DNA of 64,000 bases from assembly GCA_947389015.1 (NCBI GenBank), contig CANDVA010000005.1:1-64000 (forward strand), given 5' to 3'. The position numbers and the translations under genes are program-made. Positions 1-64,000 of the stretch are shown in pieces; positions within the stretch are counted from its first letter, which is position 1; the number at the start of each line of letters is the position of its first letter. The notes beneath the pieces are model-generated. The model did not search any database. It was given only the letters and a program-made list of their open reading frames with translations, and was not told the origin of the DNA. This DNA is from an uncultured Clostridia bacterium (lineage in GTDB: Bacteria > Bacillota > Clostridia > Oscillospirales > Ruminococcaceae).

Positions 1-86
1 CGCAAGCCTTTTTGAAAAAAGGCTTGACGAAAAACTTTTATTCCGCGCTTCGCGCAGAGGGTGCTGCTAATATAAATTCTGATTAA
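1..86 (-). repeat. Hairpin-array repeat, copy 1 (partial, inverted)
   Basis: This is the end of a dispersed repeat that recurs at 19641-20019 and 43031-43326. Its reverse complement matches the left half of the copy at 19641 almost base for base, including the hairpins CGCG-AAG-CGCG and AAGCCTTTTTTCAAAAAGGCTT, and it ends in the terminal motif TAAATTCTGATT at 73-84. The rest of this copy lies before the window. It sits directly upstream of rlmN, so any transcript reaching rlmN from the left would pass through it. Confidence 0.85.
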
Positions 87-109
87 CCGCATAAAAAAGG
101 ACAATGCCT

Positions 110-1126
110 ATGAATATTTACGACTATTCTCCGCGAAAGCTGAAAAGCTACTTTGAATATATCGGCGAGAACCCCGCCAAAGCTATGATCATCTACGACG
201 GTATCTACCGCCGCGGAATGAAAAGCTTTTCGGAATTTAACTTTGCCGAGCGCATTACCGGACGCCTGAATTCGGATTTCGACTTCGCCCTGCCGCGGAT
301 AGTCGAAAAACGCGAGTGCGAGGACGCGGCTAAGCTCCTGCTCGAGCTCTCCGATGGAGAATACGTCGAGACCGTACTCATGCGGCAGATGTTCGGAAAC
401 TGTATTTGCGTCTCCACACAGGTCGGCTGCAATATGGGCTGCAAATTCTGCCAAAGCGGACTGTTAAAAAAGCGCCGCAGCCTCACCACCGCCGAAATAA
501 CGGGGCAGGCACTCGCTATCTCGGCGGCGTTCAATTGCCGTATCGACGGTGTATCGGTTATGGGTATCGGAGAGCCGTTCGATAACTTCGAGGCGGTCGC
601 GGACTTCTGCGAGCTTATCACCGAGGACAGGGGGCTTGCCGTTGGCCGCCGCCACGTTACGGTCTCGACCTGCGGTATCGTGCCGAAAATTTACGAGTTT
701 GCCGACCTGCCGCGCCCCTGCAATCTCGCGATAAGTCTTCACGCGCCCGACGACGAGCTGAGGAGCGTGCTTATGCCGATAAACAAAGCCTACCCGATAG
801 CAGATATAATGCGCGCGGCGGAGTATTTCTCCGATAAGACGCACCGCCGCGTAACGCTTGAGTACGTTATGTTAAAAGGTATCAACGATACGCCCGACCA
901 TGCAAAAAAGCTTGCAAAGCTCATCGGTAAACGCGATTTTTATATCAACCTTATCCCGTATAATTCCACCGACAGCGGTTATAAAAAGTCAAGTCCCGAG
1001 ACTGTCTCGGAGTTTTGCGCGGTGCTCAAGGAAAACGGTGTTATCGCGACAAAGCGCCGCGAATTCGGCGCGGATTTAAACGCCGCCTGCGGTCAGCTTC
1101 GCGCGGATTATACGGGGAAAAAATAA
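110..1126 (+). CDS. rlmN: 23S rRNA (adenine-C2)-methyltransferase RlmN-family radical SAM enzyme
   Basis: RlmN-family enzymes methylate C2 of A2503 in 23S rRNA and an adenosine in some tRNAs, using two SAM molecules and a methylated cysteine. The protein has the family signature CVSTQVGCNMGCKFCQSG near residues 100-117, with the CxxxCxxC cluster that binds the [4Fe-4S] centre, and a late cysteine in NAACGQLR that matches the second catalytic cysteine. At about 338 residues it is slightly short but normal for Firmicutes. The start at 110 is preferred to the in-frame ATG at 104, because AAGGA at 97-101 lies 8 bases before 110 but only 2 before 104. A Cfr-type C8 methyltransferase is the main alternative; nothing in the context favours it. 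Confidence 0.88.
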   Translation: MNIYDYSPRKLKSYFEYIGENPAKAMIIYDGIYRRGMKSFSEFNFAERITGRLNSDFDFALPRIVEKRECEDAAKLLLELSDGEYVETVLMRQMFGNCICVSTQVGCNMGCKFCQSGLLKKRRSLTTAEITGQALAISAAFNCRIDGVSVMGIGEPFDNFEAVADFCELITEDRGLAVGRRHVTVSTCGIVPKIYEFADLPRPCNLAISLHAPDDELRSVLMPINKAYPIADIMRAAEYFSDKTHRRVTLEYVMLKGINDTPDHAKKLAKLIGKRDFYINLIPYNSTDSGYKKSSPETVSEFCAVLKENGVIATKRREFGADLNAACGQLRADYTGKK

Positions 1127-1129
1127 TAA

Positions 1130-1158
1130 TGCAACCTTTTCGCGTATTGGCTCGTGTT
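1130..1158 (+). promoter_or_regulatory. Candidate ECF-type promoter for the first sigma module
   Basis: TGCAAC at 1130-1135 followed by TTTT and, 17 bases after TGCAAC, CGTGTTA. The layout resembles the AAC / CGT promoters used by many Firmicutes ECF factors, which are commonly autoregulated. The other sigma modules in the window carry similar elements at 4868 and 21522 with a 16-base spacer. Confidence 0.5.
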
Positions 1159-1178
1159 ATTTACAGAGGTGATGAACA

Positions 1179-1670
1179 GTGGGGGAATTTCAATCGGATA
1201 TATCCGCGAAAAGGCTGCTCGAGCTTTACTCCGATATGATATACCGCATAGCGTTCGCCAGAACGCAGAACAAGGCGGACGCCGAGGATATAACGCAGAA
1301 CGTGTTCCTGAAATATATCGACTCCAACAAGCGCTTTAACGACGAGGAGCACCGCAAGGCGTGGCTGCTCCGCGTGGCGGTGAACTGTACGAACGACTTC
1401 GTAAAAAGCGCGCATTACCGTAACCGCGCCCCAATCGAGGACGTACCCGACGCGGAGGTGCATATCGAGGAGAACAGCGAGATATATTACGCAGTGCAGA
1501 GCCTGCCCGAGAAATACAGGCTCGCGGTGCATCTTTTTTATTACGAGGATATGAGCGTAGCGGAGATATCGGCGTTGACGAAGATCAAGGAGACTACCGT
1601 CAAGTCGCAGCTTTCGCGGGCGCGCGATATGCTCAGAAAAATCTTGAAGGAGGCGCAGTATGAGCTTTAA
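1179..1670 (+). CDS. ECF-subfamily RNA polymerase sigma factor (module 1)
   Basis: This is a 163-residue sigma-70 factor with only regions 2 and 4. Region 2 spans about residues 10-80 and includes ADAEDITQNVFLKY, the typical RNA-polymerase-binding helix. Region 4 spans about 105-158 and contains SVAEISALTKIKETTVKSQLSRAR, the helix-turn-helix that reads the -35 element. It starts with GTG; AGGTG at 1167-1171 gives a fitting ribosome site. The stop overlaps the start of the next gene by 11 bases, so the pair is probably translationally coupled. The partner is a membrane protein, which is the usual anti-sigma arrangement. The signal sensed is unknown. Confidence 0.88.
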   Translation: MGEFQSDISAKRLLELYSDMIYRIAFARTQNKADAEDITQNVFLKYIDSNKRFNDEEHRKAWLLRVAVNCTNDFVKSAHYRNRAPIEDVPDAEVHIEENSEIYYAVQSLPEKYRLAVHLFYYEDMSVAEISALTKIKETTVKSQLSRARDMLRKILKEAQYEL

Positions 1671-2208
1671 AGACGAGTACGATAAATTTCAGCGGCAGAT
1701 CGCTCCCGATAAAGAATTCCTTGAGCGCCTTGCCGAAAAAATGGACGCCGAAAAGCAGGTAAAAAAAAAGAGAATTAAAATAGGTGCGGGGATAGTCTCT
1801 GCCGCGGCGGTATGCGCGGCTGCCTCGCTTATAATTGTTGCGAACACGGAAAAAACGCCCGAGCCTCCTCCCGATATAATCGGAGTGGGCGCGGACAAGA
1901 TAGAATATGTCGAAGGGCTGTTCCCTTACGGCAGTTCAGCGTCGGGGGATATCGCGGAGCTTGCGGAAATGCTCGCGGACTCCGAAACGACCGTCTACGG
2001 AAGTCCGAACACGATGTTCAACTTTGACGACAAGCTTGATGAAACCGAAAAAAACGCTCTCGCGGAAAAGCTCCGAAATGCCGTTCCGACCGACGAAGAG
2101 CCTAACGGTGACGCTATGAATTATATGGCGACAAACGACGGAAAGGTCGTCAAGTTTTCGGTGACGGTGGATATTCTTTCAATAAGCGAAAATAATTTTA
2201 AGGTATAA
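1660..2208 (+). CDS. Putative membrane-anchored anti-sigma factor (module 1)
   Basis: The protein has 182 residues: a charged N-terminal cytoplasmic part (about 1-38), one transmembrane helix (about 39-62, GAGIVSAAAVCAAASLIIVA) and an acidic extracytoplasmic domain of about 120 residues. I do not recognise the outer domain. The overlap with the upstream ECF sigma gene and the single-pass topology are the basis for calling it an anti-sigma factor; a ZAS zinc motif is not visible. A strong terminator follows, so the two genes form a closed two-gene unit, possibly with read-through from rlmN. Confidence 0.6.
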   Translation: MSFKDEYDKFQRQIAPDKEFLERLAEKMDAEKQVKKKRIKIGAGIVSAAAVCAAASLIIVANTEKTPEPPPDIIGVGADKIEYVEGLFPYGSSASGDIAELAEMLADSETTVYGSPNTMFNFDDKLDETEKNALAEKLRNAVPTDEEPNGDAMNYMATNDGKVVKFSVTVDILSISENNFKV

Positions 2209-2238
2209 AAGATCGGAGTGAGGAATTATTGAAATGCT

Positions 2239-2290
2239 CCCCTTTTGTCAGACGATATACCGTTGTAAGACTGACAAAAGGGGTATTTTT
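2239..2290 (+). terminator. Rho-independent terminator after sigma module 1
   Basis: A 13-bp perfect stem, CCCCTTTTGTCAG paired with CTGACAAAAGGGG, with a 19-base loop, is followed by TATTTTT. Confidence 0.85.
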
Positions 2291-2433
2291 ATTATTTAAT
2301 ATTTAAATGACAATATTAAGCAAATGATTACTTAACCGATCGGGAATCGTAAAGTAACAAAAACCAATAATTTAAGTATCATTTTAATGCAATATATACT
2401 AAAAGCAATGGAAATATTTAGCCAAAAAGACTA

Positions 2434-2462
2434 TTGAAAAAACGATTACAATTTGTTATACT
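2434..2462 (+). promoter_or_regulatory. Sigma-A-type promoter of the GH130 gene
   Basis: TTGAAA at 2434-2439 and TATACT at 2457-2462 are separated by exactly 17 bases. The 2291-2433 stretch upstream is AT-rich with no gene seen. The promoter lies 53 bases before the GH130 start codon. Confidence 0.8.
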
Positions 2463-2515
2463 GTTGATAGGGGATTTTATCCCGTGTAAAAAATAAAACC
2501 AGAGAGGTGCTTAAC

Positions 2516-3508
2516 ATGAGTTTAGAAATCATTGGTCAGAGCATTCCGAATATGCCCTGGCAGGATCGCCCCGAGGGGTGTAAAGACGTTGTTTGGCGTT
2601 ATGACGCAAATCCTATCATCCCGCGCGATCTGCTGCCTAACAGCAATTCGATCTTCAATTCCGCGGTCGTTCCTTTCGAGGGCAAGTTCGCGGGCGTATT
2701 CCGTGTTGACGATAAGGAAAGAAATATGGCTATCCACGCGGGCTTTTCCGATGATGGTATCCATTGGAACATCAATCCCGAAAAGGTTGAGTGGATCAAT
2801 GACGACCCGCTGACCAAGGAAGCAAACCCGTGGCAGTACGGCTACGATCCCCGCTGCGTATGGATCGAGGACAGATACTGGATCACCTGGTGCAACGCAT
2901 ACGGCTGGAAGCCCACTATCGGCGTGGGCTGGACAAAGGACTTCAAGGAGTTCCATCAGTGTGAAAACGCGTTCCTGCCGTTTAACAGAAACGGCGTACT
3001 GTTCCCGAGAAAGATCAACGGCGAATACGTTCTGTTCTCCCGTCCGTCCGACAGCGGTCACACTCCGTTCGGCGATATGTACTTGTCGCACTCCAAGGAT
3101 ATGATGTACTGGGGCAAGCACAGACACGTAATGGCTCCCGATAAGGGTTGGGAGTCCAAGAAGATAGGCGCGGGTCCTATCCCGATCGAAACCTCCGAGG
3201 GCTGGCTGGTATTCTATCACGGCGTTCTTGAGAGCTGCAACGGCTTCGTATACAGCTTCGGCGCGTGCATTCTTGACAAGGATCAGCCTTGGAAGGTAAA
3301 GTACCGCTGCAAGGAATACCTCATCAATCCGCGCGAGTACTATGAGTGTGTGGGTGATGTTCAGAACGTAACGTTCCCCTGTGCCGCTCTCTGCGACAAG
3401 GATACGGGCAGGATCGCGATCTACTACGGCTGTGCCGATACCGTCGTTTCGATGGCGTTCTGCTACGCAGAAGAGGTCGTTGAGTACGTTAAAGCTCACT
3501 CCAACTAA
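2516..3508 (+). CDS. GH130 family beta-mannoside phosphorylase (mannooligosaccharide phosphorylase type)
   Basis: GH130 enzymes cleave beta-mannosidic bonds with phosphate, giving mannose 1-phosphate. The protein has about 330 residues, no signal peptide, and the GH130 motif [11 protein letters not shown] at about 109-119, in which Asp111 is the expected catalytic acid. Other five-blade propeller hallmarks are [11 protein letters not shown] and the closing [10 protein letters not shown]. The length is nearer to the subfamily acting on beta-1,4-mannooligosaccharides (RaMP2 of Ruminococcus albus) than to the longer mannosylglucose phosphorylases, but the substrate cannot be fixed from sequence alone. 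Start: AGAGAGG at 2501-2507 lies 8 bases before the ATG at 2516; an in-frame GTG at 2507 overlaps that site and was rejected. It is monocistronic, with its own promoter and terminator. Confidence 0.85.
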
Positions 3509-3534
3509 GCCTCTCTTTCGCAATAAAACAAATC

Positions 3535-3570
3535 AAATGCCGTGCTGCAAAGCACGGCATTTATTTTAAT
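3535..3570. terminator. Bidirectional terminator between convergent genes
   Basis: A 12-bp perfect stem, AAATGCCGTGCT paired with AGCACGGCATTT, has a GCAA tetraloop and A/T tracts on both sides. It serves both the GH130 gene and the facing hydrolase gene. Confidence 0.85.
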
Positions 3571-4540
3571 TCTGATGTTTGATCTGCTCCGCGCTTATCG
3601 GCTCATACGTTGAAAGCCTGCTCGAATTCAGATTCTCATGGTGCATATCCACCGCGGTTATCTGATGATTATCGTAGGTAGTGTAATAATATATACCTCT
3701 GCTGCAGTTGCAGCAGCAGGTGTACCGCGTTATCTGATACTTCCCGCCCGAAAGCTCGCAGCAGCCCCGCACATTCTCCACCGATCCGATGATGTGAAAA
3801 AACTGCGAAACGCTCTCGCATTCCGCCTCCCCGCACACGGAGTTGCTCTTCGTAAAAGCCGCGCGTACGAACCGCGATTCGGAAGAAATATCTCCCGGCA
3901 GCCCTATCGCGCCCATTCCGCGGCTGTATGCTTTAAGCGGGAGCGAGCTGCAAAAATGATTTTGCGGCTCCTTTGCCGAAAGACACATATAATTATTAAG
4001 CTGTAACATCTGCTGCGGAAACTCGGGGTTGTTAGTAAGCACGCTGACGGGATTATCGTAGACGTGAAATCCGCTTTCCGTTGACTCGACCACGACCGAT
4101 CCCGACTTATCCGCAATGATCCAGTGCAGCTGCGCGGCGGGATACGCGTCCGAAAAAGCCCTGTCGACAAGGTTTATCTTTTCCAGCAGCGTCCTCGCCT
4201 CGTCCAGATCACGGCACTGTCCGATTATAAACGGTATAAATTCATGCGGCGCGAGATTGAATTTCCCGTCAATCGGCTCTCCGTACCGCGCTGTGCCCAC
4301 GAAATTCAGTCCCGCCATTCCAAGCCCTTTTTCGTTCACACAGTCATAATACAGCGGACAGCCGTCTGCAATATGCGCCATACCGATCATAGCGTAATGC
4401 TCCGCGATCTTGCCCGACTCGCCAAAATCAAAGCAGTAGCACCGCGGCGTCACGGTGATCTTATCTCCATAGGAAAAATCATAGTCCAAAGTTCTGCCGA
4501 AATAAAAGTTCTTTTTAGCAAATCCGATAGCAGTACACAT
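3566..4540 (-). CDS. Choloylglycine hydrolase family protein (bile salt hydrolase / penicillin V acylase type)
   Basis: This is an Ntn-hydrolase of the linear amide C-N hydrolase family. Members deconjugate bile salts, cleave penicillin V or degrade N-acyl signals. The protein begins Met-Cys-Thr-Ala, and Cys2 becomes the N-terminal nucleophile after Met removal. Other family blocks are GRTLDYDFSYG, NEKGLGMAGLNF and the VLTNNPEFPQQ region. The start at 4540 is decided by AGGAGG just upstream and by the need for Cys2; an upstream in-frame start would bury the nucleophile 38 residues in. At 324 residues it has the normal family length. There is no signal peptide, so it is probably cytoplasmic. 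Several cysteines near the C-terminus (CCCNC) are unusual. Substrate choice is not decidable here. Confidence 0.85.
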   Translation of the reverse strand: MCTAIGFAKKNFYFGRTLDYDFSYGDKITVTPRCYCFDFGESGKIAEHYAMIGMAHIADGCPLYYDCVNEKGLGMAGLNFVGTARYGEPIDGKFNLAPHEFIPFIIGQCRDLDEARTLLEKINLVDRAFSDAYPAAQLHWIIADKSGSVVVESTESGFHVYDNPVSVLTNNPEFPQQMLQLNNYMCLSAKEPQNHFCSSLPLKAYSRGMGAIGLPGDISSESRFVRAAFTKSNSVCGEAECESVSQFFHIIGSVENVRGCCELSGGKYQITRYTCCCNCSRGIYYYTTYDNHQITAVDMHHENLNSSRLSTYEPISAEQIKHQN

Positions 4541-4803
4541 AAAAGCTCCTCCTGGCAAAAATCTCTTAGAACCCGTACCGATAGCGCAGGTGTACGGATC
4601 TTCGGGCATAATTTGGTCGATGTCAAGGGAAAGCAGTGCGGACAGCGGCAAAATTTGCCGAAAAGACGTGCTCCGAAACTGTTGGTATAGGTTCTTACAA
4701 TAGTTTACTGCGCATATCGGTCAATTATTCGATTTTCCCGCAATACACATTTTACCGTTTTTTTCCGTAACTTGACAAAGTATTGCGCGATTTATCCTTG
4801 AAA
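4541..4803. other. Intergenic, no gene seen
   Basis: AT-rich spacer between two divergent genes. It carries the AGGAGG ribosome site of the hydrolase and an isolated TTGACA at 4772-4777 with no convincing -10 element. Nothing else is recognised. Confidence 0.5.
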
Positions 4804-4833
4804 TTGACAAGCGATATTATAATATGATAAAAT
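4804..4833 (+). promoter_or_regulatory. Possible sigma-A promoter upstream of sigma module 2
   Basis: TTGACA at 4804-4809 is followed after 18 bases by TAAAAT at 4828-4833. A TATAAT at 4818 is also present but only 8 bases from the -35, so the exact -10 is uncertain. Confidence 0.5.
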
Positions 4834-4867
4834 AAGTTTAAAAATTAAAAAAATTTTTTAAAAAAGA

Positions 4868-4893
4868 TGTGACTTTCGGAAAAATTTCCCGTC
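4868..4893 (+). promoter_or_regulatory. Candidate ECF-type promoter of sigma module 2
   Basis: TGTGAC at 4868-4873, exactly 16 bases, then CGTC at 4890-4893, followed by TTAA. This is the geometry of the Bacillus ECF consensus TGAAAC-N16-CGTC. It lies 35 bases upstream of the sigma gene and suggests autoregulation. Confidence 0.6.
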
Positions 4894-4927
4894 TTAATGT
4901 ATAGAGGGGAAAAACGGGGGTGAGAGA

Positions 4928-5488
4928 ATGGAAGACAATGAAATAGTGCGGCTTTTCCTGCAGCGCGACGAACGCGCGCTTAACGCGCTTCAAAGCAAGT
5001 ACGAAAAGCTGTGCCGCTCCATTGCCGAAAATATCCTTAAAAACCGCGCCGACGCCGAGGAATGCGTCAACGACGCTTACCTCAAGGTGTGGAACTCGAT
5101 CCCTCCCTACGAGCCTAAATCACTTGCCGCGTTCGTCGCGAAGGTCGCGAAATATACCGCGCTCGATATCTACGATACATATCATTCCAAAAAGCGCGGC
5201 GGGGGCGATATCCCCATATCGCTGGACGAGCTTGACGACCTTGTATCAAGCGGCAGCTCGGTCGAAAGCGGCGCGGAGACCCGTGAGATACTCGCGGCGG
5301 TAAACGACTTTCTATCATCGCTTTCGGGCGAACGGCGGCGAATATTCGTAAACCGCTATTGGTACTTTTACAGCACCGCGGAGCTTGCGGAAATGTACGG
5401 AATGAGGGAGCATAACATCATAGTTTCGCTCGCCCGAACGCGTAAAGCGCTCAAAGAATATTTAAGAAAGAGAGGTTTTGAAATATGA
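4928..5488 (+). CDS. ECF-subfamily RNA polymerase sigma factor (module 2)
   Basis: This is a 186-residue sigma factor with region 2 at about residues 5-75 (ADAEECVNDAYLKVWNSIPPY) and region 4 at about 125-180 (LSGERRRIFVNRYWYFYSTAELAEMYG). The ECF factor of module 4 (21574) is clearly a paralogue, sharing the same DAYxxVWNxIPP and RYWYF signatures. The stop overlaps the next start (ATGA), so it is coupled to the membrane protein downstream. GGGGTGAG before the ATG is the ribosome site. This subgroup of Clostridia ECF factors with long membrane partners has no defined signal that I can name. Confidence 0.88.
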   Translation: MEDNEIVRLFLQRDERALNALQSKYEKLCRSIAENILKNRADAEECVNDAYLKVWNSIPPYEPKSLAAFVAKVAKYTALDIYDTYHSKKRGGGDIPISLDELDDLVSSGSSVESGAETREILAAVNDFLSSLSGERRRIFVNRYWYFYSTAELAEMYGMREHNIIVSLARTRKALKEYLRKRGFEI

Positions 5489-6645
5489 CCGACAGGGATT
5501 TCCTTGAGCTGTTCAATAAGATCGACGACAAATTTCTGGAAGAAGCTCAGCACGATCAGCGCAGACGCCGTATCAGCGGACAACGCATTTTCAACACGCT
5601 TTCAACGATGGCAGCATGCATGGCGATAGTAATAGCGGCAGTCCTGCTGGTCTCTTCATTTATCAGCAGCGGGCAGTTTGCGCTGACCGGCTCCGCTCCC
5701 TCCGCACAGACCTCGGGCGGCGTTTCTCCGGGCGCGGCAAACGGAACGTCCTCAGAGGACAGCAGCGTCCCGATCTCCCCCTCCGATCAGACGCTGTCGG
5801 TGACGAGCAGCGTTCTGAGCTTTCTGCGGCATGGTGTTGAGCTTGATTTGCCCAAGGAGGACTATTACCGCGCGTTCGCGGTCGCTGAGCCCGAGATGGT
5901 CGACGCCGTATTCGCTTTCTCGGTTCGGCTTTCGGACGGCTCGCTCAATACCCGCATACCCACGCGTATGTACGTTTTCGCGAACGGTTCTCCTATCGCC
6001 TTCAAGTACAGGAGCAACGAATCTGCCTTCCGCGATTTCACTATCGTTCCCGAGACAGACTACTCCCTGCCTGTCTCGTTTGAGGCAAGCGCGGATGTGA
6101 ACGCTATCTCGGTCGTGTGCGTATTCTTCCCGGGAGACCCCGAGCGGCAGACCTGCCTTATCGAGACCGCGGGCAACGTATGCGGCGTAAAGGAGATCAT
6201 CCAAACGTCCCTCGGAGAAGAGGACCTTATCGAGATTGGCACCGTCGAGTACAACTCGAATTTCGTGACTGTCACAAGCGACCCGAACACGGTTCCCGTA
6301 AACGGTCACGTTTGGGATCGGGATATTCCCGCCGACAGCGCCTATTTGATTGCGTCGCTCGGCACGGCATTTGGCGGCGACGATACATCCGACGAAGAAT
6401 ATGACGGACCAAATCCGCACTACATTATCGCACTGGTAAACGGAAAGCCTGTCGATATATTCGGCGGCGGAGACCCGTTCTGTCTTAACGGGAACAACTA
6501 TCCCCAAAAGGGTCTGTTTTACCGATACATGATACCCGAAGAATATCTTCCCGAAAACAGCACGCTCCAGATCATTGCGCTCCCCTCGGCAGTGACCTCA
6601 TGGCGCGATATGGATCTTGCTTCCGACTGTTTCGGGATAGTATAA
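5485..6645 (+). CDS. Putative membrane-anchored anti-sigma / sensor protein (module 2)
   Basis: The protein has 386 residues. An N-terminal cytoplasmic segment of about 40 residues (TDRDFLELFNKIDDKFLEEAQ) is followed by one transmembrane helix at about 43-66, a Ser/Gly/Pro-rich linker to about 110, and a large extracytoplasmic region of about 270 residues that I do not recognise. The gene overlaps the sigma gene by 4 bases, and its N-terminal DxxFLExF-type segment is a plausible sigma-binding element. A lipoprotein gene follows after a short gap, so the unit is probably sigma, anti-sigma, lipoprotein. The role is inferred from position and topology. Confidence 0.6.
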   Translation: MTDRDFLELFNKIDDKFLEEAQHDQRRRRISGQRIFNTLSTMAACMAIVIAAVLLVSSFISSGQFALTGSAPSAQTSGGVSPGAANGTSSEDSSVPISPSDQTLSVTSSVLSFLRHGVELDLPKEDYYRAFAVAEPEMVDAVFAFSVRLSDGSLNTRIPTRMYVFANGSPIAFKYRSNESAFRDFTIVPETDYSLPVSFEASADVNAISVVCVFFPGDPERQTCLIETAGNVCGVKEIIQTSLGEEDLIEIGTVEYNSNFVTVTSDPNTVPVNGHVWDRDIPADSAYLIASLGTAFGGDDTSDEEYDGPNPHYIIALVNGKPVDIFGGGDPFCLNGNNYPQKGLFYRYMIPEEYLPENSTLQIIALPSAVTSWRDMDLASDCFGIV

Positions 6646-6674
6646 AAAAATTAAATAAATTGGAGGAAAACATT

Positions 6675-7901
6675 ATGTTCAACAAAAAACACATCACCGC
6701 CATTGCGGCACTCTCTCTTTCGGCTATGCTCCTTGCGGGCTGTCAGGAAAACGCGGAGCCTATCAACATTATCTCTCCCGCCGCGGCAGGAGAGCAGCAG
6801 ACCTCAACGACCGAGCCCGCTCCGTCCGCTCCCGCGGCTGCGAATGAAACGGCAGACATCTCGTCCTCGAATGTCACCGAAAGCAGGACTGCCGAGCCCA
6901 CCGCGATGATCAACGTCAATTGTGCGATACCCGACAGCGCACCCGCGCAGGCGGCTCTGCTCAAGACCTCGCCGCTCTGGTTCGAGGACGGTCTGCCCGA
7001 ACAGCTCCTGCTCAACGATGTTCCTAATATCTTGAAGGAAAGGCGTGTAGACGAGAAGTTCCCCGACAAGGAAGAGCCTATCTATATCTGCCCCGAGGAC
7101 AAGCTGCTGGTCATGGGCTATAACGGCAACGGCGGCGGCGATATCTCTTTCTGGTATCATGATGATTATATGTACGGAACTCTCCGCAGTTTTTTTGACG
7201 TATACGACGTAGCTCGTGAGATATTCACCGATAAGACCCTCAACGGCTTTACTCCCGAGGACGCTGTAAGCAGAGCCACCACGCTGCTTGAACAGCTCGG
7301 CATAACCAATCTCGGCACTCCCGAGGTATGGGCGGTAAAGGCGGACAAGGCTAACGAAGTCCTTAGCAGAAGGGAATGGCAAAATAAGGACGGCACACCG
7401 ACCGAGTGGAAACAGTGGACAGAGGACGACGAGGTATACTATCTTACTTTCCCCGTTGAATTCAACGGCATTCCCGTTGCGTTTTCGGGCTCAATGTCGG
7501 GCGGCGCTACCCACTATGGATTTGGTAGCGAGTTCTACACGGACGGCACAGGTGTTAAGGTAACCGTCACCAAAGACAGGATCGTAGATATAGAGGGCTG
7601 GCCGCTCCCGTCCGCGGACGCGGAGACTGTCGGCACAGTCGATATAAACATATCCGCGCAGCAGGCGCTCGATATTCTCGCCGAGAGCCACAGCGCCGAA
7701 GATTTCCCCTCCGCGATAAACGTAAACGAATGCAGTCTCGTATATGTTATTACCGAGAATAATTTGGATACGAGCGAGCGTATTCTCCGACCCATGTGGA
7801 GGTTCGAGATGTCCTACGAGGGCGCATATTCCACTGACGGCAGCGTGCGTATGACAGAGTACGTAGACGCCGAAACGGGCAAGGGCTACTTTGAATATTG
7901 A
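6675..7901 (+). CDS. Lipoprotein of unknown function, sigma module 2
   Basis: The predicted 408-residue protein has a clear lipoprotein signal peptide: KK, a hydrophobic stretch and the lipobox LLAGC at about residues 16-20, then a Ser/Thr/Pro/Ala-rich linker. The mature domain is acidic and not recognised. The start at 6675 is set by TGGAGG 8 bases upstream; an in-frame ATG at 6600 inside the previous gene was rejected because it would hide the signal peptide. It is the third gene of the sigma module, so it may be a co-sensor at the cell surface or a regulon member. A terminator follows. Confidence 0.7.
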   Translation: MFNKKHITAIAALSLSAMLLAGCQENAEPINIISPAAAGEQQTSTTEPAPSAPAAANETADISSSNVTESRTAEPTAMINVNCAIPDSAPAQAALLKTSPLWFEDGLPEQLLLNDVPNILKERRVDEKFPDKEEPIYICPEDKLLVMGYNGNGGGDISFWYHDDYMYGTLRSFFDVYDVAREIFTDKTLNGFTPEDAVSRATTLLEQLGITNLGTPEVWAVKADKANEVLSRREWQNKDGTPTEWKQWTEDDEVYYLTFPVEFNGIPVAFSGSMSGGATHYGFGSEFYTDGTGVKVTVTKDRIVDIEGWPLPSADAETVGTVDINISAQQALDILAESHSAEDFPSAINVNECSLVYVITENNLDTSERILRPMWRFEMSYEGAYSTDGSVRMTEYVDAETGKGYFEY

Positions 7902-7928
7902 TAACCGTTCTATCCCAATTATAATAAA

Positions 7929-7956
7929 AACGGCGATCCGCAAGGATCGCCGTTAT
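7929..7956. terminator. Bidirectional terminator
   Basis: AACGGCGATCC pairs with GGATCGCCGTT around a GCAA loop, with an A run on the left and a T-rich tail on the right. It separates sigma module 2 from the facing flavodiiron gene. Confidence 0.8.
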
Positions 7957-7965
7957 TCGTTGATA

Positions 7966-9117
7966 TTATGCAAGCTCCTTGGCAAGAGAGGCTATCTGCG
8001 CTTCGCTCTCCGCGTTAAGCGCCGACTTGATCGTCACCGTAGTATCGGTAAACGTGATGTTCTTGCTCTTCTCGAACATTCCCTTTATTACCTTGGCGGC
8101 GGTGGGAGCCCAGCTTCCGTTCTCGATAATGCCTATCGTGCGGTTCTGATAATTGCGCTCGGTGAGGTGAAGTATAAAGTCGCGCATAAACGGGAATATC
8201 TCCGCGTTGTAGGTGGTAGTTGCGAGCACGAGCTTGCCGTAGCGGAACGCGTCCTCAACAGCCTCCGACATATCGTCGCGTGCAAGGTCGGTTACGGCGA
8301 CCTTTGGGCAGCCGTTCTCCTTGAGCTTCTCCTCAAGCAGCAGCGCCGCCTTTTTGGTGTTGCCGTAAACTGACGTATACGCGATGACAACGCCCTCGCT
8401 TTCCACGCCGTAGCTCGACCAGATGTTGTACAAATTCAGATAGTACCCGAGATTTTCGAGCAGCAGCGGACCGTGCAGCGGAAGTATCTTCTCGATCTCC
8501 AGACCCGCTGCCTTTTTGAGCACCGCCTGAACCTGAGCGCCGTATTTGCCGACGATACCGAAATAGTAGCGGCGAGCCTCGCAAGCCCAGTCCTCGTCCG
8601 CGTCCAGAGCGCCGAACTTGCCGAAACCGTCCGCCGAGAACAGCGCCTTGTCAGCGTCGTCATAAGTCATAATGACTTCGGGCCAGTGAACCATAGGCGC
8701 GGTGATGAACGTCAGCGTATGTTTACCGAGCGGAAGGGTATCATTCTCGCCGACAACGACCTGCTTGTCCGCGAAATCAATGTTGAAAAACTGCCCCATC
8801 ATCACAAAAGCCTTAGCCGAAGCGACGATCTTCGCGCTCGGATACTTGTCCGCGAACACCTTGATATTCGCCGAGTGATCGGGCTCCATATGCTGAACCA
8901 CCAGATAATCGGGCGTCCTGCCGCCGAGCGCCTTTTCAAGATTGCTCAGCCACTCGTCGCCGAAATGCGCGTCGACCGTATCCATTACCGCTATCTTCTC
9001 ATCTAGGATAACATAAGAATTATATGCCATTCCGTTAGGGACGTCGTACATACCCTCAAACAGGTCGATCTCACGGTCGTTCACGCCAATGTATTTGATA
9101 TCATTAGTTATTTCCAT
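7966..9117 (-). CDS. Flavodiiron protein (FprA family A-type flavoprotein)
   Basis: Flavodiiron proteins reduce O2 to water or NO to N2O and protect anaerobes from oxidative or nitrosative stress. The 383-residue protein has the N-terminal metallo-beta-lactamase-like diiron domain, with HMEPDHS at about 76-82 giving ligands His, Glu, Asp and His, and later ligands in MVHWPE, SADGFG and LPLHGP. A C-terminal flavodoxin domain begins near residue 245 (AYTSVYGNTKKAA, the FMN phosphate loop). No rubredoxin domain is attached, so an electron donor elsewhere is needed. It has its own strong promoter and appears monocistronic. Confidence 0.9.
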   Translation of the reverse strand: MEITNDIKYIGVNDREIDLFEGMYDVPNGMAYNSYVILDEKIAVMDTVDAHFGDEWLSNLEKALGGRTPDYLVVQHMEPDHSANIKVFADKYPSAKIVASAKAFVMMGQFFNIDFADKQVVVGENDTLPLGKHTLTFITAPMVHWPEVIMTYDDADKALFSADGFGKFGALDADEDWACEARRYYFGIVGKYGAQVQAVLKKAAGLEIEKILPLHGPLLLENLGYYLNLYNIWSSYGVESEGVVIAYTSVYGNTKKAALLLEEKLKENGCPKVAVTDLARDDMSEAVEDAFRYGKLVLATTTYNAEIFPFMRDFILHLTERNYQNRTIGIIENGSWAPTAAKVIKGMFEKSKNITFTDTTVTIKSALNAESEAQIASLAKELA

Positions 9118-9149
9118 AATTTACCTCCGAGAATTTATTCTACATACCG

Positions 9150-9178
9150 ATTATATCACATTTTATCAATTAAGTCAA
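9150..9178 (-). promoter_or_regulatory. Sigma-A promoter of the flavodiiron gene
   Basis: On the minus strand TTGACT (9178-9173) and TATAAT (9155-9150) are separated by 17 bases, about 33 bases before the start codon. Confidence 0.8.
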
Positions 9179-9272
9179 GACTGCCTCGGCAATTTCTCCT
9201 CTTTATCTATAAATTTCCCCGTTACCTCGACATTATGTTTATTCGTTCAAAAACCCATCCGCCCAGAGCTTT

Positions 9273-9289
9273 TTCGACAAAAATCGACA
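9273..9289 (-). promoter_or_regulatory. Tandem 0A-box-like sites upstream of spo0A
   Basis: Read on the minus strand, TGTCGAA (9279-9273) and TGTCGAT (9289-9283) match the Spo0A box TGNCGAA. They are in the same orientation with a 10-bp period, one helical turn, as in known tandem 0A boxes. They lie about 125 bases upstream of the spo0A promoter and suggest autoregulation. This is inference from motif and spacing. Confidence 0.5.
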
Positions 9290-9307
9290 AAAATTTTATT
9301 GGATACA

Positions 9308-9321
9308 AAAAGTATACTTTT
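9308..9321. promoter_or_regulatory. Perfect 14-bp palindrome upstream of spo0A
   Basis: AAAAGTATACTTTT is a perfect palindrome. A second imperfect one, TTGG-A/T-CCAA, spans about 9367-9383. Either could be a repressor site; no partner is known. Confidence 0.35.
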
Positions 9322-9400
9322 CCATGAAAATCAATTTTGCGCGATTGTTATCGCAAAAGTTCGAGTTTGGAAAATTTTTCCAAAAAATTCCTAAAACCCC

Positions 9401-9429
9401 TTGCAATATTTTCCAAAATATGGTAAAAT
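9401..9429 (+). promoter_or_regulatory. Sigma-A-type promoter of spo0A
   Basis: TTGCAA at 9401-9406 and TAAAAT at 9424-9429 are 17 bases apart, giving a leader of roughly 80 bases before the spo0A start. Confidence 0.65.
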
Positions 9430-9518
9430 AAAATCACACCGAAAGACAAGGTGACGAAAAACCCGTGCGGACAAGCTAAGCTTGCCGATCAACGGAAAAC
9501 ATTGGAGGAAAATAAAAA

Positions 9519-10301
9519 ATGACAAATCAGATCAAAGTACTTATCGGAAACGACGCCGCGGATTGCGGAATGGCATGGGCAGGCGCTCTCAAGAACGCGG
9601 GGATGTACGCGATAACGCGCAGATGCGACGGGAATTCGGTGCTGAATTCCATTAAATCCGAAGCGCCCGACGCAGCGGTGCTCGAGGCAAAAATGCCGTT
9701 TTGCGACGCGATCGAGGTTATCCGCAGGCTTAAGGTCGAAAAGAAGTACGTTCCCAACGTGATCATCGTATCCAACAACGCCGACCCCACTCTTGAGCGC
9801 GAAGCGGCGTCCCTTGGCGCGACGTTCGCGCTCAAGCCTCTCGACCCGCAGTTTCTCGTTGACAAGATAAACCGTCTCTGCGGAGTAGCCGAAAAAACGC
9901 CCGACGTTCCCGACGAGACCGATCTCGAGTGCGCCGTAACGGAGATAATCCACCAAGTCGGCATACCCGCGCATATCAAGGGCTATCACTATCTCAGAAC
10001 CGCGATAATGCTTTCCGTCAACAACGACGAAATGATAAACAGCATCACCAAGCTGCTCTACCCGACGGTAGCCAAGCAGTACGAAACGACCTCCTCGCGC
10101 GTTGAGCGCGCTATCCGTCACGCGATAGAAATAGCATGGGACAGAGGCGACATCGACGTGCTCACAAAAATATTCAGCTACACCGTCCACATTTCAAAGG
10201 GCAAGCCCACCAACTCGGAATTCATAGCGCTCATCGCCGACTATCTTCGTCTGAAATTCAAGCAGAAAGCCAACAATAAGGGCGCGCTTGCGGTATTCTG
10301 A
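9519..10301 (+). CDS. spo0A: Sporulation response regulator Spo0A with altered receiver site
   Basis: Spo0A is the master regulator of entry into sporulation. The C-terminal effector domain (about 135-250) is highly conserved, with HQVGIPAHIKGYHYLR, the SRVERAIRHAIEIAW recognition helix and KPTNSEFIA. The receiver domain (1-120) aligns without gaps at its key positions, but the phosphoacceptor Asp56 of Bacillus is Glu56 here (AAVLEAKMP), the first acidic-pocket Asp is Asn11 and the Thr is Ser85, while Lys106 is kept. Phosphorelay control is therefore probably lost or changed. TTGGAGG fixes the start, and a terminator follows. Identity as Spo0A is near certain; its activity is inference. Confidence 0.93.
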   Translation: MTNQIKVLIGNDAADCGMAWAGALKNAGMYAITRRCDGNSVLNSIKSEAPDAAVLEAKMPFCDAIEVIRRLKVEKKYVPNVIIVSNNADPTLEREAASLGATFALKPLDPQFLVDKINRLCGVAEKTPDVPDETDLECAVTEIIHQVGIPAHIKGYHYLRTAIMLSVNNDEMINSITKLLYPTVAKQYETTSSRVERAIRHAIEIAWDRGDIDVLTKIFSYTVHISKGKPTNSEFIALIADYLRLKFKQKANNKGALAVF

Positions 10302-10312
10302 TACATATATAA

Positions 10313-10346
10313 ATATCGCCGAGCATATGCCCGGCGATATTTTTGG
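10313..10346 (+). terminator. Terminator after spo0A
   Basis: ATATCGCCG pairs with CGGCGATAT around a 10-base loop, followed by TTTTTGG. Confidence 0.8.
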
Positions 10347-10364
10347 CTTTTTTCTGAAACTAAG

Positions 10365-10391
10365 TGAGAGTTTCCGTTGACTTATCCGTTA
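10365..10391 (+). promoter_or_regulatory. Weak candidate ECF-type promoter of sigma module 3
   Basis: TGAGAG, 16 bases, then CGTTA at 10387-10391. The -10 side resembles the other ECF-type sites in this window but the AAC core is missing. A TGAAAC at 10355 is an alternative with poorer spacing to CGTT. Confidence 0.3.
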
Positions 10392-10451
10392 AATAGATGA
10401 AAGGCAAATTAGAACCCGTATCGACGACACGGGTTCCGAAAGGAGCAGCCA

Positions 10452-11009
10452 ATGGATAACGGTGCAAGTAGCTACCGCCGTTTCCTTGCCGGCGACGAAA
10501 GCGGTATCGTTGAAATTATAAGGGACTACAAAGACGGACTTATCTTATATCTTAACGGGTATACGAAAAACATACATATTGCCGAGGAGCTTATGGAGGA
10601 GACTTTCATAAAGCTTGTGGTGAAAAAGCCGCGTTATTCCGATAAATTTTCATTTAAGACGTGGCTGTATACGATAGGAAGAAACGCGGCGATAGACTGG
10701 CTGCGTCAAGGCTCGCGGAGCGTGAGCGTTCCTTTCGAGGATATGGAGGAATATCTCGCGGACGAGGACGATCTCGAGCGTTCCTACATAAAGGAGGAGC
10801 AGAAGATAGCTCTTCGCCGTGCCATGGGAAGGCTCAAGGAGGAATACGGTCAGGCGCTGTATCTGTCGTATTTCGAGGACTTGTCAAATGCGGAGATAGC
10901 CAAGATAATGAATAAAAGCAAGCGTCAGGTGGAGAACCTTATATATCGAGGAAAGCAATCGCTTAGGTCTGAGCTTGAAAAGGAGGGCTTTGTTTATGAA
11001 GAATTATGA
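10452..11009 (+). CDS. ECF-subfamily RNA polymerase sigma factor (module 3)
   Basis: The 185-residue protein has region 2 at about 20-90 (IAEELMEETFIKLVVKKP, FKTWLYTIGRNAAIDWLR) and region 4 at about 118-175 (ALYLSYFEDLSNAEIAKIMNKSKRQVENLIYRGKQSLR). AAAGGAG upstream is the ribosome site. The gene overlaps the next one by 14 bases, indicating coupling to a membrane partner. It is more divergent from the factors at 4928 and 21574 than those are from each other. Confidence 0.88.
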   Translation: MDNGASSYRRFLAGDESGIVEIIRDYKDGLILYLNGYTKNIHIAEELMEETFIKLVVKKPRYSDKFSFKTWLYTIGRNAAIDWLRQGSRSVSVPFEDMEEYLADEDDLERSYIKEEQKIALRRAMGRLKEEYGQALYLSYFEDLSNAEIAKIMNKSKRQVENLIYRGKQSLRSELEKEGFVYEEL

Positions 11010-12066
11010 AAAAGTAGCGGAAAGCGTATTTAAGCGCAGTGAGGAACTGATCGCGCTGAATAAAAAGCGCAGGCGCGACAGGCTGATAAATATCGGAGCG
11101 ACTGTGGGCTGTCTCGCAGTTGCGGGTGCGGTCGGAATAGGCGTGTGGAAAAATGCGGGACGTTCAAACATACAGGTCGTCAGCGATATATACCGGCAGC
11201 AGTCGGGCGCAGACGCAGCTCAGTCGGCAGGTCAGCTTGCCAATGACGAACAAGACCACATCAACGAGGACTACCTTATTATCGACCGATATATTCCGTC
11301 GGACTCGTCGGGTATAGACGCCGTCGGCGCGGAAAGCAGTGAAATTTCAAGTGCGGAAAGCAGTGAAATTTCAAGCGTGGAAAACAGCGAAATCTCAAGC
11401 GCGGAAAGCTCCGTCATTACAAACGATGAAATCTCGGGCGTTTCCGATACAGTTTTTCCCGCACTCAGCCAATCAGTACCAACGTCGGACAGTGAGCCCG
11501 AGCCCGTGAAAGTACTTACCGTGATCGAGGAATACGGCGCTGCCGATACCATTCCCGACAGCGCTCCCGAAAACGGAACCGTACTGCTTACCGACGCTTT
11601 AAAGGATGCAATGGAGGCGTACGGCTACATGGATGAAAACGGAGATATAACATACCACGTCGCCGCGTATTATTACGATAACGGCGTTCCTGTTGACGCA
11701 AATCTGTCCGATATCCGCGAGTACGAGTGGAACAGATTGTGCGGACACGGCTATCTGTGCGAATTTGAAACGTGCGGCAGAAACTGGGGCAGCGAGGTCG
11801 AGCACCATTTTTGCATGAGGCTCACGCGCGAGCAGCTCGAGAGCTTTGTTCCCGCCGAAAATTACGGCTGCACGCTCTGCCTTTACGGAGAGTGCAAGAG
11901 AAGATGTATTCTTTCGCAGGACGACACCGAAAACTCCGTAACATCTGTGCCGCAAAATCAGGGCTATCATCACGATTGGGGCACCGGGAACGGAAACGGC
12001 TATGGTTATGGCAACGGATACGGCGGCGGACATCACAGTGGTGGACATCACGGCGGTCATTGCTGA
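10996..12066 (+). CDS. Putative anti-sigma membrane protein with Ser/Glu repeats and His/Gly-rich tail (module 3)
   Basis: The protein has about 356 residues: a basic cytoplasmic N-terminus, one transmembrane helix (about 34-52), a Ser/Glu/Ile low-complexity stretch with repeated SSEIS units (about 110-145), a cysteine-containing extracytoplasmic domain with three or more C-rich clusters (about 240-310) and a C-terminal tail of alternating Gly, Asn, Tyr and His ending in GHC. The tail has many histidines and could bind metal ions. The start at 10996 is set by AAGGAGGG. Its overlap with the ECF gene supports an anti-sigma role; metal sensing is speculation from composition. Confidence 0.6.
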   Translation: MKNYEKVAESVFKRSEELIALNKKRRRDRLINIGATVGCLAVAGAVGIGVWKNAGRSNIQVVSDIYRQQSGADAAQSAGQLANDEQDHINEDYLIIDRYIPSDSSGIDAVGAESSEISSAESSEISSVENSEISSAESSVITNDEISGVSDTVFPALSQSVPTSDSEPEPVKVLTVIEEYGAADTIPDSAPENGTVLLTDALKDAMEAYGYMDENGDITYHVAAYYYDNGVPVDANLSDIREYEWNRLCGHGYLCEFETCGRNWGSEVEHHFCMRLTREQLESFVPAENYGCTLCLYGECKRRCILSQDDTENSVTSVPQNQGYHHDWGTGNGNGYGYGNGYGGGHHSGGHHGGHC

Positions 12067-12074
12067 TAAAAGTT

Positions 12075-12108
12075 ATCCCGACGATATCAAATATCGTCGG
12101 GATTTTTT
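12075..12108 (+). terminator. Terminator after sigma module 3
   Basis: A 13-bp perfect stem, ATCCCGACGATAT paired with ATATCGTCGGGAT, has a CAA loop and is followed by TTTTT. It may also serve the facing isomerase gene. Confidence 0.85.
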
Positions 12109-12149
12109 GATCTTATGGTGTCTTGATGCGCGTTTTTAAAACACTTGCA

Positions 12150-13640
12150 TTATCCGAACGGTCTCTCCGTGGGGTAGGGCAGGGTCTGAGGCTGATTGTA
12201 GGCAATGTCGCCTATGCCGAGCATTTTCAGCACCTCAAAAATAAGGTTTCCGCAATGGCTGAACGCTACCGCGCCGTGGTGCGGATAGCGCTTTTGAATG
12301 AGAACATGACGGTAAAATCTTCCCATTTCGGGGATAGCGAATACGCCGATTCCGCCGAACGAACGCGTCTTGACGGGCAGCACCTCGCCCTCCGCAACGT
12401 ATGCGCGGAGCACGCCCTCGCTGTCGCATTGCAGACGGAAGAACGTAATGTCCGACGCGGCGATATCGCCCTCGAGCGTACCGCGCGTGAAGTCGGGTTC
12501 GCTGTCCTTCGGCTCGAGCAGTCTGTGCTGGATAAGTTGGTACTTGACCGCTCTGTCCGCGCAGAGCTTGCAGGCGGGAGTATTGCCGCAGTGGAATCCC
12601 ATAAACGTATCGGTCAGCTGATACGGGAACTTGCCCTCGATATCCTGCTTGTACAGATCGGCGGGAACGGAGTTGTTGATGTCGAGCAGCGTTACCGTGT
12701 CGCCCGTAATGCACATTCCGATATACTCACTGAGAGCTCCGTAGATGTCGACTTCGCACGAAACGGGAATGCCGCGCGATACCAGACGGGAGTTCACATA
12801 ACACGGTTCAAATCCGAACGCCTCGGGGAAAGCGGGCCAGCACTTGTCGGCAAACGCGACATATTTACGCGAGCCCTTGTGCTTCTCCGCCCAGTCGAGC
12901 AGCGTGATCTCAAGCTGTGCCATACGCGCGTTCATCTCGGAGTAGTACTTGCCCTCGCCCATTTCCTCCGCCATTTCCTTGCAGATGTCGGGAATTCTCG
13001 GGTCGTCGGCGTGAGCCTTGTACGATACGAGCAGGTCAAGCTCGGAGTTCTCCTCGATCTCAACGCCAAGCTCGTACAAGCCCTTGATGGGCGCGTTGCA
13101 GGCGAAGAAGTCCTGAGGACGCGGACCAAACGTGATTATCTTCAGACCGGATAAGCCTATAAGTGTACGCGCGATAGGAATGAATTCGCCGATCATCTTC
13201 GCGATGTCCTCCGCAGTGCCGACAGGGTACTCGGGGATATACGCTTTCAGGTGACGCATACCGAGATTATAGGAGCAGTTGAGCATACCGCAGTACGCGT
13301 CGCCGCGCCCGTTGATAAGGTCGTCGCCCGTTTCCTCGGCGGCGGCCGCGTACATTACGGGACCATCAAACTTTTTCGCGATAAGCGTTTCGGGAGTCTC
13401 GGGACCAAAGTTTCCGAGGAATACGACAAGAGCGTTGCAGCCCGCCGCGTTCGCCTCGTCTACGGCTTTAAGCATATCAAGCTCGTTCTCGACTGTGGTT
13501 TTGCACTCGTAAACGTCGATGCCCGACTTTCCGCAAGCCTCGACAACCGCCGCTCTGCGGCGCTCCGAAAGCGAGATGATAAAGCAGTCGCGGGATACGG
13601 CGATTATTCCGAGCTTTACCTGTGGAATATTAGTAAGCAT
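12150..13640 (-). CDS. L-fucose/L-arabinose isomerase family sugar isomerase
   Basis: The 496-residue protein resembles the L-fucose/L-arabinose isomerase superfamily: an N-terminal Rossmann-type half (VVFLGNFGPETPETLIA), a central metal-site region with Glu and Asp (CWPAFPEAFGFEPCYVNSRL, CEVDIYGALSEYIGM) and a C-terminal beta-rich domain with HHGAVAFSHCGN. It converts an aldose to a ketose; which one is uncertain. The upstream co-directional gene is a xylulokinase, so the ketose product may be a pentulose. The start at 13640 is preferred because GGAGG lies about 8 bases upstream; an in-frame start at 13655 runs into that site. The two genes are 17 bases apart and form an operon. Confidence 0.72.
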   Translation of the reverse strand: MLTNIPQVKLGIIAVSRDCFIISLSERRRAAVVEACGKSGIDVYECKTTVENELDMLKAVDEANAAGCNALVVFLGNFGPETPETLIAKKFDGPVMYAAAAEETGDDLINGRGDAYCGMLNCSYNLGMRHLKAYIPEYPVGTAEDIAKMIGEFIPIARTLIGLSGLKIITFGPRPQDFFACNAPIKGLYELGVEIEENSELDLLVSYKAHADDPRIPDICKEMAEEMGEGKYYSEMNARMAQLEITLLDWAEKHKGSRKYVAFADKCWPAFPEAFGFEPCYVNSRLVSRGIPVSCEVDIYGALSEYIGMCITGDTVTLLDINNSVPADLYKQDIEGKFPYQLTDTFMGFHCGNTPACKLCADRAVKYQLIQHRLLEPKDSEPDFTRGTLEGDIAASDITFFRLQCDSEGVLRAYVAEGEVLPVKTRSFGGIGVFAIPEMGRFYRHVLIQKRYPHHGAVAFSHCGNLIFEVLKMLGIGDIAYNQPQTLPYPTERPFG

Positions 13641-13657
13641 AACAAATACCTCCATAA

Positions 13658-15139
13658 TTACATTTTATTTAATATAGGGAATAATCCCTTTAATGTCGGG
13701 TAAATTTGCCTGAATTGCTTGTAGCGTTCTTCGTAAAGCGCGGCAAGCTCGGGTTCGGGAGAGGTTATTTCCTTGATTTTAAACAGCTCGGTCGATGCCT
13801 GCCGAACGGTTTTCCATTCTCCGCAGGCAACCGCCGCCAATATCGCGCCGCCGTAGCCGGGTCCCTCCTCGGTCTCGACGGTGCATATGTCGATGTTGAG
13901 AACGTTCGCGAATATTTTACGCCAGAGCGGACTTTTCGCGCCGCCTCCGCAAATACGGCTTATTTCGATATTCAGTCCCAGCGATTTCGCGACCTCGAAC
14001 GAATCCCTCATCGCGAACGCCACGCCCTCAAGCACTGCCAGCTTCAGCGCCGCGCGGTCGGTGTCCGGTGACAAACCTATGAACGTGCCGCGCGTTTCGG
14101 TATCGTTTATCGGCGAACGCTCGCCCATAAGGTACGGCAGGAAGAAAACGCGGTTCTTTCCGAGCAGCTCGGTCGGTATCTTAGCCTCCTCGCCCGTGTA
14201 ATCGTTCGAGCCGAGAACGCTCTCCTGCCACCATTTATTGCAGCTTGCCGCTGAGAGCATACATCCCATAAGATGGAAGTTGCCGTCGGCGTGAGCGAAC
14301 GCGTGAAGCGCGTTGTTCGGGTCAACGCGGAAGTCCTCGGAGGTGATAAATATCGTGCCCGACGTGCCGAGCGAGATGTTGCATATCCCGCTGCCGACAG
14401 TTCCCGTGCCGACCGCCGCGCCCGCGTTGTCGCCCGCGCCCGCGCATACCTTGACGCCCGCGGTCAGCCCCAGCTCGTTCGCAACGCTCTCTTTTAGTGT
14501 TCCTACGGTGTCGGCGCTCTCGTATATTTTCGGGAGCTGTTCCTCCTTTAAGCCGCAGATGTCGAGCATTTCCTTGCTCCAGCACTTGTTTTTCACGTCG
14601 AACAGCAGCATTCCCGACGCGTCCGAAACATCCGTGCAGAACGTTCCCGTAAACATATAGTTGATGTAATCCTTGGGTAACATCACCTTGACTATATTTG
14701 CGAAATTCTCCGGCTCGTGCTTCTTCACCCACAGCACCTTCGGAGCGGTAAAGCCCGCGAACGCGATATTCGCGGTGTACTCGGAAAGTTTATCCTTGCC
14801 GATGACGGTGTTCAGATAATCGGTCTCCTCACTCGTTCTGCCGTCGTTCCAGAGGATAGCGGGACGAATGACCTTATCGTTCCCGTCGAGAATGACAAGA
14901 CCGTGCATCTGTCCGCAGCAGCCTATCCCCGCGACCTGCGACTTGTCAACGTCGGCGGTAAGCTCGCGTATTCCCGTGACTGTCTCTTTAAGCCAGTCCT
15001 CCGGGTTCTGCTCCGACCAGCCCGCCTGCGGAAAATACAGCGGATATTCTCGCGAAACGGTTTTCAATATCGCGCCCTTTTCGTCCATAAGCAGCAGCTT
15101 GACGGACGAGGTTCCCAAGTCAATACCAATATAAAGCAT
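13658..15139 (-). CDS. xylB: Xylulokinase (FGGY family)
   Basis: XylB phosphorylates D-xylulose to xylulose 5-phosphate for the pentose phosphate pathway. The 493-residue protein opens with the FGGY nucleotide-binding motif YIGIDLGTSSVK. It then has GCCGQMHGLVILD (the xylulokinase MHG motif), PAILWNDGRTSEE, LPKDYINYMFTG, the second-domain motif GTSGTIFI and ICGGGAKSPLWRK. Length and motifs are typical. The gene is followed at 17 bases by the sugar isomerase, giving a two-step aldose to ketose to ketose phosphate unit. The XRE/GyrI-like gene lies 91 bases upstream on the same strand. Confidence 0.9.
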   Translation of the reverse strand: MLYIGIDLGTSSVKLLLMDEKGAILKTVSREYPLYFPQAGWSEQNPEDWLKETVTGIRELTADVDKSQVAGIGCCGQMHGLVILDGNDKVIRPAILWNDGRTSEETDYLNTVIGKDKLSEYTANIAFAGFTAPKVLWVKKHEPENFANIVKVMLPKDYINYMFTGTFCTDVSDASGMLLFDVKNKCWSKEMLDICGLKEEQLPKIYESADTVGTLKESVANELGLTAGVKVCAGAGDNAGAAVGTGTVGSGICNISLGTSGTIFITSEDFRVDPNNALHAFAHADGNFHLMGCMLSAASCNKWWQESVLGSNDYTGEEAKIPTELLGKNRVFFLPYLMGERSPINDTETRGTFIGLSPDTDRAALKLAVLEGVAFAMRDSFEVAKSLGLNIEISRICGGGAKSPLWRKIFANVLNIDICTVETEEGPGYGGAILAAVACGEWKTVRQASTELFKIKEITSPEPELAALYEERYKQFRQIYPTLKGLFPILNKM

Positions 15140-15230
15140 ATTATTCCCTTTCTTTCAGAAAATTATTTTTACTTTTGTCCCTGGTGCTGCTTAATTCGTC
15201 CGTCAAACCAACTGTAAATAGAAATATGTT

Positions 15231-15977
15231 TTATTTTCTTACGACGGGCATATAAGCGTACCCCGACTTATGCTCAAACGTATCGAATATCTCCAGCTCC
15301 TGAGCGCCGTTTTGAGCCATTTCAAATCCGTGCGCCGGCATGAAGTAATCCCTTATATACGCGAAAAGCTCCCAAGTTTCGCACTGTTCCTTGCTGACAA
15401 GCTGCGCGGTTTCTTTGTTCGTGTATGCCCGAATATACAGCGAAGCGGGGTTTTTGAAAACCTCAACGCCGTCGGGCTGCTCCTCCGTCATGACTTCACG
15501 AACAAATCCGTATGCGCGGTACTTTACGGCGAGCCAGAAGTTTACGCTGAGATTTATATCGTAGATCGGCAGCGCACATTCCGACAGCTTGCCGAACGCG
15601 GCTTGCTTATCCTCCTCCGACAGCGAATCCACCGCGGTGCTGAATTGTTCGGCGCTCGTGAAATCCTTTGCGTAAAGTATCTTTCCCGCGAAAATGGTCT
15701 CGGGCTTTTCGACGATCTCAAAACGCGCTCCACCAACCGAGATAGTCTCGATTATCTTTTCGGTCCGAAGCTCGGTGTCAAGCAAGTCGTCCACGGAAAC
15801 GCGGAGCACCCGAGCCAGCAGCTTTAAATTATAAACGTCGGGAAGACACTCCCCGTTTTCCCATTTGCTCACTGCCTGCTCCGAAACGCCTATTCTGAGA
15901 GCTGTCTCTTTCTGAGAATAATTGTTCCTTGTCCGGAATTCCTTTACCCTTTTTCCAAAGTTGACCTGATTAAACAT
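15231..15977 (-). CDS. XRE-family transcriptional regulator with GyrI-like effector domain
   Basis: The 248-residue protein has an N-terminal helix-turn-helix (about 8-62; KETALRIGVSEQAVSKWENGECLPD) and a C-terminal region (about 80-245) resembling AraC-effector-binding/GyrI domains (FEIVEKPETIFAGK, ending in a YMPVVRK strand). AGGAGG decides the start at 15977; a longer in-frame reading begins at 16097 but lacks a ribosome site. It lies upstream of xylB on the same strand and may regulate that pair, but the control target is inference. Confidence 0.8.
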   Translation of the reverse strand: MFNQVNFGKRVKEFRTRNNYSQKETALRIGVSEQAVSKWENGECLPDVYNLKLLARVLRVSVDDLLDTELRTEKIIETISVGGARFEIVEKPETIFAGKILYAKDFTSAEQFSTAVDSLSEEDKQAAFGKLSECALPIYDINLSVNFWLAVKYRAYGFVREVMTEEQPDGVEVFKNPASLYIRAYTNKETAQLVSKEQCETWELFAYIRDYFMPAHGFEMAQNGAQELEIFDTFEHKSGYAYMPVVRK

Positions 15978-16151
15978 AATGTTTCCTCCTGTTATAATGA
16001 TTTTCTGCACGCTTTTCCTGCCTGCACTTTCATTATAACCCGTATTCCGAGAAAAAACAATTATAAGTATGTTTATGGGAAAACCCCTCAAACACAACCG
16101 TGGGTTGTGTCGGGAGATACGATCTATCTCCTTGAGTTTTTATCGTCGAGA

Positions 16152-17201
16152 CTATGAAACTACGCCGCTTTCCAATATAGTAAACTTAAGAGCGTCTGCG
16201 TCAAGCTCCGCTTCTGCGCCGTATGGTAATATGAATATCGGCGAGGCATGACCGAAATTCAACCCGTACAATATAGGCATATCGGTCAATCCGTATTTTA
16301 CCGAAACGACCTCTCTCAGCCTTTCGGCATAAGGCTCAAAGCCCTGCTTGCTACGCATCTTTCCTATAATAACGCCATTTATTTGCTGCAAAAAGCCGCG
16401 CTCTCCGAGCCAATCGAAAAAGTCGGCGATGTAGTCGGGCGACAAGACCTCGGGAATGTCCTCGAAAAAGAAAATGCTGTCCTTGAAGTCCTTTTTTCGA
16501 GGAAAGATATCCAAATCCCGATCGTATTCGCGAAGAGTTCCGTGACCGCCAAATAGTTTTCCGCGAACCGTTCCCTTTCCTTGAACAAGCGTATATCCGT
16601 CATTCGGGATATATCTCCGCACATAATTCGGGTCTGTGTGATTATTCGGCTCAAAGCTCCAATCCTTTGACGGAAATATCTCTCCGATCGTCTTGTCGGA
16701 AAAGAACGTTCTCTTAAAGCTTCCGCGGCTGTATTCGTGCCAGCCCTGCGCTTCGGCGACCGTTGTCAGCAGATTGTCGCCGTAAAATGTCGACAATCCC
16801 GTGCGGCGGCAATAGAGGTGCAGAGTCATCACGTCGGAGTAGCCGCAGAATATCTTCGGATTGCTGCGCACAGTCTCCGCAGAGAGAAACGGAAGCAGCC
16901 TTGCGGAATCGCTGCCGCCGATATTCGCGATGATCGCCTTGACGTTTTTGTTTTCAAACGCCCAAAGGAAATCCTCGGCACGCGCACATGGATTTTCGTG
17001 AAGAAATTTTGTGCCGCGAAGCGCGTTGGGAGCGGTGACGACGTTCAGTCCAAGTTCCTCCAGCCGTCCGGCTCCGAGTCTGTACTGCCACCTCACGCGG
17101 GGCGCGCCCGCGCAGCCCCACGATGGGCTTATAACGGCGATGGTATCGCCGTGTCCGAGCATTTTCGGCTTGATAAGTCCGCCGGCGTTTTTCGGCATCA
17201 T
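16152..17201 (-). CDS. S66 family LD-carboxypeptidase / MccF-like peptidase
   Basis: S66 serine peptidases either trim the terminal D-Ala from muropeptides (LdcA) or cleave microcin C-like nucleotide-peptide toxins (MccF). The protein has about 349 residues, with TIAVISPSWG at the N-terminus, the nucleophile elbow FCGYSDVMTLHLY (Ser at about 122), GGHG in place of the usual GGN, an internal FFFEDIPE glutamate and NFGHASPIFILPYG with the catalytic His. The long insertion around 160-210 and the length favour the MccF-like branch. Start: GAAAGGGG 5 bases upstream supports 17201, with 17198 equally possible. An 8-bp hairpin (ACACAACC/GGTTGTGT) lies downstream near 16090. Confidence 0.82.
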   Translation of the reverse strand: MMPKNAGGLIKPKMLGHGDTIAVISPSWGCAGAPRVRWQYRLGAGRLEELGLNVVTAPNALRGTKFLHENPCARAEDFLWAFENKNVKAIIANIGGSDSARLLPFLSAETVRSNPKIFCGYSDVMTLHLYCRRTGLSTFYGDNLLTTVAEAQGWHEYSRGSFKRTFFSDKTIGEIFPSKDWSFEPNNHTDPNYVRRYIPNDGYTLVQGKGTVRGKLFGGHGTLREYDRDLDIFPRKKDFKDSIFFFEDIPEVLSPDYIADFFDWLGERGFLQQINGVIIGKMRSKQGFEPYAERLREVVSVKYGLTDMPILYGLNFGHASPIFILPYGAEAELDADALKFTILESGVVS

Positions 17202-17433
17202 CCGCGCCCCTTTCAAGTACTGATTTTATTTTAAAGGAATTTTCAACAAATGTCAAGTAGTTTTAGATAAGTTTTTGAGAATTCGTGATGATACACTAAT
17301 ATTGAAGTTTTATTTTGTATATTTTGGCAGTGAATTTCATTTAATAAAGGTATTAGCTTAACGTAATACAGCTTTTATAAGGTTAAAAATAACTTTTCCG
17401 CGGGGCAAGCCCATACATTGAAAAATGCGCGGT
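17202..17433. other. Intergenic, no gene seen
   Basis: AT-rich stretch upstream of the S66 peptidase gene. No convincing promoter, repeat or coding region is recognised. Confidence 0.5.
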
Positions 17434-17464
17434 AAAAGGAAAAAGCGGAGCCGAAACTCCGCTT
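17434..17464 (-). terminator. Terminator of the small membrane protein gene
   Basis: On the minus strand AAGCGGAG pairs with CTCCGCTT around a 6-base loop, followed by TTTTTCCTTTT. Confidence 0.75.
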
Positions 17465-17530
17465 CTCCGTATGAGGATAGTTTTACTGCTGTGGATAAGT
17501 ACAAATCTGGTGAGATATTTGGTAAGGTGA

Positions 17531-17659
17531 TTATTCCGCTTCAACTGTAACGACGTCATAGCCGTCCGTCGCGGTACCCGTATCGGAGCCGCCGACGAAC
17601 AGAGCGAGAAAGGCAATTGAGACCGAGAGCGCTATGACTGCGATATGGCTTTTTTTCAT
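17531..17659 (-). CDS. Small single-pass membrane protein, 42 residues
   Basis: It starts MKKSHIAVIALSVSIAFLALFVGG: a short basic head and one transmembrane helix, then an acidic Gly/Thr/Asp-rich tail ending in VEAE. ACGGAGG 8 bases before the ATG at 17659 is a strong ribosome site and a terminator follows, so it is very likely a true gene. An ECF-type promoter geometry lies upstream at 17838-17863. No homologue is recognised; a stress-induced membrane peptide is possible. Confidence 0.7.
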   Translation of the reverse strand: MKKSHIAVIALSVSIAFLALFVGGSDTGTATDGYDVVTVEAE

Positions 17660-17837
17660 CTTGCTATCCTCCGTAATATATTGTACAAAGCGTACAAGTC
17701 TGAGGGCGGGATAATTGGGAGAAATATTTTTTCGGCAGGTAAGAAAAAATTTCCGCCCCCACACTTCTGCGATCCAATGAAAACAATATGATCTTTCGGG
17801 GAAATTATCCTTAAATATTTACCCCTCTATTATATAA

Positions 17838-17863
17838 AACGTTAAAAAGAGCAAAATGTTACA
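17838..17863 (-). promoter_or_regulatory. Candidate ECF-type promoter for the small membrane protein
   Basis: On the minus strand TGTAAC (17863-17858), exactly 16 bases, then CGTT (17841-17838), the ECF geometry also seen at 4868 and 21522. A TATAAT lies just downstream, so a sigma-A promoter is an alternative. The leader to the start codon would be about 170 bases and includes a GGGG/CCCC inverted repeat near 17797-17826. Confidence 0.5.
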
Positions 17864-17947
17864 CCTTTTTTGAAAATTTTTTTATTTTTGTAGAATGACA
17901 CAAAATACGGTGTTGAATATTGTGCAAGGTGACAACGCATAATCATA

Positions 17948-17977
17948 ACAGCCGTATCAAATGACCGATACGGCTGT
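17948..17977 (-). terminator. Hairpin after galT
   Basis: ACAGCCGTATC pairs with GATACGGCTGT (11 bp) around an 8-base loop, just beyond the galT stop. The T run is weak, so termination efficiency is uncertain. Confidence 0.55.
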
Positions 17978-17984
17978 ACACAAT

Positions 17985-19475
17985 TTATAATGTATCAATA
18001 AATTTTGCGAACGCTTTTTTCCCTTCGTCGGTGCGCTTGAAAACTCCCGCGTCGTTAAGAAGCTGCGCAAATACCGACCCCACCTCTTCACGGATAATAC
18101 TTTGCGCCGTGTCCGCGTTGAAATCCTTGCGGCGCGCGAGAATGTCGTTCGCCCATTCCGCATGAGAGGCTATCTCGGGTACGGCGGCGATATCCTCGCC
18201 TGAGAGCATAGCGGTCTCGAGCCGTACAAGCTCCTTTGCGAGCCGCGGCGGAAGCACTGCCAGCCCCATTACCTCGATAAGCCCGATGTTCTCTTTTTTG
18301 ATATGGTGAAACGATGGGTTGGGGTGGAACAGCCCGAGAGGTCTTTCCTCGGTCGTAATGTTGTTGCGGAGCACAAGGTCGCACTCGTATGCGCTGCCGT
18401 TCTTGCGCGCTATCGGTGTTATCGTATTGTGCGGAACGCCGTCCGTCTCGGCAAATATCGCCGCCGACGGGTCGCTGTAACCGCGCCATATGTCAAGAAT
18501 GTGTCCGCAGGCGGCGGATAGCTCGCGGCGGTTTTCCGAACGCAGACGAATGACCGACATTGGCCACTTCACCGTTCCCCCGTCGACCTCGGGGAATTTT
18601 CCGAGCGTGAACGTTTTCTCGATAGGCGCTTTCTCCATAGCGAACGTATAATTACCGCCTTGAAAATGCTCGTGACTGAGTATAGAGCCGCCCACTATCG
18701 GCAGATCGGCATTTGAACCCACGAAATAGTGCGGAAGTATATCAAGGACATCAAACAGCTTATTGAATACCGACGCGTCTATCTTCATGGGGATATGCTT
18801 CTCGTTGAACACGATGCAGTGTTCGTTGTAATAGCCGTAAGGGGAATACTGGAGCTGCCAGTCCTCGCCGTTTATTTTCAGCGGCACGGGACGGAGATTT
18901 TGCCGAGCGGGGTGGGTAAGATGTCCCGCAAATCCCGCGTTCTCGGGGCAGATCTGGCACTTGGGGTATTTGGCGGTGACGGCGTTTCTCGCGGCGGCGA
19001 TATCTCGCGGATCTTTCTCGGGTCTGGAAAGGTTTATCGTGATATCAAGCGTACCGAATTCCGATTCGTATGTCCACTTGACATTCTTGGCAATGCAGCC
19101 CGCGCGGACGTAATTCAGCGCCTTGCAGAACTCATAATACCAATCGGTAGCCTCCTCAGGCGAGCGTTCGAGACGGCTGTTGAATTCGCGGATAACTTCG
19201 TGCGGAAAAGGAGTTACCGTGCCCATCAGCTTGGTGTCGAGCAGGTCGCGGTACGCGGCGGTGTCCTCGATAACGCCGTTTTCGCAGGCGTAGTCCACAA
19301 GCTCGTTAAGTATCTCATTGACAGATTGCGAGCTGTCGGTATTCTGCGGTTCTTCCCAATTGTTTATTTTTAAAATTTCCATTAAACTGTTGCGGATAAC
19401 GTATTGGTCTTCTTTAGTGGCGAGGTTATGCCGCACCGCATAGTCTATCAGTTTTTGTATTGAATTGCAAATCAT
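17985..19475 (-). CDS. galT: UDP-glucose--hexose-1-phosphate uridylyltransferase (Firmicutes-type GalT)
   Basis: GalT exchanges UMP between UDP-glucose and galactose 1-phosphate in the Leloir pathway. The 496-residue length and lack of the classical short HPH site mark the longer Firmicutes class. Visible family blocks are KYPKCQICPENAGFAGHLTHPARQN, the YSPYGYYNEHCIVFNEKHIPM segment and GGSILSHEHFQGGNY. No galK or galE is adjacent. A TATAAT-containing promoter lies upstream, and the dispersed repeat copy 2 separates it from rsmA. Confidence 0.88.
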   Translation of the reverse strand: MICNSIQKLIDYAVRHNLATKEDQYVIRNSLMEILKINNWEEPQNTDSSQSVNEILNELVDYACENGVIEDTAAYRDLLDTKLMGTVTPFPHEVIREFNSRLERSPEEATDWYYEFCKALNYVRAGCIAKNVKWTYESEFGTLDITINLSRPEKDPRDIAAARNAVTAKYPKCQICPENAGFAGHLTHPARQNLRPVPLKINGEDWQLQYSPYGYYNEHCIVFNEKHIPMKIDASVFNKLFDVLDILPHYFVGSNADLPIVGGSILSHEHFQGGNYTFAMEKAPIEKTFTLGKFPEVDGGTVKWPMSVIRLRSENRRELSAACGHILDIWRGYSDPSAAIFAETDGVPHNTITPIARKNGSAYECDLVLRNNITTEERPLGLFHPNPSFHHIKKENIGLIEVMGLAVLPPRLAKELVRLETAMLSGEDIAAVPEIASHAEWANDILARRKDFNADTAQSIIREEVGSVFAQLLNDAGVFKRTDEGKKAFAKFIDTL

Positions 19476-19509
19476 TATCGGTACCTCATTTGTAAAAGTA
19501 TTTATATAT

Positions 19510-19538
19510 ATTATAGCATATCATTTTGCGTTTGTTAA
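19510..19538 (-). promoter_or_regulatory. Promoter of galT
   Basis: On the minus strand TTAACA (19538-19533) and TATAAT (19515-19510) are separated by 17 bases, 34 bases before the start codon. Confidence 0.65.
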
Positions 19539-19640
19539 TATCGTTATTCAAGGTTTTTATACCAAAATGAGATTTATTTTCGATATTTGTACAATTGCAT
19601 TGCTTTTTGGTATATTGCTGGAAAAGCGATGTGTGCTGTA

Positions 19641-20019
19641 AAACCGGAATTTAGCGCAGTAATTCCGCAGCGCCCTCCGCGCGAAGCGCGGAATAAAAGT
19701 TTTTCGCCAAGCCTTTTTTCAAAAAGGCTTGCGGAGTGCAGAGGCGGCGCCTCTGCGCAGGCTTGGGCGGCAGCCCAAAACGCCGTGCGAAGCACGGCAG
19801 TTGCGCACACAGTGCGCAACATAGGCGCGAGCGCCGCACCGCCGCAAAGCGGCGGAACAAAAAAGGCGCTAAAAGGGCTTGGGGAAAAACAAGAGTTTTT
19901 CCCCAAATCAAGGATTTTGCCAACAGGCAAAATCCTTGATAAATTAGTTTTTTCTGCCGGTGGCAGAAAAAACTAATCAGCGACCAAAACCACTCTCTGC
20001 TAAGATAAATTCTGATTTA
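19641..20019 (+). repeat. Hairpin-array repeat, copy 2
   Basis: The repeat is bounded by imperfect terminal inverted repeats, AAACCGGAATTTA on the left and TAAATTCTGATTT on the right. Its interior is almost entirely a row of about eleven perfect stem-loops with short loops: CCGCGC-GAA-GCGCGG, an AAGCC/GGCTT stem, GCAGAGGC-GGC-GCCTCTGC, TTGGGC-GGCA-GCCCAA, GCCGTGC-GAA-GCACGGC, TTGCGCAC-ACA-GTGCGCAA, GGCGC-GA-GCGCC, CCGCCGC-AAA-GCGGCGG, a GGGGAAAAAC/GTTTTTCCCC stem (19879-19906), a 15-bp stem with AACA loop (19907-19940) and a 15-bp stem with GGT loop (19944-19976). The left half matches copy 1, the right half matches copy 3. It ends 5 bases from the rsmA stop. Confidence 0.9.
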
Positions 20020-20024
20020 CATTA

Positions 20025-20882
20025 CTATAAGCGTCGCGCCAGCCGAATATAATCATCCAGAGTAAGCTCCTCCGCCCGTGCGGTAGTCTTTATTCCCAAC
20101 TCCGCAAACAGTGCCGAAAGCTCCTCTTTGCTTTTATGCAGCTCGCCCGAGAGCGGATTGGTAAGCTGCTTGCGCCGCTGTGAGAAACCCGACCTTATCA
20201 GGCGGAACAGCAGCTTCTCATCCTCCGCGGAAAGCTCGTTGCGCTGACCGATCTCCATTCGGACAACGGCGCTGTCAACATTGGGCGACGGCATAAAGCT
20301 CCCGCGGCCGACCTTGAACATCAGCTTAGGTACGCTGTAATACCGCACGGCATACGATACCGCGCCGCACTCGCGCGAGCCCGTCGGGGCGCAGAGCCTG
20401 TCCGCCGCCTCTTTCTGCACCATGACCGTCATCGAGCGCACGGGCAGACGGCTCTCAAGCACGCGCATAATAACGGGCGACGTTATATAATAGGGAAGAT
20501 TGGCGCAGACAACGGTCTCCGCGCCGTCGAGCTTTTCCGCTATGACCGCAGCGAGATCTGTCTCCATAACGTCGGCAAAAATGACCTCAACGTTGTTAAA
20601 ATCCGCAAGTGTCTCCTCTAAGATCGGTTTCAGCTTTTCGTCGATCTCGACCGCGACGACCTTTTTGTAGCGTTTTGCAAGCTCGCGCGTAAGCACTCCC
20701 ACGCCCGTGCCGATCTCTATCGCGCAGACCTCCGAGGGCTCGTCCGCGCCCTCCAGCCCCAGCTCCGCGATTTTTGGGCAGACGGACGGGTTTATAAGGA
20801 AATTCTGTCCCAGCGACTTAGTGAACGAAAACTCGTGTCGCGCGAACAGATCCCGTATAGTTCCGATGTTCGTAAGCTCCAT
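20025..20882 (-). CDS. rsmA: 16S rRNA (adenine1518/1519-N6)-dimethyltransferase
   Basis: RsmA (KsgA) dimethylates two adjacent adenosines in helix 45 of 16S rRNA late in 30S assembly. The 285-residue protein has FTKSLGQNFLINPSV, the SAM-binding motif IEIGTGVGVLTRELAKR, the acidic VAVEIDEKL, the active-site NLPYYITSPVI and the C-terminal FSQRRKQLTNPLSG. It lies 2 bases after the dCMP deaminase gene and is probably co-transcribed with it. The repeat copy begins directly after its stop. Confidence 0.95.
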   Translation of the reverse strand: MELTNIGTIRDLFARHEFSFTKSLGQNFLINPSVCPKIAELGLEGADEPSEVCAIEIGTGVGVLTRELAKRYKKVVAVEIDEKLKPILEETLADFNNVEVIFADVMETDLAAVIAEKLDGAETVVCANLPYYITSPVIMRVLESRLPVRSMTVMVQKEAADRLCAPTGSRECGAVSYAVRYYSVPKLMFKVGRGSFMPSPNVDSAVVRMEIGQRNELSAEDEKLLFRLIRSGFSQRRKQLTNPLSGELHKSKEELSALFAELGIKTTARAEELTLDDYIRLARRL

Positions 20883-20884
20883 TA

Positions 20885-21373
20885 TCAGTACCCGTCGTTT
20901 TCCTCAAGGCTGTCGTCGTTATCCACCCAGTCGCTGACGAGGAACGTTCTGAACTCGTTCGGAGCGGTGCGCACGGTCACGCGCTCAATACCTGAATTGA
21001 TTATCATTCGCTTGCACATGGAGCATGGCTCGACAGCGCCGTACAGCTCGCCCGTTTTCGCGTCGAGACACGCGAGATAAAGCTCCGCGCCGAGCATATC
21101 CGAGCGTGGCGCTGAGATTATGCAGTTTGCCTCCGCGTGAACAGAACGGCACAGCTCGTAGCGCTGTCCTTTCGGAACGCCCAGCGTTTCGCGGCGGCAG
21201 CTCCCGCGGTCGGAGCAGTTTATGCGCCCGCGTGGAGCGCCGTTGTAGCCCGTCGAGATTATCTCGTCGTTCTTGACTATTATCGCGCCGAAATTCCTGC
21301 GCAGACAAGTTCCGCGCTCGGCGACCGTCTGAGCTATATCAAGGTAGTAATTCGTTTTGTCAACTCTAGGCAT
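20885..21373 (-). CDS. Deoxycytidylate (dCMP) deaminase, ComEB family
   Basis: The enzyme deaminates dCMP to dUMP for thymidylate synthesis. The 162-residue protein has the zinc site HAEANCI (His and catalytic Glu) and PCSMCKRMI (two Cys ligands). Additional motifs are FGAIIVKNDEIISTGYNGAPRG and a CSDRGSC segment that may add a second zinc site as in phage and bacterial dCMP deaminases. AGGAGG fixes the start at 21373 rather than the upstream in-frame 21397. It is followed by rsmA. Confidence 0.9.
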   Translation of the reverse strand: MPRVDKTNYYLDIAQTVAERGTCLRRNFGAIIVKNDEIISTGYNGAPRGRINCSDRGSCRRETLGVPKGQRYELCRSVHAEANCIISAPRSDMLGAELYLACLDAKTGELYGAVEPCSMCKRMIINSGIERVTVRTAPNEFRTFLVSDWVDNDDSLEENDGY

Positions 21374-21476
21374 ATGTACCTCCTTGCAAGACAGCAAAAA
21401 AATGTCGTCTATTTTACTTATTTATATCATTATACACTATAATTGCCCGCTAACGCAATACCTTTATAAAAAAATC

Positions 21477-21505
21477 TTGCAATTCCCGAAAAAATATATT
21501 ATAAT
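21477..21505 (+). promoter_or_regulatory. Sigma-A promoter upstream of sigma module 4
   Basis: TTGCAA at 21477-21482 and TATAAT at 21500-21505 with a 17-base spacer. Confidence 0.7.
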
Positions 21506-21521
21506 GAACATATGACCCTCC

Positions 21522-21547
21522 TGCGACCCTGCGAGTTAAAAACCGTA
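21522..21547 (+). promoter_or_regulatory. Candidate ECF-type promoter of sigma module 4
   Basis: TGCGAC at 21522-21527, exactly 16 bases, then CGTA at 21544-21547 followed by CTTAA. It closely parallels the TGTGAC-N16-CGTC-TTAA element before the paralogous sigma gene at 4928, so both factors may recognise similar sites. Confidence 0.6.
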
Positions 21548-21573
21548 CTTAATTAACGAGAGGGGGTGCGGCA

Positions 21574-22128
21574 ATGGACGACAAGGAAATCATCGAGCTG
21601 TATTTCGATCGCAGCGAACAGGCTATCCGCGAAACCGCGGAGCGTTACGGAGGACTGTGCGTGAGTATCGCGTACAATATTCTCGGCAGCCGCGAGGACG
21701 CGGAGGAAAGCATGAACGACGCGTATTTCGCCGTATGGAACGCTATCCCGCCCGCAAAGCCAGACAGTCTCCGCGCTTTTGTCTGCAAGGTGGCGCGGAA
21801 TATGGCACTTAAACGTCTAGAATTCAACACCGCGAAAAAGCGAATGCCCAACGCTATAATACCGTTTGCGGAGCTTGAGGAGATGATCACGGACGGCAGC
21901 TCGCCGTCCGACGTTTCCGATGAGGAGCTGGGAAAGCTTATCGGCATATTCTTGAAAACTCAGTCCGCGGACGCTCGGTGCGTGTTCGTAAGGCGGTATT
22001 GGTACTTTGACAAGGTGTCGGATATCGCCAAGCGGTATTCGTTTGGCGAGAGCAAGGTGAAGTCTCTGCTCAGCCGCACACGAAACAGACTGAAGAAGTT
22101 TCTGATAATGGAGGGTTACGAGATATGA
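21574..22128 (+). CDS. ECF-subfamily RNA polymerase sigma factor (module 4)
   Basis: The 184-residue factor has region 2 at about 5-75 (REDAEESMNDAYFAVWNAIPPAKP) and region 4 at about 120-178 (RCVFVRRYWYFDKVSDIAKRYSFGESKVKSLLSRTRNRLKKFL). It is a paralogue of the sigma factor at 4928. GAGAGGGGGTG is the ribosome site. The last four bases overlap the next start, coupling it to the membrane partner. Genes for GH95, Dabb and a DNA glycosylase follow with very short gaps. Confidence 0.88.
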   Translation: MDDKEIIELYFDRSEQAIRETAERYGGLCVSIAYNILGSREDAEESMNDAYFAVWNAIPPAKPDSLRAFVCKVARNMALKRLEFNTAKKRMPNAIIPFAELEEMITDGSSPSDVSDEELGKLIGIFLKTQSADARCVFVRRYWYFDKVSDIAKRYSFGESKVKSLLSRTRNRLKKFLIMEGYEI

Positions 22129-22997
22129 GAGCGGATTATTTGATCAAGGCGATAGGCTGTATCAACGGAGCGCTGGTCGACGAGGCGGAGGATTACAGAC
22201 CTAAGCGGAAAAACCGCACGTGGATATGGGCAGCGGCTTCGGCGGCGTGTCTGCTGATAATAGTCGGCGCGGTATGTCTGCGGTCTTCGGGGCGTTTCTT
22301 AATAGCAGAAGATGGGCACGCCGATAAGCATATTGTGGTTCACACGGGCGGAAAAGCGGAGCGGTATACTGATTACACCGCTGTCGCCGAAAAAGGAACG
22401 GTCACGATAACAGACGAGCTGAAAACGCTCCTTGACCAGCATAAGGAGCCAGAGGAGATAGCGCCCGACGGTCGTATGGCGGAGGTCTTTTTCAACGTTC
22501 ACGTATATGACGCGGGCGGCGCGGGTGCGGACAATGTGTACAGGACGTGCTTAGAGCCCTTGGGAATTCGATACGAGGAGCACGAGGGCTTTTCGGAAAG
22601 CGGGATAATTTCTCTTACAAGAGAGCAGATACTCGCCGTTAAATGTCCGCCGCAGTATGCGCTTGTTATCGAGCCGCTGGTGGTTGAGATAAACGAAAAA
22701 TATCTAGATACCGTAGGCACAGACACGCTCAAGGTGAGGGTGATTTTGAACGTGGATTTTGAGGAGCTTCTTGAGGGTGTGGAGGTCGGAGACAGATCCG
22801 AGGTCATTGAGGAGCACGTTTCCATGCTTTCCGGCGAATACACGCGCGACTATGGAATAAACGGCATAAGCGCGGAATACAGCGGTCTATACAATGCGTC
22901 CTTTATTGGCGAGTTTAACGTTGAGCTTATCGCGCAAATGATAGCCGACCCGCGCACGGAAAGAGTATGCATAGACAACAGCGAAAAATATAAATAA
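22125..22997 (+). CDS. Putative membrane-anchored anti-sigma / sensor protein (module 4)
   Basis: The 290-residue protein has a cytoplasmic N-terminus (about 1-28) that contains a YLIKAIGCINGALVDEAEDY segment, one transmembrane helix (about 32-50, IWAAASAACLLIIVGAVCL) and an extracytoplasmic domain of about 240 residues that is not recognised. Position and topology support an anti-sigma role. The GH95 gene begins 9 bases after its stop. Confidence 0.6.
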   Translation: MRADYLIKAIGCINGALVDEAEDYRPKRKNRTWIWAAASAACLLIIVGAVCLRSSGRFLIAEDGHADKHIVVHTGGKAERYTDYTAVAEKGTVTITDELKTLLDQHKEPEEIAPDGRMAEVFFNVHVYDAGGAGADNVYRTCLEPLGIRYEEHEGFSESGIISLTREQILAVKCPPQYALVIEPLVVEINEKYLDTVGTDTLKVRVILNVDFEELLEGVEVGDRSEVIEEHVSMLSGEYTRDYGINGISAEYSGLYNASFIGEFNVELIAQMIADPRTERVCIDNSEKYK

Positions 22998-23006
22998 GGA
23001 GAACTT

Positions 23007-25274
23007 ATGAGCAACATCATCTGGTTTGACAAAGAGGGCGACCTTACAAAATGGGAAAGCCAATGCCTGCCGATAGGCAACGGCTATCTCGGCGCGTCGA
23101 TGTTTGGCGGAGTACGCTGCGAGCGCATAGTGCTCAATGAAAAGAGCCTTTGGGCGGGAGGCCCCTGCAAAAACCGCCCAGACTACCGCGGCGGCAATAA
23201 GCGCGGACGTTACAAGTACGTTGCCGAGGTACAGAAGCTGCTCGCGGACGGCGATTACGAAAACGCCGTGAAGCTGCTCCCCGAGCTTACGGGCGATGGC
23301 GATTTCGGAGCGTATCAGCTTCTCTGCGACGCTGTGCTTGACTTCGACCTCCCCGACGGCGAGATTAAAGACTATATGCGAAAACTCGACCTCGATAAGT
23401 CGCTGTATTCCTGCGAATTCACGCTCGGGGGAGTACGCTGTTCGCGCGAGGCGTTCGCAAGCTATCCCGACAGGGTCATAGCGTTTCGGTTCTCGTGCAG
23501 TGAAAAGATGAATTTCACACTGAAATTGGAGAAAATCCACCCGTCGCGCATATTCACGGAGGACGACACATTAGTGTACAACGGCACGGTCGAGGACAAC
23601 GGAATGCGCTTTGACGCGCGTTTCAAGGTGATTACGGACGGCGGGCTTGAAATTTTCTCGGAGGGTATTTTCGTGCGCGGTGCATCGGAGACGGTGATAT
23701 ACTTCACCGCCGCGACCGATTACGAGATGAATTACCCTGCCTACCGCAGCGGCACAGCCCCCGAAGCCGTGACCGCGCCGATAGTCAAAAGCGCTGCCGA
23801 AAAGGGCTGGGAGGCGCTTTACAGTACACATTACGCCGACTATTCGGCGCTGTATGACAGGGTAACGCTGAGACTGAACAGCGACATCGCCGTACTCCCT
23901 GCCGACAAGCTCCTCGCCGCTTATCGCGGCGGTGACCGCTCTGCAATGAACAGTTTGGAAACGCTCTACTTCCAATACGGGCGTTACCTGCTGATATCCT
24001 CGTCGCGCGGCGGAGCTCTTCCCGCTAATTTACAGGGCGTGTGGAACGAGAGCAACACGCCGCCGTGGTGCTGCGACTATCACATAAACGTAAACCTTCA
24101 GATGAACTACTGGGGCGCGTACAATACAAACCTCGCGGAAACAGCGTTACCGCTGATCGATTTTCTGGACAGTCTTCGCGAGCCGGGGCGCGTCACAGCG
24201 GCGGAATATTACAATATCGTTTCGGACGAAAACAACCCCGAGAACGGTTGGACGGCGCACACTCAGTGCTCGCCGTTCGGGTGGACCGCTCCCGGGTGGG
24301 AGTTTTACTGGGGCTGGTCGACCGCCGCAGTCGCGTGGCTTATGCAGAACATATGGGAGTATTATGAATTCACGGGCGACAAAAAAACGCTTCGCGAAAG
24401 GATATTCCCGATAATGCGCGAGAGCGTACGCTTTTATACGCAGTGGCTCCGTTACGACGAAAAGCAGGACAGACTTGTCTCAACGCCGACGTATTCTCCC
24501 GAGCACGGTCCCGTCACCGTCGGCAATACTTACGAGCAAAGCCTTATCGAGCAGCTTTTTATTGACTTCCTTGCCGCGTCGGGCGAGCTTTCCGAGGACG
24601 GCGAGCTTCAAAATAAGGTTCGCGGAATGCTGCCTAAGCTCAAGCCGTACCACGTCGGAAAAACGGGTTTGCTCAAGGAGTGGTTTGAGGAGGACGAGCC
24701 CGATTTCGACCACTCGCAGATACAGCATGGTCATCGTCATCTTTCCCACCTTATGGGCTTGTACCCGGGCAAGCGGATAACATCCTCGACGCCCGAGGTC
24801 ATGAACGCGGCGAAAATGTCAATGAACGACCGCGGCGACGAGTCCACGGGCTGGGCAAGAGCGTACAGATTAAATCTGTGGGCGAGAACGGGCGACGGCA
24901 ACCGCGCCCACAAGCTGCTCCGCGGACTTCTCGGAGACTGCACGTTTGAAAATCTCTGGGACTTCCACCCACCGTTTCAGATAGACGGCAACTTCGGAGG
25001 CTCGGCGGGTATCGCGGAAATGCTGCTGCAAAGTCACGAGGGAGTGATACGCTTACTGCCCGCTGTTCCGAGCGAATGGCAGAGCGGCGCGTTTACCGGC
25101 TTGCGCGCGCGCGGCGGCTTCGTCGTCGGCGCGGAATGGGAGAACGGAGCGGTAACGTCGCTGAACGTTTCATCAAAAAGCGGCGGTGAATGTACTGTAA
25201 CGTTCCCGACAAGCGGCGGCGTAAGTGCGGCAAGGCTGAAGATAAAAGCGGGAGAAACCGTTAAGATTATGTAA
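23007..25274 (+). CDS. GH95 family glycoside hydrolase (alpha-L-fucosidase/galactosidase type)
   Basis: GH95 enzymes are inverting hydrolases that release alpha-1,2-linked L-fucose or, in some members, alpha-L-galactose. The 755-residue protein has the N-terminal beta domain start W...LPIGNGYLGASMFGG, the catalytic Asn-containing HINVNLQMNYWGAYNTNLAE at about 350-370, SPEHGP with a candidate acid Glu and RGDESTGWARAYRLNLWARTGDGNRAH, followed by FQIDGNFGGSAGIAEML. No signal peptide is present, so it acts in the cytoplasm on imported oligosaccharides. AAGGAG precedes the start. It follows an ECF/anti-sigma pair at 9 bases, an unusual setting. Confidence 0.9.
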   Translation: MSNIIWFDKEGDLTKWESQCLPIGNGYLGASMFGGVRCERIVLNEKSLWAGGPCKNRPDYRGGNKRGRYKYVAEVQKLLADGDYENAVKLLPELTGDGDFGAYQLLCDAVLDFDLPDGEIKDYMRKLDLDKSLYSCEFTLGGVRCSREAFASYPDRVIAFRFSCSEKMNFTLKLEKIHPSRIFTEDDTLVYNGTVEDNGMRFDARFKVITDGGLEIFSEGIFVRGASETVIYFTAATDYEMNYPAYRSGTAPEAVTAPIVKSAAEKGWEALYSTHYADYSALYDRVTLRLNSDIAVLPADKLLAAYRGGDRSAMNSLETLYFQYGRYLLISSSRGGALPANLQGVWNESNTPPWCCDYHINVNLQMNYWGAYNTNLAETALPLIDFLDSLREPGRVTAAEYYNIVSDENNPENGWTAHTQCSPFGWTAPGWEFYWGWSTAAVAWLMQNIWEYYEFTGDKKTLRERIFPIMRESVRFYTQWLRYDEKQDRLVSTPTYSPEHGPVTVGNTYEQSLIEQLFIDFLAASGELSEDGELQNKVRGMLPKLKPYHVGKTGLLKEWFEEDEPDFDHSQIQHGHRHLSHLMGLYPGKRITSSTPEVMNAAKMSMNDRGDESTGWARAYRLNLWARTGDGNRAHKLLRGLLGDCTFENLWDFHPPFQIDGNFGGSAGIAEMLLQSHEGVIRLLPAVPSEWQSGAFTGLRARGGFVVGAEWENGAVTSLNVSSKSGGECTVTFPTSGGVSAARLKIKAGETVKIM

Positions 25275-25289
25275 AAAGAGGTAATAACA

Positions 25290-25577
25290 ATGATAAAGCA
25301 CGTGGTAATGTGGAAATTCAAAGAGGGCGAATACGATAATATGCTGCTGTTCCGAGAGCGCCTGCTCGCTCTTAAAGGCAAGATACCCGAGATACGTGCA
25401 ATGGAGGTCGGCGTGAATATGAATCCCTCCGACCGCAGCTTTGACGCGGTGCTTATTTCGGAGTTCGACAGTCTCGACGCGCTGAAAACATACAGCACAA
25501 ATCCGCTGCACGTTGAGGTGTCAAAATTCTGCAAGTCGATACGCACGCAGTCTGTGAGTGTGGACTATGAATTCTAA
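25290..25577 (+). CDS. Dabb family (stress-responsive alpha/beta barrel) protein
   Basis: The 95-residue protein is a single ferredoxin-like Dabb domain: the opening IKHVVMWKFKEG with the typical histidine, RAMEVGVNMNPSDRSFDAVLISEFDSLDALKTYSTNPLHVEV and a C-terminal strand. Such proteins dimerise into small alpha/beta barrels; in many cases their role is unknown. It lies 15 bases after GH95 and overlaps the next gene, so it is part of the same transcript. Confidence 0.85.
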   Translation: MIKHVVMWKFKEGEYDNMLLFRERLLALKGKIPEIRAMEVGVNMNPSDRSFDAVLISEFDSLDALKTYSTNPLHVEVSKFCKSIRTQSVSVDYEF

Positions 25578-26055
25578 GAGAGTGACCCACGAATTTCCGC
25601 CCGTTTTTGACGAGCGCTCGCGCGTACTTATTCTCGGCACTATCCCCTCGCCGAAGTCACGCGAACAGGGCTTTTATTATATGCACCCGCAGAACCGATT
25701 CTGGAAAATACTGAGCGCGGTGCTTAACGAAAAACTCCCCTCGGATACAGAGGGGAGAAGATCGATGTGTTTAAGTCACGGTATAGCGCTCTGGGATGTG
25801 CTGGAGAGCTGCGATATCAGCGGAGCTGAAGACAGCTCGATAAAGAACGCCGTCCCGAACGACCTGAGGCGGATAATCGACAATTGCCCGATCCACGCGG
25901 TATTCACGACGGGAAAAAAGGCTCACGCGCTGTACGGAAAGCACTTCGCCGACCTTATGCCCGATATCTGCCTCCCATCGACAAGCCCCGCGAACAGAAC
26001 CGTATCCGAGGAAAAAATGCTTGAGGAGTACAGACAGATAATGAAGTATTTATGA
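25567..26055 (+). CDS. DNA-deoxyinosine glycosylase (HDG-type, uracil-DNA glycosylase superfamily)
   Basis: These enzymes remove hypoxanthine or uracil from DNA. The 162-residue protein has LILGTIPSPKSREQGFYYMHPQNRFWKIL near the N-terminus, the family's equivalent of the glycosylase motif 1 with the YYxHPxNxFW block, ALWDVLESC in the middle and LPSTSPANR near the C-terminus. The ATG at 25567 is inside the end of the Dabb gene; an in-frame GTG at 25558 is a less likely start. It is the last gene of the apparent sigma/GH95 operon. Confidence 0.8.
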   Translation: MNSKRVTHEFPPVFDERSRVLILGTIPSPKSREQGFYYMHPQNRFWKILSAVLNEKLPSDTEGRRSMCLSHGIALWDVLESCDISGAEDSSIKNAVPNDLRRIIDNCPIHAVFTTGKKAHALYGKHFADLMPDICLPSTSPANRTVSEEKMLEEYRQIMKYL

Positions 26056-26259
26056 TCGTCCCGTATACTCAAGCCCGTATTTCTCGTAAAAAGCGGTAAT
26101 ATCGCACTCGTTCCGTACCAGTTCCGCGTACAGGAGCTTTTTTTCCGCGGCGCTGTAAAATCCTATGGTTTTCTCGCCTGTGCAGACAGAGCTTTCTATC
26201 CTTATATCGCGCTGCGTAAAGCCCTCGGGTATCGGCAGCGCTTTTTTGTGCCTTTTCAT
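26050..26259 (-). CDS. Small hypothetical protein, 69 residues
   Basis: The protein begins MKRHKKALPIPEGFTQRDI and has mixed charge with no transmembrane helix. I do not recognise it. It starts 3 bases after the glycosyltransferase stop on the same strand, with GGGGCGAG as a modest ribosome site, and its 3' end overlaps the convergent glycosylase gene by 6 bases. Tight coupling supports a true gene. Confidence 0.55.
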   Translation of the reverse strand: MKRHKKALPIPEGFTQRDIRIESSVCTGEKTIGFYSAAEKKLLYAELVRNECDITAFYEKYGLEYTGRS

Positions 26260-26262
26260 ATG

Positions 26263-27603
26263 TTACTCGCCCCGTTTCAGCTTTTCCTTGATCTTTATCC
26301 AACGCTCGCGCGTCTTGCTGCGCGACTCCTTAAGCTCTGCGGGGATACTTCGGAAGCGCATTATATCGTCGGTGATATTGTCGAGCATAACGAAAAATTC
26401 CTCCTGGATAACGCTTTCGCGGCGCTGCGACTGTCCGCTCATACAGCGCTCTATGACTGCACCGTAGCGGTCGTAGGCGCGCTTGACGGAGGTCTCCCAG
26501 GATATGTACACCTCGTTCATGGCGTGCTCGCCGATCTGATGTATCTCTTCACGGTGACCGACGGCAAATTCCAGCTTTTTGGCAATGGCGGCGGGATCGG
26601 CGGCGGAAAGCATACCCGTGCGTCCGTCGGTAATGCCCTCGGCGGCGCAGCTGCCCTCTATCAGCAGCGATCCAACACCGCAAGCGGCAGCCTCGCGCAC
26701 CACTATGCCGTTGGTATCGTATTCGGACGGAAACAGGAACATCTCGCCTGCCGTATAGAACACGCGCAGCTCCTCGCGGTCACTCACCGCCCCCGTGAAA
26801 ATGCACTTATCCGAAAGACCAAGCTCCCGTACGTAGTCCTCCATTTCCTGCCTGTCCATCCCGTCGCCGACAAACATCATTCGGAAGTTCAAGCCCTTTT
26901 CGTCAATGATCTTCAAAGCGTCCAGAATAAGGCGGATACCCTTGTACCACAGCAGTCTGCCCACGAACATAAACAGTATCGTGTCCTCGGGAACGTCGTA
27001 AGCCTGGCGGAGCGCATTCGCGTCGTCCTTGTCGGCTCTGCCCTTAGGAAAGTCCACGCCGTTTTCCATAACCACGAAGTCTCCCTCGTAGCCGAGACTG
27101 CGGAGATTTTCGCCCGCGCCGCGGCTTACCGTCCACACCTCGTCGCACGCGGAGATATTGTTTATGACGAACTTTATCGCCTGCTCCGACATAAGCTTGT
27201 TGGGCAGCGCGCGTTTTATGTCGATGTCGAATTTCGTGTGATAGGTCATCACGATCGGTACGTTTGTTTTTTCGCGCAGCACGCGCGCCATCATTGTTGA
27301 AGCGAACGGACAGTGGCTGTGGATAATGTTGAACTCCTCCGCGGAGAGTGCGTCCAGCTTGCTGCTCGAGAACGGGTATCCCGCACGGTAACCGCACAGC
27401 TTCTCGGTGATGTTCATGCTGCGGTAGCGCACCACCTCAAACGGATAATCGTCTACTGCGCCGGGGTACTCGGGCGTTACGACGATAGCCTTACCAAGCC
27501 CGTCCGAGATGACATTTGCGTAATTTATTACCGCGTTAGCCACACCGTCGATAACGGGCGGAAACGAATCGTTCATTAAACATACGTTCATTTTTTCATT
27601 CAT
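26263..27603 (-). CDS. GT4 family glycosyltransferase
   Basis: The 446-residue protein is a GT-B fold retaining glycosyltransferase. The N-terminal part has FPPVIDGVANAVINYANVI, as in diacylglycerol glucosyltransferases and UDP-glucose-type GT4 members, then HSHCPFASTMMARVLREKTNVPIVMTYHTKFD. The C-terminal donor-binding half has FVGRLLWYKGIRLILDA, FTGAVSDREELRVFY and LFPSEYDTNGIVVREAAACG with the EX7E-type motif. A C-terminal extension after about 380 is charged. Acceptor may be a membrane lipid, but this is inference. AGAGG before the ATG at 27603 decides the start. Confidence 0.82.
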   Translation of the reverse strand: MNEKMNVCLMNDSFPPVIDGVANAVINYANVISDGLGKAIVVTPEYPGAVDDYPFEVVRYRSMNITEKLCGYRAGYPFSSSKLDALSAEEFNIIHSHCPFASTMMARVLREKTNVPIVMTYHTKFDIDIKRALPNKLMSEQAIKFVINNISACDEVWTVSRGAGENLRSLGYEGDFVVMENGVDFPKGRADKDDANALRQAYDVPEDTILFMFVGRLLWYKGIRLILDALKIIDEKGLNFRMMFVGDGMDRQEMEDYVRELGLSDKCIFTGAVSDREELRVFYTAGEMFLFPSEYDTNGIVVREAAACGVGSLLIEGSCAAEGITDGRTGMLSAADPAAIAKKLEFAVGHREEIHQIGEHAMNEVYISWETSVKRAYDRYGAVIERCMSGQSQRRESVIQEEFFVMLDNITDDIMRFRSIPAELKESRSKTRERWIKIKEKLKRGE

Positions 27604-27787
27604 AGCAAAACCTCTTTTGGAAAATAATTGAATCTGATCGTGTAATTTTATTATAGCGTAAAACGGATATAAAATCAAGCATATTTTTATATTTTCGGTA
27701 AAGATTTGATAAAGATTTTTTGTTTTCCGCAGTAAGGATTAGTAATCAACCGTCGTAACTTTATATTAAAATAAAATATATCACACA

Positions 27788-27817
27788 AATAACGCCCGAT
27801 AAGCTTCGGACGTTATT
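27788..27817 (-). terminator. Hairpin downstream of metY
   Basis: AATAACGCCCGA and TCGGACGTTATT form a 12-bp stem with one mismatch and a 6-base loop, just beyond the metY stop. The T run on the minus strand is short. Confidence 0.55.
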
Positions 27818-27832
27818 ATTGTGAATACTGCT

Positions 27833-29113
27833 TCAGATAACCGCAAACGCCTTATCAAGCGCCTCGATAAGATCATCCGAGTTTTCGATGCCGATCGAGA
27901 GACGTATAGTGTTGGGCTTGATACCTTGTTCAAGCAGCTCCTGATCGTTGAGCTGCGAGTGCGTAGTCGACGCGGGGTGAATGACCAGCGACTTTACGTC
28001 CGCCACGTTCGCCAGCAGCGAGAATATCTCCAGATTGTCAATAAACTTTTGCGCCTCCGAAGCTCCGCCCTTGACCTCAAACGTGAAGATAGAGCCGCCG
28101 CCGTTCGGGAAGTACTTCTTATAAAGCTCGTGAGTAGGTTCACTCGCCAGCGACGGGTGATGAACAGCCTCGACCTTGGGGTTCTTCGAGAGGTAGTCTA
28201 CGATCCTCAGCGCATTCCGAACATGACGTTCAACGCGCAAAGAAAGCGTTTCCAGTCCTTGTAAGAAGATAAAAGCATGGAACGGAGAAAGCGTAGCGCC
28301 CGTGTCGCGTAGCAGTATAGCGCGGATATAGGTCGCGAACGCCGCCGCTCCGACAGCCTTCGAGAACGAAATTCCGTGATATGAGGGATTGGGCTCGGAT
28401 ATCCACGGATATTTTCCGCCCGCTGCCCAGTCGAATTTGCCGCCGTCGACGATAACGCCGCCTATCGCCGTGCCGTGACCGCCAATAAATTTAGTCGCGG
28501 AGTGAACTACGATATCCGCCCCGTACTCGATAGGACGCACCAGATACGGCGTAGCGAACGTGCTGTCAACTACCAGCGGGATACCGTGCTTGTGCGCGAT
28601 ATTCGCGATAGCTTCCAGATCGGCAACGTTGGAATTCGGATTGCCGAGCGTCTCCACATACAGCGCTTTAGTCTTGCCATCGATAGCCCTCTCGAATTCC
28701 TCGGGGGTGGGAGAAACGAACTTCGCGGTGATCCCGTATCGCGGAAGAGTATGCGCGAGAAGATTGTACGTACCGCCGTAGATGGTCTCGGAGGCTACGA
28801 TATTTTCCCCCGCGCCCGCAAGCGCCTCGATAACGTAGGTTATCGCCGCCGCGCCCGACGCCGCAGCCAGCGCCGCAACGCCGCCCTCCAGAGCCGCTAT
28901 TCTCTCCTCAAAAACGCTCTGCGTTGGATTGGTAAGCCTGCCGTAGATGTTTCCCGCGTCTCGAAGTCCGAAACGATCGGCGGCGTGCTGCGAGTCGTGG
29001 AATACAAAGCTCGTGCTCGCGTAGATCGGCACAGCGCGCGCGTCTGTTGCGGGGTCGGGATGCTCTTGACCCGCGTGTACCTGTAATGTTTCAAATCTGT
29101 ATTTGTTTGCCAT
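27833..29113 (-). CDS. metY: O-acetylhomoserine sulfhydrylase (PLP-dependent, Cys/Met metabolism family)
   Basis: The enzyme makes homocysteine from O-acetylhomoserine and sulfide. The 426-residue protein has the family opening FETLQVHAGQEHPDPATDARAVPIYASTSFVF, YGRLTNPTQSVFEERIAALEGG and the PLP lysine in HSATKFIGGHGTAIGG (about residue 208). The Arg-containing TIRLSIGIEN closes the C-terminus. The length exceeds that of cystathionine lyases (about 380-400) and fits sulfhydrylases. A consensus promoter with flanking inverted repeats lies just upstream. No SAM riboswitch fits in the 110-base gap. Confidence 0.9.
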   Translation of the reverse strand: MANKYRFETLQVHAGQEHPDPATDARAVPIYASTSFVFHDSQHAADRFGLRDAGNIYGRLTNPTQSVFEERIAALEGGVAALAAASGAAAITYVIEALAGAGENIVASETIYGGTYNLLAHTLPRYGITAKFVSPTPEEFERAIDGKTKALYVETLGNPNSNVADLEAIANIAHKHGIPLVVDSTFATPYLVRPIEYGADIVVHSATKFIGGHGTAIGGVIVDGGKFDWAAGGKYPWISEPNPSYHGISFSKAVGAAAFATYIRAILLRDTGATLSPFHAFIFLQGLETLSLRVERHVRNALRIVDYLSKNPKVEAVHHPSLASEPTHELYKKYFPNGGGSIFTFEVKGGASEAQKFIDNLEIFSLLANVADVKSLVIHPASTTHSQLNDQELLEQGIKPNTIRLSIGIENSDDLIEALDKAFAVI

Positions 29114-29154
29114 AGCTGTGATCTCCTTTGTGTAAGTTTTTTATTTCTGTATTA

Positions 29155-29206
29155 AGTATATCATATTGCTATGTATTTGTCAAATTCATATAATTTATAG
29201 CAATAT
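29155..29206 (-). promoter_or_regulatory. metY promoter with flanking 10-bp inverted repeat
   Basis: On the minus strand TTGACA (29183-29178) and TATACT (29160-29155) are separated by 17 bases. A perfect inverted repeat, ATATTGCTAT at 29163-29172 and ATAGCAATAT at 29197-29206, brackets the -35 region. It is a good operator candidate for a cysteine/methionine regulator, which cannot be named from here. Confidence 0.7.
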
Positions 29207-29222
29207 ATGAATTTTATAAATA

Positions 29223-29789
29223 TCAACTAAATATATTGATTTGTCGGTTATGAACGTTTTTGCATTGCAGACATTTGTCGATATAACCCGAAAACCGCAT
29301 TATAATAAGAAGATCTTCTTCACCGAAGCAGCTGTGCATTATCTCCGAAAAGCGTATCCCTGCGGCGGAGATCGTGATCCCGCACAATCGCGCCGTTTCC
29401 TCGGGGGAATTCACCCCGCACATTCTCAGCACAGATACGGGAGCCAGCAGAGCCGCCGCGAAGCTGTCCGCGGCGCGTTCCTCCGCGCCGTTCGGTTTTC
29501 TGCCTTTCCCGACGTGACCGAGCACGCAGTGTCCAAGCTCGTGCGCGATAGTAAAGCGCCGCCTGCGAACTCCGCAGGCGTTCTCGTTCACCGCGATAAC
29601 GGGCTTTCCGTGTTCCTCAAAGCTGAACCCGAAACGGCTCTCGCGGTATATCTCCTCCATGCTGCGGCAGTAGATACCGCAGATGTCCGAATATTTCACC
29701 GTTTTCACGCCCACCGCCGACGCCGCTTCAATAGGGTTTACGGGCAGCGACGAAATACCTGCGGCGGCGTAGATATCGTAAATGCTCAT
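29223..29789 (-). CDS. ImmA/IrrE family metallo-endopeptidase
   Basis: The 188-residue protein has the zinc motif HELGH at about 83-87 and a downstream EERAADSFAAALLAP helix that supplies the third ligand. In ICEBs1 and phages, ImmA cleaves the paired XRE repressor to trigger induction. It overlaps the stop of the XRE gene just upstream, the typical ImmR-ImmA pairing. Confidence 0.85.
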   Translation of the reverse strand: MSIYDIYAAAGISSLPVNPIEAASAVGVKTVKYSDICGIYCRSMEEIYRESRFGFSFEEHGKPVIAVNENACGVRRRRFTIAHELGHCVLGHVGKGRKPNGAEERAADSFAAALLAPVSVLRMCGVNSPEETARLCGITISAAGIRFSEIMHSCFGEEDLLIIMRFSGYIDKCLQCKNVHNRQINIFS

Positions 29790-30211
29790 CAGTGGCCTCC
29801 TCTGTATGTCGGTACGTCAAAGATAGTTTTTTCGCCGCGGCGTTTAAGCGTGATCTCGTGCGGCGCTCCGCCGTTTCTCGCGGCGATAAGAACAGTGTCC
29901 CCTCCGTCATTGTTCCGACCGCAGCGCGCGAGCTCGTTTTCGGTACATCTGTCCACGCGCTCCCTGCCGAGACAGTCAAGCGACCTGTACTTGCGCATAT
30001 GTTCGTCCTCGGCATTACCGTTTCCCAGCAGCTCGTTGGGTGTGCAGCTCAGCGCTCCGAACAGCGCCATTAGCACTTCCTCCTTAGGAAAGCTGACTCC
30101 GCGCTCATAGTTCCCGACTGCCGACGGGGTAACTCCTATTCTTGCCGCAAGTCCCTCCTGCGTAAGCTCCGCCCGCAGACGGAGCTCCCTGATACGTGCT
30201 CCTATTCCCAT
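29789..30211 (-). CDS. XRE-family phage/ICE-type repressor
   Basis: The 140-residue protein has an N-terminal helix-turn-helix (about 5-60; LTQEGLAARIGVTPSAVGNYERGVSFPKEEVLMALFGAL) and a hydrophilic C-terminal region that may be the cleavage target of the neighbouring peptidase. Its stop overlaps the ImmA-like start. GGAGG precedes its ATG. It is the probable ligand for the short palindrome in the promoter at 30680-30708. Confidence 0.82.
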   Translation of the reverse strand: MGIGARIRELRLRAELTQEGLAARIGVTPSAVGNYERGVSFPKEEVLMALFGALSCTPNELLGNGNAEDEHMRKYRSLDCLGRERVDRCTENELARCGRNNDGGDTVLIAARNGGAPHEITLKRRGEKTIFDVPTYRGGH

Positions 30212-30253
30212 ATTTCCTCCTTACTTAAAGGCAAAATCGACGCCGTCCCCCAA

Positions 30254-30640
30254 TTACGCGCTGAAACCCGCGGGATAATTAAGCTTGTCCAGCGCGGATT
30301 TTCTAAGATTGAATACGCTCCGTTCGCTCATGTACATAGCGTCGGATATCCGCCGCCAATCCTCGCCGAGTATGTAATAGCGGTACAGCACCGTGCGCTC
30401 ACTGCCTGTGAGAGCGCTCAGGCACACAAGAGCCTCGCGCTTGCGGTCACAGGCGTTGTCTATGCAGTCGTTCAGTATACGTTCAAGCTCGGCGAGCTTT
30501 TCCGACATTCTTGCGGCGTATTCCGCGGAGCGGTGCGGCAGTCGCAGTATCTTATGCAGGCGCTCGATATGCTCAAGCTCCGCTTGTATCTCCAATTCCG
30601 CCTCACGTGCCGCTTTCAGTATTTTCAGACAATCGATCAT
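30254..30640 (-). CDS. RinA/ArpU-like phage transcriptional activator family protein (sigma region 4-like)
   Basis: The 128-residue protein has an N-terminal helical coiled-coil-like half and a C-terminal sigma-region-4-like helix-turn-helix (LTGSERTVLYRYYILGEDWRRISDAMYMSERSVFNLRKSALDKL). This is the pattern of small phage activators that control late or packaging genes. No other phage structural gene is nearby, so it is part of a remnant or a minimal regulatory module with the XRE and ImmA genes, which follow within 42 bases. Confidence 0.7.
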   Translation of the reverse strand: MIDCLKILKAAREAELEIQAELEHIERLHKILRLPHRSAEYAARMSEKLAELERILNDCIDNACDRKREALVCLSALTGSERTVLYRYYILGEDWRRISDAMYMSERSVFNLRKSALDKLNYPAGFSA

Positions 30641-30679
30641 TTGAACACTCCCTTCATAATTATTCCTTATCTATGAACA

Positions 30680-30708
30680 ATTATATCACAAGAAACTTGT
30701 AGTGTCAA
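30680..30708 (-). promoter_or_regulatory. Consensus promoter with operator in the spacer, phage-type module
   Basis: On the minus strand TTGACA (30708-30703), 17 bases, TATAAT (30685-30680): a perfect consensus. The spacer holds ACAAG-AAA-CTTGT (30688-30700), an inverted repeat positioned to block RNA polymerase. It drives the RinA-like, XRE and ImmA genes. Confidence 0.8.
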
Positions 30709-30790
30709 TATATTTTTTCTTAATTACCCTAAAAAGTGAACGTTTTTGTGAATAATGTCTAAAATTAATATATAAAAGTTTGTTGAACAC

Positions 30791-30819
30791 TTGAAAAAAC
30801 GCGGCGACTGTAATATAAT
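30791..30819 (+). promoter_or_regulatory. Promoter of the flavoprotein gene
   Basis: TTGAAA at 30791-30796 and TATAAT at 30814-30819 with a 17-base spacer, 46 bases before the start codon. Confidence 0.75.
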
Positions 30820-30865
30820 AGTATTATAACGGTGAAAAACCGCAAATAATATTCGGGAGGTTTTT

Positions 30866-31486
30866 ATGAAGGTAATTCTTGTAAACGGGTCGCCCCACGA
30901 AAAGGGATGTACTTACACCGCGCTGTGCGAGACGGAAAAGGCGTTGAACGCGCAAGGTATCGAGACCGAAATATTCTGGGTAGGCAATAAGCCCATTACG
31001 GGCTGTATCGGATGCGGAGCGTGCCGTAAGCTCGGACGGTGCTTTGCGGCGGATACGGTGAATGAGTTCGTGGAAAAGGCCGGATCCGCAGACGGCTTTA
31101 TCTTCGGGTCGCCCGTGCATTACGCGGCGGCAAGCGGCTCGATCACGTCGTTTATGGACAGAGCGTTCTATTCCGGCGGAAGATTTTTACAAGGCAAGCC
31201 CGCGGCGAATATTGTAAGCTGTCGCAGAGGCGGCGCGTCGGCAGCGTTCGATCAGCTGAACAAATACTTTACGATCAATAATATGCCGATCGTTTCGTCG
31301 CAGTACTGGAATCAGGTACATGGGAACACTCCCGAGCAGGTATTGCAGGACGAGGAGGGCTTGCAGACGTTACGCACACTCGGCAGAAATATGGCGTGGC
31401 TGCTCAAGTGTATCGAGGCGGGAAAGGCGGCGGGCATAGAGTTTCCCGAGCGCGAGGAGCCAATCCGCACCAATTTTATCAGATGA
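30866..31486 (+). CDS. NADPH-dependent FMN reductase / iron-sulfur flavoprotein-like protein
   Basis: The 206-residue protein has a flavodoxin-like fold: ILVNGSPHEKGCTYTAL (FMN phosphate loop), a Cys cluster CIGCGACRKLGRC at about 50-62 (compatible with the compact iron-sulfur motif of Isf-type flavoproteins) and SPVHYAAASGSITSFMDRAF. It probably transfers electrons from NAD(P)H or ferredoxin to small acceptors. A ferredoxin gene follows 86 bases downstream on the same strand. TCGGGAGG sets the start. Confidence 0.82.
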   Translation: MKVILVNGSPHEKGCTYTALCETEKALNAQGIETEIFWVGNKPITGCIGCGACRKLGRCFAADTVNEFVEKAGSADGFIFGSPVHYAAASGSITSFMDRAFYSGGRFLQGKPAANIVSCRRGGASAAFDQLNKYFTINNMPIVSSQYWNQVHGNTPEQVLQDEEGLQTLRTLGRNMAWLLKCIEAGKAAGIEFPEREEPIRTNFIR

Positions 31487-31572
31487 TGCATACAAATCTC
31501 CTTATTTGACATAATATCGGTAATGTCGTGCCGCAAAGCCGCGGACGGCAAGACTGCCTTAAGGAGGAAGCT

Positions 31573-31755
31573 ATGAAGGTTGATATTGATCGTGACGGCT
31601 GTATAGGCTGCGGAGTATGCGCGGAAATTTGTCCCGATGTGTTCCGCATAGCGGGAGACGGTTTGTCGGAGCTTATCGCGGAACCCGACGGGTTTGAGGA
31701 CGCGGTCGCGGAAGCGGCGAAATCATGTCCCGTCGAGGTCATTCACATTGATTGA
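31573..31755 (+). CDS. Small single-cluster ferredoxin
   Basis: The 60-residue acidic protein has CIGCGVCAEIC at about 11-21 and a C-terminal SCPVEVI. This matches monocluster [4Fe-4S] ferredoxins of the Thermotoga/Desulfovibrio kind, in which three of the first cysteines and the last bind the cluster. AAGGAGG lies just before the ATG; a longer in-frame reading from 31528 lacks a ribosome site. The flavoprotein upstream is a plausible partner. Confidence 0.88.
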   Translation: MKVDIDRDGCIGCGVCAEICPDVFRIAGDGLSELIAEPDGFEDAVAEAAKSCPVEVIHID

Positions 31756-31768
31756 ATTGTAAAAGAAA

Positions 31769-31805
31769 ATCCCCTGTAAGGAGCTCCTTACAGGGGATAA
31801 TTATT
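31769..31805. terminator. Bidirectional terminator, near-perfect palindrome
   Basis: ATCCCCTGTAAGG and CCTTACAGGGGAT form a 13-bp stem around AGCT, with A-rich sequence on the left and T-rich on the right, between convergent genes. Confidence 0.8.
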
Positions 31806-31814
31806 CTTGGAAAA

Positions 31815-33038
31815 TCAAGCGTAAACGCTGTACAGCGCGCCCGTATTGTAGGCGTATGTAGAGGTTCTGTCGGCGTTGTAGCCCATTGCGCTCGCGCTGA
31901 TCGCCAACGACTTGACCTGATCCGCCTTCTGCGCTACCTTATCTGTGAACCCGCCGTAAGCGAACGCGTACTTAACGTCCTTTTCGGTGATCTTTGAAAG
32001 ATCGTCCGCAAGTGTGAGTTTCCCGTCCTGACCCACGGAGATGCCCGCGCGCTTAAGCGCGTGCTGATACGCTCTCGCGGTACTCTGCATCGTAATGCCC
32101 TTCTGCTGAATTCCCGTCTTGTCGGACTTGCCCATTTCGTCGACAAAGCTGTTGTACTTGTTAACAAAATCCTTTGCGGTATCGGTGAAGTCGGTGACCT
32201 TAAACTCATTGACTTCGCTGCCGAGACCGTGCGCGTAAGACTTGACCGCCGTCGCCGCGTCCTTGACCATAGCGGTAAGCTCCTTCAGTGTGCCTACGCC
32301 GCTTACCTTGTCGGCAACATTTGTCGTATTGTTATTATCGGACGTGGAGGGATTTACGGTAAACTGCCCCGAGCCTCCCGATATCTCGTTTATCTGGCGC
32401 GATTTCTGAATGACCTTGTCGGAAAAACCGTTAGAACCGAAAACGAACTTAACGTCCGAAGCCTTTACCTTAGACAAGTCATCGTTGACGGACAGCTTAT
32501 TGTCCGCGCCCACGGAGATGCCGGCGCGTCCGAGCGAGCTCGAATACACCTTGCCAGTATTCACCATAAGCACACCCTTTTGCAGAACGCTGTTTTTGTC
32601 TGAATTCCCTACCTTATCAATCATGGAATTGTAATTATCGACAAAGCTCTGCGCCTGCGCTCTGTACGCGTCAGTATCAAGCTCGCCGCCGTACTTCAGA
32701 CCGTTGGCAAAGCTCTTGATGCTCTGCGCCGCGCCGCCCGCGTTTGCGGACGCTGATTTCACCGCCTGCGCGGTGCTTACGGATGAGATATCCTCACCGT
32801 CGTCGCTTATGCCGTAGATCTTCTTGTAAAGATCGCTGAATTGATCGCGGTAAATACCGCTCTTGTTTTTGAGCGCCTTGCTGTTGAGCAGATCGTTCAG
32901 CGACTGCGTAGCCGTTGAGTACTTCCCGTACTTGTTCGAGTACATCGAGTTGTAGATATTGTTCAGCTGCGAGCCGTAGCGCGTCTGAACCTGCGCCATA
33001 TTGAACTGTGTCCTTGCATAATTACCTACTGTCGGCAT
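31815..33038 (-). CDS. Duplicated FliD-like repeat protein of unknown function
   Basis: The 407-residue protein has no signal peptide or transmembrane helix. Two repeats of about 115 residues (about 100-216 and 259-377) share the pattern FVxxYNSxxDxxGxSDKxxxxQKG, then AGISVGxDxKLxxxDDLSKxxxxDVKxxFxxxGFxDKV. This resembles the C-terminal part of FliD flagellar cap proteins (a KL-D-L strand pattern before a helical close). The N-terminal 50 residues are Asn/Tyr/Ser-rich. No flagellar gene is adjacent. AGGAGG 7 bases upstream picks the ATG at 33038. It may be a secreted filament or scaffold component; function unknown. Confidence 0.65.
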   Translation of the reverse strand: MPTVGNYARTQFNMAQVQTRYGSQLNNIYNSMYSNKYGKYSTATQSLNDLLNSKALKNKSGIYRDQFSDLYKKIYGISDDGEDISSVSTAQAVKSASANAGGAAQSIKSFANGLKYGGELDTDAYRAQAQSFVDNYNSMIDKVGNSDKNSVLQKGVLMVNTGKVYSSSLGRAGISVGADNKLSVNDDLSKVKASDVKFVFGSNGFSDKVIQKSRQINEISGGSGQFTVNPSTSDNNNTTNVADKVSGVGTLKELTAMVKDAATAVKSYAHGLGSEVNEFKVTDFTDTAKDFVNKYNSFVDEMGKSDKTGIQQKGITMQSTARAYQHALKRAGISVGQDGKLTLADDLSKITEKDVKYAFAYGGFTDKVAQKADQVKSLAISASAMGYNADRTSTYAYNTGALYSVYA

Positions 33039-33225
33039 AACCATTCCTCCTTAATTTAATAACACCGCATTTCGGCGGACCATGCTCGAAACTGTTCCCT
33101 ATGCTTGTTCGGGTCGCTTTGTTTCGCTTCCGAGTCTCCGAAAGGTGATTTGAATATGTAAATTCCGCAATTAACATTACGCATATTGCAATGGTCTGCG
33201 GTTATTATACAAAATAATGTAAATC

Positions 33226-33882
33226 TTAATCAACGCCGTAAGCCTTACGATATTCTTTCATCTTATCGACATACTCCGCGCCCGGGATAATTCCGCTTTC
33301 GAGTGCTGCGATTATATCGTTGATGTTCACGATAGAATACACCTTAACGCCGAACTCCTCGAAAACCTCCTGTACGGCGGATTTATCGGAGGCGAGTCCC
33401 TTTTCGGCTCTGTCAACGGTGATCACCATACCCTCTATATCCACCTTTGCCGCGTCTTGGAGCTTCGGCAGCACTTCGCGAAGAGCTTTTCCGCTTGTCA
33501 TAACGTCCTCGATAATAACGACTTTTTCGCTGTCCTCAAGAGTCTTTCCGACGAACATTCCGCCCTCGCCGTGATCCTTGACCTCCTTGCGGTCAAAGCA
33601 ATAGTTGCAGTCTGTTCCGAACTTATTATACAGCGCAGTGCAGGCGGCAACGGAAAGCGGTATGCCCTTGTAGGCGGGTCCGAACAGCGTATCGGGCTTC
33701 AGACCGTGTTCGTTTATACATTCCGCGTAATATTCTCCAAGCTTTGCAAGCTGAGCGCCCGTCTTATAGTTTCCGCAGTTTATGAAATACGGCGCTATTC
33801 TGCCGCTTTTCAGCGTAAACTCGCCGAACTTCAGCACGCCGCTGTCTACCATAAATTTAATAAAGCTTTCCTTGTAAGTCAT
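33226..33882 (-). CDS. pyrE: Orotate phosphoribosyltransferase
   Basis: PyrE makes orotidine 5'-phosphate from orotate and PRPP in pyrimidine synthesis. The 218-residue protein has LKFGEFTLKSGRIAPYFINCG, FGPAYKGIPLSVAAC and the PRPP-binding loop KVVIIEDVMTSGKAL at about 120-134. AAGGAG precedes the start. It is isolated from other pyr genes here and has its own promoter. Confidence 0.93.
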   Translation of the reverse strand: MTYKESFIKFMVDSGVLKFGEFTLKSGRIAPYFINCGNYKTGAQLAKLGEYYAECINEHGLKPDTLFGPAYKGIPLSVAACTALYNKFGTDCNYCFDRKEVKDHGEGGMFVGKTLEDSEKVVIIEDVMTSGKALREVLPKLQDAAKVDIEGMVITVDRAEKGLASDKSAVQEVFEEFGVKVYSIVNINDIIAALESGIIPGAEYVDKMKEYRKAYGVD

Positions 33883-33915
33883 TATATTCTCCTTAAAAGA
33901 TATCTTTACAGATAC

Positions 33916-33944
33916 ATTATAACATATTCCTCCGTATTTTTCAA
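33916..33944 (-). promoter_or_regulatory. Promoter of pyrE
   Basis: On the minus strand TTGAAA (33944-33939) and TATAAT (33921-33916) have a 17-base spacer, about 34 bases before the start codon. Confidence 0.75.
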
Positions 33945-34105
33945 GTATTTAGAGAGTTTTTTTGCCTCATTTTTCTAAAATTATGTGAACTATTATAACT
34001 CGAGAAATACTTCGCTCTTTGCGCAACAAAATGAGAAATATCTGTTAAATATGGCAAAATTTTTTTGTTGTTTAGTGCAAAGTCGCCAAAATCTTTTCGA
34101 TCTCC

Positions 34106-34134
34106 TTGACAATTATATGAAAATCTACTATAAT
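34106..34134 (+). promoter_or_regulatory. Consensus sigma-A promoter of the chemoreceptor gene
   Basis: TTGACA at 34106-34111 and TATAAT at 34129-34134 with a 17-base spacer: a perfect consensus, 39 bases before the start. This contrasts with the sigma-D control usual for motility genes. Confidence 0.85.
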
Positions 34135-34173
34135 TAGTGTATAAAGCTTTAAAATCTAATTGAGGTGATAGTT

Positions 34174-36135
34174 ATGAAGATCAGATCCATTCGCAGCCGC
34201 ATAATCCAGCTTACGCTGCTGCTCGCGCTTGTACCGCTGCTGATCGTAATGCTTTTCTGCATTATTTCGAGCTACTATTCCGCGATAAACACGTCCAAAA
34301 AGGATATGGGTATCATGGCGGAGCTGGCTTCGGAATACGTTGAGTGGGAGTTCAACACCTATCTCGCCTACGCGGAGTCGGCGGGAATGAATCTTACGCT
34401 CTCGGATCCTAATGTCGGCAACAAAGAAAAGCTGAGCATTATAAACGACCTTGCCGTGCAGCACGGTATGAAACGCGGAAACATCATAGACGCTGACGGA
34501 GTCAACATTACGGATCAGGCGGATTATTCCGACCGCGGCTATTACAAAGAGGCAATGAAAGGGAACTCGTGCGTATTCAATCCTACGGTGTCGCGTCTTA
34601 CGGGCGAGATAATCCAGATCGTTGCCGCTCCGCTTCGGGAGAACGGCGTAACGGGCTCGACACCCATCGGCTGTGCGTATTTTATTATGAGCGATGACGC
34701 AATGAATGAGATCATGCGCAAGATCAACATCAGCGACAACTGCTACGCGTTCATCGTGGACAGCAGTGGAAACGTCGCGGCGCACGTTGACGCAGAAAAC
34801 GTCCTGAACGACGAGGTCAAGGAGACCATAATAAGCAATCTCGGCGAAACATATGAATCAATGATGGCGGGTCGGACAGGTATCGACACCCGCACAAAAA
34901 ACGGCACGACTATGCTCGTCGCGTATACACCGATCGAGAGCGTCGCGGGCTGGTCGCTGGCTATCGTCGCTCCGCAGAACGATTTCCTGCAAAGCACCTA
35001 TACCGTTATCGCGATAGCTGTTTTCCTGTTCCTGCTTGCGGCAGTCATTGCGGTGCTGTGCTCAATGGTAGTCGCGCGCCGTATTGTAAAGCCGATACAG
35101 CTTTGCGCGGACAGGCTTGTCAAGCTTTCCGAGGGCGATCTTTCCTCGCCTGTGCCCGATATCCGCACCAAGGACGAAACACTTATACTCGGCAATGCCA
35201 CGAATACGCTGGTGACGGGCATCAACGTGATAATCGGCGACGCGAATTATCTTCTCTCCGAAATGGCGGCGGGAAACTTCGCCATTCACTCAAAGGCGGG
35301 ATTTGACGCGTATAAGGGCGATTTCGGCGAGCTTATCACCGCTATCCGCATAATCCACGACGAGCTGAAAAGCGTGCTGCTTCAGATCACGACCTCCGCC
35401 CGCGAGGTATCGGGCAGCGCCGATCAGGTGTCCTCGGGCGCGCAGACGCTCTCGCAGGCGTCGGTCGAGCAGGCTGCCTCCGTTGAGGAACTCAACGCGA
35501 CTATCCATAGCATTTCCACCAAAGTTACCGAGACAACGGGCAGCTGCGAAGAGGGCAGCAATCTTGTTGCGAGGACTGCCGAGCACGTCGAGATCGCCGT
35601 TTCGGAAATGGAGAACCTCCGTTCGGCAATGGATGATATCTCCGCGGCTTCAAACGAGATCGACAATATCATAAAGACGATAGAGGATATCGCGTTTCAG
35701 ACGAATATACTCGCGCTCAACGCAGCTATCGAGGCGGCACGCGCGGGCGAAGCGGGCAAGGGCTTTGCGGTCGTTGCCGACGAGGTGCGCAACCTCGCGA
35801 CAAAATCCGCGGAGGCGGCGCACGATACAACGGAGCTTATCGGAAGGACTATCGCCGCGGTAAACAACGGAAATCAGATAGCCGAAAAGACCTATGCATC
35901 CGTCAAGGGCGTATCGGAGCTAACCGAGAACGTGGAGAAGATCGTCGGACAGATCGCCGCCGCTTCCGAGGAACAGGCGGATATGATAAAGGATATCACC
36001 TCGGGCTTCGACGAGATATCCGCCGCGATAAACACAGGCTCCTCCACAGCCGAGGAGAACACGCAGACCTCCGCTTCGCTTAACGACGAAGCTAAGACGC
36101 TCGGCGACATGGTGAGCCGTTTCAGATTGGACTGA
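34174..36135 (+). CDS. Methyl-accepting chemotaxis protein
   Basis: The 653-residue receptor has an N-terminal transmembrane helix (about 10-33), a periplasmic-type dCache/Cache sensing region (with [27 protein letters not shown] and [12 protein letters not shown]), a second helix (about 285-308), HAMP-like sequence and a C-terminal signalling domain with the conserved hairpin tip [40 protein letters not shown]. The start at 34174 fits GAGG 8 bases upstream. The promoter is sigma-A-like. No che operon is nearby. The ligand is not predictable, although Cache domains of this type often bind amino acids or small carboxylates. Confidence 0.9.
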
Positions 36136-36214
36136 CCTTGACCGAACCGTGCAGAAATAGTCAGGAATGATCTCCGCGGCTGTGCTAGAATAGTTACAGA
36201 CGGGAGGCGGAGCA

Positions 36215-37084
36215 ATGGACTGGATAAGGAGCTTTCAGCGTTCGATAGACTTTATCGAGGACAACATCACCGAGCCGCTTGAAATCTGCGATATCGCGAA
36301 GCGGGCGAACATTTCGCCGTTCTATTATCAGAAGATCTTCACGATGATATGCGGATTTACGGTCGGCGAATATATCCGAAATAGACGGCTGACGCTCGCG
36401 GGGAGCGAGCTTGCGCGGTCGGACGTTAAGGTAATAGATGCGGCGCTGAAATACGGCTACGACACGCCCGAGGGATTTGCGCGCGCATTCGCGAAATTCC
36501 ACGGAGTTTCTCCCTCGGCGGCGCGAAAGGGCGCTCCCGTAAAGTCCTACGCGCGTCTTTCCGTCACTATTTCAATGAAAGGCGGAAGTATTATGGATTA
36601 CAAAGTGGTACAAAAGCAGGAGTTTAAGGTGATCGAAAAGAAGATCACCTGCTCGGTAAGCGAGGACAGCAATGTTGAAATCCCCAAATTCTGGGAGCGT
36701 TGTCTCTCCGACGGCACGGTCAAAAGGTTGTTGGAGCTGACTTCCGACAGAACGGATATCTTCGGTATCTGCTATGCGCACACACAGGAAAAGAGCCAGA
36801 CGTTCGATTATTCGATCGCGGCAAAAATCGATGATAAAGCCGATATACCCGAGGGCTTTACCGCGAACGTTATCCCCGCGCGGACGTGGATCGTATTCGA
36901 ATGTAAGGGCGCGATGCCCGACGCTATTCAACGGCTCTGGTACAGGATATGCACGGAATTTTTCCCGTCGTCCTCCTATGAGCCGACATACGAAATGGAT
37001 ATCGAGGCGTACACGGACGGCGATATGAGCTCGTCCGACTACCACAGCGAGATATGGGTATCCGTTAAGGAACGGAGCAAATAA
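36215..37084 (+). CDS. AraC-family regulator with GyrI-like effector-binding domain
   Basis: The 289-residue protein has two N-terminal AraC-type helix-turn-helix motifs (about 8-105; LEICDIAKRANISPFYYQKIF and DAALKYGYDTPEGFARAFAKFHGVSPS) followed by a GyrI/AraC_E-like domain (about 127-288) with EFKVIEKKI and the closing SEIWVSV. This is the Rob-like layout seen in many Firmicutes regulators. GGGAGG sets the start. Monocistronic, with a terminator at its end. Confidence 0.85.
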   Translation: MDWIRSFQRSIDFIEDNITEPLEICDIAKRANISPFYYQKIFTMICGFTVGEYIRNRRLTLAGSELARSDVKVIDAALKYGYDTPEGFARAFAKFHGVSPSAARKGAPVKSYARLSVTISMKGGSIMDYKVVQKQEFKVIEKKITCSVSEDSNVEIPKFWERCLSDGTVKRLLELTSDRTDIFGICYAHTQEKSQTFDYSIAAKIDDKADIPEGFTANVIPARTWIVFECKGAMPDAIQRLWYRICTEFFPSSSYEPTYEMDIEAYTDGDMSSSDYHSEIWVSVKERSK

Positions 37085-37089
37085 GAGAT

Positions 37090-37124
37090 ACGCGCCCTCG
37101 GCAATCCGCGGGCGCGTTAAATTT
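37090..37124 (+). terminator. Terminator between AraC regulator and SleC-like gene
   Basis: ACGCGCCC pairs with GGGCGCGT, with further CGG/CCG pairing inside, and a following AT-rich tail TAAATTTTATG. Confidence 0.65.
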
Positions 37125-37133
37125 TATGTTGTT

Positions 37134-38504
37134 TTATCCGGTTCTCTCCGTCCCGAAACGGATATAGTTGTATTCCTTTGCCAGCGCGTCCCACGTTGGA
37201 GAACCGACTATCCCCGACGGGTCAAGTCCGTACAGCCGCTGAAATATCATGACTGCGCGTTCCGTCTCGGGACCGAAATATCCTGTCGCCTCAATAACGG
37301 GAATACCTTCAATGTTCTGCCCGATAACGCGCAGATACGTCTGGAACTCCTTAACATCGTCGTTGCGCATTCCCGGGGTGAGGTTGTAGCCGGGATACAG
37401 CGCCGCGGTCGCTCCCTCGTAGCCTTCGGGGAGGTTGTTGAGGATATCGGTGTATATACGGCTGATCATCTGCCATGTGCGGAAATCGACAATGCCGTCG
37501 GGATTTAATCCGTAAAAACGCTCGAATGCCTTTACCTGATTATCCATTGCCGAGTTGAAAACTCCGTTTGAATTCACGGTGGGTATCTCGGGATTAAAGT
37601 AGGCTATCGTGTTAAGATAGTATGCCAGCGAGCGCACACGTTGACCGTAATCTCCCTGACGCAGATTTTCGCCCCAGAGATTTTCTATCTCCTCCTCCGT
37701 TAAGCCCTCACTGGTAAGCTCCGAAAGGTGCTTCACCGCAGTGAATATGTACTTTATCTTATACCACGTCGCCTTGTTGACAACACCCGTTACCGGTAAA
37801 TTGAACACGCTCTGGAACGTGTTGACGGCGGCTGTTGTGCTTTCGCCGTAAATGCCGTTTGCGGGGACTATTTTCGGTATCGCGGGGTAATTCGTGCTTA
37901 TTCTGTTAAGCTGTACCTGAATGGTGCGCACTTCGTTGCCCGACGCCCCGAACCCGAACGGCGTTCCCGGATAACTCGGTATATTCGGCGAGATAGGCGC
38001 ATTGTATACGATATCGATATCGTTGCCGTAATAGTACTGCAAAATCTGATAGGGCGTGTAGCCGCGGTTCGCGAGTGGCACGGTGCCCCACTGCGACAAG
38101 CCCTCGCATGTGACCGTGGTACCGTTGCAGAACATCGTGAACAGCGGCTCGACGTTTCCGCGTCTTACAATGTAATTGTTAAACACCTCGTCTACGATGT
38201 TGGCGATATTCGCGAACACATCGCGTCCGTATACGAACGCCTGGTCGTATTGGGTGGAGTTGGTTATGTCAAAATCGTAGCCGCGCGAACGGTACCATTC
38301 GGTGTACACACGGTTGAGCGCGAACGATATCTGCACATATATATTAGCGCGGAGGGCCGCCTCGGGCCATGTTGGGAATATCTCGCTGGACGCTACGTTT
38401 TTGATGTAGTCGGGGAACGTCACCGAAACGTTAGTTGCGTTGGCGTTCGGCGTTCCGAGATGTACGACGATCCTTTCGGGTATATACGGTAAATTAGCGG
38501 GCAT
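37134..38504 (-). CDS. SleC-like spore cortex-lytic candidate (SpoIID-type domain plus three peptidoglycan-binding repeats)
   Basis: The 456-residue protein has an N-terminal SpoIID/LytB-like region (about 1-185; PERIVVHLG, FPDYIKNVASSEIFPTWPEAALRANIYVQISFALNR, then TFCNGTTV and CEGLSQWG) and three PG_binding_1 repeats at about 200-255, 290-355 and 375-450, each with the D-G/F-G...T...V..FQ..xGL..xGIV...TW pattern. The architecture matches clostridial SleC, a cortex hydrolase used in germination. No signal peptide is visible. It overlaps the upstream acidic protein by 11 bases. Confidence 0.75.
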   Translation of the reverse strand: MPANLPYIPERIVVHLGTPNANATNVSVTFPDYIKNVASSEIFPTWPEAALRANIYVQISFALNRVYTEWYRSRGYDFDITNSTQYDQAFVYGRDVFANIANIVDEVFNNYIVRRGNVEPLFTMFCNGTTVTCEGLSQWGTVPLANRGYTPYQILQYYYGNDIDIVYNAPISPNIPSYPGTPFGFGASGNEVRTIQVQLNRISTNYPAIPKIVPANGIYGESTTAAVNTFQSVFNLPVTGVVNKATWYKIKYIFTAVKHLSELTSEGLTEEEIENLWGENLRQGDYGQRVRSLAYYLNTIAYFNPEIPTVNSNGVFNSAMDNQVKAFERFYGLNPDGIVDFRTWQMISRIYTDILNNLPEGYEGATAALYPGYNLTPGMRNDDVKEFQTYLRVIGQNIEGIPVIEATGYFGPETERAVMIFQRLYGLDPSGIVGSPTWDALAKEYNYIRFGTERTG

Positions 38505-39615
38505 TTTCCACCTCCGTTATCTCTTCGGTGACCTCTCCCTCCGACGGTACGGGAACCATTGCCACGCGCTGTATCGACTGCACTCCGTCAAAAACGGGTA
38601 TATCGCGAAGTATTACCTCTGCATAGCCGTTTTTGTTTACCGTCGCATCATACAAAGCAAACGGCTGAACGCTGTTTTCATACGATTGAGAAAGCTCCTT
38701 GGACGGTGCCGGCAGGGTTTCCGCGCGTGTCTGACCGCTGTTATCGGTGATAAGAGTGCGCAGCTCGTAGGTTTTGCCGTTGATCTTCTTTGAAATAACG
38801 CACTGCGCTTCCGCAATAGGCATAGCCTCGCGCGCCGTATATACCCTGAACAGTATAGTGCCTCTGCCTGTGTTTTGCTGCTCGAATTCCTTAAAGCTGT
38901 CGTAGACGGGCTCGGGATATTTTGTGGGCTCGAAACCGCTTCCCTGCCGCATTATGCTTTCGGGCGGATTTTCGGGATTTTGCGGGTAGCTTTCGTCCTC
39001 GAAGCTGCGACCCGTGAGCTGTTCGCCCTCTGTCGTGCCGCTTATGGGCTGATCGTTAAGTGTCTCCGCCTTTTCCTCGGAAACGCTCTGAACGTCCGCA
39101 AGGTCGGGTCTGGGCGTCGTCGGGGAGTTATCTGTCACGCCCGAAGCGTTCTCCTCGGGATAGTTTTCCGTCGGATTGCTTTGCTCGGTGATATCCTCGC
39201 GGACCTGCTCCGTTGAAGGTATTTCCGTATACCGTGGTGGCGTGAACAGCACGTCCGAGGTCTCGATAATATCGTCTTCCTCGGAAGCGTCGACGGGAGT
39301 TTCCGATTCGGCGATCTCCTCGACGTTTTCAACTATATCCTCGGGACGAACGCTCTCGTCGCTGTCGATGATCTCCGCGAGGAAACGGTCGTACACCGCG
39401 GGGAACTCGCCGCTTTCCTCGTTGACATAGCCGATTATCTGCGGCTTTTTTTCCGTAACGGGCTCGGGAACGGACTCCTTGGGCTCGTCGTCGACGACGG
39501 GGACGGCGGGAGCGGTATGCGGCGCTGTTACGTTGGGGACGGGTTTGGGGGAGCGGCGGCTCAGCTCCATAAGCTCGCGCTTGTATTTTTCTATCAGCTT
39601 TTTGGTATCTTCCAT
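38494..39615 (-). CDS. Acidic disordered protein with C-terminal beta domain, partner of SleC-like gene
   Basis: The 373-residue protein has a coiled or charged N-terminus (MEDTKKLIEKYKRELMELSRR), a long Glu/Pro/Ser/Thr-rich stretch to about 245 with no predicted fold, and a C-terminal beta-sandwich-like domain (about 260-365; GTILFRVYTAREAMPIAEAQCVISKK, VNKNGYAEVILRDIPVFDGV) of the carboxypeptidase-regulatory type. GGAGG precedes the ATG. The overlap with the SleC-like gene implies joint function, perhaps in spore coat or cortex assembly; this is inference from position. Confidence 0.6.
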   Translation of the reverse strand: MEDTKKLIEKYKRELMELSRRSPKPVPNVTAPHTAPAVPVVDDEPKESVPEPVTEKKPQIIGYVNEESGEFPAVYDRFLAEIIDSDESVRPEDIVENVEEIAESETPVDASEEDDIIETSDVLFTPPRYTEIPSTEQVREDITEQSNPTENYPEENASGVTDNSPTTPRPDLADVQSVSEEKAETLNDQPISGTTEGEQLTGRSFEDESYPQNPENPPESIMRQGSGFEPTKYPEPVYDSFKEFEQQNTGRGTILFRVYTAREAMPIAEAQCVISKKINGKTYELRTLITDNSGQTRAETLPAPSKELSQSYENSVQPFALYDATVNKNGYAEVILRDIPVFDGVQSIQRVAMVPVPSEGEVTEEITEVENAR

Positions 39616-39681
39616 AATATGACCTCCGTAAAAAATTTCTTGTAAAGTATATGCGCAAGGAAATTGAAAAATGCGGAGGAG

Positions 39682-39710
39682 TTGACATATACGGAGGGAT
39701 ATGGTATAAT
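39682..39710 (+). promoter_or_regulatory. Perfect consensus promoter reading antisense into the histidine kinase gene
   Basis: TTGACA at 39682-39687, 17 bases, TATAAT at 39705-39710. No plus-strand gene follows; transcription would start near 39717 and run antisense to the 3' end of the kinase at 39733-41061. It may produce an antisense or small RNA. Confidence 0.65.
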
Positions 39711-39732
39711 TACAGGGGTCGGAGCGGAGGGG

Positions 39733-41061
39733 TCATATCTCAAGAAACGCCGCAGCCTTAAAGGTGTTTTCGGTGAACTCAAATTGTGCTCTGCCGTTGC
39801 TGCGGCGGCATATCTCGCTGATTATCTCGGTTCCGCAGCCGTGCAGACGGCTGTTTTCCTTGGTGGTGATAAAGCGGTCGCCGCTGGTTTTTGGCTTGTC
39901 GGTTATCGGATTTTCACAGACTATGGCGAGGTACATCTTGTATTTGAAAATGCGGATAGTTATCACGGGGTCGGGGCATTGCTCCGCCGCTTCGACGGCG
40001 TTGTCGAGAATATTCGAGAGCACGGACGACAGGTCTATCGGCGGTATCTTCGTTTCGGGGAGCGGCTCGGCGTGCAGGTCAAGCGTTATCCCGCGCTCCT
40101 CGCAGAGCGCCGCCTTTGCGGAAAGCGTGGTGTCTATTGCGGCTATTCCCGTTGCCTTTTCGCCGCCGAGAGCGCTCGTAAGCCGTTCGCCGAGTTCGCT
40201 CAGCAGGCGTTTTGCTTCGGCGTTCTCGCCGCTGTCTATAAGCGCGGAGATGGTCACGATATTGTTTTTGACGTCGTGGCAGAGCTTTTGCAGCTGACGT
40301 ACCGTGTTCCCCTGCGGCTCTCCGCCGTGACCGTAAATATCCGTGCCGACCGCGGCTGCGGGCTTGACGTCGCCGATAAGTCCGCACAGCTTCGGGAAGA
40401 AACGCAGCATTATGATAATACCCGCCAACGCCGCCGCAAGCAGCGCCGCGGACACGGGAGGGAGAACATAGCAGTTAAGCAGGGGGAAGTCGTAAAAGAG
40501 GATAGATATAAGCAGGGAAACCGTACACAATACCACCGATACGTAATTCAGCGCGCCCCAGTCTTTTGCGGAGCCCGCGACGATAAGCCGCGTCAATTGA
40601 CGGCAGAGCAGGAGCAGCAGTATAAGCTCGCCGATTTTAAGGCTTGTGCAGAAAAATACGCGGTATACTCCCCGAGCGTCCTCAAGGAACATATGGAGCT
40701 CGTTTTTGTTGTTAAAATACACGCCCTTATCTATCGTAAAGCAGATCATTCCCGCAAGGAGGTCGGAGAGCGTCGTTACCGTCTGCGAAATCAGCACATA
40801 CGCGGTTTTGCGGTTAAGCTTATCGGAGTAGAGGAAATGCAGCGCGAGCGTTCTCCATGTCATTGCGATAACGAACGCAAGTACATAGTTTAGCCAATGT
40901 CCGAGATTGGCGGAAAGGGCTATGGACATACACGCTGCCTCTACCGCCGCGGAGATGTTGACGAATATAAATTTGTATGTTTTACGTCTTTTGACGAACA
41001 GTCTGCCTGCAAAGAAATACAGCAGCACAGACTGCGCCAGATATACCGCGAAAAACTGCAA
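39733..41061 (-). CDS. GHKL-type sensor histidine kinase (Agr/AgrC-like)
   Basis: The 442-residue protein has about six N-terminal transmembrane helices (1-215) and a cytoplasmic kinase part: the His-containing LCHDVKNNIVTISALI at about 265-280 and the N-box NILDNAVEAAE near 365, with a late GCGTEII glycine motif. This is the HPK10/AgrC class that senses peptides or cell-surface signals. It lies 54 bases after the LytTR regulator gene. The TTG start at 41061 lacks a clear ribosome site, so the N-terminus is uncertain. No agrB or agrD gene is seen nearby. Confidence 0.82.
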   Translation of the reverse strand: MQFFAVYLAQSVLLYFFAGRLFVKRRKTYKFIFVNISAAVEAACMSIALSANLGHWLNYVLAFVIAMTWRTLALHFLYSDKLNRKTAYVLISQTVTTLSDLLAGMICFTIDKGVYFNNKNELHMFLEDARGVYRVFFCTSLKIGELILLLLLCRQLTRLIVAGSAKDWGALNYVSVVLCTVSLLISILFYDFPLLNCYVLPPVSAALLAAALAGIIIMLRFFPKLCGLIGDVKPAAAVGTDIYGHGGEPQGNTVRQLQKLCHDVKNNIVTISALIDSGENAEAKRLLSELGERLTSALGGEKATGIAAIDTTLSAKAALCEERGITLDLHAEPLPETKIPPIDLSSVLSNILDNAVEAAEQCPDPVITIRIFKYKMYLAIVCENPITDKPKTSGDRFITTKENSRLHGCGTEIISEICRRSNGRAQFEFTENTFKAAAFLEI

Positions 41062-41115
41062 AAAATATATCGGGAGCCCTATATCCCGTCTGCTCGACGA
41101 TAAGACAATATTCCA

Positions 41116-41853
41116 TCATAAAAAATCGCTCTCCATTGTAATGTTATTCAGAAGCAGCTTCTGAAGCTCCTTGTAGCGTCCGCGGCTGAGAGGCAGTACC
41201 TCGCCGTTGTCGAGCGTTACGCCGTTCTTTTCGACAAGCGATATTTTGTTCGGGTTTACGATATATCCGCGGCATACCCCATAAAAGCCCCTTGCGAGGA
41301 ACAGTTCCTCGACGTCCGCGAAGCGGCTTTCCGCGAGAAGATATTCGCGCCTGCCTGTGTGGAGATATGTCCTGCGTTTGATACAGCAGAAGTAAAAAAG
41401 GTCGCCGAACGGTATTCTGATAAGCTTTTTGTCGCCGTTTGAGATTATCTCGCAGGAATACGCCTCGGGGGAGAATTCACGGCACTCGCGTATGACCCGC
41501 GCAAGCTCGCCGATTATTTTCTCGGGAGCGCTGTCTTTGGTGATAAACGCGTTAATGCGATAGGGAATGGTGTTGTATACCTCGTCGCGATAGGACGTGG
41601 CGAATACAAGAAAGAACGTAGAGTTGATAAGTCTCAGCTCCGCGGCAAGCTCTTTTCCGTTGAGACGCGGCATATCGATATCAAGTATCACTAAGTCGAA
41701 GCTGTCATCGGAAAAACGCTCGAGCAGCTGTTTTCCGTCCGTGAAAAAGCTGATACGCGCGTCTGCCGCCGCCTGCTTTACGGCGTTTTCGATAAGCGGT
41801 CGGAACACGTTTTTCAGAAAATCGGGATCGTCGTCGCAAACGGCTATTTTCAC
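41116..41853 (-). CDS. LytTR-family response regulator (AgrA-like)
   Basis: The 245-residue protein has a receiver domain (1-125) with the acidic pair in CDDD, phosphoacceptor Asp in LVILDIDMPRLNG at about 58 and a late Lys in FITKDS, then a LytTR DNA-binding domain (about 140-240; LFYFCCIKRRTYLHT, FYGVCRGYIVNPNKI, LSRGRYKELQ). The GTG at 41853 is preferred because AGGAGG lies 9 bases upstream; the in-frame TTG at 41859 is too close. Its promoter and the acyltransferase promoter are divergent around a LytTR-type direct repeat. Confidence 0.87.
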   Translation of the reverse strand: MKIAVCDDDPDFLKNVFRPLIENAVKQAAADARISFFTDGKQLLERFSDDSFDLVILDIDMPRLNGKELAAELRLINSTFFLVFATSYRDEVYNTIPYRINAFITKDSAPEKIIGELARVIRECREFSPEAYSCEIISNGDKKLIRIPFGDLFYFCCIKRRTYLHTGRREYLLAESRFADVEELFLARGFYGVCRGYIVNPNKISLVEKNGVTLDNGEVLPLSRGRYKELQKLLLNNITMESDFL

Positions 41854-41882
41854 TCTCAAGCACCTCCTTGACCTATGCTTTA

Positions 41883-41911
41883 ATTATACAATAACTTCAA
41901 GGGTATGTCAA
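41883..41911 (-). promoter_or_regulatory. Consensus promoter of the two-component operon
   Basis: On the minus strand TTGACA (41911-41906), 17 bases, TATAAT (41888-41883). A CAAGGGT/ACCCTTG inverted repeat at 41898-41924 overlaps it. Confidence 0.8.
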
Positions 41912-41924
41912 TATCGCACCCTTG

Positions 41925-41954
41925 CAACTCGGTACCGATTTTGTACAACTCGGT
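41925..41954. promoter_or_regulatory. LytTR-type direct repeat operator
   Basis: CAACTCGGT occurs at 41925-41933 and 41946-41954, period 21 bp (9 + 12), the same spacing as AgrA and other LytTR sites. It lies 9 bases upstream of the acyltransferase -35 and upstream of the two-component promoter, as expected for activation by the neighbouring regulator. Confidence 0.65.
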
Positions 41955-41963
41955 CGTTTTTTA

Positions 41964-41992
41964 TTGAAAAAAATATCCGTCAAAGCTATAAT
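41964..41992 (+). promoter_or_regulatory. Promoter of the acyltransferase gene
   Basis: TTGAAA and TATAAT separated by 17 bases, immediately right of the LytTR repeats. Confidence 0.75.
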
Positions 41993-42033
41993 CCAACTGA
42001 AAGCACTCTTTGCTTCGGAAAGGACAGATGACT

Positions 42034-43179
42034 ATGACGGACAAGAATAATCTCGGCGCGTTTGACCGTTTTCGGCTTGCGGCGGCGGTGCTGGTAATAG
42101 CGATACATACTTCGCCGTTTTGGAGCGTAAACGAGACCTGCAATTTTCTGCTGACAAGCGTTTTCGCGCGTGTCGCCGTGCCGTTTTTCTTCGCGATGAC
42201 GGGGTATTTTACGGACTTCAAAAGCGCAGCGCGTATCGGGAAACTCGTTGTAAAGACCCTCGCGATGTACGCGGCGGCGATAGTGATATATCTCCCGTTC
42301 GGCACTTACTCGGCAACGCTGAGAATGCTGCTGTTTGACGGCGCGTTTTATCATCTCTGGTACTTTCCCGCTTGCGTTACGGGGGCGCTTATCGTTTTCG
42401 CGCTTGAAAAGCTGCCTGCCATACCCGCTTTTGCGGTAGCGGGTACGCTGTATGCCGTAGGAGTATTCGGCGACAGCTATTACGGGCTTACCGCAGACTT
42501 GCCGTCGGTTCGCGCGATGTATGATTTTTTCTCGGGAATATTTTCCTATACGAGGAACGGGCTGTTTTTCGCGCCGCTGTTTATGCTGATCGGCAGCGCG
42601 CTGTCAAAACGCGAGCTCGGCGGAAATCGTTTTGCGGCGGGGACGAGGTTTGTACTGTCTCTGCTGCTGATGACTGTCGAGTGTTTGCTGCTCAAAGGTA
42701 TCGCGTTCGCGCCGCATGACAATATGTTCTTCTTGCTGATACCCGCGGTGATTTTTCTGTTTGATTTTCTGGCGTCGTTCAAGGCGAAACCGCGCCCGCG
42801 TTACCGCAAGGCGGCGATGTGGATATATATTCTTCATCCGATAGCGGGGTATTGGATCGGCATTCTGACGACGCAGCTCGGGATAGAGGACTTCTCCGCA
42901 CGGTATAGTTTCTTGAACTTTGTGCTTGTAACGGTGCTGTCGTTCGCGGCGGCATTCGGGATAGAGCTTACGCGAGCGGTTTTGGAAAGATTTTGCGGGA
43001 TCGGACGCGGAGTAATGGGGCGTAGACAGGTAAATCAGAATTTAGCGCATAAGCTTTATGACCAAAAAATTGGGATTCCAAAGGGACCGGACCCTTTGGC
43101 GGGATGCAAGGGCAGAGCCCTTGCCGGGTTCGGGCGGAGCCCGAAACGCCGCGTAGCGGCAAAAACAAAAAAGCGCTAA
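42034..43179 (+). CDS. Acyltransferase-3 family membrane protein, C-terminus extended into a repeat
   Basis: The protein has about ten transmembrane helices in roughly 330 residues, opening with FDRFRLAAAVLVIAIHTSPFW, the AT3 catalytic-type arginine/histidine motif, and FFFAMTGYF, and continuing with ILHPIAGYWIG. AT3 proteins O-acetylate cell-wall, teichoic or surface polysaccharides. AAAGGA 9 bases upstream supports this ATG; an earlier ATG two codons before is too close. The last 48 or so residues (from about QVNQNLAHK) are encoded by the dispersed repeat at 43031 and are not part of the family, so an insertion replaced the original end. It is probably controlled by the divergent LytTR system. 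Confidence 0.82.
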   Translation: MTDKNNLGAFDRFRLAAAVLVIAIHTSPFWSVNETCNFLLTSVFARVAVPFFFAMTGYFTDFKSAARIGKLVVKTLAMYAAAIVIYLPFGTYSATLRMLLFDGAFYHLWYFPACVTGALIVFALEKLPAIPAFAVAGTLYAVGVFGDSYYGLTADLPSVRAMYDFFSGIFSYTRNGLFFAPLFMLIGSALSKRELGGNRFAAGTRFVLSLLLMTVECLLLKGIAFAPHDNMFFLLIPAVIFLFDFLASFKAKPRPRYRKAAMWIYILHPIAGYWIGILTTQLGIEDFSARYSFLNFVLVTVLSFAAAFGIELTRAVLERFCGIGRGVMGRRQVNQNLAHKLYDQKIGIPKGPDPLAGCKGRALAGFGRSPKRRVAAKTKKR

Positions 43180-43326
43180 AAGGGCTTGGGGAAAAACAAG
43201 AGTTTTTCCCCAAATCGGCGATTTTGCCAACAGGCAAAATCGCCGATAAATCACTTTTTTCTGCCGGTGGCAGAAAAAAGTGATCCGCGCTCTAAGCAAC
43301 ACCTTATTGATATAAATTCTGATTTA
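43031..43326 (+). repeat. Hairpin-array repeat, copy 3
   Basis: The ends are a perfect 14-bp terminal inverted repeat: TAAATCAGAATTTA on the left and TAAATTCTGATTTA on the right. The interior is a row of stem-loops: CCAAAGGG-ACCGGA-CCCTTTGG, GCAAGGGC-AGA-GCCCTTGC, TTCGGGC-GGA-GCCCGAA, GCCGC-GTA-GCGGC, a GGGGAAAAAC/GTTTTTCCCC stem (43186-43213), a 15-bp stem with AACA loop (43214-43247) and a 15-bp stem with GGT loop (43251-43283). The last three match copy 2, with paired changes that keep both long stems perfect. It reaches into the 3' end of the acyltransferase gene. Confidence 0.9.
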
Positions 43327-43351
43327 GTCTTAATGCTCTCGGAGGTAAAAA

Positions 43352-44212
43352 ATGAATAAAATGAAATTCTCGGTATTTCCGAGCGAAAACTTTGTCGATC
43401 TCTGTCTGTATCAATTCGGGCGTGAACAATGCTCTCCCGCTCACTTGTTCGGTCCGGCAGCGCGTAACCATTATTTGTTCCACTATATTCTGTCGGGTTC
43501 GGGAACGCTTATCACCGAGGACGGCAGCGCCAACGAAAAAACATATCATATTGACAGCGGGCAGGGCTTTATGCTGTTCCCTGATATGATAACGACTTGT
43601 ATCGCCGATAAAAAAGAGCCTTGGGAATATGTGTGGCTGGAATTCGACGGGCTGAAAGTGCGCACTTTGCTGGAGACCGCGGGGCTTTCCCGCGAAAATC
43701 CCGTTTATCGCGCACGAGATACGGAGCTTCGCGATAAAATGGCGGCGGAAATGCTTTACATCAACGGCAACAGGAACGATCCGCCGTTCTGTCTTATCGG
43801 TCATCTGTATTTGTTCGCGGATTGCCTCGCGCGTTCCTCGGCTGCCCCGCAGCCGAAGCAGGGCAGCCCGCTGCGCGACTTCTACGTTCACGAGGCGCTT
43901 GTTTTTATTGAGAGCAGCTACGGAGAGGATATCACCGTCGAGGACATAGCCGCCGCGTGCGGACTGAACCGAAGCTATTTCGGAAAAATATTCAAGCAGT
44001 CGGTAGGGAAGTCGCCGCAGGAGTTTTTGCTGAGCTACCGTATGGCAAAGGCGGCGGAGCTGCTGGAGATCACTACACTGCCCGTCGGCGAGATCGGCGC
44101 AAGGGTAGGATACGCTAACCCGCTTCACTTTTCCCGCGCCTTCAAAAACGAATACGGCACCGCGCCAAGAGATTATCGCGGAGCGCGCAGAGCAGCGATA
44201 CTGACAAAGTGA
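43352..44212 (+). CDS. AraC-family transcriptional regulator
   Basis: The 286-residue protein has an N-terminal cupin-like sensing domain (about 15-160; YLFHYILSGSGTLI, GQGFMLFPDMITT) and C-terminal double helix-turn-helix (about 185-280; DITVEDIAAACGLNRSYFGKIFKQSVGKSPQEFLLSYRM and VGEIGARVGYANPLHFSRAFKNEYGTAPRDYR). Such regulators usually control sugar uptake or glycoside hydrolase genes. GGAGG sets the start. The pectin locus lies 1-2 kb to the right, but a link is only suggested by proximity. Confidence 0.88.
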   Translation: MNKMKFSVFPSENFVDLCLYQFGREQCSPAHLFGPAARNHYLFHYILSGSGTLITEDGSANEKTYHIDSGQGFMLFPDMITTCIADKKEPWEYVWLEFDGLKVRTLLETAGLSRENPVYRARDTELRDKMAAEMLYINGNRNDPPFCLIGHLYLFADCLARSSAAPQPKQGSPLRDFYVHEALVFIESSYGEDITVEDIAAACGLNRSYFGKIFKQSVGKSPQEFLLSYRMAKAAELLEITTLPVGEIGARVGYANPLHFSRAFKNEYGTAPRDYRGARRAAILTK

Positions 44213-44244
44213 TCTATAATTTACTTGAAATAAAAAAATTAAGT

Positions 44245-44346
44245 ATGATAACGGCGGAGCTTGACCGTGACGACGGCACAGCAGAATACGATATTAAAAT
44301 CAACGCCGAAAACGGCGAGGCGCTTGAAACGAAGGTCGGCGGCTGA
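44245..44346 (+). pseudogene. Remnant of a PepSY-domain gene
   Basis: The short reading frame encodes ITAELDRDDGTAEYDIKINAENGEALETKVGG, which matches the PepSY pattern ELDRDDGxxEYxVxI...ATGE..., with the middle strand missing. The preceding frame also reads in the same direction for a few codons. No ribosome site is present. It seems a decayed fragment of a PepSY protein left between two AraC genes. Confidence 0.45.
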
Positions 44347-44368
44347 CGCTCGTCAGTCGGTTTTTTTC
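44339..44368 (+). terminator. Terminator of AraC regulator at 43352
   Basis: CTGACG pairs with CGTCAG around CT, extended by G-C and G-T pairs, followed by TTTTTTT. It overlaps the PepSY fragment end and the 3' end of the facing AraC gene. Confidence 0.75.
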
Positions 44369-45108
44369 TGCTGCATTTTGGCAGCGTAGTTTTTTGGCGA
44401 GCAGCCGAAGTTTTTCTTGAAAACGCGCGAGAAATACAGCGGTTCGGCAAATCCGCAGACGTATGCTATCTGGGAGATGTTCTGCTCGTCGCCGTTTGTG
44501 GAGCATAGCAGTTTTTCGGCCATCTGCATACGCAGGCTTACCAAATAATTGTGCGGGGTCATTCCCATTTCGCTCTTGAACAGCTTGCGGAGATAATCGT
44601 AGCTGAACGGTATCGTTTTTAAATAGGTATCCAGCTCGTAGTCGCAGTCGGTGAAGTTCTGCATTATATTGCTCTTTATCGCGCCTATGACGTTGCGCAG
44701 GGGCTTGGTGCTCTGGAACGCGATAACGTAGTTTACGATAAGGTTTCCAAACGCCGCGATGATAAGCTGGTGGTTATTGATCTTACTGTTAAAGTAGTAG
44801 AAGGCGTCGTTGAACGCGTTCAGTATATGATTGTCGCTGTCGTCGGAGATGACGATGGGCGTTTTGAACGGCAGAGTGGCGTCGGTTATGTTTATATGTA
44901 TATTTGTAAACCCGCGCTCGCTGTTGTTGGTGTGGGGGATAGCGGGGGGGATTATTACTATATCCCCCTCGGCGTATTTCATAGTGCAGTCGTCGAACAC
45001 AAATTCCCCGCAGCCTCCCGTGCAATAAATAAGCTCCCAGTTTTCATGAGAATGAAGATGCATTGAAAAGGTTATCAGATTTTTGCCCACATAAGTTATA
45101 TTGTTCAT
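44353..45108 (-). CDS. AraC-family transcriptional regulator
   Basis: The 251-residue protein has an N-terminal AraC cupin domain (FSMHLHSHENWELIYCTGGCGEFVF, AEGDIVIIPPAIPHTN with the HxxxE/H cupin residues) and a C-terminal double helix-turn-helix (DYLRKLFKSEMGMTPHNYLVSLRM and ISQIAYVCGFAEPLYFSRVFKKNFGCSPKNY). It lies between the other AraC gene and the pectin esterase and is the strongest local candidate for regulating the pectin genes. The start at 45108 fits GAGGTG; a GTG at 45117 is part of that site. Confidence 0.87.
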   Translation of the reverse strand: MNNITYVGKNLITFSMHLHSHENWELIYCTGGCGEFVFDDCTMKYAEGDIVIIPPAIPHTNNSERGFTNIHINITDATLPFKTPIVISDDSDNHILNAFNDAFYYFNSKINNHQLIIAAFGNLIVNYVIAFQSTKPLRNVIGAIKSNIMQNFTDCDYELDTYLKTIPFSYDYLRKLFKSEMGMTPHNYLVSLRMQMAEKLLCSTNGDEQNISQIAYVCGFAEPLYFSRVFKKNFGCSPKNYAAKMQQKKTD

Positions 45109-45272
45109 AATATACACCTCACACGTAACATGTAACCCGATTTACATTTCCCGTAATAATAATATGCCCTAATTAGTTGGTGGAGATTTGGACATATTTC
45201 ACAATTTTAAAGAAAAACAGTTGAAAAAGGAAAAACTATATGATATAATCCAAGTAGATGTAATGGATTACA

Positions 45273-46202
45273 TCAATTCCCTGCGAAATATCCCAGCAGG
45301 GTTTTCTTTTCGGCAGCGGTAAGCTCGCGGCTCCACGGAACTCTTCCGTCACGCGGCACTCCGTATTCCGCAAAGCGCGCGGTCTTGTCGCGTTCGGTAT
45401 AGTTCCATTTATCAAAGCCCTCCGACGCGATATGCGTGCCATAGGCGCAGTCGATAAAGGACGATTTCCCGTAGTCGCGCCACGGTCTCGCAAGGTATAT
45501 CGAGCCGTCCGAAACACGCTCATCCCGTGTAAAGCGGCAGCGGTGGAACACAAATCCTATCTCCTGTTCGGGCGCGTGCGCGGGAGCGGCGACGTAACCG
45601 TGACCTCTCACATCGTACAGCGACTTGATCTCGCAGTCTTTAAACAGCGCGTCGCCGCAGCCGAATATAAAGTCCACGGTGCCCGCGATAAAGCAGTTCT
45701 TGTAGATCTGACGCGAACAGCCCTCGGCGCGGAGCTCGTCCTTGAGGAAGCCGTCGTATCTTATTATAAGGTCGGGCGGCAGCGGTCCGCAGAAGATCGT
45801 ATCCTGCGTTGAAATGAAGCTGCAGTCCTCGGCGTGGAAATCGTCTGCGTATACCGTAAGCGCAACCTCCTGCCCCTTTTCCTCGGGCTTGAGTGAATCG
45901 TTTTCAACGGTGAGGTCTATAAAGCTCACGTGAGGCGCAAGCACGGCGGCGGTGTAGGTACGGAAGGTGTTGTACTCTTTGCCGTCCTCGTGAATCTTAT
46001 TGGCGTAGTCGCCGTAGACGATGACCGTTTTGTCCGTACCCGCTCCGACGAGCTCTATGTACGGAACGGATATCTCCAACTTCTGCCGATAAACGCCCTC
46101 GGAGAGCATTATCCGGGTGTGCGGACCGGCGGCGCGGATCACCTCGCCGATATCCTCTTTTGGAGAGACTGTTATTTCTTTCACAATTTCTTCCCCTTTC
46201 AT
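45273..46202 (-). CDS. Pectinesterase (CE8 family)
   Basis: CE8 enzymes remove methyl groups from methyl-esterified galacturonan. The 309-residue right-handed beta-helix protein has FISTQDTIFCG (catalytic Gln), GTVDFIFGCGDALF (catalytic Asp pair region) and LARPWRDYGKSSF (the Arg-containing LxRPW motif). No signal peptide is visible, so methylated oligogalacturonides would be demethylated in the cytoplasm after import. It is divergent from the large pectin operon and has its own promoter. Confidence 0.92.
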   Translation of the reverse strand: MKGEEIVKEITVSPKEDIGEVIRAAGPHTRIMLSEGVYRQKLEISVPYIELVGAGTDKTVIVYGDYANKIHEDGKEYNTFRTYTAAVLAPHVSFIDLTVENDSLKPEEKGQEVALTVYADDFHAEDCSFISTQDTIFCGPLPPDLIIRYDGFLKDELRAEGCSRQIYKNCFIAGTVDFIFGCGDALFKDCEIKSLYDVRGHGYVAAPAHAPEQEIGFVFHRCRFTRDERVSDGSIYLARPWRDYGKSSFIDCAYGTHIASEGFDKWNYTERDKTARFAEYGVPRDGRVPWSRELTAAEKKTLLGYFAGN

Positions 46203-46234
46203 GACCGAAAAAGTTATGTTTTCTTCTATTTTTG

Positions 46235-46264
46235 ATTATACTATGTTAGACGCCTGTTTTTCAA
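46235..46264 (-). promoter_or_regulatory. Promoter of the pectinesterase gene
   Basis: On the minus strand TTGAAA (46264-46259) and TATAAT (46240-46235) have an 18-base spacer, about 33 bases before the start codon. Confidence 0.7.
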
Positions 46265-46411
46265 TAAGTAATGATAAAGTTTGTTAAAAACGAACAATAA
46301 CGGCACAAAAATTTGTAAACAATAGTCAATGCTTGTTGAAAATCGGGATAAAATAAATTTTACCTAAAAAAGTTAATGTCCGAAAAGTGCATAAATAGTC
46401 TTGTATTTGCA

Positions 46412-46441
46412 TTGTACTTTTGGCTTTATTTGGGTTAAAAT
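46412..46441 (+). promoter_or_regulatory. Candidate promoter of the pectin operon
   Basis: TTGTAC at 46412-46417 and TAAAAT at 46436-46441 with an 18-base spacer. The -35 is weak. Alternatives exist in the AT-rich region around 46330-46360, so assignment is tentative. Confidence 0.35.
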
Positions 46442-46498
46442 AGTTTGTAGATAAACGACAAAAAATATCGACCATTGTGAAATGGTTTTTGCGCATTT

Positions 46499-46555
46499 GC
46501 AATAGGGACGTCCCTATTGCTTTTATAGCAGTAACTCTGTTACTGCTATAAAAGC
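46499..46555 (+). other. Two adjacent perfect hairpins in the pectin operon leader
   Basis: First, GCAATAGGGACGTCCCTATTGC (46499-46520), a perfect palindrome. Second, a 17-bp perfect stem, GCTTTTATAGCAGTAAC with GTTACTGCTATAAAAGC, around TCT (46519-46555). They share GC at the junction. No T run follows, so simple termination is unlikely. They may form a leader structure or a paired operator, or be the trace of an insertion. Confidence 0.8.
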
Positions 46556-46605
46556 AAGTCGAAAAATATATGATAACTGATATATTTGGACAGGAAAAGA
46601 TCCAT

Positions 46606-47196
46606 ATGAACAATATAAGCTTTAAACAATACAGGGCGATCGATTTGGGAATACTGGCAGTCATTCTGTTTGTTGCCGAGACGATCACGGCAAAGGCGGC
46701 AAGCACGTGGTTTCCGATGGAATTGTATATGCTTTCCCCATCGATAGCTGTGATTTGTATAGTTATGATGCGGTGGAGCGGCTTTGCCGTGATACACGCG
46801 GTCGTCGGCGGAGCGGCGTATTGCCTGGCTCTTGGCGCAACGGCGCAGCAGTTTGCGATATACTGCGTTGGAAATTCCCTTGCGCTGGTATCGCTGATAC
46901 TCATTAAGACGCTCGGCAAGCAGAAGATAAAGGACAGCGTGTGGCTGACTGTTATCTTTACTGTGCTTGCGTTCGTGGGAGCGGAGCTTGGAAGAGGACT
47001 TGTAGGTCTAATATTCGGACTTGCGATAGATTCGATCCTCGCGTTTTTTACCACAGATTCGCTTTCGCTGGTTTTCGCGGTGGTGGTTGTTCTGATCTCG
47101 CGAAGGATCGACGGATTGTTTGAGGATCAGAAGGCGTATCTGATACGCACCGAATCGGAGCGCAGACGCGCGCGGAGTCCCGATGATTTTGAGTGA
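46606..47196 (+). CDS. Multi-pass membrane protein resembling an ECF-transporter S component
   Basis: The 196-residue protein has about five or six transmembrane helices between residues 8 and 170 and a charged C-terminal tail (RTESERRRARSPDDFE). The size, lack of a periplasmic domain and Ala/Gly-rich helices resemble S components of energy-coupling factor vitamin transporters, but a specific family is not recognised. AGGA about 10 bases before the ATG is weak. It is the first gene of the pectin operon; the two permease genes follow after 50 bases. Confidence 0.55.
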   Translation: MNNISFKQYRAIDLGILAVILFVAETITAKAASTWFPMELYMLSPSIAVICIVMMRWSGFAVIHAVVGGAAYCLALGATAQQFAIYCVGNSLALVSLILIKTLGKQKIKDSVWLTVIFTVLAFVGAELGRGLVGLIFGLAIDSILAFFTTDSLSLVFAVVVVLISRRIDGLFEDQKAYLIRTESERRRARSPDDFE

Positions 47197-47246
47197 CGAA
47201 AAATGTTAATATAGCTCGAAAATATCATTTTTAGGAGGTTTCAAAG

Positions 47247-48302
47247 ATGCAAATGAATGTTTCCGACTATTTGATTTTTGATGCGGAAAGCGGTACCTAC
47301 ATCGAAAATCCGGAACAGGCGGTTCGTGATGATGTCGAAAAGCATCATTGGCTGAACGTTCTCAGGGCTGTGATAAAGGACTGGCGACTGTACCTTATGC
47401 TTGTTCCGATGCTCGCGGTATTCCTGCTGTGGCGTTACCTGCCGATGTACGAGCTGCTCGGATGCTTTAAGGTAACGGACAGTGTAAAGCCCGTTGCGGA
47501 GCAGTACTATTCGGGATTTTCCTATTTCAGGACGCTGATCGCCGGTTCGGGTACGCTTACGACTGAGTTCTGGAGGGCGTTCAGAAATACGTTCCTGCTG
47601 AGCTTCTACGGTCTGTGCTTCGGTTTCCCGATGCCGATCATCATCGCGCTGTTCTTTAATGAGATCCGCTCGAACATCATGCGAAGCGTTTACCAGGTAA
47701 TTACATATTTGCCGAAATTCATGTCGACGGTTGTAATGACCTCTCTGGTAATGATGCTTGTAAAGCAGGGCTCGCTGACGTCCGGTATGGGTATCATCTC
47801 GCAGTTCTTGGTTAATATCGGCGCTGTTACCGAGGATGTAGCGTTCAAGCAAGGTCTTATGAACAACCCGTCTTTCTTCAGAGCTATTTATCAGATAAGC
47901 GGTATCTGGGAGACGGCGGGCTACGACAGCATCGTGTTCTTTGCGGCGATAATCGCGATCTCGCCTACGAGCTATGAGGCGGCACAGATCGACGGCGCGG
48001 GCAAGCTGGCTCAGATGAAGTACGTTGTACTGCCGAGCATTTTGTCGACGATCGTTATAATGCTTATCACGAGAATAGGCTCGCTGCTTAATGTCGGTTA
48101 CGAAAAGGTTCTCCTTTTGTACAACACAAACACCTACGTGACCGCGGATGTTGTTTCGACGTTCTCGCAGAGATACGGTATCTCGGGTACGATGACGGGT
48201 CTGGCGTCCGCCGCCGAGATGATGAACAACGTTATCGGAATGCTGTTGGTTATCGGCGCTAATACGATCGCTCGCAAGGCGTCCGATGTATCACTCTATT
48301 AA
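47247..48302 (+). CDS. Carbohydrate ABC transporter permease (LplB/YtcP type)
   Basis: The 351-residue permease has an N-terminal cytoplasmic extension of about 45 residues, six transmembrane helices and the EAA motif SPTSYEAAQIDGAGKLAQMKYVVLP that docks on the ATPase. The LplB/YtcP subgroup works with very large substrate-binding lipoproteins, found downstream here, and often imports oligogalacturonides or rhamnogalacturonan fragments. AGGAGG marks the start. The next permease starts 11 bases later. Confidence 0.9.
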   Translation: MQMNVSDYLIFDAESGTYIENPEQAVRDDVEKHHWLNVLRAVIKDWRLYLMLVPMLAVFLLWRYLPMYELLGCFKVTDSVKPVAEQYYSGFSYFRTLIAGSGTLTTEFWRAFRNTFLLSFYGLCFGFPMPIIIALFFNEIRSNIMRSVYQVITYLPKFMSTVVMTSLVMMLVKQGSLTSGMGIISQFLVNIGAVTEDVAFKQGLMNNPSFFRAIYQISGIWETAGYDSIVFFAAIIAISPTSYEAAQIDGAGKLAQMKYVVLPSILSTIVIMLITRIGSLLNVGYEKVLLLYNTNTYVTADVVSTFSQRYGISGTMTGLASAAEMMNNVIGMLLVIGANTIARKASDVSLY

Positions 48303-48313
48303 AGAGGTTTGCT

Positions 48314-49204
48314 ATGAAAAGACGACTTGAAATTTCCGAGCTTATATTCAAGATTATAAGCTATGTGCTGCTTACGGTATTCGCGATCTGCTGTCTGTAT
48401 CCTTTCCTGTACACGATCTCGGCTTCGATAAGCGGCAGAGAAGTGGTTGACTACAACCGGCTGGTGCTTTTCCCCAAGGACATACAGTTTGACGCGTTCT
48501 CGAGAATGTTTAACAACAATATGTTCTGGAACGCATACACAAATACGCTGTTCCTAACGTTTTACGGAACGATCTGGGAGGTTTTCCTTTCAATACTCGG
48601 CGCATACGCGCTGTCCAAGAAGAGACTGCTGTTCCGTAAGGGATTTAACTTCTTCCTGGTATTCACTATGTGGTTCAGCGCGGGTCTTGTTCCGCAGTAC
48701 TTGAACTATATCGCGACAAAAAAGGTATTCAACGCGGTGGGCATTATGGATGACAAGTGGCTGGTCGTTATCGCGATGGGTATGGCGGCTATGAACATCA
48801 TCCTGCTGCGCAACTCGTTTGAGGGAGTACCGAGCGAGATCGAGGAGGCGGCTATCGTCGACGGCGCTACCGAAATGCAGGTGCTCTGGAGAGTGTATCT
48901 GCCGATGAGCAAATCGATAATAGCGACCGTAACATTGTTCTTTGCGATATCGCGTTGGAACGGATACTTTTGGGCAAGACAGATGATCTCAAACGGAAAC
49001 GAGCATCCGCTTATGGTATATATCCGTCTGAGACTTGAGCAATATACCGATCCCGAACAGATGTCGGCGTGGAGTGAACCGTATTCTTCGGATTCCGTTA
49101 TCTACGCGTTGATCGTTTGTTCGATAGTCCCCATTCTTGTTATTTATCCCTTTATCCAGAAATATTTCGCAAAGGGCGTAAATGTCGGCGGTGTAAAGGA
49201 ATAA
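48314..49204 (+). CDS. Carbohydrate ABC transporter permease (LplC/YtcP type)
   Basis: The 296-residue partner permease has six transmembrane helices and the EAA motif SEIEEAAIVDGATEMQVLWRVYLPMSKS. The C-terminus contains YPFIQKYFAKGVNVGGVKE, a typical ending for CUT1 permeases of this subgroup. It forms the heterodimeric channel with the gene upstream. Paired with the solute-binding lipoprotein 100 bases downstream. Confidence 0.9.
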   Translation: MKRRLEISELIFKIISYVLLTVFAICCLYPFLYTISASISGREVVDYNRLVLFPKDIQFDAFSRMFNNNMFWNAYTNTLFLTFYGTIWEVFLSILGAYALSKKRLLFRKGFNFFLVFTMWFSAGLVPQYLNYIATKKVFNAVGIMDDKWLVVIAMGMAAMNIILLRNSFEGVPSEIEEAAIVDGATEMQVLWRVYLPMSKSIIATVTLFFAISRWNGYFWARQMISNGNEHPLMVYIRLRLEQYTDPEQMSAWSEPYSSDSVIYALIVCSIVPILVIYPFIQKYFAKGVNVGGVKE

Positions 49205-49306
49205 TATCACACACGATAATCAGCCGCACTCCGCGGTTGATATATAAAAAGGTAAAAGCGGACGAAAATGTTCGCGAATACACAATCCTGAAGGAGGAAC
49301 AACACA

Positions 49307-51520
49307 ATGAAGAAATCAAAACTTGCGGCGTCGTTGCTGGCAGTTACCGTGTCGTTATCAACATTGCTGACGGGCTGTACGACCGTACCCGATACGTCCA
49401 ATAACAGCAGCTCGTCATCAAGCTCGTCTAACGGCGGCAACAGCAGCACAAGCACTGACAGCGGCAATAGCTCCAGCACCGATAGCGGCAACAATCCCGC
49501 ACCCGAGACTCCCAAACTGGAATTCGCCCAGGGTACCGTTCTGAGAATGGCTACCGGCTACAACAGCAAGGAAACGGGTCTGTTCTTTGACGCGGACTAT
49601 ATCGCGGATAAAGGCAAAGACGGTAAGATCACATTGGCTGACGGCAACAGCTACAGCGCGGGCGATCTTAAGCCTACATGGGTAGCTGTCCAGGATAAGC
49701 TCGGCATGGTATTTGAGAACCAGTACCAGGGCAGTAAGAACGCCAATACGGAATGGGAATTCTGGAAAGAAAGACTTAGCGAGGTTGATATGGTATGCGG
49801 TACCGCTTCCGGTCTGACCGAGGCGGGCGCTGCGGGACAGGTTGTTGACCTTGCGCAGTACCTTGATCAGATGCCCGACTTCAAGGCATATCTTGACGCT
49901 AACCCCATCGTTCGTCTGTCTATCGCGGGTGACGACGGTCAGGGCGGCATCGGCTCTATCTATTTCTCGCCGTATTTCGACGGTGTAAACGATATTGAGC
50001 GTATGCCTTTGATGAGAGTTGACTGGGTACAGAAGCTGCTTGACGGCGACGGCGATTTTGCTGCCGACAACAGCGGTACGACTGCAACTCCCGCTTATCA
50101 GCCCTATATGCCCACAAGCGGCAAGGTTGAGATCGAGGTAGTTAAGAAGGATGGCAGCGCTACCGAGAAAGTGACTAAGGACTACGATACTGCCGGCAAC
50201 ATCATTGCCAAGATGAACGATGCAGGCTCTATGAGCGGCGTTGACGCTGTAAATATGCTCCGCAAGTACATCGACGAGGCATACGGCGGATACTACGGAA
50301 CCACTCGTTCCGATCTGTTCTGCGGTCAGAACGCTGCTTGGGACGCAGACGAGCTGGTTGCTCTGCTTCGCTGCGTAACATCCAATGCACAGACTCTTAA
50401 CGGCACTGACACTATTCAGGGTCTGTTCTCACGTGAGGACGACAATAACCAGAGACGTGTTGATATGTTCCGTTTCGCGGGTTCTCTGTTCGGCGTTCGC
50501 GGTCTCGAGTCCAGACAGGATTACCTGTATGTGGGCAACGATAACAAGCTCCATGATGCACGTCAGGAGGAGGCTACCTACGTTGCTCTTGAGAGAATGA
50601 ACAATATGGCTAAGGAAGGTCTTCTTTCCGAGTCTTTCATGAACACCTCCAAGGAGAGTTCGCAGACAATGCTCGAGAACGACCTCGGCTTTATGCACTA
50701 TGACTACAACCAGACCCAGACCGCATATAACAAGTCCAAGCTCCAGGATGGCGAGAAGTATATGGCGGCTATGGTTCCCGTTGCTCGTTGGGATGACGGC
50801 ACCGGTGAGCAGTTTATGAGATTTACCGAGTCTTGGCGTTCCGTTAAGACCGACGGTTGGGCTATCTCCAAGGCAGGCGTTGAGGGCAATACCGATAAGC
50901 TGAACGCGGCTTTGTCTCTGATCAACTACGCATTCAGCGAGGAAGGTCAGATCATGATGTCCTACGGTCCCGAGGCGTTCAGAAGCAGCGAGACATTTAA
51001 TTTCAACGGCAAGGAAATGCCTAAGATCGCCGACAAGACTTATGAGGAGCTTTGGGAGAAGGAAAACGGCAACTACACCAACTACGCTCGTAAGTGCCTC
51101 GGTTCTACTCTCAGCTTTGTAAAGAGCCAGGCGTTTGAATATCAGTGCACACACGACGTCGGCAAGGAGGGCGCAGGCTATATCTCCAATGCTATCGGTC
51201 TTGGTACTATAAAGCACCCCGAGCTTGCGCTTGCGGATAATCCTTGGTACACCTCCGTTCCTACCGTTCTTCCGAACTCCAAGGCGGAAAATGATCAGAT
51301 CGCAGGCTTTACAGAGCTTGGCAACAGCGGTAACTTCGGTCAGTCCAAGGATCAGAACAATCTGCTTGTAAACATCATCGTAGGCGGCTTCACCGGCGAG
51401 GGCACGACATCTCCCGCAGAGTGCGCAGCTACCGTTGCTAACTCCTGGAACGGTTCTCAGTACCTCACTCTCAAGAATACCGCTTGGGATATCCTCCTTG
51501 AGGAGTTTGCAAATCTGTAA
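49307..51520 (+). CDS. Extracellular solute-binding lipoprotein (LplA type)
   Basis: The 737-residue protein has a lipoprotein signal peptide ending in TLLTGC (about 21-25), a Ser/Asn/Gly-rich linker and a large binding domain of about 670 residues, longer than normal type-1 SBPs (about 400-450) and typical of LplA/YtcQ proteins that bind pectin oligosaccharides. Codon usage is more regular than in neighbours, as expected for an abundant protein. Strong stem-loops follow at 51552-51623. Substrate inferred from neighbours to be oligogalacturonides. Confidence 0.88.
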   Translation: MKKSKLAASLLAVTVSLSTLLTGCTTVPDTSNNSSSSSSSSNGGNSSTSTDSGNSSSTDSGNNPAPETPKLEFAQGTVLRMATGYNSKETGLFFDADYIADKGKDGKITLADGNSYSAGDLKPTWVAVQDKLGMVFENQYQGSKNANTEWEFWKERLSEVDMVCGTASGLTEAGAAGQVVDLAQYLDQMPDFKAYLDANPIVRLSIAGDDGQGGIGSIYFSPYFDGVNDIERMPLMRVDWVQKLLDGDGDFAADNSGTTATPAYQPYMPTSGKVEIEVVKKDGSATEKVTKDYDTAGNIIAKMNDAGSMSGVDAVNMLRKYIDEAYGGYYGTTRSDLFCGQNAAWDADELVALLRCVTSNAQTLNGTDTIQGLFSREDDNNQRRVDMFRFAGSLFGVRGLESRQDYLYVGNDNKLHDARQEEATYVALERMNNMAKEGLLSESFMNTSKESSQTMLENDLGFMHYDYNQTQTAYNKSKLQDGEKYMAAMVPVARWDDGTGEQFMRFTESWRSVKTDGWAISKAGVEGNTDKLNAALSLINYAFSEEGQIMMSYGPEAFRSSETFNFNGKEMPKIADKTYEELWEKENGNYTNYARKCLGSTLSFVKSQAFEYQCTHDVGKEGAGYISNAIGLGTIKHPELALADNPWYTSVPTVLPNSKAENDQIAGFTELGNSGNFGQSKDQNNLLVNIIVGGFTGEGTTSPAECAATVANSWNGSQYLTLKNTAWDILLEEFANL

Positions 51521-51551
51521 TTTTTCCACGGCATTTATTCCTTAATTTAAC

Positions 51552-51623
51552 GCGGTGCCGCCGTTGCGGCGGCGCTGCCTAATCCAAATTATGTTATCGA
51601 GGGGGAGACGGCCTCTCCCCCTC
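51552..51623 (+). other. Two stem-loops after the solute-binding protein gene
   Basis: GCGGTGCCGCC pairs with GGCGGCGCTGC (11 bp with two G-T pairs, loop GTTGC), and GAGGGGGAGA pairs perfectly with TCTCCCCCTC (loop CGGCC). No T run follows. As in maltose-type operons, such structures may stabilise the upstream mRNA and lower expression of the genes after it. Confidence 0.75.
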
Positions 51624-51644
51624 TCAACATAAAGGAAGGTCTGT

Positions 51645-52235
51645 ATGTATAAGAAACAAATGATTTTTCAGCGCATAGTGTGCGCCGCGATGCTTATTGC
51701 AGCCGCTTTGGTATTCGTCTATTCTTTGGGTCTTATGACCGATCTTTATGACAGCCTGTATACCACTATCCGCAGCCCAAGCAACCTTGAAAGAACAACT
51801 GTTCCGGGTTCGCGAATCTATTATGATATGCAGGGTTTCAACAGTCGATTTACAAACGTGTCTATCGTACTTATTCTTGTGACACTGTTTTTATTTGTTA
51901 CAAACACACATTCCCGCAGAAAATACTACATCGGAAATTTTGTCGCGATTGGTTTGTCTGCGGTATGCAACATAGGTGTATCTGTCTGGACGCTCAGTCA
52001 ATTAGCCGTGTATAGGGCGCAGTATTTACAGATCGATTTTGAGGCGCTTGAAGCGCACGCGAAAACGATGAACACGCTTTACACCGATTCGACATTCTGG
52101 TTCGATATAAGCTACGCGGTTTTCGGACTTCTGCTTCTTATGACGGTATTGCTTGTGGTTAATTTGATTTTGAAACTAATCGTGATGAAAGAAGAGAAGC
52201 GCCTTATCGGAAGCAGAAAGGATGTGAGGGCATGA
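51645..52235 (+). CDS. Small membrane protein A, four helices, unknown
   Basis: The 196-residue protein has about four transmembrane helices (about 11-30, 71-86, 95-117, 153-180), with an external loop between the first two that includes TTVPGSRIYYDMQGFNS. It matches no family I know. AAGGAAGG is its ribosome site. The next membrane protein overlaps its stop by 4 bases, and an MsmX-type ATPase follows, so the cluster may be one complex. Confidence 0.65.
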   Translation: MYKKQMIFQRIVCAAMLIAAALVFVYSLGLMTDLYDSLYTTIRSPSNLERTTVPGSRIYYDMQGFNSRFTNVSIVLILVTLFLFVTNTHSRRKYYIGNFVAIGLSAVCNIGVSVWTLSQLAVYRAQYLQIDFEALEAHAKTMNTLYTDSTFWFDISYAVFGLLLLMTVLLVVNLILKLIVMKEEKRLIGSRKDVRA

Positions 52236-52732
52236 ATTTCAACAATGAAGCCATGATCAAAAAGGACAGGCTCAGATTTACCAAAAACAAGCTCTCAGCT
52301 AATCTCACCTTGCTTGCGATCTTACTGAACGCGCTCTATTTTGTCAGTATCTATAAATCCGATGTGGGTTCGTATTACTACAATTTCCTCATTGGAATAT
52401 CCGTTATTTACAATCTGCTTTTTATGCTTGTTGCGTTTCTTTCCTCCGAGGGTGTAAAGACGTACAAGGTCGGCTATTCGTTTACACTCATAGGAATAGG
52501 CGTGGGGCAGATTATTCGCATTTTCATTATCCCTATGAACGCCAACAGCACAACTCTGTCACTCGGCGGCGAGGAGACAACGGTAATGGAGAGCGGACAA
52601 TTCATTTATGTATGCGTTTGTCTGGTAGCGTCCGCGGCGCTGTGCATTATTGCGGGTATCATAAATCTCTTCAAGGCCCGCGCACTTGCGGAGCATCAGG
52701 CTGAACTTGATAAAAAAGCAAAAGGGAGCTAG
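52232..52732 (+). CDS. Small membrane protein B, four helices, unknown
   Basis: The 166-residue protein has about four transmembrane helices (about 23-41, 49-70, 78-100, 122-148), a basic N-terminus and a charged C-terminus (AEHQAELDKKAKGS). It overlaps protein A by 4 bases and precedes the ATPase by 2 bases, so it is translationally coupled. No family recognised. Confidence 0.65.
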   Translation: MNFNNEAMIKKDRLRFTKNKLSANLTLLAILLNALYFVSIYKSDVGSYYYNFLIGISVIYNLLFMLVAFLSSEGVKTYKVGYSFTLIGIGVGQIIRIFIIPMNANSTTLSLGGEETTVMESGQFIYVCVCLVASAALCIIAGIINLFKARALAEHQAELDKKAKGS

Positions 52733-52734
52733 TC

Positions 52735-53799
52735 ATGAGTGATTTAAAATTACAGCATCTCGACAAGATTTATGACAATAAGGTTCAGGCGGTGTTCGAT
52801 TTTAACCTTGACGTTAAAAACGGAGAGCTGATCGTACTTGTCGGACCTTCGGGCTGCGGAAAATCAACAACGCTCCGTATGGTAGCGGGTCTCGAGGATA
52901 TCTCCGCGGGCAACCTGATAATCGACGGCAAGGACGTTACAAAAATGGCGCCTAAGGATCGCGATATCGCCATGGTTTTCCAGAACTACGCGCTGTACGG
53001 TCATATGACGATCTATGAGAACATGGCGTTCTCGCTTATGCTGCGCAAGGAAAACAAGAACGAAATACATCAGAAGGTGTTGTCGGCCGCCGAGATACTC
53101 GGGCTTACCGACCAGCTGAATAAAAAGCCGAACCAGCTTTCGGGCGGTCAGCGGCAGAGAGTTGCTATGGGACGTGCGATCGTTCGTACTCCTAAGGTAT
53201 TCCTCTTTGACGAACCGCTGTCGAACCTTGACGCGAAGCTCCGCGGCGCGACACGCCGTGAGATTCTGCTCCTGCATAAGAGACTTCGCGCAACGATGCT
53301 TTACGTTACGCACGACCAGACCGAGGCGCTTACGCTTGCGGACAGGATCGTATGTATGTCTATGGGTCACGTTCAGCAGATAGGTACTCCTCTCGAGCTG
53401 TACGATACCCCCGCTAACCTCTTCGTGGCAGGCTTTATCGGACTTCCTCCGATGAATTTCTTTGATGTTGAGGTAAAGAACGGCGAGCTTATCTGCGAAA
53501 GCTTTAAGGTAGCGCTTACCCCCGAGGAAAAAGGTTCGCTTGAACGCTACGAGGGGGCGACTATCACTCTTGGCGTTCGTCCCGAGGACATTTCCGAGGG
53601 CGGAGATATAAGCGTAAACGTATTTTCCAATGAGAACCTGGGACAGACGACCCTTGTAAACGGCGTTGTCGGAAAGCATAGGATAACCTGTAAATTCCGC
53701 GAGTGGTGTACTTACAAGGCAGGCGATACGGTCAATGTTTCTTTCAAGAAAAAGCATTTCTTCGATAAGAAAACGACCGACGCTATCAGTTTAAGATAA
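52735..53799 (+). CDS. Sugar ABC transporter ATPase (MsmX/UgpC type)
   Basis: The 354-residue protein has Walker A GPSGCGKSTTLRM (about 37-49), Q-loop, signature LSGGQRQRVAMGRA, Walker B VFLFDEPLSNLD, the H-loop H in VTHDQTEALTLADR and a C-terminal MOI/TOBE-type domain from about 235 (GVRPEDIS). In Bacillus one MsmX energises many CUT1 importers; here a copy lies in the operon itself, close to its permeases and binding protein. Flanked by two unknown membrane proteins on each side. Confidence 0.92.
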   Translation: MSDLKLQHLDKIYDNKVQAVFDFNLDVKNGELIVLVGPSGCGKSTTLRMVAGLEDISAGNLIIDGKDVTKMAPKDRDIAMVFQNYALYGHMTIYENMAFSLMLRKENKNEIHQKVLSAAEILGLTDQLNKKPNQLSGGQRQRVAMGRAIVRTPKVFLFDEPLSNLDAKLRGATRREILLLHKRLRATMLYVTHDQTEALTLADRIVCMSMGHVQQIGTPLELYDTPANLFVAGFIGLPPMNFFDVEVKNGELICESFKVALTPEEKGSLERYEGATITLGVRPEDISEGGDISVNVFSNENLGQTTLVNGVVGKHRITCKFREWCTYKAGDTVNVSFKKKHFFDKKTTDAISLR

Positions 53800-53812
53800 G
53801 GAGGCGTGACAG

Positions 53813-54379
53813 ATGGCACAAAAAACGTCCGCCAAGCCAAGGCGGGGAGTAAAAGAGTTTATCCGTAAGTTTTTCGTTTCACTGAAGCGCGCTCCGCAGA
53901 ATATCGCGCTGGTGGTGCTTGCGGCGGCGTTCATTGTTTATTCGCTGAATCTTACGTCCATAGCGAACACGACAGCGAGAGTAAATCTGGCGAATATGGG
54001 GCAATGTGAGTTTGCCGCGATGCTGTTCTCTATTCTTGCGTTTGTTTGCTTTTTGAGAGCTTTTCCCAAACGTCAGAAGCCAAATATGGTGATGATAGGA
54101 TTAGTGTTTGTGATGATGGCTATTCTTATCTTTGTAGACATTGTGTATTACAATCGGATTATTGAATCAGTGGCGGGAGGGACCGTTATCACAAGCGATA
54201 CGGCATATATAGCCATAGCGCAGAATGTTGTCGTAGTGCATATCGTACTTGTTGCGGTAACTGCGGTGCTGCTCGCGACGCTTCCCGTATACTCCAAGAT
54301 ACTCAAGAGCATCAATACTTCCATTGATGTTGAGGATAACGGTGAGATGGGAGCTATCGATATCTCGAGCGAAGAATAA
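53813..54379 (+). CDS. Small membrane protein C, four helices, unknown
   Basis: The 188-residue protein has a basic N-terminus (MAQKTSAKPRRGVKEFIRKFF), about four transmembrane helices (about 30-48, 64-82, 93-112, 138-158) and an acidic C-terminus (VEDNGEMGAIDISSEE). No family recognised. GGAGG before the ATG; 13 bases after the ATPase. Confidence 0.65.
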   Translation: MAQKTSAKPRRGVKEFIRKFFVSLKRAPQNIALVVLAAAFIVYSLNLTSIANTTARVNLANMGQCEFAAMLFSILAFVCFLRAFPKRQKPNMVMIGLVFVMMAILIFVDIVYYNRIIESVAGGTVITSDTAYIAIAQNVVVVHIVLVAVTAVLLATLPVYSKILKSINTSIDVEDNGEMGAIDISSEE

Positions 54380-54450
54380 TATTTAACGACGAAGCAACAG
54401 CAGTCCAAGGAGGCTGTTGTTGCTTTCATTGCAAATAAGGATAGGCGTTT

Positions 54451-55083
54451 ATGGCTAAGAAATCAAACAAAAACAAGCAAACCGAGACGACCGCGGCGGA
54501 AAATTATTACGATCTTAAAGTCGACGCAGTCGACAAGCTCGTGAACGCGAAAGACGCTCCCGAGGTCACCGAGGCCGAAATACGTAAATACACCTCAAAG
54601 GGCAAATTCCATATTCCATCCTGGCTCAAGATTTTGTTTATTAAATTTTGGTTCAGCGGCGCAATTTGTTATTTCTTCCTTTGGGGTTTAGGTTTGTATT
54701 TGCAGAATCTGGATCTTATGGTCGCGCTTGCGATAGGTCTTGGTCTTGCGACGGATCTTATGGTAAATCATGTGCTTCATACGTTTGAGCCTACGGAAGG
54801 CGCGTATAATAAGTGGATGATGGTGCCGCATAAGAAATTCTGGACGATTTTTGTTAATATTCTGTATGCGGGTGTGCTTTTGTTCTGTGTAATGCAGGCA
54901 TATAACGTTATAAACACTGTTCTGGTTGGTGATGTAAACACTGCCGAGAACGTTGCGGTGGGCGTTGAGCCGCTGCTGTTCGGATTGCTGTATATGGGTT
55001 TTGATATGCTCTTTATTACAATAAAGAACACAATGGTAAAGATATTCCGAGACGCGGAAAAGAAGGTCTCCGGAAATAAGTAA
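54451..55083 (+). CDS. Small membrane protein D, four helices, unknown
   Basis: The 210-residue protein has a charged cytoplasmic N-terminal domain of about 60 residues (KKSNKNKQTETTAAENYYDLKVDAVDKLVNAKDAPEVTEAEIRKYTS) and about four transmembrane helices (65-85, 90-107, 130-150, 170-192). Upstream, GAAGCAACAGCAGTCC pairs partly with GGAGGCTGTTGTTGC to give a hairpin near the start. No family recognised. GH28 follows within 15 bases. Confidence 0.65.
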   Translation: MAKKSNKNKQTETTAAENYYDLKVDAVDKLVNAKDAPEVTEAEIRKYTSKGKFHIPSWLKILFIKFWFSGAICYFFLWGLGLYLQNLDLMVALAIGLGLATDLMVNHVLHTFEPTEGAYNKWMMVPHKKFWTIFVNILYAGVLLFCVMQAYNVINTVLVGDVNTAENVAVGVEPLLFGLLYMGFDMLFITIKNTMVKIFRDAEKKVSGNK

Positions 55084-55097
55084 ATTTGGGAGTAACA

Positions 55098-56639
55098 ATG
55101 ATCAATATATTATATGCGGGCTCCGTATCTGCCTGCTTTGAACTGGAAAACAATTCCCCGTATTACAGCGGGGAGGAGTATGCTGTAAGACTGAATGGTG
55201 AGGAGGTCATGACGTCCGACAGGAACGTTTTTTCGCTCTATCCGCTCAAGCCGAATACAGAGTACACCGTTGAGGTGGAGGGGCACGAGCCTGTACACTT
55301 CACAACTATAAGCGAGGCCTGCGCGGTGAGCGTAAAGGACTTCGGTGCAGTCGGCGACGGTGTGCACGATGATACCGAGAATATTCAGACGGCGGTCAAT
55401 TGTCTGCCCGAGGGCGGACGTCTGTACTTCCCTGAGGGAACGTACAGCACCGCTCCCATAAATCTGAAGAGCCATATCACGCTCGACCTCTCGGAGGGCG
55501 CGGTGCTGCTCGGCTCGACGGATGTTTCACGCTATCCCGTTATCCCGGGAACCGTTACGGATATCGTGACTGGCGAGGAAGTTCACACAGGCACGTGGGA
55601 GGGCAACGCGATACCCATGCATCAGGCGTTGCTTTTCGCGGAGCATGCCGAGGATATCCGTATCGTCGGAAAGGGCACGGTTGATGGAAACGCTCAGAAC
55701 AGCGAATGGTGGGTGAATGTTAAGGAGAGAGTCACGGGCAGACCGAGACTGATCTTCTTTAATCGCTGCAAGGACATCACGATTCACGGTATCACGGCGC
55801 AGAATGCCGCTTCGTGGCAGCTTCACCCGTATTTTTCGCAGAAGCTGGATTTTCTGGATGTTTCGATAAACGCTCCCAAGAACAGTCCGAACACCGACGC
55901 GTTAGACCCCGAGGCTTGCGACTATGTTAATATAATCGGCTGCAAATTCAGCGTCGGAGACGACTGTATCGCGATCAAATCGGGAAAGATCGAGCTTGGA
56001 CGGAAGTTCAAGCAGCCCGCGAATCACCACACGATACGCAACTGCATTATGCAGTTCGGTCACGGCGCTATCACGCTCGGCAGTGAGATGGCGGGCGGCG
56101 TCAAGAACCTCACCGTAAATCGCTGCATTTTCGCCCATACCGACCGCGGACTGCGTATAAAGACACGCCGAGGACGCGGAAAGGAAGCGGTTATCGACGG
56201 AGTACTGTTTGAGAATATCAAAATGGACGGGGTGCTCACTCCGATCGTTATAAATATGTGGTACAACTGCTGCGATCCCGACCGCTTCTCCGAGTACAAC
56301 ACTACGCGCGAGAAGCTGCCCGTTGACGACAGGACGCCGTACCTCGGGAAATTCACGTTCCGCGATATGGACTGCGAGAACTGTCATGTTGCCGCATGCT
56401 ACTGCGATGGACTTCCCGAAATGCCGATCGAGGAGATCACAGTGGAGAACATCAGGTTCACCTACGACGAGAACGCGCAGGAAGGCGTGCCCGCAATGAA
56501 GAACAACGCGGAGAAGCTTTGCCGTTCGGGTATGTACTTTGACAACGTGCGCAAGCTCACCGTCAAGAACGTCGAGCTCGACGGCTGCGTCGGCGAGCCG
56601 CTTACAGCAAATCACGTTGACGAGCTTATAAAGGAGTAA
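55098..56639 (+). CDS. GH28 family polygalacturonase
   Basis: The 513-residue protein has an N-terminal FnIII-like part (1-85; PLKPNTEYTVEVEGHEPVHFTT) and a beta-helix domain with VKDFGAVGDGVHDDTENIQ, and the four GH28 catalytic motifs: NTDALD, GDDCIAIKSG, FGHGAITLGSE and GLRIKTRRGRG. The FnIII plus exo-type loops suggest an exo-polygalacturonase. No signal peptide, so it acts on imported oligogalacturonides. GGGAG gives the start at 55098. Confidence 0.92.
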   Translation: MINILYAGSVSACFELENNSPYYSGEEYAVRLNGEEVMTSDRNVFSLYPLKPNTEYTVEVEGHEPVHFTTISEACAVSVKDFGAVGDGVHDDTENIQTAVNCLPEGGRLYFPEGTYSTAPINLKSHITLDLSEGAVLLGSTDVSRYPVIPGTVTDIVTGEEVHTGTWEGNAIPMHQALLFAEHAEDIRIVGKGTVDGNAQNSEWWVNVKERVTGRPRLIFFNRCKDITIHGITAQNAASWQLHPYFSQKLDFLDVSINAPKNSPNTDALDPEACDYVNIIGCKFSVGDDCIAIKSGKIELGRKFKQPANHHTIRNCIMQFGHGAITLGSEMAGGVKNLTVNRCIFAHTDRGLRIKTRRGRGKEAVIDGVLFENIKMDGVLTPIVINMWYNCCDPDRFSEYNTTREKLPVDDRTPYLGKFTFRDMDCENCHVAACYCDGLPEMPIEEITVENIRFTYDENAQEGVPAMKNNAEKLCRSGMYFDNVRKLTVKNVELDGCVGEPLTANHVDELIKE

Positions 56640-56641
56640 CA

Positions 56642-57772
56642 ATGTACGACAAAATTGACCGATATATTGAGAGACTGCTGGATAAATCAACTCCCGAGGC
56701 TCCGTACTGGAATATCGAGAGTATACGTCAGGGCAAGCCGCCGCACTGGAATTATATCGACGGCTGCATGATCACGGCGCTGCTGTGCGCGGCGGAGATC
56801 ACGGGCGAACAGCGGTACGCGGATTTTGCCGAGGAGTTTATCGACTACTACATTTCCGAGGACGGTTCTATCCGCGGATACTCGCAGGAGAAGTTTAATC
56901 TTGACGACGTAAACGAGGGCAGAGTGCTTTTCGACCTGTACAAGAAAACAGGTAAGGAGAAGTACAAAAAGGCGATCTTCCTGCTTCGCGATCAGCTTGA
57001 AAAACAGCCGCGCACCAATACGGGCAATTTCTGGCACAAGCAGATATACCCCGACCAGATATGGCTCGACGGGCTGTATATGGCTCAGGTGTTTTATGTG
57101 CGTTTTCAAATGGAATTCGGCGGCGGGGATTATTCCGATACCGTTTCGCAGTACAAGCACGTTCGCGGACAGATGTTCGACGAGGAAAAGAAGCTTTACT
57201 ATCACGGCTGCGACTGCTCGCGAAAAGCGTTTTGGGCTGATAAGGAAACGGGGCGTTCAAAGAATTTCTGGCTTCGAGCTATCGGTTGGTTCTGTATTTC
57301 GCTTGTTGACAATATCGACTATATCGACGACGAGAACGAGCGAAAGAAGCTGATTGCGATATTTGCGGAGGCTATTGAGGGCATTTCGCAGTACTCAGAC
57401 CCCGAAACGGGTATGTACTATCAGGTGGTGGATCAAGGCGTGAGAGAGGGCAACTATCTCGAGACAAGCGGCAGCAGCATGATCGCCTACGCAATGATGA
57501 AAGGTGCACGACTTGGCGTTATCGACGAGAAGTATGCGGAAAAGGGCAAAAAAACCTTCGACGGCATATGCGATAAATACCTTGCCGTAAACGACGACGG
57601 CGACCTCAATCTCGGCGGAATCTGCCTTGTTGCGGGTCTCGGTCCCGAGGACAACCGTCGCCGCGACGGAAGCTACGAATACTACATCTCCGAGCCCGTG
57701 GTAGAGAATGATGCGAAAGGCGTTGCGCCTTTTGTGCTGTGCTATACCGAGGTCAAGAGATTGACAAAATAA
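56642..57772 (+). CDS. GH105 unsaturated galacturonyl/rhamnogalacturonyl hydrolase
   Basis: GH105 removes the delta-4,5-unsaturated galacturonic acid left by pectin or RG-I lyases. The 376-residue (alpha/alpha)6-barrel protein has HWNYIDGCMITALL, the catalytic Asp in PDQIWLDGLYMAQVF at about 142, FWLRAIGWFCISLVD and GDLNLGGICLVAGLG. The free unsaturated uronate isomerises to 5-keto-4-deoxyuronate (DKI), which enters the KduD pathway encoded downstream. Two bases separate it from GH28. Confidence 0.9.
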   Translation: MYDKIDRYIERLLDKSTPEAPYWNIESIRQGKPPHWNYIDGCMITALLCAAEITGEQRYADFAEEFIDYYISEDGSIRGYSQEKFNLDDVNEGRVLFDLYKKTGKEKYKKAIFLLRDQLEKQPRTNTGNFWHKQIYPDQIWLDGLYMAQVFYVRFQMEFGGGDYSDTVSQYKHVRGQMFDEEKKLYYHGCDCSRKAFWADKETGRSKNFWLRAIGWFCISLVDNIDYIDDENERKKLIAIFAEAIEGISQYSDPETGMYYQVVDQGVREGNYLETSGSSMIAYAMMKGARLGVIDEKYAEKGKKTFDGICDKYLAVNDDGDLNLGGICLVAGLGPEDNRRRDGSYEYYISEPVVENDAKGVAPFVLCYTEVKRLTK

Positions 57773-57793
57773 TAATATTCTAAAGGAAAAACT

Positions 57794-59194
57794 ATGACAA
57801 AGATAAAGATCGCCTATATCGGCGGCGGCTCCAAGGCTTGGGCTAGGGTGTTTATGATCGATCTCGCGTTGGCGGAGGGCTTGTGCGGTGAGATCGCGCT
57901 GTATGATATCGACGTTCCCGCTGCGGAGCTTAACCAAAGGATCGGCGCGCGTATCAATGAAAATCCGAAAACCGTTTCCAAGTGGGACTACAAGGTCTAT
58001 ACGGATATCGGAGCGGCTCTTGACGGCGCGGATTTTGTGGCTTGCTCGATATTGCCGGGAACGTTCGACGAAATGGAAAGCGACGTTCACCTACCCGAGG
58101 AATACGGTATATATCAGTCGGTAGGCGATACGGTAGGTCCCGGCGGCGTTCTCCGCGCTATGAGGACGGTGCCGATATACGAGGGCTTTGCCCGCGAGAT
58201 AAAGGCTCACTGCCCCGAAGCGTGGGTCATAAATCTGACCAACCCGATGACAGCGTGCACGAAAACGCTGTACGACGTTTTCCCCGAAATAAAGGCGTTC
58301 GGCTGCTGTCACGAGGTCTTTCACGCGCAGGAGTTTCTGAGCTGCGTCGCTCATGAATTGCTGGGTGTCGAGCGCCCTCACCGCAAGGAGATCAATATCG
58401 ACGCTTGCGGCGTAAACCACTTCACATGGATAACAGAAGCGAATTACAACGGGCACGATATGCTGAAGCTGCTGCCCGAATTTATTGATAAATTCTACGA
58501 GCGCGGCTATTGCGAGCAGTCCGACGATCCCGACGGGTTTCGCGAAAACCCGTTTCTGTACGGGAACAAGGTCAAGATGGACTTGTTCAGGCGGTTCGGA
58601 GTGCTTGCGGCGGCGGGCGACCGTCACCTTGTCGAGTTTATGAACAACTCGTGGTATATCGGAGACAAGACCGCCGCGGACGAATGGCTGTACCATTTGA
58701 CGACCGTAGCGTACCGCAAACAAGACAGAATAAACAAGATAGAGCAATCGCGCCGAATTGCTGACGGCAAGGAGGCGATAGAGGTAAAGCGCAGCGACGA
58801 GGAGGTAGTGGAGCTGATGAAGGCTCTGCTGGGGCTTATTCCGCCGACCGTTTCAAACGCGAACATAATCAACGTCGGGCAGATGGCGGATATGCCGTTC
58901 GGCTCGGTAGTCGAGACGAACTGCGTGTTCTCGCGCGACAGCGTAAAGCCGATAACCGCCAAGCCTCTCCCCAAGGACGTAAACGCGCTCGTGCTGCGTA
59001 ACGCTCTCAACATCGAGAACGCCTATTACGGTATCAAGGAGCGCGATTTCAAGCGTATTTTTGAGGCGTTCGCTAATCAGCCGCTTTGCTCGGGATTGAA
59101 AATTTCCGAGGCACGCGAGCTGTTTGTGAGAATGGTCAAGTCTACGGGCGAGTATTTAAAGGAATATTTTCCTCTCGATAAACCGATATTATGA
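57794..59194 (+). CDS. GH4 family alpha-galacturonidase (LplD type)
   Basis: GH4 enzymes use NAD+ and a divalent metal. The 466-residue protein has the Rossmann start IAYIGGGSKAWARV, NPMTACTKTLYDVFPEIKAFGCCHEVFHAQEF with the metal-binding Cys/His and GVNHFTWITEANY. The CHEVFH block and absence of a phosphate-binding site resemble B. subtilis LplD, which cleaves galacturonic acid from oligogalacturonides. An AEC gene overlaps its stop by 4 bases. Confidence 0.88.
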   Translation: MTKIKIAYIGGGSKAWARVFMIDLALAEGLCGEIALYDIDVPAAELNQRIGARINENPKTVSKWDYKVYTDIGAALDGADFVACSILPGTFDEMESDVHLPEEYGIYQSVGDTVGPGGVLRAMRTVPIYEGFAREIKAHCPEAWVINLTNPMTACTKTLYDVFPEIKAFGCCHEVFHAQEFLSCVAHELLGVERPHRKEINIDACGVNHFTWITEANYNGHDMLKLLPEFIDKFYERGYCEQSDDPDGFRENPFLYGNKVKMDLFRRFGVLAAAGDRHLVEFMNNSWYIGDKTAADEWLYHLTTVAYRKQDRINKIEQSRRIADGKEAIEVKRSDEEVVELMKALLGLIPPTVSNANIINVGQMADMPFGSVVETNCVFSRDSVKPITAKPLPKDVNALVLRNALNIENAYYGIKERDFKRIFEAFANQPLCSGLKISEARELFVRMVKSTGEYLKEYFPLDKPIL

Positions 59195-60183
59195 TAGACG
59201 CACTTGTTTTTTCGGCAAACGCCGTTTTGCCTATTGTACTGCTGATAGTTCTCGGGTATGTCCTGAAACGTATCGGAATGCTGAGCAAGGAGTTCCTCAA
59301 CGTCGGAAATAAGCTGACGTTTCGGGTGCTGCTGCCCGCCATGCTGTTCTATAACGTTTATCAGATAGAGAGCTTCAGCGAAATAAGCCCCGTTTTTGTG
59401 CTGTACGGCATTGGAATGGTGCTCGTTATTTTTCTGTTGGCAGTCGCGGTGACGTGCGCGTTCACTAAGGATGGCGCAAAGCGCGGCGCGCTGATACAGG
59501 CAATGTTCCGCTCGAATTACGCGATAATCGGAATACCGCTCGCGACTTCGCTCTTCGGCGACAAGGGTGCGGCTGCCGCGGGAGTTATGTCCGCGTTCTG
59601 TGTGCCTATGTTCAATATGCTGGGAGTTATCACGCTTTCGATTTTTAACGGGAATGGCGAAAAGGGGAAAATCAACTTTCCGAAGATACTGCTCGGAATA
59701 ATAAAAAATCCGCTTATAATCGGGACCGTTGCGGGGCTTGCCGTATTGGGCATTCGTGAGCTTTTCGTTATGTGGAATATAGATTTCCGTTTCAGCGACA
59801 TTACCTTTCTGTACAAGTCGCTTGAGAACGTAAAATCTATCTGCACGCCGTTTGCTCTGATAGTGCTGGGAGGACAGTTTGAGTTTTCGGCGGTGTCGAG
59901 GCTGTGGAAAGAGATCGTATTCGGTACGGTCATACGCACCGTTGCCGTGCCGATATTGGGCTTGGCTGTGGCATACTTCTTTATCCCCGGGCTTTCGGGA
60001 GAGCATTTTGCGACATACGTCGGAGTGTTTGCGACGCCCGTTGCCGTGGCGAGCGCCATAATGGCGAACGAAATGGGTGCGGACGGAGAGCTGGCGGGTC
60101 AGCTGGTGGTGTGGACAAGTCTGGCGAGCACCGTGACTATCTTTATATACGTCACTGTACTGAGGGCAGTCGGAGTTTTTTGA
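59191..60183 (+). CDS. AEC family transporter (auxin efflux carrier-like)
   Basis: The 330-residue protein has about ten transmembrane helices in two halves, with the AEC hallmarks FRVLLPAMLFYNVYQ and FRSNYAIIGIPLATSLFG. AEC members move organic acids or amino acids, usually outward. Coupled to GH4 by a 4-base overlap, it could export or import a uronate or a fermentation acid; the substrate is unknown. Confidence 0.85.
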   Translation: MIDALVFSANAVLPIVLLIVLGYVLKRIGMLSKEFLNVGNKLTFRVLLPAMLFYNVYQIESFSEISPVFVLYGIGMVLVIFLLAVAVTCAFTKDGAKRGALIQAMFRSNYAIIGIPLATSLFGDKGAAAAGVMSAFCVPMFNMLGVITLSIFNGNGEKGKINFPKILLGIIKNPLIIGTVAGLAVLGIRELFVMWNIDFRFSDITFLYKSLENVKSICTPFALIVLGGQFEFSAVSRLWKEIVFGTVIRTVAVPILGLAVAYFFIPGLSGEHFATYVGVFATPVAVASAIMANEMGADGELAGQLVVWTSLASTVTIFIYVTVLRAVGVF

Positions 60184-60348
60184 AAAATCCGTTTTGTCCA
60201 TAAAGTCCAACGGATTTGCTCTCGCATTTATCCTCGGTTGGATATAAGATAAATATAGATGATATGTTGGAAAAATCTGCATATTGTTTAATAAGGAGAG
60301 TCTGAAAAAACTCTCTTAAAAATGAATAAAATTTTCGGAGGTAACACT

Positions 60349-61104
60349 ATGATTCTGGACAAATTCAGACTTGATGGCAAGGTGGCTATTGTAACAGGCA
60401 GTGATACGGGGCTCGGACAGGGCTTTTCCAAGGCTTTTGTCGAGGCGGGCGCTAAGGTTCTGGGCGTTTCGGTAGTTCCGAGTACAGCTACTCAGGAAAT
60501 GCTCGGCAAGGAGAACTTCGAGTTCATTCAGGCGGATCTTTCCACCCTCGATCCCATTGACAACATAGTTAAGACGGCGGTGGATACCTTCGGTCATGTT
60601 GATATTCTCGTAAACAACGCGGGCGTTATCAAGCGCGAGGACACTATTGATTTCAGCGTTGAGAGCTGGGATCTGGTCATGAACGTAAACCTCCGCACTC
60701 TGTTTTTCCTTTCGCAGGCTGTCGCTAAGCAGTATATAAAGCAGGGAACGGGCGGAAAGATCATATCCGTTGCAAGTATGCTTTCTTATCAGGGTGGTAT
60801 CCGCGTTCCGAGCTACACCGCATCCAAGTCGGGTGTTAAGGGCATTACGATGACTATGGCTAACGAGTGGGCGTCTAAGGGCATTAACGTAAACGCTATC
60901 GCTCCCGGATATATGGCTACCAACAATACAAAGGCTCTCCGGGCTGATGCTGACAGAAGCGAGGCTATCCTCGACCGTATTCCCGCGGGTCGCTGGGGCA
61001 CTCCCGACGACATTATGGGCGCGGCGGTGTTCCTCGCGTCCCCCGCAAGCGACTACGTAAACGGCTTTACTATCGCTGTTGACGGCGGTTGGCTGGGCAG
61101 ATAA
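60349..61104 (+). CDS. kduD: 2-dehydro-3-deoxy-D-gluconate 5-dehydrogenase
   Basis: KduD reduces 2,5-diketo-3-deoxygluconate to KDG. The 251-residue SDR has the TGxxxGxG equivalent VTGSDTGLGQGF, NNAGV, catalytic SVASML...SYTASKSG with Tyr and Lys, and GMTMANEWASKGINVNAIAPGYMATN. The KduD subgroup is supported by length and by FRLDGKVAIVTGSDTGLG at the start. GGAGG sets the ATG at 60349. It is the first of four catabolic genes. Confidence 0.92.
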   Translation: MILDKFRLDGKVAIVTGSDTGLGQGFSKAFVEAGAKVLGVSVVPSTATQEMLGKENFEFIQADLSTLDPIDNIVKTAVDTFGHVDILVNNAGVIKREDTIDFSVESWDLVMNVNLRTLFFLSQAVAKQYIKQGTGGKIISVASMLSYQGGIRVPSYTASKSGVKGITMTMANEWASKGINVNAIAPGYMATNNTKALRADADRSEAILDRIPAGRWGTPDDIMGAAVFLASPASDYVNGFTIAVDGGWLGR

Positions 61105-61128
61105 TTTCGGTTTTGGAGGGATAATTCA

Positions 61129-62094
61129 ATGGACATGAAGGCTTTTCAGGATCAGCTTGAATTTACGGGTATAATACCCGTCATCAAGCTGGAGGATACA
61201 TCTAAGGCAGTGGAGCTCGCAAAAGCTCTGCGCGATGGCGGCATAAACGCGGCGGAGGTTACTTTCCGCGCGGCGGGCGCCGATAAGGTCATTTCGGATA
61301 TGACCAAGGCGTTCCCGGATATGCTCGTAGGCGCGGGAACGGTCACCACGATCGAGCAGTGCGACGCGGCTATCGCGGCGGGGGCTAAGTTCTGCGTGGC
61401 GCCTGGTCTTAACGCAAAGGTAGTTAAGCATTGTCTCGACAAGGGTGTTCCTTTTGCTCCGGGCGTTGCCAACAGCTCGCAGATAGAGGAGGCTATGGAG
61501 CTTGGTCTGGACTTTGTTAAGTTCTTCCCCGCGGAGCAGGCGGGCGGACTTGCTTATATCAAGTCGATCTCCGCGCCTTATTCAAATATGAAGTTTATGC
61601 CGACGGGCGGCGTTAACGAAAATAACCTAAACACCTACCTCGGTTTTAAGAAGATCATCTGCTGCGGCGGAAGCTGGATCGTTCCCGGCGATCTTGTTAA
61701 GAATGGTGATTGGGCGGGCATTACTGCTCTGTGTCGTACTGCGGTCAACAAGATGCTTGACTTCCAGATTGTTCACGTTGGTATTAACTGCGCCGACGAG
61801 GCCGAGGCTAAGGACACAACCGCGAAGTTCTCAAAGATGTTCGGTTGGGAGCAGAAGGTCGGCAACAGCAGCGTTTTCGCGGGCACGGCTATCGAGTGCA
61901 TGAAGAACCCGTTCAAGGGCAAGAACGGTCACATCGCGGTAGCTACAAACAGCCTGCGCAGAGCCGTTTATCAGCTCAACGCAATGGGTATCGAGACCGA
62001 GAAAAAAGCGACCGAGATCGAAGCGGATACAAAGGCGGTTTATCTCAAGGGCGAGTTCAGCGGCTTTGCGGTTCATCTTGTAGAAAGAAAGTAA
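61129..62094 (+). CDS. kdgA: KDPG aldolase fused to a C-terminal VOC domain
   Basis: The N-terminal part (1-211) is a KDPG/KHG aldolase: Glu43 in AEVTFRAAG, GAGTV, the Schiff-base lysine Lys131 in GLDFVKFFPAEQAGG and GGVNENNL. It splits KDPG to pyruvate and glyceraldehyde 3-phosphate. Residues 212-321 form a VOC/glyoxalase-like module (FQIVHVGINCADEAEAKDTTAKFSKMFGW...GHIAVATNSLRRAVYQLNAMG...GFAVHLVERK) with His216, His268 and His316 as possible metal ligands. Ordinary KdgA is about 210 residues, so this is a fusion; the role of the second domain is unknown. Confidence 0.9.
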   Translation: MDMKAFQDQLEFTGIIPVIKLEDTSKAVELAKALRDGGINAAEVTFRAAGADKVISDMTKAFPDMLVGAGTVTTIEQCDAAIAAGAKFCVAPGLNAKVVKHCLDKGVPFAPGVANSSQIEEAMELGLDFVKFFPAEQAGGLAYIKSISAPYSNMKFMPTGGVNENNLNTYLGFKKIICCGGSWIVPGDLVKNGDWAGITALCRTAVNKMLDFQIVHVGINCADEAEAKDTTAKFSKMFGWEQKVGNSSVFAGTAIECMKNPFKGKNGHIAVATNSLRRAVYQLNAMGIETEKKATEIEADTKAVYLKGEFSGFAVHLVERK

Positions 62095-62120
62095 TTTAAT
62101 TTATAAGGAGATCGATTGAA

Positions 62121-63152
62121 ATGGCAAAGATAGTAACCATGGGCGAGATCATGCTGAGATTGTCCACCCCCAACAACGAAAAGTTTATTCAGGCTGATGA
62201 ATTCGATATCAACTACGGCGGCGGTGAGGCTAATGTAGCCGTATCGCTCGCGAATTACGGTCATGAAGCGGAATTTGTTACCGCCGTTCCCGATAATCCC
62301 ATCGGCGCCTGCGCGGTAGCCGCGCTGAGAAAGTACGGCGTGGAGACCAAGCATATCGCTAAATGCGGCGAGCGTCTGGGTATCTACTTCCTCGAGACGG
62401 GCGCTTCAATGAGAGCATCCAACGTCGTTTACGACAGAGCGCATTCTTCCATTTCGACTGCGGACGCTTCGGAGTTCGATTTTGACGAGATATTCAAGGA
62501 TGCGGATTGGTTCCACTTTACGGGTATCACTCCCGCTGTTTCAGATAAGGCGGCGGAGCTTACCGAGACCGCGCTGAAAGCTGCGAAGAAGCATAACGTT
62601 ACCGTTTCCGTCGACCTTAACTTCCGCAAGAAGCTGTGGTCGAGCGAGAAAGCTCAGAAGGTCATGACAAATCTTATGCAGTACGTTGACGTATGTATCG
62701 GCAATGAGGAGGATGCGGAGAAAGTTCTCGGCTTCAAGCCCGGCGATACTGACGTTACAAAGGGCGAGCTGGAGCTTGCGGGCTATGTTGACATCTTCAA
62801 CCGTATGGCTGACAAGTTCGGCTTTAAGTACATTATATCCTCTCTCCGCGAAAGCCACTCGGCTTCCAACAACGACTGGTCGGCGTGCATTATGGACGGC
62901 AAGACGCGTGAGTTCTACCATTCGAGAAAGTACAACATCAACCCGATCGTTGACCGCGTAGGCGGCGGCGACTCGTTTGCGGGCGGACTTATCTGCGGTC
63001 TGGCTGACGGTAAGGATATGAAAGCGGCTCTGGAGTTCGCGGTTGCAGCTTCGGCGCTGAAACACACTATTCCCGGTGACTTCAATCTCGTTACACGCGC
63101 AGAGGTTGAGACGCTTGCGGGCGGCGACGCCTCCGGACGCGTACAGAGATAA
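62121..63152 (+). CDS. kdgK: 2-keto-3-deoxygluconate kinase (PfkB family)
   Basis: KdgK phosphorylates KDG to KDPG. The 343-residue protein has the N-terminal GEIMLRLSTP, NYGGGEANVAVSLANYG (substrate-binding PfkB motif 1) and the C-terminal DRVGGGDSFAGGLICGL with catalytic Asp at about 277. Its substrate is deduced from the neighbours. AGGAGA precedes the start. Confidence 0.92.
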   Translation: MAKIVTMGEIMLRLSTPNNEKFIQADEFDINYGGGEANVAVSLANYGHEAEFVTAVPDNPIGACAVAALRKYGVETKHIAKCGERLGIYFLETGASMRASNVVYDRAHSSISTADASEFDFDEIFKDADWFHFTGITPAVSDKAAELTETALKAAKKHNVTVSVDLNFRKKLWSSEKAQKVMTNLMQYVDVCIGNEEDAEKVLGFKPGDTDVTKGELELAGYVDIFNRMADKFGFKYIISSLRESHSASNNDWSACIMDGKTREFYHSRKYNINPIVDRVGGGDSFAGGLICGLADGKDMKAALEFAVAASALKHTIPGDFNLVTRAEVETLAGGDASGRVQR

Positions 63153-63158
63153 TTGCAT

Positions 63159-63995
63159 ATGATGAAGCTGTTTATCCGCGCTCACGACCTGGGGGTCAAG
63201 GGCGAAGAGAATATCGTCGCGAAGCTGGACGAATACGGGCTGAGCGGCGTTCAGCTCGTAGCGTACAAGGCGCTTGACGGAATAGAGTATACGCCCGGCT
63301 CGATAACGTCCGAACGCGCGGAAGAGTTCCGCAGGACGTTTGAGGCAGCGGGGAAAACCGTACCGCTTATTGGTGCGTATTTCAATCCCGTTCACCCCGA
63401 CGAGAAGAAAATCGAGAACGGCATCGCGATGTTTAAGGATTATCTTGTGCACGCTAAGGAACTGGGCTGCGATATCGTCGGCTCGGAAACGGGTTCGTAC
63501 AATGGAGATAAGTGGATTTATCACCCGCAGAACCGCACCGAGGAGGCTGTGAAGCGTGTTATCGGAACGTTTTCGGAGCTGTGCGACTACGCAAAGGACT
63601 GCGGAGCATATGTCGGAATGGAGGGCGCTTTCGGACACGTCTGCTTCGACGTGAAAACGCTTGACCGTGCCGTAAAGAGTATCAGCAAGGATAACATCAG
63701 GATCATTTTCGATTTGTATAATTATCTTGACAGATCTAATGTCGATAAGATGTACGATATCCTTGACGAGGGTCTGCAGACGTTCGGAGACAGAATTTGC
63801 GTATTCCATATAAAAGACTGCACGGTCGCGGAGGACGGCTCGCTGAAGCAGTGTGGAGTGGGCAAGGGAATTTTTGATTATCCGCGAATTATCGGCGAGA
63901 TAAGGAAAGTTTGCCCCGACGCAAATCTTGTACTCGAGGGCACGACGGGAGAGGATATCCCCTTTGCCGCAGCGCATTTGAAAAAATTGATCTAA
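63159..63995 (+). CDS. Sugar phosphate isomerase/epimerase family protein (xylose isomerase-like TIM barrel)
   Basis: The 278-residue TIM-barrel protein has AP endonuclease 2-like motifs: the IRAHDLG N-terminus, GAYFNPVHPDEKK, IVGSETGSYNG, VGMEGAFGHVCFDVKT, FDLYNYLDRSN, HIKDC and VLEGTTGE. Glu and His metal ligands are in place. Two ATGs at 63159 and 63162 are possible starts; the ribosome site is weak. It may isomerise or epimerise a uronate intermediate and fill the missing KduI step, but this is inference. A ribosome-site-like AAGGAGA at the very end suggests the operon continues. Confidence 0.8.
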   Translation: MMKLFIRAHDLGVKGEENIVAKLDEYGLSGVQLVAYKALDGIEYTPGSITSERAEEFRRTFEAAGKTVPLIGAYFNPVHPDEKKIENGIAMFKDYLVHAKELGCDIVGSETGSYNGDKWIYHPQNRTEEAVKRVIGTFSELCDYAKDCGAYVGMEGAFGHVCFDVKTLDRAVKSISKDNIRIIFDLYNYLDRSNVDKMYDILDEGLQTFGDRICVFHIKDCTVAEDGSLKQCGVGKGIFDYPRIIGEIRKVCPDANLVLEGTTGEDIPFAAAHLKKLI

Positions 63996-64000
63996 GGAGA

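Follow-up and report, generated by a model that had tools for sequence, protein, structure and literature searches.

Three copies of a repeat built of consecutive hairpins lie in the window, the whole 64,000-nucleotide stretch analysed here, from the draft genome of an uncultured member of the Clostridia. We consider these repeats, with a probability of about 0.6, to be gene-free members of a mobile cassette family that extends across the bacterial family to which Ruminococcus albus belongs. Judged from sequence, a cassette of this kind is a short segment flanked by inverted 14-bp cores (TAAATCRGAATTTA ... TAAATTCYGATTTA). Its usual cargo elsewhere appears to be one promoterless gene, whereas the cargo amplified in the window genome is a string of perfect hairpins. 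An earlier note on this DNA had described a dispersed mosaic family with terminal inverted repeats. This interpretation is partly supported; it holds as a description, but has to be enlarged to a cassette family.

Copy 1 occupies positions 1–86 on the minus strand, with its core (TAAATTCTGATTAA) at 73–86, its inner arm at 64–72 and a single complete perfect hairpin at 3–26. The earlier note recognized all three copies correctly, but the partial state of this one is not a feature of the element, because base 1 of the window is base 1 of its contig (C5) and the assembly cuts the copy there; many contig ends in this draft assembly lie inside the repeat. Copy 2 (19640–20019, plus strand) opens with a degenerate left core (AAAACCGGAATTTA, 19640–19653) and the inner arm GCGCAGTAA (19654–19662), both on the plus strand. 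Its left block (19676–19855, plus strand) holds eight perfect hairpins (19676–19692, 19708–19731, 19738–19756, 19763–19778, 19782–19798, 19800–19820, 19824–19835 and 19839–19855) and its right block (19879–19977, plus strand) three long perfect hairpins (19879–19906, 19907–19940 and 19943–19977), in which changes between copies are paired. It ends with an inner arm (19997–20005, minus strand; CTGCTAAGA on the plus strand) and the right core TAAATTCTGATTTA (20006–20019, minus strand). Copy 3 (43031–43326, plus strand) has a left core, TAAATCAGAATTTA, at 43031–43044 with an inner arm at 43045–43053, eight perfect hairpins within 43048–43284 (43048–43060, 43078–43099, 43106–43124, 43129–43145, 43148–43160, 43186–43213, 43214–43247 and 43250–43284) and, on the minus strand, an inner arm at 43304–43312 and the right core TAAATTCTGATTTA at 43313–43326. 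The terminal inverted repeats proposed earlier are evident in copy 3 (TAAATCAGAATTTA/TAAATTCTGATTTA), but copy 2 has a degenerate left end. A 389-residue open reading frame upstream of copy 3 (window 42010–43179) runs into the element, which provides its final codons. Elsewhere in the window, 24-nt tandem repeats are present at 11329–11400 (three units, with 96% and 79% identity to the first).

Copy 2 contains eleven non-overlapping perfect hairpins with stems of 5–16 and loops of 2–4 bases, not counting the right core, and copy 3 contains eight, one of them with a loop of 6, not counting its two cores; the earlier figure of up to eleven perfect stem-loops was accurate. Ten hairpins in copy 2 have a stem of at least 6, compared with a mean of 0.52 and a maximum of 3 in mononucleotide shuffles. 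Folded as DNA, copy 2 reached −124.9 kcal/mol (z = −12.3; none of 100 shuffles folded as well), and copy 3 folded as RNA gave z = −12.5 (none of 200 shuffles). The mosaic relationship of the copies was also borne out: positions 1–67 and 19667–19733 are 96% complementary (copies 1 and 2), and the right parts of copies 2 and 3 (186 nt) share 83% identity. No transposase gene lies in the repeat, as had been noted, and a transposon gene within the hairpin units was rejected because the frames there resemble chance. Rfam gave no match anywhere in the window at gathering thresholds. A plasmid or phage origin of copy 3 was rejected, as no match was found among 72,556 plasmid and 50,697 phage records.

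A BLAST search with copy 2 returned 64 matches in its own genome, which we resolved by hand into about 34 places, including 13 where a contig ends (40 of the 64 candidates were scored, the 26 lowest rows, mostly short and self-palindromic, were dropped, and pieces of one copy were merged). The end 15-mer ATAAATTCTGATTTA occurs 82 times in this genome with at most two mismatches, against 6 occurrences for the reversed control. The copies are neither confined to the places first noticed nor lost on alignment. The core is a 14-bp quasi-palindrome, TAAATCRGAATTTA, that is adjoined on its inner side by NNNNAGYAA. We compared the 42 ends of 21 units in this genome, comprising 18 hairpin units of 291–399 bp, two units of a 368-bp class and one gene unit. 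Core positions 2–5 and 8–14 agreed in 41 or 42 of the 42 ends, position 6 was C in 36 and T in 6, and position 7 was A in 34 and G in 8; this conservation is in part a matter of choice, because the ends were picked by their cores. The inner arm, separated from the core by four variable bases, was not a criterion for picking, and it was also conserved (A19 in 41 of 42, G20 in 33, T or C in 35, A22 in 42 and A23 in 35). The outermost core base was T in 33 ends, A in 6 and C in 3. TA at the ends, reported earlier, is common but not universal, and the variation argues against strict TA duplication.

The same cores also bound other cargo in this genome. The 368-bp class is represented by two intact copies (L060 and L077) and by more at four contig ends (C6, C13, C37 and C38); it has longer inverted ends (TAAATCRGAATTTATGTTAGCAAG), and the one copy examined contains no perfect hairpin with a stem of at least 6. 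At L077, the preceding gene takes its stop codon from the TAA of the core. A 361-bp unit (L076) appears to be one gene. A further core pair 97 bp in extent (L059) was rejected as a unit since it overlaps a gene start. The earlier description of the repeat as MITE-like suits one member of the family only; the ends also occur outside the hairpin repeat, around the 368-bp class and around single genes. Like REP, BOX and ERIC elements, the repeats are many-copy, intergenic and palindromic; they differ in the number of hairpins, in having terminal inverted repeats and in having ends common to gene units. Six contigs of this genome (C39, C40, C41, C42, C44 and C47) end in another repeat (TGATGTTGTATAATAAAACTTGACACAATCC, TGATTTTGTCAATATCACTTGACACAATTT-like), perhaps an insertion sequence that has lost its interior from the assembly.

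Beyond the window genome, the cores usually enclose a gene. The loci that we collected contain 67 core pairs with at most two mismatches in all, 20 of them in the window genome and 47 in others. Three of these 47 pairs lack an open reading frame and two repeat a listed gene, which leaves 42 distinct open reading frames, several of them poor gene calls with long untranslated parts. The distance between the start codon and the outer boundary of the 5′ core is 17–33 nt in 27 of the 42, and in 21 of the 42 the first TAA of the 3′ core is the stop codon (one of these, at L174, with a doubtful strand call). A CGG core at one end was paired with a TCTG-like core at the opposite end in 39 of the 47 foreign pairs. 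Of 247 genomes from 126 genera of the bacterial family, 20 genomes in 13 genera contained the pattern of arm plus CGG core, with one mismatch allowed, and the control gave 0. The number of core sites differs between genomes, G000 for example having 66 and G003 none. Pfam assigned 42 families to 35 cargo proteins; among the 25 families listed were GNAT acetyltransferases (six proteins), alpha/beta hydrolases (three proteins) and, in single proteins, methyltransferase, isochorismatase, nitroreductase, glyoxalase, cupin, APH-type and helix-turn-helix families, and no recombinase or transposase. Comparison with a defence library gave single matches only. The cargo genes, as far as sequence shows, appear to be promoterless and tightly packed behind an outside promoter. 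At one locus of R. albus KH2T6 (L238, genome G199), two one-gene units stand side by side, and one of the genes matches the APH phosphotransferase family.

Comparisons between genomes suggest that these units are exchanged whole. A 543-bp isochorismatase unit differs by one mismatch between genomes G012 and G013, and outside both cores the two loci are unrelated, with flanking 10-base blocks matching at 1–6 of 10 positions. Conversely, at one locus shared by G011 and G012, the flanks are identical at 59 of 60 positions on each side and the interiors are unrelated and oppositely directed relative to the promoter-like flank. A further locus has upstream flanks that agree at 56 of 60 positions; past the core the interior diverges, and the downstream flanks differ. 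A two-gene unit of 1,390 bp is found at different loci in G014 and G029; its copies have diverged, and an ungapped comparison was uninformative. These alignments indicate that a core-to-core unit can occur at unrelated loci and that one locus can hold unrelated units.

Many, although not all, gene units are preceded by a TTGACA/TATAAT-like promoter, then GTTACNNNN and then the core; NNNNAGYAA follows the 3′ core, often with a terminator-like hairpin. We refer to such promoter–terminator surroundings as platforms. Two R. albus flanks, joined and used as a query, found matches at E 0.01 in 26 of the 29 genomes from the R. albus genus; a genome had between 1 and 39, left and right halves being counted apart, and in two genomes there was a single match, above E = 0.001. 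In R. albus 7 (G287), 19 platform loci were read, 18 on its contig C5 (L329–L346) and one on C2 at 31500–34300 (L347). A CGG-type core, counted by eye with at most three mismatches, directly follows the promoter in 15 of these loci, is partial in 2 and is absent from 2. The platforms start with an exact ATATAGAAGTTT in 11 of the 19 loci and a near-match in 6, and AAAACTTCTATAT was exact at 5 of the 12 right ends shown; they appear to carry an outer inverted repeat, ATATAGAAGTTT...AAACTTCTATAT. Platforms were also present on pRUMAL01 (220885–221451) and on pRUMAL02, where an annotated hypothetical gene runs in the same direction as the promoter. In G107, a platform without an evident gene retains a core. 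Rfam gave no match in five platform or array loci, and the platform hairpin was seen in none of 119 loci of the window genome. An over-specified scan of genome contigs found two loci, R. albus KH2T6 being named. Scans of viral contigs gave 0 and 1 loci.

The hairpin strings and the cassette ends might be two unrelated things: intergenic hairpin strings found throughout the genus, acting as terminators or RNA-processing elements and spread by another route, would have been captured once by cassette ends and then amplified, with no role in movement. We regard this as a serious contender, at somewhat less than even odds. Of the 43 genomes analysed from the genus, 25 contain a match to copy 3, its own among them. 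Among the matches listed outside its own genome, many span only query positions ~136–183 (the GCGCTAAA...GGGGAAAAAC module) or ~35–112, and none extends to the cores; since coreless matches are so common in the genus, the hairpins may simply have been captured. That the 368-bp class has the cores and no perfect hairpin is also in keeping with capture. Together, coreless hairpins and cores around other cargo indicate that hairpins and ends are separable modules.

Two observations speak against capture. First, gene-free hairpin units with the same cores recur in a second genus, that of R. albus, where cores in G311, G298 and G266 surround units of 218–486 bp without an evident gene, each with 2–5 perfect hairpins (eight units read, hairpins counted without a shuffle control, one unit, L400, holding a run of N). 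The hairpins cover 0.11–0.31 of these units, against 0.52–0.60 for four of the hairpin units that the window species has, and the gene-free units of G311 have parts common to several of them in mosaic fashion. Second, most of a unit is gone from the copy-3 locus of G004, the genome that matches best within the genus (81% identity over the neighbouring gene); what is left is a shrunken remnant with a degenerate core (TAAATTAGAA) and a first hairpin, so coreless strings elsewhere may be decayed units. Because G004 keeps this remnant at the same locus, the copy-3 insertion is probably older than the split from G004, and decay by internal loss is possible. No clean empty site was found, either at this locus or with a coreless pattern in the 43 genomes, which gave one doubtful place (on both strands) against two genomes hit by the reversed control.

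Some changes in the hairpins keep the pairing. Among 22 aligned right modules (19 from the window genome, 3 from G004 and G029), changes on both sides that keep the pair were present in 9 of 52 predicted pairs; the independent events are fewer than the cells, because the 22 sequences are related. In like-oriented copies, the loops read AAGA in 17 and TCTT in 2, AACA in 16, TGTT in 2 and AATA in 1, and GAA in 5 and TTC in 1 (19 copies inspected, some without a given hairpin). Such inverted loops fit arm-to-arm copying or local inversion, and the perfection of the stems may be maintained by selection or by one arm being copied onto the other. The string is probably a passenger that would insulate transcription between neighbours. 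The genes beside 20 copies in the window genome, taken from automatic open reading frames, are divergent in 7 cases, convergent in 6 and in tandem in 7, and these mixed directions do not single out a role as terminator.

We next consider how cassettes of the proposed family might move. The boundary can be read as a dyad, TTRCTNNNN-TAAAT-NNNN-ATTTA-NNNNAGYAA, with TTRCT as the outer arm and AGYAA as its mirrored counterpart on the inner side. The outer arm was enriched in the units of the window genome (z = 5.4; 39 flanks) and more so in units of the same genus that were retrieved by their core only (z = 11.0; 48 flanks). In gene units, the inner arm had z = 4.7 on the 5′ side, where it is confounded by the ribosome-binding site, and z = 1.7 on the 3′ side. 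The window species thus appears to have a strong inner and a weak outer arm, and gene units a strong outer and a weak inner arm. We propose that an enzyme encoded elsewhere acts in trans and recognizes the core plus an arm. The strong arm would come from the cassette itself in hairpin units or from the resident platform in gene units, and the opposite arm would be a degenerate half of the target; a recombinase that binds the core and at least one good arm would account for both arm patterns.

We somewhat favour a tyrosine-type site-specific recombinase over a DDE transposase. A whole-site search with two mismatches gave hits in 17 of 29 genomes (control 0) and also matched two hsdS sites in G305 that flank inverted hsdS halves and adjoin a tyrosine recombinase (PF00589, E = 1.4 × 10−30). 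This locus (L397; G305 contig C6, 56000–64000) encodes a type I restriction system, and its TAAATGAAAATTTA sites resemble the cassette boundary; a similar whole-site match was also found in G266. The likeness may be coincidence, because the sites encode HsdS residues (NTAINENLEQQ). The cassettes can be compared here with the hsdS shufflons of phase-variable type I restriction systems (compare PMC7394358): the G305 sites share with the cassettes the layout of TAAATNNNNATTTA and arms (two mismatches) and adjoin a tyrosine recombinase, but they lie in HsdS coding sequence and there is no exchange of unrelated genes. Dispersal to new loci would be easier by transposition, because inverted identical sites should invert a segment, not insert it.

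No moving enzyme was evident in the neighbour clusters listed. Of the two enzyme families for which the window genome was searched, DDE_Tnp_1 is absent. The other, Y1, has three matches, but the three loci contain neither a core (at most two mismatches) nor a GGGCTTGGGGAAAAAC module; as the repeats do not flank them, a link to Y1 or RAYT transposases was rejected. A tyrosine recombinase near a lone core-like match on contig C25 of this genome was likewise rejected, the match lying within an integrase coding frame and resembling chance. That stretch (L282 4378–7015, C25 ~23377–26014) has integrase-like frames, probably those of an integrative element.

Tentatively, and as a possibility rather than an expectation, the system may be a natural form of recombinase-mediated cassette exchange. 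Single genes would pass between dispersed, hairpin-insulated promoter–terminator platforms with two inverted sites each, inside one genome or from one to another, and also from chromosome to megaplasmid or back, and could be kept in the silent direction. The enzyme might be kin of the tyrosine recombinases that shuffle hsdS, and the strings in the window would be gene-free cassettes amplified through degenerate sites.

A rather unlikely alternative, in our view, is that we are dealing with ordinary MITEs plus mobile insertion cassettes, moved with TA target duplication by the DDE transposase of a yet-unseen insertion sequence. The 14-bp ends (23 bp with the inner arm) would then be terminal repeats, hairpins and genes passengers, and the outer arm a target preference. 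TA at most ends, the dispersal of near-identical hairpin units over many intergenic places and mosaic non-coding units in two genera agree with this. MITEs, including Correia-type elements, are likewise short, intergenic and gene-free, with terminal inverted repeats, many copies and TA at most ends, but the interior here is made of independent perfect hairpins in modular order and the ends also bound single-gene units. Mobile insertion cassettes (compare PMC6542083 and PMC5444012) similarly carry passenger genes within inverted repeats and no transposase gene. They differ from the present units, which have quasi-palindromic ends with arms, platforms and diverse cargo in many genera; moreover, neither a parent insertion sequence nor any autonomous transposon with the same ends, and no transposase unit, was found among the 67 core pairs or the further stretches read. 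The outermost base is not T in 9 of 42 ends, the gene-free platform of G107 retains one core, and the arm of gene units lies outside the ends, which fits less easily with a transposase reading only inside them.

The cassettes also resemble those of integrons (compare PMC1382264), which are likewise small and tightly bounded, usually hold one gene without a promoter, are placed behind an outside promoter and can form runs. Integron cassettes have a single attC, unlike the units here, which carry two inverted cores and are identical from core to core; the many dispersed promoter–terminator platforms, the gene-free hairpin members and the failure to recognize an integrase in the neighbour clusters listed are further differences. 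One locus in G037 (L263 12326–15715; contig C5 82325–85714) does have about seven small genes in one direction, the first four parted by similar linkers of ~35 bp between cores. The gene after this run resembles ttcA. True integron relatives, with an intI-like integrase acting on attC-like linkers, are very improbable: the tight promoterless single-gene units, promoter-proximal insertion and the G037 run are outweighed by identical units that run core to core with one core per end and by the lack of a recognizable integrase beside the sites in those clusters.

Among article listings and abstract openings, from a collection with few subscription journals or preprints, we found no description of this repeat or system. 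Integrons are the main setting in which gene cassettes are known. If the Clostridia have a second cassette economy, whose expression platforms lie on both the chromosome and the megaplasmids of R. albus 7, a cultured strain, it would reveal how individual accessory genes travel in such bacteria. The hairpin strings, with their inverted loops and paired stem changes, are good material for studying the upkeep of perfect palindromes, and the cores and platforms could be tried as a natural route for placing genes in bacteria that are hard to manipulate.
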